Made by a program: the position numbers and the translations under genes. The notes under the pieces are model-generated. The model did no database searches. It had not been told where the DNA came from and saw only the letters and a program-made list of their open reading frames with translations. From a virus: a DNA stretch of 24,679 nucleotides. The first letter of the stretch is position 1, and the number at the start of each line of letters is the position of its first letter. The stretch lies in the IMG/VR virus record IMGVR_UViG_3300050821_003366, positions 1-24,679 of that record; one strand, 5' to 3'. This document shows positions 1 through 24,679 of this stretch, in pieces.

Positions 1-146
1 CCGATGCGCGCTAGCATTCCTTCCTGCGGCTTGGCCTTGGCCACAGCGCCGGACTCGATCTGCGGCAAAGCGGACAGGGCGGCGGCTTGATCAGGCGCAT
101 CCACCTCATAAACCTTGCCGCTTTTTTCGAGTTCAAACGTCGGCAT
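1..146 (-). CDS. Virion-associated protein, N-terminal fragment (cut by window edge)
   Basis: Only the first 48 codons are visible; the gene continues beyond the left edge. The ATG (146-144) overlaps the TAA of the upstream 493-aa gene as TAATG, so translation is probably coupled. The start reads MPTFELEKSGKVYEVDAPDQ, followed by an Ala-rich stretch. From memory, such a short beta-hairpin-like start (F-E-x3-G-K-x-Y-E-V-x-A-P-D) is common at the N-terminus of large phage internal-virion or transglycosylase-type proteins. Its place at the end of the tail/ejection gene order fits a large ejected protein, but that is inference from position. It was too short and open-ended to be judged by length. 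Confidence 0.6.
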   Translation of the reverse strand, partial: MPTFELEKSGKVYEVDAPDQAAALSALPQIESGAVAKAKPQEGMLARI

Positions 147-1627
147 TATTGCTTCTCTCGAATACGAACGCCGTTTCCGAGGTCGGTCCAGCCGGCGCCA
201 GTGCTTTCGGACGCCGAAGGCGTTTCACCGGGTGCAGACACCGCAGGCTGCTTGCCGGACTGGATAGCCGCGCGCTCGCGCTGAATTTGCGTGCGCAGTT
301 GTTCGACCAGCACCTTGTAGGTTTCCTTGCTGGTGGCGGTCGATAGGAACGACAGTGCCTTGTCGCGATCTGATTCACGCATGACGCCAGTCGGGTTCAT
401 CGCACGCGCCCAGCCTTCGGCGAGCTGCAGGTTTGCCATGCCGAATTGCATCAGGGCCGGATCACTGGTGGCAACTTTGCCCTTCTGGATAATCTGATTG
501 AGCGGCACAAACGATCCGCGCGGCACCTTTTCAGAGGCATCGAGTGCGGCGGGGATAGCGGAATCTGTGACGCGAAGGATGATGTCAAGATTGGCCTCTC
601 GCGTGCCCTTGGTACGGCCCTCGGCGGACATTTCGGCTTGGCGAGCTTGGAATGCCTGAATGTCGGCTGATGTCGCGGTCGGGTTCTCCTGCATGAACTT
701 TTGCACCGACATGCCGGCGGCCGAACGCGGCGGGTGTGATGCCTGCTGAAAATTCTGAATTTCCTGCGCGGTAGCGTTCGGATTTTCTTCAAGAAATTTC
801 GTCAGCGCCGCGTTCTGCGGCTTGGCGTTCTTCTGCCCATAGATCTCGATCAGTTGCTTTACGCCGGCCTGCTGCGGCAGTGAGAGCGTTGGCAGCCGCG
901 CTTGTCCTTCTGGCGAAAGCCAGTAAGTGGCGGACTGCTCATTCTTGGTCTTCTGCTCGTCGCGCCTTTCCTGAAGCTTGGCCGCGGCCTCGGATGCCTT
1001 CTCCGTGTACTCCCAATTTTTGGTGTAAATCTGCGCAACCATCGTGTAGTTTTTCGACGCCGCCGCGTCGTACATCATCTGGTCATGATACTGCGCCGAG
1101 ATCAGTTGGATTTGGCTCATCTGCTCGTCAATGTTCGTCTTGCGATTTTCGAGCGCGATCTTGTATTTCTCCATCACCTGGCGGTTGTTTTCCAAAGCGG
1201 TTTTGGTGTCCTGCTCCCACTTCTTGGCGGCACTCTCGTACATCTCGAGATTGCCGGTCTGCCAACCCTTGAGTGCGCCCGCGAATGCTCCAAGCGCTGC
1301 GCCGCCGGGAGCTCGGGTAAAGCGTCCGGCCACCGCGCCGAGTACCGCCATGGCTGATGCGAACGCCATTGAGTTCTTTTCGTATTCCTTGGCGTCCGGC
1401 GCCGGCGGCAATGGCTGTTGCTGGCCCATCCGCGGCATTGGAGGCGCGTGGATGCTTTGCTTGGGAGGCGGAGGTGTAGGCGCCGGCGGTGGCCCCATGG
1501 CGCTAAGCGGCGACTGAGGTTGCAGAGCAGCCGCCGGCGGCTGCCCCTGGTTACTGGTCTGATTGCCCATCATTCGGCCATCGGGGCCGAATACGGGGGG
1601 AGAGTCTGTGACGGTTGTATCTGTCAT
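146..1627 (-). CDS. Candidate internal virion/ejection protein, 493 aa
   Basis: Family not recognised. The first ~80 residues are disordered and extremely Pro/Gln-rich, with runs such as PPPAPTPPPP. Residues ~85-120 form an Ala/Gly-rich segment (AFASAMAVLGAVAG, GGAALGAFAGALKG) that could be membrane-active. Residues ~125-240 are charged, helical and probably coiled-coil (KKWEQDTKTALENNRQ, EKASEAAAKLQERRDEQ). The C-terminal third is mixed alpha-helical and ends with a Ser/Gly-rich tail. A flexible head, a Gly/Ala patch and a long helix resemble proteins ejected with podovirus DNA, and the position after the nozzle gene agrees; this is inference. The start overlaps the previous stop as ATGA (1624-1627). 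Confidence 0.75.
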   Translation of the reverse strand: MTDTTVTDSPPVFGPDGRMMGNQTSNQGQPPAAALQPQSPLSAMGPPPAPTPPPPKQSIHAPPMPRMGQQQPLPPAPDAKEYEKNSMAFASAMAVLGAVAGRFTRAPGGAALGAFAGALKGWQTGNLEMYESAAKKWEQDTKTALENNRQVMEKYKIALENRKTNIDEQMSQIQLISAQYHDQMMYDAAASKNYTMVAQIYTKNWEYTEKASEAAAKLQERRDEQKTKNEQSATYWLSPEGQARLPTLSLPQQAGVKQLIEIYGQKNAKPQNAALTKFLEENPNATAQEIQNFQQASHPPRSAAGMSVQKFMQENPTATSADIQAFQARQAEMSAEGRTKGTREANLDIILRVTDSAIPAALDASEKVPRGSFVPLNQIIQKGKVATSDPALMQFGMANLQLAEGWARAMNPTGVMRESDRDKALSFLSTATSKETYKVLVEQLRTQIQRERAAIQSGKQPAVSAPGETPSASESTGAGWTDLGNGVRIREKQ

Positions 1628-2331
1628 GCGAGCAACAGGGGTGCTGCCTTGGCGAACATCGTTCCGATCGCGGTAAAGGCAGAGGTCAGATTCGAGCTAT
1701 ATTGCTGATCCATTTTCAATTGCGCCTCGCCGGCCGAAAGCAACGCCTGATTTGCCGCGCTTTCGAATCCGAGGCCCTGACCTGAAAGGGCTGTTCCGGA
1801 ACTAATCTCGCCGAGCCCGAGTTGGATCGTGGTCTGGATTTGCTGCTGGGCCATTGCATTGACCTGGGCGTCGACATTGCCGGCCTGAGTGATCGCGGCG
1901 GTGTCGGCGTCGGGATTGCGGCCCATGTTGAAGAACATCTGGCGGGATGTGTTGGTTAGACCAGTTCTGTATTGTTGCAATTGGGCAGTTTGTTCTGGCG
2001 TTAGTTCACCGCGGCGCGCCATGTCGAGGGCCTGTGTGCCCTGACCGACCAGTGCCTGACCTTCACCCTCAAGTACCCCAGCTTCTGACCGCATGCCCGG
2101 AACCGCACTGGTCAACTGACCGAACTGCGGTGGCAGCGAGCCGGGACCTTGGGCCAGTAGGGCGCCAAAACCGAGCGCCCCTACCCCGAGCGCGCCGGCG
2201 CCGAGAATCTGGCTTCCGCTGAATGGGTCGGTCTGGTTGCCTCCAGAGCCAAAGCCCTGATAATCCGACGCATCCAGACCCGCCAAGGGGTTGGAGGAGG
2301 AGCCAAGATCGGAAAGGCTGACGTCTGCCAT
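1624..2331 (-). CDS. Candidate internal virion protein with glycine-rich hydrophobic segment, 235 aa
   Basis: No named family recognised. The N-terminus (~1-40) is Ser/Gly/Asp-rich. Residues ~42-62 (ILGAGALGVGALGFGALLAQ) are a small-residue hydrophobic stretch that could insert in a membrane. The remainder is Gln/Ala-rich helix (TPEQTAQLQQYRTGL, AQQQIQTTIQLGLG) with a hydrophobic C-terminus (AIGTMFAKAAPLLLA). The combination of amphipathic helices and a glycine-zipper-like segment is reminiscent of phage ejection proteins, and the gene sits between the nozzle and another ejection-like gene. It overlaps the 493-aa gene by ATGA, and its start lies 3 bp after the preceding stop. Confidence 0.75.
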   Translation of the reverse strand: MADVSLSDLGSSSNPLAGLDASDYQGFGSGGNQTDPFSGSQILGAGALGVGALGFGALLAQGPGSLPPQFGQLTSAVPGMRSEAGVLEGEGQALVGQGTQALDMARRGELTPEQTAQLQQYRTGLTNTSRQMFFNMGRNPDADTAAITQAGNVDAQVNAMAQQQIQTTIQLGLGEISSGTALSGQGLGFESAANQALLSAGEAQLKMDQQYSSNLTSAFTAIGTMFAKAAPLLLA

Positions 2332-2333
2332 GG

Positions 2334-2666
2334 CTACACCTGCGGCTTTCCAAAGGGCGAGCCGATGCCAGCGGCGGGCGGCGGGGTCATCATGCCGCCG
2401 TCAGGGGGGGCTGACGCTGGCTGACCGAGGCTAGGCGGGGCGAGCGGGCCGCCGCCGAGGGGATTATTGGCGCCCAGCGCGGCAGGACCGGCTGGGGAAG
2501 GCGGGGCAGTCGGCGGTGCACCGGTCAGCGGCGCGGGACCATTCCCAACCTGATCAGCAGCGCCGGGAGGCTGGATATTGGCACCAAACAGGCCTCCCTG
2601 GGCGTCCGCGCCTTGCAGCGGGAACGCAGGAATCCCGAATACCTGGTCAAAGTTGGAGCCAAACAC
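2334..2666 (-). CDS. Pro/Gly/Ala-rich low-complexity protein, 110 aa
   Basis: Unrecognised. After a short ordered start (MFGSNFDQVFGIPAF) nearly everything is Pro, Gly and Ala, with motifs such as GAPPTAPPSPAGPA and MMTPPPAAGIG, so the protein is probably disordered. Codon bias and operon position (10 bp after the 116-aa gene, 2 bp before the 235-aa gene) support a real gene; upstream of the ATG the minus strand reads TAGGAGGCTCAAGTG, a strong Shine-Dalgarno. The style matches the Pro-rich N-terminus of the 493-aa protein and the 137-aa protein that opens this block. A linker or packing role in the virion is a guess. Confidence 0.65.
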   Translation of the reverse strand: MFGSNFDQVFGIPAFPLQGADAQGGLFGANIQPPGAADQVGNGPAPLTGAPPTAPPSPAGPAALGANNPLGGGPLAPPSLGQPASAPPDGGMMTPPPAAGIGSPFGKPQV

Positions 2667-2675
2667 TTGAGCCTC

Positions 2676-3026
2676 CTAGATTATCCCTAATACTTGCCTG
2701 ATTTGACCGTGTTCTGTCGCGTGATATCCGAGCCATGAATAGAAATCGCCCTGATCGTCCAGGTTGACCGCCGACAAATCGGTCCCGGTGATTCCAAGCG
2801 CCTGCGTCAACAATTGGTGGGACTGTGCATGGGTTTCGCGGATCGAGCCGCGCTGCCGCCCCGCGGTCAGGAACGACAGGAAATCGAAATCCGGGATCAG
2901 CACGGCCGGCGTTTTCTGCGAGAGAACCTGTACGAATTGGAGGTGCTCGCGCATGTGCCCGATGTCCCAGGCGCCGTATCCTGCGAGGTCGCCGAACGTG
3001 ACCTGATCGGGAGTAAATTGGGGCAT
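2676..3026 (-). CDS. Small helical protein with three HxxxH pairs, 116 aa
   Basis: Family not recognised. The protein is predicted mainly helical and carries three i,i+4 histidine pairs: H24/H28 (HMREH), H66/H70 (HAQSH) and H102/H106 (HATEH), each with a Glu nearby (E27, E64, E105). That spacing is typical of metal-binding helices in four-helix bundles such as hemerythrin-like or DinB-like folds, but no full signature of either was found. The ATG overlaps the TGA of the 724-aa nozzle gene at about 3023-3026, so it is probably made together with tail proteins. It could be a chaperone, a metal-binding virion component or a host-directed factor; none can be chosen from sequence. Confidence 0.7.
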   Translation of the reverse strand: MPQFTPDQVTFGDLAGYGAWDIGHMREHLQFVQVLSQKTPAVLIPDFDFLSFLTAGRQRGSIRETHAQSHQLLTQALGITGTDLSAVNLDDQGDFYSWLGYHATEHGQIRQVLGII

Positions 3027-5200
3027 CAGGTGGGATTCCCGACGTTGGTTTCCTGATATTCCAAGGTCAAATTCGTCATGGTAAAGTTCGCCAGCGTTCC
3101 AGTGATGGTGGCGCCGAGGTAACGGCCCGATCCGTCTTCCTGCGCCGTCAATGCTTGGAAGCCAGACGCCAATTTCCGCAAATAGCTTTGCGTACCTTCG
3201 TCCGTATCCATCGATGCCGTCATGGTGACATTGGCGATCGCGGTCGCGGCAAATCCGCCGCGAATTGTTTTCTTGCGCTGCACCGCGTTGCCGTGATGGG
3301 TCAGCGCGGTCTGCATCTTAAACGGCACCTGACCCGCTGGATTGGCGAGGATATTGGTAATGTCAGATCCGGACGATGCGAAGACGAATGTCTTGCCTGT
3401 TGCGAGCGTGGATGCAGTAGCCATCGACAGGACAGAATTGCCCTGGCTTATCACAAACCATTTCTTGCCGGTAAAGGTCAGCATGATCGATCGCTCGGAG
3501 CCGGCAGGGAGCAAGAGCGGGTCTTTGTATTTCACCAGCCACATGATGTTGTGTATGTTATTGACATCGGCCAGTGCCGCGGTGGGCTCTTGCGCAAAAT
3601 CGATCAGCTTGAAGATGCCGTCCATATCATCGCTGATCTTCTGCACGCTGGAGCCGAACACCGCATAGACGCCGTTGGTGTTGGCAAACATGAAAACACG
3701 GTTGAACGAGCCGCAGGATCGCGGATAGATCGTGCCCTGGTCCGATGACAGCGTTAGGATGGTGAACAGCGTCACGTTGCCCAGCGCGTTGAGCGAGATA
3801 TTGCCGATCTGCTTGACCGACTGATCTCCCATGATGAACAGGTAATTGTTGTAATTGCGCAGCGCCGTGATGGAATGCACCAGGTCTGCATCCGAGATAG
3901 TCAGCGAGGCCGAGGCATTAGCGGCGTTGAAATCGTCAAAGCCTTGCGTGCCCGTGTATTGAAGTAATCTCCCACCGCCGAGCCACACCCTGCCTTGGAA
4001 CACCGCGATCGTGGTGCCGGCTGGTACGAACGGAAACACATGCGCCGAAGCGGTTGCTCCCGTACCACCGCCGCCGGTGATGTTCACTGTAAGAACATCG
4101 CTTGCGAGAAATCCCGAGCCGGGATTGGTGAGCGTAATCGATGAGACGAAAGAGCCGCCCACAACAGCCGCGGCCGATGCACCCGAGCCCGCACCACCTC
4201 CGGTAAAAGAAACGTTTGGGGCCGAGGTATAGCCCGAGCCGCCATTGGTTACGGTGATTGAGAGAACACGGCCGTTTCCAATGGTGCAGGTTGCCGCCGC
4301 CGCCGGCTGTCCAGTGGCGAGAGTGCCGCCGTTGATGTTGATTGCCGGCACGGATGTATAATTAGAGCCGGCGGTTGTGATCACCAAGTTGGTGAGGGTG
4401 AAGCCGACTGTCGAATTTTGAAATGTCCATGTCGGAGTAACAACCGCTCCCGAGCCGCCGCCTCCGGTCACTGTCACTGACGAGGGGATAACGGCATAAC
4501 CGCCCGGATTAGTTATGATTGTCGATGTCAGGCCGCGCGGGTCAATATTGGCGGTCGCCGCGGCTCCGATGCCGCCACCTCCCGCAAACACCACGCCCGG
4601 CGCCGGGCCATACTGCGAACCGCCGTTAATGACGTTGACCGCTACCACTTGCGGCGTTCCGATGGTGGCAACCGCCGTTGCTCCCGTGCCAGAGCCTCCG
4701 GTGATGGCGACGTTGGGCGGGGAAGTGAAGTTAGCGCCGGGGGTGAGTAACGTCAGGACAGGAGACACGCCGCCTTGACGCACAAACACCGTCCCATTCC
4801 ACACCGAATATCCAGCGGTAGGATCGTTGATCAGCACATATTGCGATTGCCAGATCGTCATGTCAGGATTTGAAAACGTGCCCGGTGAGGCAAACTGCGT
4901 CGACGCTCCGGTCGCGATATTGGTAGCCCAGCCAGCCCCGTCCGTCGTAAACGAGATGATGTAATCGACCGTGCCTAGATTGGCGTAGAACTGCCGGTAG
5001 ATGATTCCGGAAATGTTGCTGATGGCGCTGGCCGGCGCCGGAACCGTGGTCAGATTGTTCGGCGCGATCGGCTGCAGGTTCTCAAGCCAGGCGAGCTCCT
5101 TCTCATTTAGCGCCTGCCGCACGCTCTGGGTGTTCATCTTCTCGAATTGCTCGAAGACGATGAACTTTGATTCTGCGCGCTGTACCTGGCCGGGAGGCAT
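3026..5200 (-). CDS. Tail nozzle-like protein with inserted glycine-rich beta repeats, 724 aa
   Basis: Likely the distal tail tube (nozzle), the role of T7 gp12 or P22 gp10. The N-terminal ~145 residues and C-terminal half (~395-724) are beta-rich. The C-terminal half holds propeller-like strands such as VFQGRVWLGGGRLLQYTG, a GFDDFN segment, LTISDADLVHSITALRNYNN, then LFIMGDQSVKQIG, the kind of text seen in nozzle propellers. Between them, residues ~148-393 are six degenerate repeats ending in GGGGTGATA-type motifs, an apparent insertion. The start has a good Shine-Dalgarno (GAGGTGATCC before ATG) embedded in the adaptor stop. It directly follows the adaptor gene, the usual podovirus order. 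Alternative: another large tail-surface protein; the call rests on motif resemblance and gene order. Confidence 0.7.
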   Translation of the reverse strand: MPPGQVQRAESKFIVFEQFEKMNTQSVRQALNEKELAWLENLQPIAPNNLTTVPAPASAISNISGIIYRQFYANLGTVDYIISFTTDGAGWATNIATGASTQFASPGTFSNPDMTIWQSQYVLINDPTAGYSVWNGTVFVRQGGVSPVLTLLTPGANFTSPPNVAITGGSGTGATAVATIGTPQVVAVNVINGGSQYGPAPGVVFAGGGGIGAAATANIDPRGLTSTIITNPGGYAVIPSSVTVTGGGGSGAVVTPTWTFQNSTVGFTLTNLVITTAGSNYTSVPAININGGTLATGQPAAAATCTIGNGRVLSITVTNGGSGYTSAPNVSFTGGGAGSGASAAAVVGGSFVSSITLTNPGSGFLASDVLTVNITGGGGTGATASAHVFPFVPAGTTIAVFQGRVWLGGGRLLQYTGTQGFDDFNAANASASLTISDADLVHSITALRNYNNYLFIMGDQSVKQIGNISLNALGNVTLFTILTLSSDQGTIYPRSCGSFNRVFMFANTNGVYAVFGSSVQKISDDMDGIFKLIDFAQEPTAALADVNNIHNIMWLVKYKDPLLLPAGSERSIMLTFTGKKWFVISQGNSVLSMATASTLATGKTFVFASSGSDITNILANPAGQVPFKMQTALTHHGNAVQRKKTIRGGFAATAIANVTMTASMDTDEGTQSYLRKLASGFQALTAQEDGSGRYLGATITGTLANFTMTNLTLEYQETNVGNPT
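4020..4756 (-). repeat. Six degenerate ~40-residue Gly-rich repeats coded inside the nozzle gene
   Basis: The encoded unit is roughly (I/V)TN-GG-SGYTSAP-xVxFTGGGGTGATAxA. Copies begin near LLTPGANFTSPP, VINGGSQYGPAP, ITNPGGYAVIP, ITTAGSNYTSVP, VTNGGSGYTSAP and LTNPGSGFLASD. On the plus strand the region is visibly repetitive as blocks of cgccgccggtg/cccgagccgcc. Protein similarity exceeds DNA identity, indicating old divergence rather than a fresh duplication. Related units are found in the adaptor gene and in the 305-aa head-associated gene. Confidence 0.8.
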
Positions 5201-5203
5201 GGA

Positions 5204-6178
5204 TCACCTCGAGACGCGGCGCTGGAAAGTCTTGTGATAGGGATTCGGAATTCTTACCCCGCCGGCCCCGATGATGATCTTGGGAACACGCGCGGAATAA
5301 AGCTTCAGCATGAATTCGGCCTGCTGAAAGTTCTGCAGCTTCAGAAGACACTTATAGGCGGCGTAGTATTGAACCGCGTCGTTCCAGGGCGGCGTGATCT
5401 GGGTATCGGTGTCGCCGGGATTGAGCAGCGGTAGTGGTGTGCAGAGCACGTCCCACTCGGTGACGTAATTCTGATCCGGCGGAGGCTGAATCAGCACGTA
5501 TCCCATCTGTTCGTGAATGGTCCAGATCAGCCCGCGCTGGGTGAAAAAGAGTTGGCTTCGCATGTAGGCCTGAAACAGCGTGAAGCCGCGAAATCTCAGG
5601 GAATAGCGCTGGTTGCCCCAGAGATAGGAGATCGAGATCACGTTGAAGACATTGTTGAACATGGTGGCGGTGGCGGTCGCGCCCACACCGCCGCCGGTAT
5701 CAGTGATGGTGACGGTGGGCGGCTGGATGGCGGACGGGACGCCGACAGGCAATGCCGGCTGGTAGCCGGTGCCCCATGCCGTCATGTTGATGCCGGTGAT
5801 CACGCCGTTGGCTATGACGGGCACTGCGGTTGCCCTGACAGATCCGGGCGGACCGGCGCTAAACGTCACAATGGTTGCGGCGGAATAACCGGAGCCGCCT
5901 GTCAGCACGTTGGCGCCGACCACCTGACCGTTCAAGCCGTTCGGGCCATTGAGCGGGTAAATCTCCTGGTTCTGGATGGTCGACACCGAACCGTAGAGCG
6001 CGAGATTAGGCGCGTTGGCGGCCGGCGAGAGATAGGCCTGCCTGCAGCAATGGAAGTCCAGCGAGACGGCGGTGCGCGCGTCGTTGATCTGCGTCGCTAG
6101 TTCGGACTGCGTAAAATCCGCGTTGGTCTGATCATGGATCAGAAACTGGACTTGCGTGATGTAATCGGAGAGCAGCAT
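5204..6178 (-). CDS. Head-to-tail adaptor-like protein with inserted Gly-rich repeats, 324 aa
   Basis: Probable adaptor ring between portal and nozzle (T7 gp11/P22 gp4/SU10-type role). The N-terminus (MLLSDYITQVQFLIHDQTNA, then SELATQINDARTAVSLD) and the C-terminal helices (PPWNDAVQYYAAYKCLLKLQNFQQAEFMLKLY) match the all-helical ends expected of such adaptors; a central beta part reads WDVLCTPLPLLNPGDTD. Residues ~86-185 contain two Gly-rich repeat units (NVLTGGSGYSAATIVTF; PTVTITDTGGGVGATATA) that look inserted between helices. The gene stops 3 bp before the nozzle gene begins. The assignment rests on fold-like pattern and position, not on a search. Confidence 0.7.
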   Translation of the reverse strand: MLLSDYITQVQFLIHDQTNADFTQSELATQINDARTAVSLDFHCCRQAYLSPAANAPNLALYGSVSTIQNQEIYPLNGPNGLNGQVVGANVLTGGSGYSAATIVTFSAGPPGSVRATAVPVIANGVITGINMTAWGTGYQPALPVGVPSAIQPPTVTITDTGGGVGATATATMFNNVFNVISISYLWGNQRYSLRFRGFTLFQAYMRSQLFFTQRGLIWTIHEQMGYVLIQPPPDQNYVTEWDVLCTPLPLLNPGDTDTQITPPWNDAVQYYAAYKCLLKLQNFQQAEFMLKLYSARVPKIIIGAGGVRIPNPYHKTFQRRVSR

Positions 6179-6196
6179 TCGGCGCTATCGGCCGGA

Positions 6197-6607
6197 TCAA
6201 GCCGCCCCCTTTTGTCGCTTCGGAAGAGCGGGCAAATCTACCGGGATTTGAGGATCGGCCGGAATGGGCTGATCAATGTCAGGCTTCTCTTCGACCATGC
6301 GATAGATCACCGGCTTGATCTCGAGGCTATCGAACAGTTCCTGAGCCAGTGTCTTGCCGCTTTCCTGCTTGACCAGGTGCGCGGGTGTGTTCCAGCCCTG
6401 ACGCTTGCAGGTATGTCGGAACATGGCGTCTTGTGTCGCGTCGAGGTGATAGCCGAAGAAATGCGCGGCCATGTCGAGCGGGAAATTGTCGCTCTTGCCG
6501 GGATCGATGCAGACAGGCACACCGTCGTGCCGATCGGTGAAGGCGATCTTGCCGTTGTTGGTCAGCCTGATGTAATGGGTGCGGATGTCGGGAGCGCCGA
6601 GGTCCAT
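6197..6607 (-). CDS. Conserved-looking phage protein of unknown function, 136 aa
   Basis: Not recognised. The N-terminal ~90 residues look like a compact mixed domain (HYIRLTNNGKIAFTDRHDG, then PLDMAAHFFGYH), with a CKRQGWNTPAH segment near residues 68-78. The C-terminal ~35 residues are Pro/Asp-rich (EEKPDIDQPIPADPQIPVD) and probably disordered, ending with a basic RQKGAA. It lies between a 69-aa gene and the adaptor gene and is likely translated with the virion block. A structural or assembly role is suggested by location only. Confidence 0.7.
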   Translation of the reverse strand: MDLGAPDIRTHYIRLTNNGKIAFTDRHDGVPVCIDPGKSDNFPLDMAAHFFGYHLDATQDAMFRHTCKRQGWNTPAHLVKQESGKTLAQELFDSLEIKPVIYRMVEEKPDIDQPIPADPQIPVDLPALPKRQKGAA

Positions 6608-6610
6608 TGC

Positions 6611-6820
6611 CTACTTCCTGAATCGATCGGGCAGGCCGATGATGCCGCGCCGGTTGAAATCGTTCTGTTCCTTTATGGACTCGCCAGTAGCCCGCACCAT
6701 CGGAGACGGCCAAGACGGTCTCAGCTTCACATTGAGCCGGGGATCGACGCATTTCGGATTGAGGCGCGGCTCCATCGAGCCGCCCCAATAGCGGTCATTG
6801 ACGTTGTAACGCTCGGCCAT
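6611..6820 (-). CDS. Small unknown protein in virion block, 69 aa
   Basis: Start chosen at 6820 (MAERYNVNDRYWGG) because AGGAGGGGTC precedes this ATG on the minus strand; an open frame extends upstream to 6952 but would overlap the neighbouring gene by more than 120 bp. The protein is basic and Arg/Pro/Asn-rich with no recognisable domain (RLNPKCVDPRLNVKLRPSWP, then FNRRGIIGLPDRFRK). The stop TAG at 6611 is 4 bp before the start of the 136-aa gene. Function unknown. Confidence 0.65.
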   Translation of the reverse strand: MAERYNVNDRYWGGSMEPRLNPKCVDPRLNVKLRPSWPSPMVRATGESIKEQNDFNRRGIIGLPDRFRK

Positions 6821-6828
6821 GACCCCTC

Positions 6829-7218
6829 CTAATAATACTCGATGAAGGTTACTGGAGTGGAAGTGCCAGAGGCGAGGATGTTGATCTGTGCGCCGACGTT
6901 GGAGCCGGCGCCAGTGGTCGGAAAGCCTTGCGTTGAACCAATGCTGAAGCATGATGTGACCAGATTGCCGGACGCGAGCACCCGGCCCGTTGTCACCCCC
7001 ACCGGCGAAAGCGTGCCGAGCGTGAATGTCACGGTATTGCTGGCGTGCTCGTTGCAGATCGTCACACCCCTGCGGCTGGGATTGGCAGGCAGCGCGTTCA
7101 TCAAACCGCCGCTGTTGGTGGTGACCGAGGTCATGTTGGGACCGAGCGCGGTCTGTGCATAGGCGAGGCCCGCAAACGCTGAAGCGGCCAGAGCCGCAAC
7201 GATAAATCGCTTGATCAT
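6829..7218 (-). CDS. Predicted secreted protein with Sec signal peptide, 129 aa
   Basis: The start MIKRFIVAALAASAFAGLAYA is a textbook signal peptide: K/R n-region, Ala/Leu core and an AYA cleavage site at about residue 21, giving a mature start QTALGPNM. The mature ~108 residues are Thr/Ser/Gly-rich and beta-like with two cysteines (near residues 55 and 90: TICNEHASN; LVTSCFSIG) that could form a disulphide in the periplasm. Its ATG overlaps the TGA of the 55-aa gene (7215-7218), so it is co-translated with virion genes. The family is unknown. It may alter the host envelope or, less likely, be an exported virion surface component. Confidence 0.7.
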   Translation of the reverse strand: MIKRFIVAALAASAFAGLAYAQTALGPNMTSVTTNSGGLMNALPANPSRRGVTICNEHASNTVTFTLGTLSPVGVTTGRVLASGNLVTSCFSIGSTQGFPTTGAGSNVGAQINILASGTSTPVTFIEYY

Positions 7219-7382
7219 GCTTGCTCCGCTGGCGGTTCGATGGTGACGTGATCGCCGGAAAGGATGGCCTGCACCTGGGCGATCAGGATGGCGGCCTGCT
7301 GCGCTTCCGTCAGCGGCGAGCCATCGGCGTTAGGGACTGATGCCTTCTTCGTGGCCTCAATAACTTTATCGATCAGCGACAT
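7215..7382 (-). CDS. Small unknown protein, 55 aa
   Basis: The frame runs MSLIDKVIEATKKASVPNAD to EPPAEQA and is closed on both sides by overlaps with neighbours: TGATG at 7380-7384 and ATGA at 7215-7218. Such double coupling strongly supports a real gene. It is helical, with a hydrophobic middle (AAILIAQVQAILSGD) and an acidic tail. No family recognised; a small virion or chaperone factor is possible. Confidence 0.65.
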   Translation of the reverse strand: MSLIDKVIEATKKASVPNADGSPLTEAQQAAILIAQVQAILSGDHVTIEPPAEQA

Positions 7383-8299
7383 CACTGCACCCTGGGCTGG
7401 ATCAAGAGAGACGTATTGGCGAGCGAGGTCACGGCGACCAGCGCGGTTACAGCAACGCCGCCGGCACCGCCGGTGAAGGTAACGGCCGGAGCGCCAGTAT
7501 AGCCGCCACCCGAGTTCACCATATGAACACCGGTCAGGGTTCCGGAACCGGTCAAAGCCACCGAGGTCAACTGAGCGCCAGTGGCCGAGGTGTTCTGGTT
7601 GCCGGGGACGGCGTTGGACGGGAACACTAGGCCGGGCGCCGGGATGCCGCCGGCCGCGAACGAACCGGACGGGCCGCCCTGGTAAAGCGCGGGCTGCGGG
7701 ATGATGTAAAAGTTCGGCGTGGTGACGTAGCCGGCGCCGGCATTGACCATCGTAATAGAGGCGATGCCGCTGGAACCGGCCGCCGTCATGACTGCAATGG
7801 CGGACGCCTGAATGCCGCCGGGGGGCGGCGGATCGATGACGATGGCGGGCGGTACCAGGAAGCCCGAGCCGGCCTGGGTGACGGTGGGAGCAGCGACCGT
7901 GCCGCCGATGATGACGTAGGCGGTCGCGGTCGGATAGCCGGTGGTGTTCGATACGGCATAGGCAATCGAGACGCCCGTCGCGACCGAACCAATGCCGTTG
8001 GTCATGCCCGAACCGGCGTTGCTGATGGTGTTACCGGAGACAACGCCGGTGATGTTGTGGGCACGCAAATTGTAACCGTCGCAACTCAGCCAATCGCCGT
8101 TATTGGCCGTAGCCGCCTCGATCACGGCCCACACCTGCTCGGTCGGGTCGAACCGCTCGATGACCGTGTTGGCGTCGACGGTTACGATGTATTCGCCGGC
8201 CGGGAAATAAAACACGCCACCGGACCCGAGACTAATTCGGGCCGTGCCTTCCTGGACCTGAGCGAGAGGGAAGTTAAATGCGCCGCGGACTTGTGCCAT
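7382..8299 (-). CDS. Head-associated/decoration-like protein with Gly-rich repeats, 305 aa
   Basis: Encoded directly after the major capsid gene, with GAGGTCATC as ribosome binding site. The N-terminal ~90 residues are a small beta-rich domain (RISLGSGGVFYFPAGEYIVTVD, then FDPTEQVWAVIEA). The rest contains three or four degenerate repeat units (VTQAGSGFLVPPAIVID, MVNAGAGYVTTPNFYII, MVNSGGGYTGAPAVTFTGG) of the same type seen in the nozzle and adaptor proteins. Position suggests a capsid decoration or head-fibre protein, the N-terminal domain binding the capsid and the repeats projecting outward. That is inference; no family was recognised. Confidence 0.7.
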   Translation of the reverse strand: MAQVRGAFNFPLAQVQEGTARISLGSGGVFYFPAGEYIVTVDANTVIERFDPTEQVWAVIEAATANNGDWLSCDGYNLRAHNITGVVSGNTISNAGSGMTNGIGSVATGVSIAYAVSNTTGYPTATAYVIIGGTVAAPTVTQAGSGFLVPPAIVIDPPPPGGIQASAIAVMTAAGSSGIASITMVNAGAGYVTTPNFYIIPQPALYQGGPSGSFAAGGIPAPGLVFPSNAVPGNQNTSATGAQLTSVALTGSGTLTGVHMVNSGGGYTGAPAVTFTGGAGGVAVTALVAVTSLANTSLLIQPRVQ

Positions 8300-8306
8300 G
8301 ATGACC

Positions 8307-9317
8307 TCAGATGTTCAAGAACGCGAGCCCGTCAAACTTGCCGTGCGCCTTGCACTTCACGTCGACAAGTTCGAGCAGGGACAGGATCGCGCCGATATAA
8401 CCCAGTTGGTTGTTCGGCAGCGTGGATTCGAATCCGGTGAAGCTGAAAGCCGCCCGCTCATGCAGGAACAGCGTCAGGTAGTTGGTGTTGATCAGGTAGA
8501 GCACGCCTTCCGGGCAGTACGGATCGGCGTAGAAGGGCACGCCGGCGACGTCGAGCGCGCGGAACAGGGATTCGACCTTCTTGTCGGCTCCGAAGCCGTC
8601 ACCGGGACGCACATTGTAGCGCTCGGAAGAGGTGAAATCCTGCGCCAGAAGCGTCCAGGTGCCAAAGCCCATGATGCCGATGGTGGGCATTTCGCCGGTC
8701 GTCTTGGAAACCTGGCTGATGTACTGCAGCATCAGGTTTCTTGTCGGCGTGGTGACGCCACCGTTGTGGACGTAGGTCGATTTCCAGAACGTGTTGGTGG
8801 TTCGGGACACGCCGCCGTAAGTGGTGGCAAAAGTTCCGTCATCGATCGCCGCCGGGAGTCCGATCAATTGCTGGGTGTTGGCCACGTTGTTGAACAGTGC
8901 GGTTGCGAACGTGTCGATGGTGACGTTGGTACTATCATTCATGCGCGCTTCGATCAGCGGCACCACGGAATAATCGAGCTGCACCAGGCCTTCCATGCCG
9001 AGGAACGGAATGGTGGAAACGAACGCCTTGAGATCGAATTCGGCGTTCTGGATACCGGGCTGCACGCCGGGTTGCTGGAACGAGCCGGAATAATCGACCC
9101 ATTGGCCGGCCACCATCGGGGTACCCTGCAGGGGGGCGGTGATCGGAGAGAGGCCGCCGGTCGCGACCTGGGCCGAGGAAAGCAGGGCCGCCATCAGGGG
9201 AGCGGATTTCCAGAGCTGGACATAAACCCTGGGCATGTAGGCGCGTCTTACGACGGCGGAAAGTTCGGAGGCGATAGCGCCGGACGCCGGGATGATGCCT
9301 TGGCCGAATACTGGCAA
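8307..9317 (-). CDS. Major capsid protein, 336 aa
   Basis: Main head shell protein, probably HK97-fold. Size, position after a scaffold-like gene, and sequence style support it: early ELSAVVRRAYMPRVYVQLW and SAPLMAALLSS, a central FLGMEGLVQLDYSVVPLIEARM helix-like part, and late EMPTIGIMGFGTWTLLAQ, FRALDVAGVPFYADPYCPEG, LYLINTNYLTLFLHE, typical of phage capsid proteins that end with residues placing the C-terminal strand. The start codon is TTG at 9317, chosen because AGGAGG stands five bases upstream; the next in-frame ATG (about residue 28) lies inside the conserved-looking part. The subfamily was not determined. Confidence 0.82.
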   Translation of the reverse strand: MPVFGQGIIPASGAIASELSAVVRRAYMPRVYVQLWKSAPLMAALLSSAQVATGGLSPITAPLQGTPMVAGQWVDYSGSFQQPGVQPGIQNAEFDLKAFVSTIPFLGMEGLVQLDYSVVPLIEARMNDSTNVTIDTFATALFNNVANTQQLIGLPAAIDDGTFATTYGGVSRTTNTFWKSTYVHNGGVTTPTRNLMLQYISQVSKTTGEMPTIGIMGFGTWTLLAQDFTSSERYNVRPGDGFGADKKVESLFRALDVAGVPFYADPYCPEGVLYLINTNYLTLFLHERAAFSFTGFESTLPNNQLGYIGAILSLLELVDVKCKAHGKFDGLAFLNI

Positions 9318-9322
9318 TTGAG

Positions 9323-9328
9323 CCTCCT
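9323..9328 (-). promoter_or_regulatory. Consensus ribosome binding site of the capsid gene
   Basis: The minus strand reads AGGAGG, then CTCAA, then TTG. The perfect Shine-Dalgarno at ideal spacing decides the rare TTG start for the capsid gene. Confidence 0.75.
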
Positions 9329-9329
9329 G

Positions 9330-9893
9330 TTAGCGCTTGCGCATGAATTCGCCGATGACCTGGTGCGCGACCTCGCGACTGGCCTTCAGCGGATCGTTGC
9401 CGAACTTTGCGAATTCCGGAATTTCCCAGGTCGCGCCGTGGTGCGGGATTTCCTCGCCCGGCTCTCGATCGATGGGGGGTAAGGTCGCGGCGTAAAGCGT
9501 GGCGCCGTCCTCGTAATCGGTGATACCCTTGCGCTGCATCAGAGTTTCGATGTTTTTCACATCGTCCTCGCCGTATTTGCGACCGGATCCGTCAGGCCCG
9601 CCGGTGAGAAGAGCGGCGCGCTTGGCGTTCATTTCCTTGAGCATCGCCTTCTTCTGGTTTTCCAGGTCTTTTTCTTCCTGCTCCCGCTTGAAGGCCTCGA
9701 AGCGGTCCTCCTGCTCGACGTCGGAGAAAGCCATCGCGTGGGGCGAATCCGGCTTCAGCTTCTTGACAGCCGCCGCCACGATTTTTCGGGTGTCCTTGTG
9801 CTGACTGAGCTCGTGGAAGAGGTCGGCAAGATCGGCCGCAGTGACGAGATCAAGGCCGCGTTTGGTGCGCTGAATTTGATGGGTGTCGCTCAT
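9330..9893 (-). CDS. Scaffold-like protein, 187 aa
   Basis: Probable assembly scaffold, inferred from position immediately upstream of the capsid gene and from composition. Residues ~60-100 form a strongly charged helix (EDRFEAFKREQEEKDLENQK) with coiled-coil character, flanked by an acidic/basic N-terminal helical part (DLADLFHELSQHKDTRKIVAA) and a C-terminal stretch ending with helix and basic tail (REVAHQVIGEFMRKR), like the basic capsid-binding tail of known scaffolds. There is no protease motif. The minus strand shows AGGGG upstream of the ATG. Confidence 0.6.
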   Translation of the reverse strand: MSDTHQIQRTKRGLDLVTAADLADLFHELSQHKDTRKIVAAAVKKLKPDSPHAMAFSDVEQEDRFEAFKREQEEKDLENQKKAMLKEMNAKRAALLTGGPDGSGRKYGEDDVKNIETLMQRKGITDYEDGATLYAATLPPIDREPGEEIPHHGATWEIPEFAKFGNDPLKASREVAHQVIGEFMRKR

Positions 9894-9903
9894 GGATCAG
9901 CCC

Positions 9904-10116
9904 CTAAATGGGCTTGCCCTTCTGGGCGGTCGGGCCGCCGCGCTCGAGTGTCGGCAGGCCGGTGGCGTAGCGGCGCCCAGTCGGGCTTGACCATTTCTGT
10001 TCCGAGGTGAATCCGCCCAATGCGGTATAGGTCGGCGGATTGCGGAAGATCCCGTCTTCCATCCTGCGGGTGGAGAGGTTGCCGGTTTTCACCTTTGGCT
10101 TGAGATAATCGCTCAT
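9904..10116 (-). CDS. Small basic unknown protein, 70 aa
   Basis: The ATG at 10116 is preceded by AAGGAG and overlaps the TGA of the 137-aa gene (ATGA). The protein is basic and Gly/Thr/Pro-rich (MSDYLKPKVKTGNLSTRRME, later SSPTGRRYATGLPTLERGG), with little predicted secondary structure. No family recognised. Placement between two head-assembly candidates suggests a minor virion or assembly protein. Confidence 0.65.
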   Translation of the reverse strand: MSDYLKPKVKTGNLSTRRMEDGIFRNPPTYTALGGFTSEQKWSSPTGRRYATGLPTLERGGPTAQKGKPI

Positions 10117-10526
10117 GCTGCAGCTCCTTCAGGTGCGCCCATGCCGGGCGGAGGTGATGGATTGGAAACGAGGCCGGGCGGCGGGGCTGCTGAGAGCGGC
10201 CCCTGTTTGGATGACATCGCCATCGCGGCAAGGCCCGCCGGGACCATGTTGTCGCCTTCCGCCTTGCCGAAGATCGGATTGAGAGAGGACATCGCTCGAA
10301 GCAAAGCCTGCTGTTCCTTCGATCCGGATTCGAACGCCATCGAGGCCTTGAGCAGTCCAGGCATCAGGGCTTTCACCGTTTGAACCGCGGCCGCCTTGTT
10401 GCCAGCACCGCCGCCTGGCGACAGCATCGGCGATCCGCCGGGGCCTGCTGGTCCACCGATGGGAGACTTTGGCACAGCGGAGCCCGGCGGTTCCCCCGGA
10501 GCTGGCGCGAGTGGAGACGGTTCCAT
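10113..10526 (-). CDS. Pro/Gly-rich protein opening the virion block, 137 aa
   Basis: First gene of the leftward virion block. Residues 1-45 and 105-137 are Pro/Gly-rich and disordered (APAPGEPPGSAVPKSPIGG; PPGLVSNPSPPPGMGAPEG); between them lies a helical segment (AAAVQTVKALMPGLLKASMAFESGS, read in pieces). No Shine-Dalgarno is visible before the ATG (10526-10524), so the start is uncertain or the message may begin very near it. Not assignable to a family. It resembles linker-type minor head proteins in composition only. Confidence 0.55.
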   Translation of the reverse strand: MEPSPLAPAPGEPPGSAVPKSPIGGPAGPGGSPMLSPGGGAGNKAAAVQTVKALMPGLLKASMAFESGSKEQQALLRAMSSLNPIFGKAEGDNMVPAGLAAMAMSSKQGPLSAAPPPGLVSNPSPPPGMGAPEGAAA

Positions 10527-10620
10527 GGCGCAATTGACAATCTGATTTAAGAGTTTCTGTCAACCTTTTGAAAACGAACCCGTCTTGCAATTTGGGGAAC
10601 AATCATTTTAATAGCGAGGG
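10527..10620. promoter_or_regulatory. Divergent promoter region between virion block and portal operon
   Basis: AT-rich 94-bp gap between divergent genes. It contains TTGACA at 10534-10539 and its inverted copy TGTCAA at 10558-10563, so both strands carry a perfect -35-like hexamer, although neither has a convincing -10 at 16-18 bp. For the plus strand a second candidate is TTGCAA (10585-10590), 16 bp, TTTAAT (10607-10612), which would start transcription within a few bases of the ATG at 10621. The 24-bp-pitch inverted pair could instead be a regulator site. Confidence 0.4.
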
Positions 10621-11073
10621 ATGGCCCACATCATCCGAAGCTGGATTTGCGAGAACGCCCGCTGCAGCGAGTGGTTTGAAAGCTGGGAAGCCAACCCGGA
10701 ATGCCCGAAATGCAAGTGCGTACGGGTTTCCTGGCGCCCGAACGGCGGCCATGTTGGGGGATATTCCAAGAATGCCGATGTCGAGCTGCGGGCGCTCGCC
10801 GACTGCTTCAAGCTTGACAATCTGAATTCGGCGGAGCGGGGGCGGGCGGCGAAGGTCATCAAGACGCCGCCCGTTCCCACTGGTTCGCAAGTGCACACTT
10901 TCGCCGGGGGGTTCACCGCGGCCATCAATCCCACGGCGGGGCCGCAATGCGTCCCGACGTCAAATCACCTGGACTTCAAGGTCAAGGCCGCGCCCGGATC
11001 CAGGCTTTCGCCTAGCGGCAAATATCCAAGCATGAGCAGCCACACCGCGGTTGAAGCCGCCCACAAACCGTGA
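10621..11073 (+). CDS. Zinc-ribbon protein upstream of portal gene, 150 aa
   Basis: The N-terminal ~35 residues hold five cysteines: C10, C15, C28, C31 and C33 (WICENARC, then NPECPKCKC). Cx4C and CxxC knuckles suggest one bound zinc. The rest is Gly/Ser/Pro-rich with no other domain seen. The minus-strand neighbour is 94 bp away and divergent; on the plus strand it overlaps the portal gene by GTGA (11070-11073), suggesting coupled expression. It might act as a small terminase-like or head-assembly factor, but nothing in the sequence proves it; the missing small terminase in this window makes that worth testing. Confidence 0.7.
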   Translation: MAHIIRSWICENARCSEWFESWEANPECPKCKCVRVSWRPNGGHVGGYSKNADVELRALADCFKLDNLNSAERGRAAKVIKTPPVPTGSQVHTFAGGFTAAINPTAGPQCVPTSNHLDFKVKAAPGSRLSPSGKYPSMSSHTAVEAAHKP

Positions 11074-12821
11074 TTATCCCCGACGAGCCCACACGGCAGG
11101 CTGAATTCATTCGCTGGGTGCTCGACGTCTGCCTGACCTCGAGGAAGGACCGGAAAGATTTATACGATCGCCGCCGCCAGTTCTTCCTTTATGGCACCTC
11201 GGCCGATCAGGAGGTCATCTACAACCGGATCGAGTCGCATCTCGATCTGGTTTCCTCGTTTCTCTACTCCCAGGACCAGGCGCAATTCGCCCTGTCGGCC
11301 CCGCTCAATTCATCTGATGAGGTGGTCAAGCAGTACATGGCGGCGGAGGACACCTTCAACAATGATTTCCGCGATGCGGGTTTATTCGATTTCTTCGGCG
11401 ATGCGATCATTGGAAGCCTGGTTTACGACAGCATCGTATTGAAGGCCGGCTGGTCCGACATCAACGAAGACGCCACTTGCAAGGTGATCATGCCGTGGCA
11501 GTTCGGGGTATTCTCGGAAGAGGTGACCGAGCTCGAGAGCCAGCCTGCCTTCGTCCACACCTATCACATCGATTACGACAATGCCTGTCAGAGATTGGCC
11601 AGAGCCGGCCTGTCTTCCAAGATCCCCGATCTTCCCGTGGTCAACACGCCGTTTGAATCGCCCTTCCCTGAGATGATCACCCGCATGATCATTTCATCTA
11701 CCGGCGGAGAAAACCTATCAGGCAACGTGCAGGGCTCGATCAATCCATCGTATCTGCCGCGACCTTCCTATCAGGCGAAGATCGACCGGCCCCTGGTGGC
11801 GTTCCACGAGCTGACAATATGGGATGACGAATGCTCGGACTATCGGGTTTTCTGGGTGGTCGACCCCGACATGATCATATCGGACTCCAAGAAGACCATC
11901 GAAGTCCTGAAGAAAACCGGATCGTTTGCTCCACAGCGCGAGCAGCAGCAGAAGATGTTCGACACCCAATGCAACCCGTTCTTTCCCAGGGAGCATCCCT
12001 ATACGCTGGTGAGGCCCTACAACATCTATGAATATTTCTGGGGCAAGGCGCACATCGAAAGCCTGATTCCCTTGCAGGAGTGGTCGAACGAGCGACTGGA
12101 GCAAATTCATGACATCCTGGACCGACAGGCCTATCCCCCGCGGGTGGGTTCTGGCTTCATGGGTCTATCAGATGAAAAGATGGAGGCTTTCGGGGGCGCC
12201 GATACCTGGGTGATGGATCAGCTGCCACAGGCTTCGATCAAGGAGCTTCACCCGGAAATGCCGCCCGACATCTTTGCCGACTACATGCAGATCGGGCAAC
12301 TCTTCATCGAGGCTTCGGGATTGACCGAGGTGCTGCAGGGCAAGGGGGCACCGGGAGTGAGGTCAAAGGAGCACGCCAAGCAACTAGGATCTACGGGAGC
12401 GGGCCGGGTCAAGAAAGCGGCCATCAGGCTCGAGGCTCCCCTGGTCAGGCTGGGCGACCTCGCCTTCAAATTGAACATGCGCAACAATGACAATCCGATT
12501 GTCCCCGACCCGAAGGAAGACGGCAAGCCCGGCAATGATTTCTACTACGCCAACATGGTCGGTGATTATGCTCTGCGGATTGCCGGCCACTCTCACTCGC
12601 CGCTATTCGTTGATGATACAAAAGAGCTGGCGGCGTTCCTGTTCAAGTCCCAGTCGATCGATCAGGAAGGTCTGCTGCGATTGCTCAATCCGCCGAACAG
12701 GGACAACCTGATCCACTCGCTCCGAGCCCGCCAGAAGCGCAGCGCGAAGGCCGCCCAGATGAAGGCTCAGATGGGAATTCCGGACAAGCCGAACGGCAAG
12801 GGCAGAGCCGCCCACGCTTGA
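11070..12821 (+). CDS. Portal protein, 583 aa
   Basis: Dodecameric head vertex through which DNA is packaged and ejected. The size and pattern are those of short-tailed-phage portals: helical N-terminus with charged segments (LTSRKDRKDLYDRRRQFFLYG), SHLDLVSSFLYSQDQAQFAL, a DFFGDAIIGSLVYDSIVLKAGW helix-strand clip region, a long central helix near NIYEYFWGKAHIESLIPLQEW and NERLEQIHDILDRQA, then late SGLTEVLQGKGAPGVRSKEHAKQL and a basic C-terminus. The start is GTG inside GTGA shared with the preceding stop; GAAG lies upstream. It is on the opposite strand from both capsid and terminase genes. Family assignment is by pattern, not search. Confidence 0.85.
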   Translation: MIIPDEPTRQAEFIRWVLDVCLTSRKDRKDLYDRRRQFFLYGTSADQEVIYNRIESHLDLVSSFLYSQDQAQFALSAPLNSSDEVVKQYMAAEDTFNNDFRDAGLFDFFGDAIIGSLVYDSIVLKAGWSDINEDATCKVIMPWQFGVFSEEVTELESQPAFVHTYHIDYDNACQRLARAGLSSKIPDLPVVNTPFESPFPEMITRMIISSTGGENLSGNVQGSINPSYLPRPSYQAKIDRPLVAFHELTIWDDECSDYRVFWVVDPDMIISDSKKTIEVLKKTGSFAPQREQQQKMFDTQCNPFFPREHPYTLVRPYNIYEYFWGKAHIESLIPLQEWSNERLEQIHDILDRQAYPPRVGSGFMGLSDEKMEAFGGADTWVMDQLPQASIKELHPEMPPDIFADYMQIGQLFIEASGLTEVLQGKGAPGVRSKEHAKQLGSTGAGRVKKAAIRLEAPLVRLGDLAFKLNMRNNDNPIVPDPKEDGKPGNDFYYANMVGDYALRIAGHSHSPLFVDDTKELAAFLFKSQSIDQEGLLRLLNPPNRDNLIHSLRARQKRSAKAAQMKAQMGIPDKPNGKGRAAHA

Positions 12822-12850
12822 TTGCAAAAATTCATTGATCGGGATATTTT
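12822..12850 (+). promoter_or_regulatory. Candidate promoter after the portal gene
   Basis: TTGCAA (12822-12827), 17 bp, TATTTT (12845-12850). Each box has 4 of 6 consensus bases, so this is moderate evidence. Transcription would begin near 12857 and give a ~160-nt RNA ending at the terminator, covering a hairpin and a 15-codon ORF. Confidence 0.35.
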
Positions 12851-12872
12851 CAAATCAGCCTCACTGATTTGA
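12850..12872 (+). other. Perfect hairpin in the leader of the mini-ORF
   Basis: CAAATCAG (12851-12858), loop CCTCA, CTGATTTG (12864-12871): eight perfect pairs plus an outer T-A. No T-run follows, so it is not a terminator. An alternative pairing CCTCA/TGAGG (12859-12863 with 12870-12874) is mutually exclusive with it, and a second small hairpin GGGCG...CGCCC follows at about 12879-12894. This could be a regulatory RNA structure or protein-binding site. Confidence 0.55.
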
Positions 12873-12923
12873 GGTGATGGGCGTAAGTCCGCCCGCCAAT
12901 CCCAACAAGGAAAGGAGCCTATC

Positions 12924-12971
12924 ATGAAGCGTAAGCACAGGCGCGGTGGCCGCAAGCATCGCCGGAAGTAA
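12924..12971 (+). CDS. Highly cationic 15-residue peptide
   Basis: The frame reads MKRKHRRGGRKHRRK followed by TAA. AAGGAAAGGAGCC lies just upstream, a near-ideal Shine-Dalgarno with 7-bp spacing from AGGAG. Twelve of 15 residues are Lys, Arg or His, arranged as two similar halves (KRKHRR, GG, RKHRRK). It sits alone between the portal gene and a strong terminator and is too short for standard gene callers. The composition is that of a nucleic-acid-binding peptide, such as an arginine-rich RNA-binding motif or a protamine-like DNA condenser; this is inference. Whether the peptide is made is untested. Confidence 0.55.
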   Translation: MKRKHRRGGRKHRRK

Positions 12972-12992
12972 GCCCTCCCTTTGGAGAGCGAG

Positions 12993-13017
12993 AAACACCC
13001 CTACGGGGGTGTTTTTT
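12993..13017 (+). terminator. Rho-independent terminator with UACG tetraloop
   Basis: AAACACCCC (12993-13001), loop TACG, GGGGTGTTT (13006-13014), then further Ts to 13017. Nine pairs closed by C(UACG)G, an exceptionally stable UNCG loop. It ends the portal/mini-ORF transcript; the convergent gene stops at 13020, so it may also separate the two directions, though its U-run is poor on the minus strand. Confidence 0.88.
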
Positions 13018-13019
13018 AT

Positions 13020-13262
13020 TTACCACCCGCCATCTATATCGGCCTGTCCGGTGAGAACCAGCCACGCATCACGAATGCGATCACGTCGCACCGACAGATA
13101 CCGGACAAAGCGCTGGCGGCGGGTTGGTTTGGGAGCAGCAGGCCCGTCGGCGTATAGACTGGTGCTTAGCAGTCGCTCCATTTCGGAATAGGAGTTGTTG
13201 ATGCGCTTGATAAGCGCTTCCCTCGTGATCTCTTCAAGAAGTTCTTGATTGGAAGTGGTCAT
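13020..13262 (-). CDS. Small unknown protein at end of terminase operon, 80 aa
   Basis: Start taken at 13262 (MTTSNQELLEEITREALIKR), with a GGTG element a few bases upstream; an open frame reaches 13337 but would overlap the upstream gene. The N-terminal half is an acidic/basic helix, the C-terminal part is strongly basic (KPTRRQRFVRYLSVRRDRIR). No family seen. Its TAA is immediately beside the convergent terminator. A DNA-contacting or packaging accessory role is possible given the neighbouring terminase, but unproven. Confidence 0.65.
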   Translation of the reverse strand: MTTSNQELLEEITREALIKRINNSYSEMERLLSTSLYADGPAAPKPTRRQRFVRYLSVRRDRIRDAWLVLTGQADIDGGW

Positions 13263-13275
13263 ATCTGAACACCTT

Positions 13276-13515
13276 TCACCCGAGGAAATGTTTGTGGGCA
13301 GCATCATCGATGCGCTCAAGCATTTTGACACAATCATCCATGGTCACCTCACCGTAGACAAGAGGCGACTGACTCGATGATCCGAGATCATCGACAATAT
13401 CGGTGAAGAGATCACGCAATCGTTCGATCTCCACAAGTGCTTCGTGTAATGGCCCATTCGAACTTTCCCTGTAGTTTTTTAATTCCAGGGCTCCCATTTC
13501 AGCAATTTTTTTCAT
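13276..13515 (-). CDS. Small unknown protein coupled to terminase, 79 aa
   Basis: The ATG at 13515 overlaps the terminase TGA as ATGA. The protein (MKKIAEMGALELKNYRESSN...) is acidic and mostly helical: LHEALVEIERLRDLFTDIVDD, then MDDCVKMLERIDDAAHKHFL. No domain recognised. Size, helical character and tight coupling leave open a role as a small terminase-like or packaging accessory protein; usually that gene lies upstream of the large subunit, so this is weak. Confidence 0.65.
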   Translation of the reverse strand: MKKIAEMGALELKNYRESSNGPLHEALVEIERLRDLFTDIVDDLGSSSQSPLVYGEVTMDDCVKMLERIDDAAHKHFLG

Positions 13516-15359
13516 TGCTTCACCGTGATGTTCATGCGCTTCAGATAATTGACGATGACGCGTTCGGTAGGAGGTGTGCCGCCCTTTTCTTCGATCTCCA
13601 GGGATTTCGATAGAGACAGGCCGAGCACTTTCACCTTGGGCTGCACCCATGAATTCCACGCCTGGTAAGCGAGTGCTGCCGCCATCACGCGATCGTCCTT
13701 CGCCCTGCCCTCCGCTCCGATGTGGCCGGCGTCGTTGACGATGCGGCGCATTTCCTCGAGCAGAGGCACCGAGCGCGGGATCATTCTTCCCAGCTCGATT
13801 CCGTTTTTCATCTGGTTCATGGCTCGGCGCTTGAGATCTTCCGTGGTCTTCCACTGGAACAGCATTTCTCCGCCGCCGGGGTTGTCCATCCTTCTATAGA
13901 AATAGTGCCGCATGTTGGCGAGGATATTCCGGATGTGGGAGTTTTCGTCAGTGGGCCGTATTTCGCTTGCCGTTCGTCTGACCTTCTCCAATTCATCGAA
14001 CACCGCTTGCCCCGGCCCGTTCATTTCCAGGATCGGCATCAGGAAGGTGGGTCCGTAGTATCCAGCGAGATGAGCCAGAACCCAGGCGCATTGGTAGGTG
14101 GATGGTTGGGTACTGCAATACTCCGCGACTTGAACCATGCAGTCGGAGTAGCACCTCCAGATCGAAATAACAGTTCGATCTGCTTCATCTGAGCTTCCGT
14201 AGGCCGGGTCGCAACCCAAAGCGTAGTATCCAAACCTGGAGGCATCTTCCCAGATTCTAAGTTCTGCTCTGACATCTTTTACCTGCCTGATTTCTGTTTC
14301 ATCGAACTTCATCCCGAGCTTGTATCTGAAAGTCTGGAACGCATTCTTCTTCGCTTGCCGCAGGCATTCGGTCATTGCCTCGACGGTGAAGAATTTAGAG
14401 CCGGTAGCCTGGAAGGCGTCGGCCTCGGTCCACGGATATTCCTGATCCATCATGGATTGATCGCCGTCCTTTTCCGCGGCGAGGTGCCAGCGATACCAGG
14501 CGATCTGTTGCAGCGATATTTCGAAATGATAGCTTTCCCTTACCTCCCTCACACGCTTGCGCTCGAGCGGCGTCAATGTCGACTTGATGCCATCGGTCAT
14601 GTAGTGTTCGAAGAACGGATGACTTACCGGAATTTGATTCCTTTCGTCCCGCCACCAGCCGATGAAAATAGCGCGCTTCGTCGGATCGGTCTTGGTGATC
14701 TCCCACATATCCCAGAAATGATTGAAGCCGTTGGCTGTCGTCTCGTAGATCTGGAGGCGGTGAGGATAGAGTGACGACGTTTGGGAACGAAACTCCGCGA
14801 GGTCGTCACCATTGCCATAAAAGGCACATTCCGTCGCATGAACAAAGTTTGCGGCACCGCCACGACCGAGACCACCTTTGCGAACTTCCGACGTGCCAGC
14901 AATAAGGTATCTAAACTTGGATGCATTTTTAAGGATGAGCAGATTCCGGTTATGACGCACGTAATTGATGCGGTATTTCGTCGGTGTCTCGGCAAAGAAT
15001 ACTTCCACCGTCGCGCGAAAATCATCCCTCGCCTCCTCCTTGTGGGTGATGAACACCCCAAGCAATCCCTTGTGCTCGAACGCCCAGAACATATCCAGCG
15101 CGAGAAAAAATGAACTGATGCCGAGCTGACGCGCTTTCAGGATGACAAACGTCGTGATGCCCTTCGACAACCCGTCCTCCAGCTCCTTCAAAAGATAGCG
15201 CTGCGAGCCCAAAAGCCGAAACGGCACCAGGCCGAAATCCTTGCTCTGCACCTTGAGTTTGGAAAGGAAAGACAAAAATCGATCGGTCGGGAAAGGCGCG
15301 ACACCGACATATTCGATCGTGAAGGCGTCATCAGGGCCGATGATTTCAGTATCGGTCAT
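13512..15359 (-). CDS. terL: Terminase large subunit, 615 aa
   Basis: ATP-driven DNA packaging motor and headful nuclease that docks on the portal. Visible elements: Walker A-like KARQLGIS (75-82), Walker B with E177 (FVHATECAF), coupling-motif candidate YETTANG (205-211), then the RNase H-like nuclease with D384 (LGCDPAYG), E445 (ILEMNGPG) and D555/D556 (AKDDRVMA), the expected three acid positions in order. Length is normal for the family. No good Shine-Dalgarno stands before the ATG; it overlaps a possible upstream stop as ATGA, so coupling to a short ORF is likely. The downstream 79-aa gene overlaps the end. Confidence 0.92.
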   Translation of the reverse strand: MTDTEIIGPDDAFTIEYVGVAPFPTDRFLSFLSKLKVQSKDFGLVPFRLLGSQRYLLKELEDGLSKGITTFVILKARQLGISSFFLALDMFWAFEHKGLLGVFITHKEEARDDFRATVEVFFAETPTKYRINYVRHNRNLLILKNASKFRYLIAGTSEVRKGGLGRGGAANFVHATECAFYGNGDDLAEFRSQTSSLYPHRLQIYETTANGFNHFWDMWEITKTDPTKRAIFIGWWRDERNQIPVSHPFFEHYMTDGIKSTLTPLERKRVREVRESYHFEISLQQIAWYRWHLAAEKDGDQSMMDQEYPWTEADAFQATGSKFFTVEAMTECLRQAKKNAFQTFRYKLGMKFDETEIRQVKDVRAELRIWEDASRFGYYALGCDPAYGSSDEADRTVISIWRCYSDCMVQVAEYCSTQPSTYQCAWVLAHLAGYYGPTFLMPILEMNGPGQAVFDELEKVRRTASEIRPTDENSHIRNILANMRHYFYRRMDNPGGGEMLFQWKTTEDLKRRAMNQMKNGIELGRMIPRSVPLLEEMRRIVNDAGHIGAEGRAKDDRVMAAALAYQAWNSWVQPKVKVLGLSLSKSLEIEEKGGTPPTERVIVNYLKRMNITVKQ

Positions 15360-15454
15360 TGGAGCCGCGCATTATGAAGCACCACGACGTTGACGCTTGG
15401 GAATTCTCCATGCGTCCTTATGTCATGGCTCCACGGAAACAATCGCGCCGCCAT
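15356..15454 (-). CDS. Possible short coupling ORF ahead of terminase, 32 aa
   Basis: The gap between the Wzy_C-like gene stop (15423) and terL start (15359) is covered by a frame MAARLFPWSHDIRTHGEFPS... ending in TGA that overlaps the terminase ATG. It has no visible Shine-Dalgarno. A competing 21-codon frame (15411-15346, MENSQASTSWC) has AAGGA at good spacing and overlaps the terminase start. One of the two may deliver ribosomes to terL, which itself lacks a clear binding site. Protein function is doubtful. Confidence 0.25.
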   Translation of the reverse strand: MAARLFPWSHDIRTHGEFPSVNVVVLHNARLQ

Positions 15455-16556
15455 GTGGACCAGATACGGATCCTGGCGCAGCCGCCCCCGGTAGGAAATC
15501 AGATCCGCGCTCACGCTCGAAACCGCGAAGGTAAGCGCCAGCGCCAGCAATATGACCCGCGACGATACAACCGATAAACGCAGACAACGGTGAATGAAGC
15601 GGGAAGTAAAAAAGCGCGAGCGAACAGAACGCCGCGAAGACCGGCCATTGCCTCTGTTCTGATCGAGCCAGAACCGCTGCCATGAGGGCGAAGAAAAGGA
15701 TAGATCCGAGTCCGGCCTCGAAGGCAAATTGGATGTAGTCATTGTGGGCGAACTCCGGACGTTCCATTACCTTCTGGCCAAGTTCCTCCACCATCATCCA
15801 CAGATCGGTGAAGGTGCCGGGGCCAAGGCCGAACCATCTGAGATTACTATACGCCGCATCCCAGATTTGCATCCGCTGAATATCGGATGGTGAGGGATGG
15901 AAGTACATCAAGACGAGAGCAAACAGCACGATCCCGGCGGCAACGCGCCAGCCCAGATATCTGCCGGCAAGACCCACCGCCACCACCAGCCAGCCACCGC
16001 GGCTGTACGACAGAATGAACAGCGGCAGCACGCCGGGGATATAGCGCCATTCGCCATGGCACACCAAGCCGACAATCACCAGCGCCGACACCGAGCCAGA
16101 CACCAGCGGCGTATCGAACAGGCCAGGATGGCCGGCGAGCTCAGCCACAGGAAACGGATGAAAGCCCGACGCCTCCGCGATCGACACAACAGACGAAACC
16201 GAAAGCCCGATCGCCAGTCCTCGCCACAAGTCACCAAGATCATCGAGTGTCGAACCCAGCCAGAACGACCCAGCCCAGATCAACACAACCGCAAAACCCC
16301 AACCCGAATCGTAAGGGTTAACCGCCCACGTCAAAGACAAGGCAGTAAAAAAAATAAACCAAATCCCCAGCCAGTGAACGCGCGTCACGGAACCACTTCG
16401 CCACAGCCCTAAAGCGCCAGCGATCGCCATCACCCCCCACTGCGTCGGGATCGATGCCCCGGTCCAGCCAGGCACGTAGCACACGGCTAGGATGAGCCCG
16501 AGCCAGAACAGCGACGTATGACGCGCTGCGGATCGCAAGTTCGACTCGGACATCAT
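15423..16556 (-). CDS. O-antigen ligase/polymerase-type (Wzy_C) membrane protein, 377 aa
   Basis: Polytopic inner-membrane protein with about 10-12 hydrophobic segments (from residues ~15-35 to ~325-345). Family hallmarks: SRGGW around R186, GLGPGTF (243-249) in the long periplasmic loop, and HNDYIQFAFEAGLG beginning at H271, all typical of WaaL/Wzy_C proteins acting on undecaprenyl-linked glycans. The last ~35 residues are Gly/Pro-rich and basic. It overlaps a 54-aa membrane-protein gene by ATGA and lies directly upstream of terL, so it is likely transcribed with late genes rather than from a lysogenic promoter. It probably changes host surface polysaccharide; ligase versus polymerase cannot be decided. 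Confidence 0.82.
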   Translation of the reverse strand: MMSESNLRSAARHTSLFWLGLILAVCYVPGWTGASIPTQWGVMAIAGALGLWRSGSVTRVHWLGIWFIFFTALSLTWAVNPYDSGWGFAVVLIWAGSFWLGSTLDDLGDLWRGLAIGLSVSSVVSIAEASGFHPFPVAELAGHPGLFDTPLVSGSVSALVIVGLVCHGEWRYIPGVLPLFILSYSRGGWLVVAVGLAGRYLGWRVAAGIVLFALVLMYFHPSPSDIQRMQIWDAAYSNLRWFGLGPGTFTDLWMMVEELGQKVMERPEFAHNDYIQFAFEAGLGSILFFALMAAVLARSEQRQWPVFAAFCSLALFYFPLHSPLSAFIGCIVAGHIAGAGAYLRGFERERGSDFLPGAAAPGSVSGPHGGAIVSVEP

Positions 16557-16717
16557 CGCTGGACACGACGGATCAAATCCCGGTCTTCCCGGTCAACCGC
16601 ACGCCGCGCTATCAGCCACATGGTGAACAGCAATACCACCGCGCCAACAATCACCCCACCCCAGCCCAACCCCAAATACAGCAAAACCAGCACCGATAAG
16701 CACACAATCCCGCTCAT
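16553..16717 (-). CDS. Small membrane protein, 54 aa
   Basis: Found by reading the frame between two ATGA overlaps (16714-16717 and 16553-16556). MSGIVCLSVLVLLYLGLGWG and GVIVGAVVLLFTMWLIARRA give one or two hydrophobic helices, followed by a charged cytoplasmic tail (VDREDRDLIRRVQR). It has no recognisable family. Translational coupling on both sides and location beside the Wzy_C protein suggest a small membrane partner or accessory protein; a holin-like role is conceivable by size, though no lysis genes adjoin it. Confidence 0.65.
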   Translation of the reverse strand: MSGIVCLSVLVLLYLGLGWGGVIVGAVVLLFTMWLIARRAVDREDRDLIRRVQR

Positions 16718-16902
16718 GCCAGCGTCTCCGTCTCAATGCTTAGGTCAACAAACTCCCCGGGCCCGGCATCATAGATCGGAACCGACGCAAGCCGCTTCCC
16801 GGTCTCAGGGTCCAGAACCACCGCATGGAACCGCACAGTTCGGTCCCTCCGGTTGCTCAGAACCTGCTGCATATTCATGCGGGGAAGCGAGTAACCGCCC
16901 AT
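16714..16902 (-). CDS. Small unknown protein, first gene of terminase operon, 62 aa
   Basis: The ATG at 16902 has AAGGA eight bases upstream. MGGYSLPRMNMQQVLSNRRD leads into a beta-like part (VRFHAVVLDPETGKRLASVP) and an acidic end (GPGEFVDLSIETETLA). No family recognised. Its TGA overlaps the next start. It begins the transcription unit that carries the Wzy_C protein and terminase, downstream of a 310-bp gene-free region. Confidence 0.65.
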   Translation of the reverse strand: MGGYSLPRMNMQQVLSNRRDRTVRFHAVVLDPETGKRLASVPIYDAGPGEFVDLSIETETLA

Positions 16903-17212
16903 GGCACAGTCCTTCTGGATGCCAAATCACCTTGCAGCCGTAGCACATTCTACGATTCCACACGCTCAGATTTTTTCCGGGGGTGAAAGAGGTGCGGGGC
17001 GCCTTGAATCAAGACCTCGAGACCCATCGACCTGGCGCGCCCGGCCCGCGCGCCGTCCCCGGTGCTGGCCCTACAATGGCGCAGTTCCTAAGCAGGGTAC
17101 ATGCAACTCAATGATATCAATGTGTTAGACGTCGCGTGTGTCAATCGCGTGTCAATTCCGATGACTGACCAACCTGGCGAGCGCACCGAAACAGGGCAAA
17201 ATCACCCCGAAA
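16903..17212 (-). promoter_or_regulatory. Gene-free control region of the leftward terminase operon
   Basis: No supported gene in this 310-bp gap. On the minus strand two perfect TTGACA hexamers lie 11 bp apart (17155-17150 and 17144-17139) inside near-direct repeats TTGACACGCGA and TTGACACACGCGA. No good -10 follows at normal spacing (best ATTGAT, 17121-17116), so the repeats may be activator or repressor sites. Further on are TGATATCA, CTTGAATCAAG (17003-17013) and a very strong GC hairpin GGCGCGC-CCGGCCC-GCGCGCC (17034-17054) without a T-run, which would fall in the long leader. Confidence 0.45.
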
Positions 17213-17497
17213 TCACGAATAATGCGAGGATTTGCTGACCGCGGGCAGATGCTCTGTGGGACAGAGCACGGCGGTCTTTCCACCGTTCATCCGTTCACTA
17301 GTCAGGACGAGGCTTAGTTTTTCTCTCGCTGGTGATCCGATTGGCTCGCCTTTGAGCAGCCGGAAGAGATACTCGCGAGAGATTCCTGCGGCCTTTGCGA
17401 TGCCGTTGATTGAAGGTGCTCGGCGGGCATAGCGCTCTCTTGACGGCGAGTGTCGGATGGTGCGGAGGCGTCGGATGATCTCGGCGTCGGAGAGCAT
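17213..17497 (-). CDS. Small HTH DNA-binding protein, 94 aa
   Basis: A helix-turn-helix is visible at about residues 29-53 (SINGIAKAAGISREYLFRLL, then KGEPIGS), XRE/lambda-repressor-like with the AKAAGIS turn. The N-terminus is basic (RRLRTIRHSPSRERYARR) and the C-terminus Ser-rich. GAGGA precedes the ATG. It is the last gene of the leftward early operon and sits directly beside the terminase operon control region with its paired TTGACA repeats, so it is a candidate late-gene regulator; this link is inference. Confidence 0.7.
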   Translation of the reverse strand: MLSDAEIIRRLRTIRHSPSRERYARRAPSINGIAKAAGISREYLFRLLKGEPIGSPAREKLSLVLTSERMNGGKTAVLCPTEHLPAVSKSSHYS

Positions 17498-17537
17498 GTG
17501 TTTTTCCTCGTTCTGTTCGCAGCATATAAGGATAGTA

Positions 17538-18062
17538 TTATGTTGCGCACACCACGTTCTTTTGTGCGGTGCGGTGTCGTCTCATTCTTGCCTTGGCGGC
17601 GGCCTTCCTGATCTTGGCTCGCTGCCACTTGTTGCAGTCGGTGGCGCCGATGGTTTTTATCTTGAGGGCTTGTCGATCGGCGTAATTGAGTTTGAGGCGC
17701 CAAGCTAGGCTGTCGGCTGTCCATGTCTGGGTTTTGGAAGCGGCGTCGGCTAGGAGCTGCTCGAGCTCTGCGGCGGTCAGCCAAGGGGCACGCTCTTTTG
17801 CCCAGTCGAAAAACCGTGCGGATGGGACGCCTGGGAGTAGGATCAAGTGGTTTGCGGCGATCCAGACGCATTCCCGGCCGAGCTCGTTGTCAGGCAGGAT
17901 CTTGCCGTGTCTGGCTTCGAACAAGCGGTTCAACTCAGCGATGCGGATGGCGGACATCTGAAACGCTGACCTCTTTTTCCGCGGGCGGGCATACCGCTTG
18001 GCGATCTCGCGCTTTTTAGCTTCAACGGTTTCTGGCGCCGGCCGCGTTCTATGCATCTCCAC
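17538..18062 (-). CDS. Unknown protein of rhizobial mobile-element type, 174 aa
   Basis: No characterised domain. The middle (NHLILLPGVPSARFFDWAKE, then APWLTAAELEQLLADA) and end (LKLNYADRQALKIKTIGATD, then basic KIRKAAAKARMRRHRTAQK) remind me of replication- or plasmid-associated hypothetical proteins of rhizobia, from memory only. The basic C-terminal helix suggests nucleic-acid contact. The listed start is GTG at 18062; an ATG at 18056 is possible, and neither has a well-spaced Shine-Dalgarno, so the first codons are uncertain. Confidence 0.6.
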   Translation of the reverse strand: MEMHRTRPAPETVEAKKREIAKRYARPRKKRSAFQMSAIRIAELNRLFEARHGKILPDNELGRECVWIAANHLILLPGVPSARFFDWAKERAPWLTAAELEQLLADAASKTQTWTADSLAWRLKLNYADRQALKIKTIGATDCNKWQRAKIRKAAAKARMRRHRTAQKNVVCAT

Positions 18063-18110
18063 ATATTGAGTGATTTGTTACAGCATTTCCATGTATATGC
18101 AAACTTTTCT

Positions 18111-18392
18111 TCAAGTAGTTTGTGAAGTTCCTTCGGTGAGGAATTTGTGTATCGTCCGGGCGAGCACAACTACCTCGATCATCCCGTGCTCGGCTTCCAT
18201 GGCCGCGCTGGCGATGCCGCAGGCCTGATCGACCGACCATTTGCGCAGGTCGACGTCTTTCACGATGCCGGCCATCTTGTCGGTGAGCTGCTTCTGCAGC
18301 GCCTGGATCTGCTGTCCCGAAAGTGTGCCCGTGGGATGGTGAGCCGAGTCAGTAAGAGGCGGGGCGGATTTAGCTTGGTCTTGGCTGGCCAT
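18111..18392 (-). CDS. Small unknown protein, 93 aa
   Basis: Not recognised. The first ~25 residues are polar and disordered; the rest is helical (SGQQIQALQKQLTDKMAGIV, later RKWSVDQACGIASAAME and VVVLARTIHKFLTEG). A GAGGG element precedes the ATG, inside the end of the upstream 60-aa gene with which it overlaps by 23 bp. Likely an early accessory protein. Confidence 0.65.
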   Translation of the reverse strand: MASQDQAKSAPPLTDSAHHPTGTLSGQQIQALQKQLTDKMAGIVKDVDLRKWSVDQACGIASAAMEAEHGMIEVVVLARTIHKFLTEGTSQTT

Positions 18393-18552
18393 TAGGAGCC
18401 CTCTGAGTGGGGTTGGTAGCGGTGTCGACTATCATCCAGAACAGCAGCTCGCGCTGCTCGGCGGGGCTTAAAACGCGAAACTCGGCCCATACTGATTGCA
18501 TCATGGGATTGGCGGCGGATCGGTAGCCCTCCAGCATGTCGGAGACGTTCAT
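18370..18552 (-). CDS. Small unknown protein, 60 aa
   Basis: MNVSDMLEGYRSAANPMMQS and VWAEFRVLSPAEQRELLFWM form amphipathic helices; the C-terminus is polar. GAGGTGATGCG before the ATG is a clear ribosome binding site, itself placed at the end of the upstream gene. No family recognised; the aromatic/acidic helical character would fit a small protein-binding factor. Confidence 0.6.
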   Translation of the reverse strand: MNVSDMLEGYRSAANPMMQSVWAEFRVLSPAEQRELLFWMIVDTATNPTQRAPNGQPRPS

Positions 18553-18561
18553 CGCATCACC

Positions 18562-18921
18562 TCAGACTGCTTCGTGGTGGCCGGGCGGATGCGAATCTAA
18601 GTGATCGGAGCCGTCTAAAGGGTCGTTGGAAATCAGCGCCAGTTGCCTTTCCAGACTGTCCAGCCCTTGCAGATGCTCGTCAACCCGACCGTGCGCAGCG
18701 GCAAATGTGCGCTCAATCCGCTGATCAACCGGGTTTTCTCTGGCAATCAATTCGTCCAGCTTGACCTCGAATTTCTTGGTCAGCCGGCCGACAACGCCCG
18801 ATGCTCGGGAGACTTTTTCGCTCAGGCGATCCATGGCCATTCTTTCGTTTTCCAAGCCAAAGCGGCGGGCGATCGTCCGCGCCGTAAGCCCCTGGATTGC
18901 CTTGGTGATATCATCGGGCAT
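18562..18921 (-). CDS. Coiled-coil unknown protein, about 119 aa
   Basis: Start proposed at 18921 (MPDDITKAIQGLTARTIARR) because it follows the upstream TGA by one base; the frame stays open to an ATG at 18990 (142 aa), but that overlaps the preceding gene by 68 bp and has no Shine-Dalgarno. Most of the protein is charged helix (ERMAMDRLSEKVSRASGVVG, FEVKLDELIARENPVDQRIE), probably coiled coil, with an Asp/His-rich tail (DGSDHLDSHPPGHHEAV). Function unknown. Confidence 0.6.
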   Translation of the reverse strand: MPDDITKAIQGLTARTIARRFGLENERMAMDRLSEKVSRASGVVGRLTKKFEVKLDELIARENPVDQRIERTFAAAHGRVDEHLQGLDSLERQLALISNDPLDGSDHLDSHPPGHHEAV

Positions 18922-18922
18922 T

Positions 18923-19108
18923 TCATCCGGTGGGCTCCCGCTTTTTTCGCTTATGGCGGCCATTGCTGGCGGCGAGATTTCTTGTCTCATCGCTGTAGGC
19001 GATCGCGCGCAGCTCGGCCACCCAGAGTTTCGGAAACAGCCCGATCCGCCGCATCAACTTTGGATAGGCCGAAACCTCGCGAGAGATGGGAACGCGGTTT
19101 CTTGTCAT
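18923..19108 (-). CDS. Small basic unknown protein, 61 aa
   Basis: GAGGAAACG directly precedes the ATG, which overlaps the TGA of the DUF1376-type gene as ATGA (19105-19108); both support it. MTRNRVPISREVSAYPKLMR, then GLFPKLWVAELRAIAYSDE and a very basic tail (NGRHKRKKREPTG). It could bind DNA or partner with the replication protein upstream. No family recognised. Confidence 0.6.
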   Translation of the reverse strand: MTRNRVPISREVSAYPKLMRRIGLFPKLWVAELRAIAYSDETRNLAASNGRHKRKKREPTG

Positions 19109-19611
19109 CGTTTCCTCGCCAAAAGGGCCACGAGTTCGGGACTAACCGGGATATTCCCCTTGGATGCCCCTTCCTTTTGCATCTCCACGGGCTCGCTGTG
19201 TCTATCGTCAGAAACAGAAGATTCTATCTTTTGGTTTTGGTTAGGATTGCATCTGGAATGCATATGCATAGCATCCGGTTTACGTCTGCCTTTCCACCGC
19301 ACTTCAGATGCAAGTGTTTTCTGCTTCCGAACCTCCTGCACTTTTAGCCAAGTGTCGGTCAGTCGACCTTGAGATACGAGACCTCCTATCGCCGTCATCG
19401 GCCGCATGACCTTCTCCCTGATCGCCATCCACCGCCGAAGCGTCACTCCGCCGATCGTCGCCATTTCGGTATCGTCGTCTTTCAGTTTCCCACCATGCCG
19501 CCACATCACAAACAGCAGCCGGCAATAGACGCCGAACTCTTCCGGCGACATATGCGTGGTATCCGCGAGGAGCGCGTCAGTCTTTAGCGGCATGATCGGA
19601 AGCTCAGCCAT
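19105..19611 (-). CDS. DUF1376-type phage replication protein, 168 aa
   Basis: The N-terminal ~100 residues match the DUF1376 (YdaU-like) pattern found in phage replication modules: LPIMPLKTDALLADTTHMSP, EEFGVYCRLLFVMWRHGGKL, then DDDTEMATIGGVTLRRWMAI and a later LVSQGRLTDTWL strand. The C-terminal half is basic then acidic/Ser-rich and probably disordered (RKPDAMHMHSRCNPNQNQK). A role in initiating replication or loading a helicase is known by association for the family, not proven. ATG at 19611 is used; GTG three bases earlier is equally possible. It overlaps the HNH gene by 8 bp. Confidence 0.78.
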   Translation of the reverse strand: MAELPIMPLKTDALLADTTHMSPEEFGVYCRLLFVMWRHGGKLKDDDTEMATIGGVTLRRWMAIREKVMRPMTAIGGLVSQGRLTDTWLKVQEVRKQKTLASEVRWKGRRKPDAMHMHSRCNPNQNQKIESSVSDDRHSEPVEMQKEGASKGNIPVSPELVALLARKR

Positions 19612-19927
19612 CACGGCGCCAATCGGTAGAATCTCGATCGCTCTTGCCCAGATTGCAGTCTCGGCACAACACCTGCAGATTGCTTTCCACCAGCGCGAGA
19701 TGCCGATGCGTTGACCGCGGCTTGATATGATCGACCTGAATCGGATTGTCCGGGCTGCCCTTATGCCCGCAGAGCTGGCACCAATTGCATTTCTTCAGCA
19801 CGCGATAGCGCATCTGCAGCCACTCCCGGCTGTGCAGGAAATTCGGGTCTTGCGATGAACGAAGTTCGGCCGCCGTCGCCGTGCGCCGAAGGATCGCTTG
19901 AACCTGTCGCTTGGATACCTGGCCCAT
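19604..19927 (-). CDS. HNH endonuclease, 107 aa
   Basis: Metal-dependent single-domain nuclease. Motifs in order: zinc pair C50/C53 (WCQLC, with C47 nearby), VDHIKP with D66-H67, N83 (VESNLQVL), zinc pair C88/C91 (CRDCN) and N92/K95, a complete beta-beta-alpha-metal HNH signature. The N-terminal ~40 residues are basic, suited to DNA binding. Start placed at 19927 (MGQVSKRQVQA), overlapping the GcrA-like gene stop as TGATG, rather than the upstream 20038 start, which would run through that gene. In phages such HNH proteins often assist terminase; here it sits with replication genes, so a packaging role is open. Confidence 0.85.
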   Translation of the reverse strand: MGQVSKRQVQAILRRTATAAELRSSQDPNFLHSREWLQMRYRVLKKCNWCQLCGHKGSPDNPIQVDHIKPRSTHRHLALVESNLQVLCRDCNLGKSDRDSTDWRRDG

Positions 19928-20415
19928 CACGCCACCGCCCGCATGCACAGCGACAGGTGCGGCTCGCAATAGGAGGTCTCGCCAAAAATCGGATTGCCGC
20001 AGAACGTGTATCGGCTTCTGCCATAGGGATAACGGCACTGATCAGGCTTCAGCTCGAGCAAATGCAAATGTAGCGGAACAACGTCGGCGACGCGCAGTCC
20101 GGTGACGGCATCGCAGGCAAAATGCCGCGGCTCAGGCTTGGGCTTTGGCTGGATAGTGGCGGCCTGCTTGTGGCGGTAATAGGTGCGCTTCGATGTGCCG
20201 TTGGCCTCCCACGGCTTCGCAGTAGCGGGCCGGTCCCGCTTGGCTTTCGGCCTGTCGGCCTGCTCGAGATTCAACCGGTGCGCCCTTCCGATACAGGCGT
20301 TGCGAGAATAGTGCACGCCGAGGTCGGCAAGCGTCTTGGCCGACATCTGTGCGAACGAAAGACCGTCGAAAAACCACCGTGTCAGCACGCGATCGTGTTT
20401 GCTCGGCCAGCCCAT
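19927..20415 (-). CDS. gcrA-like: GcrA-family transcriptional regulator, 162 aa
   Basis: Resembles the alphaproteobacterial cell-cycle regulator GcrA, which binds methylated GANTC promoters and the housekeeping sigma factor. The N-terminal HTH-like domain is at 5-50 (HDRVLTRWFFDGLSFAQMSA, then SRNACIGRAHRLNL, matching the RNAVIGKVHRLGL signature). A basic, Pro-rich linker follows. The C-terminus holds the sigma-interacting-type motif around 124-157: CRYPYGRSRYTFCGNP, then SYCEPHLSLC. GAGGG before the start, and TGATG overlaps at both ends, place it in the early operon. It presumably redirects host or phage promoters; whether methylation-dependent is unknown. Confidence 0.82.
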   Translation of the reverse strand: MGWPSKHDRVLTRWFFDGLSFAQMSAKTLADLGVHYSRNACIGRAHRLNLEQADRPKAKRDRPATAKPWEANGTSKRTYYRHKQAATIQPKPKPEPRHFACDAVTGLRVADVVPLHLHLLELKPDQCRYPYGRSRYTFCGNPIFGETSYCEPHLSLCMRAVA

Positions 20416-20678
20416 CAGCCCGCCCTCATCAGGAACAGCGGCAACGGGTCGATGGCAGCCTCGAGCGCGTCGAGATCAACGAAATCCTCCGCGCGCCGAT
20501 CAGAGAGCTTGGTCCGCACGAACCAGAAGATTTCATTGATGTGATTGGTGGCGTCGAGATCAATTGGGACTGGCGCCGCAGACCGGCCAGGGTCAGTTGG
20601 CGCAGCGCCAGCATCCGAAGCGTGGGAATTGTCCGCCTCGGAATTCAAACTCATCCAGGGATTGGGAATTTCTACCAT
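20415..20678 (-). CDS. Small unknown acidic protein, 87 aa
   Basis: The first ~40 residues are Ser/Ala/Pro/Asp-rich and disordered; the rest is helical (HINEIFWFVRTKLSDRRAED, then FVDLDALEAAIDPLPLFLM). No family recognised. It overlaps the GcrA-like gene as TGATG. No Shine-Dalgarno is visible before the ATG at 20678, so the start is less secure. Confidence 0.6.
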   Translation of the reverse strand: MVEIPNPWMSLNSEADNSHASDAGAAPTDPGRSAAPVPIDLDATNHINEIFWFVRTKLSDRRAEDFVDLDALEAAIDPLPLFLMRAG

Positions 20679-20690
20679 GCGGCCGCCGAT

Positions 20691-20981
20691 CTAGCGGCGC
20701 GGCGCCACCTTGATGTTGCGCATCCCGTGGCGTTTGAGGACTTCCGCAACGACGGCAGCGACCGCCGCGCCCGACCATTCGCGCTGGCCGGCCAAATAAA
20801 ACTCGGCCGCACGCACCGAACAATTGGCGCAGGCAGCGATGTTAGCCGCGGTTTTCTGCGGCCAAAGCATTCTCGCAACGTCGGAAAGTACACACGCGAA
20901 CAATCGTTCGTCGTCCGGAACTGCCACTCGCGCGATGGTTGATTGTTCCAAACGGCGAGCCGTCGATACTCTGGTACGCAT
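20691..20981 (-). CDS. HTH-like small protein at head of leftward operon, 96 aa
   Basis: The central part LWPQKTAANIAACANCSVRA, then AEFYLAGQREWSGAAVAAVV reads as a helix-turn-helix of the type seen in small rhizobial phage regulators (K-T-A-A-x-I-A then R-A-A-E-x-Y-L-A-G-x-R-x-W). The N-terminus is basic (MRTRVSTARRLEQ). GGGAG lies seven bases before the ATG. It is first in the long leftward unit, beyond the terminator that follows the Cro-like gene. Likely DNA-binding; target unknown. Confidence 0.65.
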   Translation of the reverse strand: MRTRVSTARRLEQSTIARVAVPDDERLFACVLSDVARMLWPQKTAANIAACANCSVRAAEFYLAGQREWSGAAVAAVVAEVLKRHGMRNIKVAPRR

Positions 20982-21131
20982 GACAAACTCCCTACTGACG
21001 CAACAAAATCGGGACTCTGTGATGTCAATTGAATTTCAGGTGAGCGCGTCTTTACCATCACATGTGGAACTGCGACAAATAAGTGAAAATTTAATTCCAA
21101 CACCGTCCCAGTTGTGTCAGCTTGGCGACAC
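20982..21131. promoter_or_regulatory. Control region between the Cro-like gene's terminator and the leftward operon
   Basis: About 150 bp without a gene. On the minus strand TTGACA (21029-21024) is a perfect -35-like box; -10 matches are weak (TTTGTT or TTGTTG near 21007-21001). CACATGTG (21059-21066) is a perfect palindrome. An inverted repeat TTGTGTC (21112-21118), 8 bp, GACACAA (21127-21133) borders the terminator. One lone half-operator TTTACC lies at 21051-21056. Likely the promoter and regulatory sites for the operon starting at 20981. Confidence 0.4.
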
Positions 21132-21159
21132 AAAAAAGAAACGCTCCCGTCACGGAGCG
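21132..21159 (-). terminator. Rho-independent terminator after the Cro-like gene
   Basis: On the minus strand CGCTCC (21159-21154), 6-nt loop, GGAGCG (21147-21142), then TTTCTTTTTTG. Six GC-rich pairs with a strong T-run: a convincing terminator for transcripts from the Cro-like gene, so genes from 20981 leftward need a new promoter or antitermination. Confidence 0.82.
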
Positions 21160-21195
21160 ACGGGGCGAAAAGATGAGCAATGTTGTCGATTGGGA

Positions 21196-21444
21196 TCAAG
21201 CACGCGCCTCCAGAGCTTCAGACGAAGGCCGCGGAACATCAGATGGCCACTCACCATCGGGCCATTTCTCAGAAAACCAGCGCAGCGCATCCTCAAGTCG
21301 GCCGACGGTGATATCGGCGCCCTCCTCAAGCGCGGTGAGCTTTTTTCCATCGTTGAGAGCGCGCGAACTCACCGTCGAAAGCGGGATTCCCTCGATCTCG
21401 GCGTACCGCCGCGCGACGCGGAGCAATTGGTCGATGCCTGACAT
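21196..21444 (-). CDS. Cro-like HTH regulator, 82 aa
   Basis: Small helical protein (MSGIDQLLRVARRYAEIEGI, PLSTVSSRALNDGKKLTALE, ITVGRLEDALRWFSEKWPDG). The arrangement GIPLSTVSSRAL resembles the helix-turn-helix of a small phage-regulator type common in rhizobial genomes. It is divergent from the repressor gene across three operators, monocistronic up to a terminator, and so fits a Cro-type or lytic regulator. The ATG lies 6 bp after the predicted -10 box, so its message is probably leaderless. The true role (Cro, activator or second repressor) is inferred from position. Confidence 0.72.
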   Translation of the reverse strand: MSGIDQLLRVARRYAEIEGIPLSTVSSRALNDGKKLTALEEGADITVGRLEDALRWFSEKWPDGEWPSDVPRPSSEALEARA

Positions 21445-21450
21445 GGCCGC

Positions 21451-21479
21451 AATATCGGTAAGTTTACCGGCGTTGTCAA
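21451..21479 (-). promoter_or_regulatory. Predicted leftward promoter with operator in its spacer
   Basis: On the minus strand TTGACA (21479-21474), 17 bp, GATATT (21456-21451); the -35 is perfect and the -10 has 4 of 6 bases. The whole operator core at 21457-21468 lies in the spacer, so bound repressor would block polymerase. Transcription should start at about 21444, on the A of the Cro-like ATG. Confidence 0.65.
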
Positions 21480-21530
21480 CGGCAATCTTACCGGATGCAT
21501 GGGCTGTGAATTCCGGTCAATCTACCGGAA
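21455..21530. promoter_or_regulatory. Left operator cluster, three sites
   Basis: Three inverted-repeat sites with a shared 12-bp core: GGTAAGTTTACC (21457-21468), GGCAATCTTACC (21481-21492) and GGTCAATCTACC (21515-21526). The third is flanked by perfect arms TTCCGGT/ACCGGAA and its last base is the A of the repressor ATG (21530). Spacing 24 and 34 bp start to start. Expected to bind the repressor and/or the Cro-like protein and control both divergent genes. Confidence 0.8.
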
Positions 21531-21910
21531 TGGATCTAAAGGCCATCCTCGCGAACATTGATCGCCGCTTGAAGGTGCTACAAATCAGCGCCCACGAGGC
21601 ATCGCTGGATTCTGGCCACCAGGATGTCATCCGGAACCTCCGAAGAAAGGTCAAGAACGGCAAAGCTTCCAAGGGAAGCTTACGCGCTGATACCTTAGAG
21701 GATTTGGCCCGAGCCCTAAAATGCAGTGTGGAGGATCTTAAGAGACCGGTGGACGCCTCAGGGGCGGCGCTGGTGCCAGGCATGCGGGATATCCTTTTGG
21801 CCCGCCGGGAACTCTTGGACCGCGAGCGGGCCCTCATTGACGAACAGCTCGCAGCGATGGACGAGGCGGAGTTTACCGGTAAAAAGGGCGGAAAAAGAAA
21901 ACATCGGTAA
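21530..21910 (+). CDS. Phage repressor, XRE-like HTH, 126 aa
   Basis: Start at 21530 (MDLKAILANIDRRLKVLQIS): the open frame reaches 21122, but the upstream part covers the operators and the Cro-like gene antisense. Residues ~15-75 look like an HTH domain (SAHEASLDSGHQDVIRNLRR, then ADTLEDLARALKCSVEDL, a typical XRE end). Residues ~85-115 are a coiled-coil-like helix (RDILLARRELLDRERALIDE) for dimerisation, and the end is basic (GKKGGKRKHR). There is no S24 peptidase domain, so RecA-stimulated self-cleavage is not expected. Operators lie on both sides of the gene, supporting repression of both early operons and autoregulation. Confidence 0.78.
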   Translation: MDLKAILANIDRRLKVLQISAHEASLDSGHQDVIRNLRRKVKNGKASKGSLRADTLEDLARALKCSVEDLKRPVDASGAALVPGMRDILLARRELLDRERALIDEQLAAMDEAEFTGKKGGKRKHR

Positions 21911-21945
21911 GTCTACCGATTTCTGTTGACCGGTAAGTTTACCGG
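21872..21945. promoter_or_regulatory. Right operator cluster, two sites plus an internal palindrome
   Basis: GGTAAGTCTACC (21906-21917, within perfect ATCGGTA/TACCGAT arms) overlaps the repressor stop codon; GGTAAGTTTACC (21932-21943, within CCGG...CCGG) is identical in core to the leftmost operator. They start 26 bp apart. A perfect palindrome TTTACCGGTAAA (21872-21883) inside the last codons of the repressor gene presents the same half-sites facing outward. Confidence 0.78.
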
Positions 21946-21954
21946 CTTTAAGGT
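21926..21954 (+). promoter_or_regulatory. Predicted rightward early promoter with operator in its spacer
   Basis: TTGACC (21926-21931), 17 bp, TAAGGT (21949-21954). The -35 has 5 of 6 bases, the -10 is weak (3 of 6). The operator core 21932-21943 begins directly after the -35, mirroring the leftward promoter. It would drive the recombination operon from 21981. Confidence 0.5.
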
Positions 21955-21980
21955 GATCTTCTCAACCGGAGATCGCCGCC

Positions 21981-22232
21981 ATGCCTCCCGCCTATTGCTC
22001 AGCCGAAGACCTTGCCGACCACCGCCATGATTTAGCCAAGCACGAGCCGCGCGCATCGGATCCCATAAACGCCGTCGAGATCGCCGCGCTCGTCCGCGGC
22101 ATGACGTCGATCACCGAGGCGGCCAAACTCATCGATCAGTATGCCGCCACGGTCGCATCAGCCGCAAAGGTAGATGCCGTCAGCCAGACCTATGACCTGA
22201 TCGACGGCGTTCTCGCCCGCAAGGGGCGCTGA
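21981..22232 (+). CDS. Small unknown protein, first gene of rightward operon, 83 aa
   Basis: MPPAYCSAEDLADHRHDLAK then helical NAVEIAALVRGMTSITEAAK, LIDQYAATVASAAKVDAVSQ and a basic end. GGAG lies about nine bases upstream of the ATG. No family recognised; immediate-early position suggests a host-takeover or regulatory function, which is inference. Confidence 0.65.
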   Translation: MPPAYCSAEDLADHRHDLAKHEPRASDPINAVEIAALVRGMTSITEAAKLIDQYAATVASAAKVDAVSQTYDLIDGVLARKGR

Positions 22233-22233
22233 C

Positions 22234-22410
22234 ATGACGCGCCAGCAGCACGCCGATTCCGCATTGCGCCGATGGCAAGAACTCCGCGAGTTGCCGCCGT
22301 CGGTACGCATCGAATGGATGGTCTACGACTTCTTCCATCCGCCGATCGATCTCGACGCTCGCTTTGAGGACCAGATCGCAGCCGTAGCGCGGGAGATGGC
22401 ACATGGGTGA
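22234..22410 (+). CDS. Small unknown protein, 58 aa
   Basis: Read directly from the gap after the 83-aa gene: MTRQQHADSALRRWQELREL, then PPSVRIEWMVYDFFHPPIDL and DARFEDQIAAVAREMAHG, stop at 22410. AAGGGG stands upstream. Helical, amphipathic, no known family. It starts one base after the previous stop and overlaps the next gene by 8 bp, the compact arrangement typical of this operon. Confidence 0.65.
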   Translation: MTRQQHADSALRRWQELRELPPSVRIEWMVYDFFHPPIDLDARFEDQIAAVAREMAHG

Positions 22411-22531
22411 CGTCATCGCTTTTCCCCGCCGCAAACGATCTTTCGAATGGGGTCTTTTCGGGGCTCTGCTTGCAAACTTCTTCATCGTGATTGTGTTCGG
22501 GCTTCTCGTTTTTGAGATTTTACGGCCATGA
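22403..22531 (+). CDS. Small single-span membrane protein, 42 aa
   Basis: MGDVIAFPRRKRSFEWGLFG then ALLANFFIVIVFGLLVFEIL ending RP: a basic cytoplasmic start and one hydrophobic helix (~18-40), so N-in topology by the positive-inside rule. GGGAGA lies before the ATG. Too short for usual gene calling. No family known; possible membrane-targeted early phage peptide. Confidence 0.6.
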   Translation: MGDVIAFPRRKRSFEWGLFGALLANFFIVIVFGLLVFEILRP

Positions 22532-22611
22532 CGCTTGAAGCAAAATTGATGCTCGCCCTGGACGTCGGAGCCATGCTGTTTTTCTTCGCACGGGTCTGGA
22601 TCGGCCGATGA
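22528..22611 (+). CDS. Tiny membrane peptide, 27 aa
   Basis: MTLEAKLMLALDVGAMLFFF then ARVWIGR. It is bracketed by ATGA overlaps on both sides (22528-22531 and 22608-22611), the main reason to believe it. About 17 hydrophobic residues could span or lie on the membrane. It may instead exist mainly to couple translation. Confidence 0.5.
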   Translation: MTLEAKLMLALDVGAMLFFFARVWIGR

Positions 22612-22820
22612 AGCTGCGTACCAGACCAATCACCGCGCTCCAGCGATTGTGCGTCATCCAGGCGACGATCGGCCCGCTGATCCCGTTCCGCGTTGGGATT
22701 GCGCGCAATCGGCAAGGCCCATTCTTCAAGCCTCATACCGTGCAGGGGCTTGTGAATCGAGGATATCTGCGCGGCTACCGATGCGGCCGGCATTTCTATT
22801 TCACAGCTCGGAGCGCCTGA
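22608..22820 (+). CDS. Small basic winged-helix-like protein, 70 aa
   Basis: MKLRTRPITALQRLCVIQAT and a C-terminal half FKPHTVQGLVNRGYLRGYRC, then GRHFYFTARSA: recognition-helix-like T-V-x-x-L-V-x-R-G-Y-L followed by a beta hairpin, as in small winged-helix domains. Strongly basic. Its TGA overlaps the exonuclease ATG as TGATG. Probably DNA-binding; exact role unknown. Confidence 0.65.
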   Translation: MKLRTRPITALQRLCVIQATIGPLIPFRVGIARNRQGPFFKPHTVQGLVNRGYLRGYRCGRHFYFTARSA

Positions 22821-23755
22821 TGCCAGATCCTACCAAAGCAACAATCAGCGCCACCGAAATGTCGGGCCTTCTCGGCGTCTCGCCCTACGTGACGAAATGG
22901 ATGCTCTATCAACGCTTCGCCAAGGGCATCGATGCGCCGGGCCCAGACCACAACAGACTTGATTGGGGGACGAAGATGGAGCCCCTGCTTCTCGAGCAAG
23001 CTGCGGCGGATCTGAGGCTCGAGGTGACGACCAATCGGCAGCCGGACGGATCGCAGATTTACGTGCGACGCGGGCTGCTCGGTTGTTCGCGCGATGCAGA
23101 TATTTACGATCCGCAACGCGGTCCCGGCGCACTCGAAACCAAGTGCTGCTTCGACTACAAAATTCTGATGCAGGAGTGGGACGGCGGCAAAACGCCTCCT
23201 CGCCAGCACGAAATCCAGCTTCAGCAGCAGATGTATGTCGGCAACGGACATGTGCCTTTCGAATGGGGATGCATCGCATTGTGGTGCGGCGGTGACATGA
23301 CCTATTTCCAGCGGAAGCCAATGCTGGATTTGTGGGCGAAGTTCGAAGCCGAAGCGATGCAGTTCTTTGATGACGTGAAGGGCGGCACCGAGCCAGAGCC
23401 GTTTGGTTCGCCGATCGAAGTCCCGCTACTCAAGCAGATATTCGACAAACCTACCGGCGAGGTCATTGATGCGGTCGTGGTGCTCGGCGAGGTCGAGGCC
23501 ACGAAGCTTGCTCAGCGCGTGGTCGACGCTGAATACCAGCGCGTTACTCGGTTGGCGGCCGAGAAGTTTGAGAACGAGACCAAGGCCAAGTTGCTCGGCC
23601 TGATGCAAGAGGCTGACGAGTTGGAATTACCACAAGGTATCCGCGTCAAGATAACGCGATCCGCGCGTGCCGGCTACACTGTGAAGCCGACGAACAGCGT
23701 CACGGTCAAAGCGCACATCCCGCAACAGATCGATGGAGCGTTCGGTGGCATCTGA
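22820..23755 (+). CDS. YqaJ-family recombination exonuclease, 311 aa
   Basis: Lambda-exonuclease-like nuclease that would resect double-strand ends for the annealing protein encoded next. Motifs: early SATEMSGLLGVSPYVTKWML, WGTKMEPLLLE with E54, RDADIYDP with D94, LETK with E106 and K108 (the D-x(n)-E-x-K core), and the Gln-rich QHEIQLQQQMYVG (about 129-141) typical of YqaJ. The C-terminal third is a charged helix and a final beta region. Start at 22820, overlapping the previous stop as TGATG; an open frame to 22649 overlaps the winged-helix gene and was not used. Confidence 0.88.
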   Translation: MPDPTKATISATEMSGLLGVSPYVTKWMLYQRFAKGIDAPGPDHNRLDWGTKMEPLLLEQAAADLRLEVTTNRQPDGSQIYVRRGLLGCSRDADIYDPQRGPGALETKCCFDYKILMQEWDGGKTPPRQHEIQLQQQMYVGNGHVPFEWGCIALWCGGDMTYFQRKPMLDLWAKFEAEAMQFFDDVKGGTEPEPFGSPIEVPLLKQIFDKPTGEVIDAVVVLGEVEATKLAQRVVDAEYQRVTRLAAEKFENETKAKLLGLMQEADELELPQGIRVKITRSARAGYTVKPTNSVTVKAHIPQQIDGAFGGI

Positions 23756-24679
23756 TCTCGTCATTTTCGAAAACACGCTCAAGCCGCTCGCCCCTCGTTT
23801 CGAGCAGGCTTTGGCCGGCGCGATTCCGGTCGAGCGCTTGATGCGATCGATCATGGTCTCGGTCGAGCGCAATCCGGATTTGCTGGTTAAGGCCGATCGG
23901 CAAAGCCTGCTCAATGCGTCGATGTCGGCCGCATGCCTCGCGCTGGAGGTCGATGGCGTGACCGGGCAGGCCTACTTCATCCCGTTCAAAGGCAAGGCGC
24001 AGCTCGTCATCGGCTACAAGGGAATGAATACGCTCGGCGCCCGTTCCGGTTTCAGCATCCAGGGCGAGGTAGTCCGCGAGGGCGACACATTCGATTATGA
24101 GCTAGGAGACAAGGGCTTCGTCAAGCACAAGCCGAAGCTCGGCAGCCGCGGACCGATCCTGGCCGCGTGGGCTACCGCTTCATCAAACCATCGGCCTTCG
24201 CTTATCTCCGTGCTCGGCATCGATGACATCATGGCGATCAAGCAAAAGTCGCCAGGCGGCAGCCGATCGGACAGCCCCTGGATGGACATGATGATCGGCT
24301 TTCCCGCGATGGCGGCGAAGTCGGCGAAACGTCGCCTGTCCCGCGCTATGCCGCTCAATGCCGATCCGCGCTTTCATCTCGCTGCCGCGATGGAAGAGAC
24401 CGTCGAGGAACGCGGCAAGCTCGCATGGATCGATCCCCAGCGCGGTCTGCAGATCGAAGGCGAGACGATATCGAACGAAACGCAGATCAACCACGAGCAG
24501 CGCGGGACGGCCGAATTGCTGGCGCCGCGCGAGACAAGCGACGATCTGATGGCATGGGATAGCAAGCTCGCCACGGCCGCACTGCAGGGCACGGATTCGT
24601 TGCGCGAGACGTGGGGCACCGTGCCGAAACATCTGAAAAAATCGCTGGAGGCCGCGTTGCGCAATCGACATCAGCCAAC
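23745..24679 (+). CDS. recT: RecT-family single-strand annealing protein, incomplete at right edge
   Basis: Starts at GTG 23745 with GGAG six bases upstream, 11 bp inside the exonuclease gene, and remains open to the window end (311 codons seen). Family-like segments: LNASMSAACLALEVDGVTGQ, then AYFIPFKGKAQLVIGYKGMN and TLGARSGF; later WMDMMIGFPAMAAKSAKRRL resembles the RecT W-x-x-M-x-x-K-T-x-x-R region. The tail (after ~250) is polar and disordered-looking, as in RecT homologues. Together with YqaJ it forms a phage homologous recombination pair promoting strand annealing. Confidence 0.85.
   Translation, partial: MASDLVIFENTLKPLAPRFEQALAGAIPVERLMRSIMVSVERNPDLLVKADRQSLLNASMSAACLALEVDGVTGQAYFIPFKGKAQLVIGYKGMNTLGARSGFSIQGEVVREGDTFDYELGDKGFVKHKPKLGSRGPILAAWATASSNHRPSLISVLGIDDIMAIKQKSPGGSRSDSPWMDMMIGFPAMAAKSAKRRLSRAMPLNADPRFHLAAAMEETVEERGKLAWIDPQRGLQIEGETISNETQINHEQRGTAELLAPRETSDDLMAWDSKLATAALQGTDSLRETWGTVPKHLKKSLEAALRNRHQP

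Follow-up and report, generated by a model that had tools for sequence, protein, structure and literature searches.

A conserved micro-gene beside the portal gene of uncultivated tailed phages encodes a predicted basic peptide that may act on packaged DNA

Small basic phage proteins that act on host machinery are known, and arginine-rich peptides of the lambda N type bind boxB; lambda N is an early protein of ~100 residues that acts on long downstream operons. A large-scale survey by Fremin et al. in 2022 reportedly predicted conserved short phage genes that standard annotation misses. The J/VP8 proteins of microviruses (phiX174, gokushoviruses, SpV4) are small arginine-lysine-rich peptides, encoded among structural genes, that bind and guide packaged DNA (PMC11281519), and in these ssDNA T=1 phages they carry a C-terminal capsid anchor that ends in phenylalanine. 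The adenovirus peptide X/Mu, which is very basic and has 19 residues in its mature form, condenses dsDNA within the virion, where it is present at 100-300 copies (PMC7998265); a viral protease releases it from a precursor of 79 residues.

We analysed a 24,679-nt stretch of viral DNA, hereafter the window, in which the original prediction had placed a stand-alone unit for a 15-residue peptide between the portal gene and convergent genes. The micro-ORF runs on the + strand from an ATG at 12924 to a TAA at 12971 and encodes MKRKHRRGGRKHRRK, in which K, R and H make up 12 of the 15 residues. Like J/VP8, the micropeptide is very short, rich in arginine and lysine and encoded among virion genes (12/15 basic residues; portal-adjacent in 80/96 loci), but J/VP8 is about twice as long, and the micropeptide, with 10-19 residues in tailed dsDNA phages, is an analogue without shown homology. 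No hydrophobic or aromatic C-terminal anchor of the J/VP8 kind was found among family members, which end in K or R. The micropeptide is similar to mature Mu in its shortness and very basic character, whereas it is encoded directly, by a micro-ORF that specifies the basic peptide alone without a precursor, and the viruses are unrelated. Since J/VP8 and Mu each differ from the micropeptide in a defining feature, we describe it as a peptide that may work like them, not as a member of either group. With lambda N it shares a short arginine-rich sequence and nearby RNA hairpins, whereas the micropeptide unit is linked to late genes and has its own terminator. The family also resembles the small phage protein families of the 2022 survey in being conserved, short and overlooked by standard annotation. 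The relevant features of the window are listed here.

8310-9317, - strand: major capsid protein gene (53% identical to its MW202753 counterpart; PHROG 9953)
11070-12821, + strand: gene for the 583-aa portal protein, constant neighbour to the micropeptide gene (PHROG 332, E 2e-6)
12822-12850, + strand: candidate promoter TTGCAA-17 nt-TATTTT (consensus match 8/12)
12851-12871, + strand: originally predicted 8-bp hairpin with 5-nt loop, from sequence and fold; not conserved
12879-12894, + strand: GGGCG-UAAGUC-CGCCC hairpin of the leader, which recurs among soil-clade members (leader sequences and fold of 15 relatives)
12911-12917, + strand: Shine-Dalgarno sequence AAAGGAG, 6 nt from the ATG
12924-12971, + strand: micropeptide gene (15 aa), from conservation in the portal family and apparent purifying selection
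12993-13017, + strand: intrinsic terminator with 9-bp stem, TACG loop and T-rich tail (equivalent in 30/31 soil units)
13512-15359, - strand: large terminase gene

The complete small unit of the original prediction is confirmed in the window, including the ORF with a consensus Shine-Dalgarno sequence and the UACG-loop terminator. Exactly one ATG ORF of 12-30 aa in the window combines at least 70% K/R/H with a strong ribosome site, and none appeared when the window was shuffled 300 times with its dinucleotides preserved. The terminator hairpin, AAACACCCC-TACG-GGGGTGTTT at 12993-13014, is followed by TTTATTTA; a simple promoter/terminator scan missed it because its stem runs into the T tract, and the same scan did not return the window promoter at 12822-12850. 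An intrinsic terminator closes 30 of 31 soil-type units. The promoter fared less well than the terminator: the proposed sequence is in place, and many soil relatives have a promoter-like site at the same position, near the portal stop codon (e.g., TTGACG-16-TAGCCT, TTGCCA-17-TAGCCT and TGGACA-17-TATCTT), but taken alone the window site, with 8/12 matches, is not significant (shuffle p ~0.13). In soil relatives whose capsid genes share the strand (e.g., L009, L012, L014 and L023), a strong promoter-like TTGACG-17-TATCAA was seen by eye 3' of the terminator, before a proline-rich ORF.

The product of the neighbouring portal gene is ~30% identical to the annotated portals of the GenBank phages MW202753 and MW202825, and its AlphaFold model, which is of moderate confidence (pLDDT 71), matches solved podovirus portals, with the Pan3 portal as the best match (E 3e-14) and T7 gp8 also matched. 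Across loci, the neighbours of the micropeptide gene are the portal (PHROG 332/156) and the major capsid protein (PHROG 9953) genes. The arrangement of these genes varies. In the window, L003 and L007, the portal-peptide island has the opposite orientation to the capsid and terminase genes, which indicates that it is not bound to the capsid operon; at L118 and loci related to it, the micropeptide gene runs divergently from the portal and collinearly with the capsid genes. Insertions of ~300-600 bp separate the portal from an intact micropeptide unit in L004-L006, L017, L020 and L030, and some of these resemble antisense homing-endonuclease genes.

Portal-guided searches and the two GenBank phages together provided 96 portal-family loci. 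In 80 of them the portal is closely followed by a basic micro-ORF that has a ribosome site, a feature the scans required. All of these downstream micro-ORFs are on the + strand except that of L019. Under strict criteria, 75/96 loci have one within 700 nt downstream of the portal, compared with three matches elsewhere in 749 kb of both strands, among which L036 (a copy that overlaps the portal end) and L055 (a relocated copy on the minus strand) are family members. Most of the inspected exceptions with enough sequence carry a variant, extended or relocated copy (L076/L077/L093; an extended micro-ORF in L047; a minus-strand copy far from the portal in L048), and several others are short contigs; no micro-ORF was seen in L101. 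The peptides of relatives have 10-19 residues. The soil clade has a single micro-ORF, and the freshwater clade has two tandem ORFs ~110 nt apart, e.g., MYKKMKRGRKTRR and MARMKRKGRKGRK; the gene persists there although the portals are only ~31% identical to that of the window. That the unit stands alone, as originally proposed, is borne out by its survival intact after portal-side insertions, by its inverted or relocated copies in L019, L055 and L048 and by the near-universal terminators of the soil clade. Such peptides were also expected to escape gene callers, and the micro-ORFs of MW202753 and MW202825 are indeed unannotated, their annotators having in part called ORFs on the opposite strand. 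Used as a DNA query against annotated phages, the unit gave chance matches only.

We also searched the whole collection with a pattern that uses no portal information (a ribosome site, ATG, nine VRN codons and an R-K-TAA end), which matched at least 119 stretches. Of the 95 in-frame micro-ORFs among the matches listed, 67 follow a portal on the same strand at a distance of up to 1.5 kb and 12 are divergent beside one, so that 79/95 are portal-adjacent, counting portals found with queries that were in some cases taken from the matched loci themselves via PHROG 156 and the portals of L144, L167 and L189, assigned by size and position only. One further micro-ORF lies 1.8 kb from a portal, and 15/95 are in loci without a portal, seven of which form one spurious jumbo-phage family. 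The latter, MAKRGGKGGKRK beside jumbo-phage terminase genes (L136 etc.), was rejected as a family member; a 130-aa ORF in a different frame encloses it, and no portal adjoins it. Of 42 distinct cases among the matches listed, 16 have a tandem partner. The micro-ORF was not found in the model and control phages T7, P22, HTVC010P, CRP-7, Hydrogenobaculum phage 1 and two Vibrio phages, nor in Mx8, Mx9, BUCT555, ppBjS10J-1 and 45A6, which are cultured and have related capsid proteins; this indicates that tailed phages in general do not need such a peptide.

Codon-level comparison indicates that the conserved object is a protein. Over 117 units, pN/pS is 0.30-0.40, with pS of 0.46-0.72 in the main groups, and the 15-16-aa soil peptides keep K, R or H in 66-78% of residue changes at basic codons, against 12-13% expected from random single-base changes; because the comparisons allow no gaps and lack phylogenetic independence, these figures give the direction of selection, not its exact strength. 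Third codon positions are the most variable in soil peptides, and length changes stay in frame. The check named in the original prediction, that relatives should combine synonymous change with retention of the basic residues and the ribosome site, was passed. The start codon and ribosome site are kept, with the start of L020 as the exception: at L020:8365-8411, ATC replaces the ATG of all others while the ribosome site and residues are retained, which may reflect an error or a rare start. Comparison thus identifies the unit as a protein-coding micro-gene of the portal neighbourhood with the signature of purifying selection, and on these grounds the gene is almost certainly real and translated. 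The alternative that the conserved element is RNA and the ORF incidental draws on the conservation of leader RNA structures, but we consider it barely credible because the frame, the basic residues and the ribosome site persist while third positions vary most, and because the peptide persists while the leader structures differ between clades.

The leader RNA is structured in both clades, although the soil and freshwater clades have no single structure in common. The 8-bp hairpin of the original prediction (CAAATCAG-CCTCA-CTGATTTG) is present in the window but was not found in most relatives when leader sequences were compared. Furthermore, the proposed promoter would start the RNA near 12857, inside the 5' arm, so that the whole hairpin could not form. 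Given that it is unconserved and incompletely transcribed from that promoter, and that other leader structures are the conserved ones, its suggested boxB-like role is not upheld. Soil-clade leaders instead have a common outer stem of the GGGCG/CGCCC type with a variable inner hairpin, and their fold energies are better than those of shuffles at some loci and not at others (z -3.3 to +0.8; -2.4 in the window). In the freshwater clade, an H-type pseudoknot lies in the spacer between the tandem ORFs, ~20 nt 5' of the second (L053-L107 and L025), with stem 1 AAGGG/CCCUU-like and stem 2 GGCUGCCU/AGGUGGCC-like. It covaries at seven pairs versus 3.4 in shuffles (0/500) and has 23 doubly changed cells versus 4.9 (0/500), in an alignment that favours structure somewhat, as the variable loop was cut out and the stems were hand-registered first; covariation also far exceeds that in slid registers. 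Rfam searches returned no known RNA family, and the pseudoknot likewise has no match there. The conserved structures would probably set the level of micropeptide translation or the stability of its mRNA.

Based on these comparisons, we propose that the peptide works on DNA inside the virion and is most likely late, highly expressed and packaged with the genome, a reading to which we assign a probability of about 0.48. The micropeptide would be made late and in abundance, for which the tandem copies, strong ribosome sites and terminators fit a high dosage. Its arginine and lysine residues would confer non-specific DNA binding, it would enter the procapsid during packaging via the nearby portal, and there it might neutralise or condense the packaged genome as J/VP8 and Mu do. 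If so, it would be a protamine-like component of tailed dsDNA phages, which is not generally recognised, and would bear on how capsids handle the charge and pressure of DNA. Several observations weigh against this reading: the cultured phages with related capsids and the model podoviruses lack the micro-ORF, the portal-peptide island can be inverted with respect to the capsid genes, the freshwater pseudoknot may hint at a function in RNA, and the peptides have no hydrophobic anchor like that of J/VP8.

The main rival is an RNA-binding regulator, in which the arginine-rich peptide, bound to the structured leader of its mRNA or to a different RNA of the phage, would control translation or transcription termination. 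Autoregulation of this kind owes its place to the covarying freshwater pseudoknot beside the ORF; in both clades the ORF is immediately preceded by a leader structure, and the micropeptides resemble arginine-rich RNA-binding motifs in composition. We nevertheless regard it as rather unlikely, since the leader structures differ between clades and the upstream boxB-like hairpin that a lambda N counterpart would have is absent from most relatives. Antitermination in particular lacks a target: the soil transcript stops at the terminator right after the peptide (30/31 units), which leaves nothing downstream to antiterminate, and in the window the genes that follow are convergent. A leader peptide or attenuator was rejected on similar grounds, given that the next window gene is convergent and that, throughout the soil clade, the ORF is followed by terminators.

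Two further readings are each improbable. A host take-over peptide, a polycation acting on host ribosomes, the nucleoid or RNA polymerase, has precedent in small basic phage proteins that act on host machinery and fits a unit that can relocate or invert, but linkage to a late structural portal gene across deeply diverged phages would be unusual for host-directed early genes, which tend to cluster elsewhere. Alternatively, a few copies on the portal channel or terminase could aid DNA entry or retention without coating the genome; the gene does stay portal-side where the island is inverted (window, L003 and L007) and near the portal despite endonuclease-like insertions, but the tandem genes and their strong ribosome sites suggest a high copy number, and L118 and its related loci have the gene running away from the portal and with the capsid genes. 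Less probable still is a ribonucleoprotein of the micropeptide and its conserved, structured leader RNA that works at the portal while DNA is packaged; it would give a large lineage of uncultivated tailed phages a peptide-dependent equivalent of the phi29 packaging RNA.

The literature searched on phage small proteins and basic viral peptides, which did not include the largest catalogue of small phage genes, contained no description of the family, which within that scope appears to be undescribed. Its significance lies in the recurrence of a selected gene of 10-19 codons, under the size limit of common gene callers, that stays attached to the portal in a large uncultivated group of bacterial viruses with portals ~31% identical or less. 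Genes this short can thus be detected through tests of neighbour and pattern.

Some other genes were noted near these loci. A 377-aa protein encoded beside the terminase gene (window 15423-16556, - strand) has a weak match to the Wzy_C O-antigen ligase family (2.5e-7, just under the Pfam cut-off), and a YqaJ-like recombinase (Pfam 8e-12) is encoded at 22649-23755 on the + strand. In MW202753 (L025:4573-4737), a 54-aa ORF with a basic C-terminus lies between the portal and the first micro-ORF, and other freshwater loci show similar spacing in this region.
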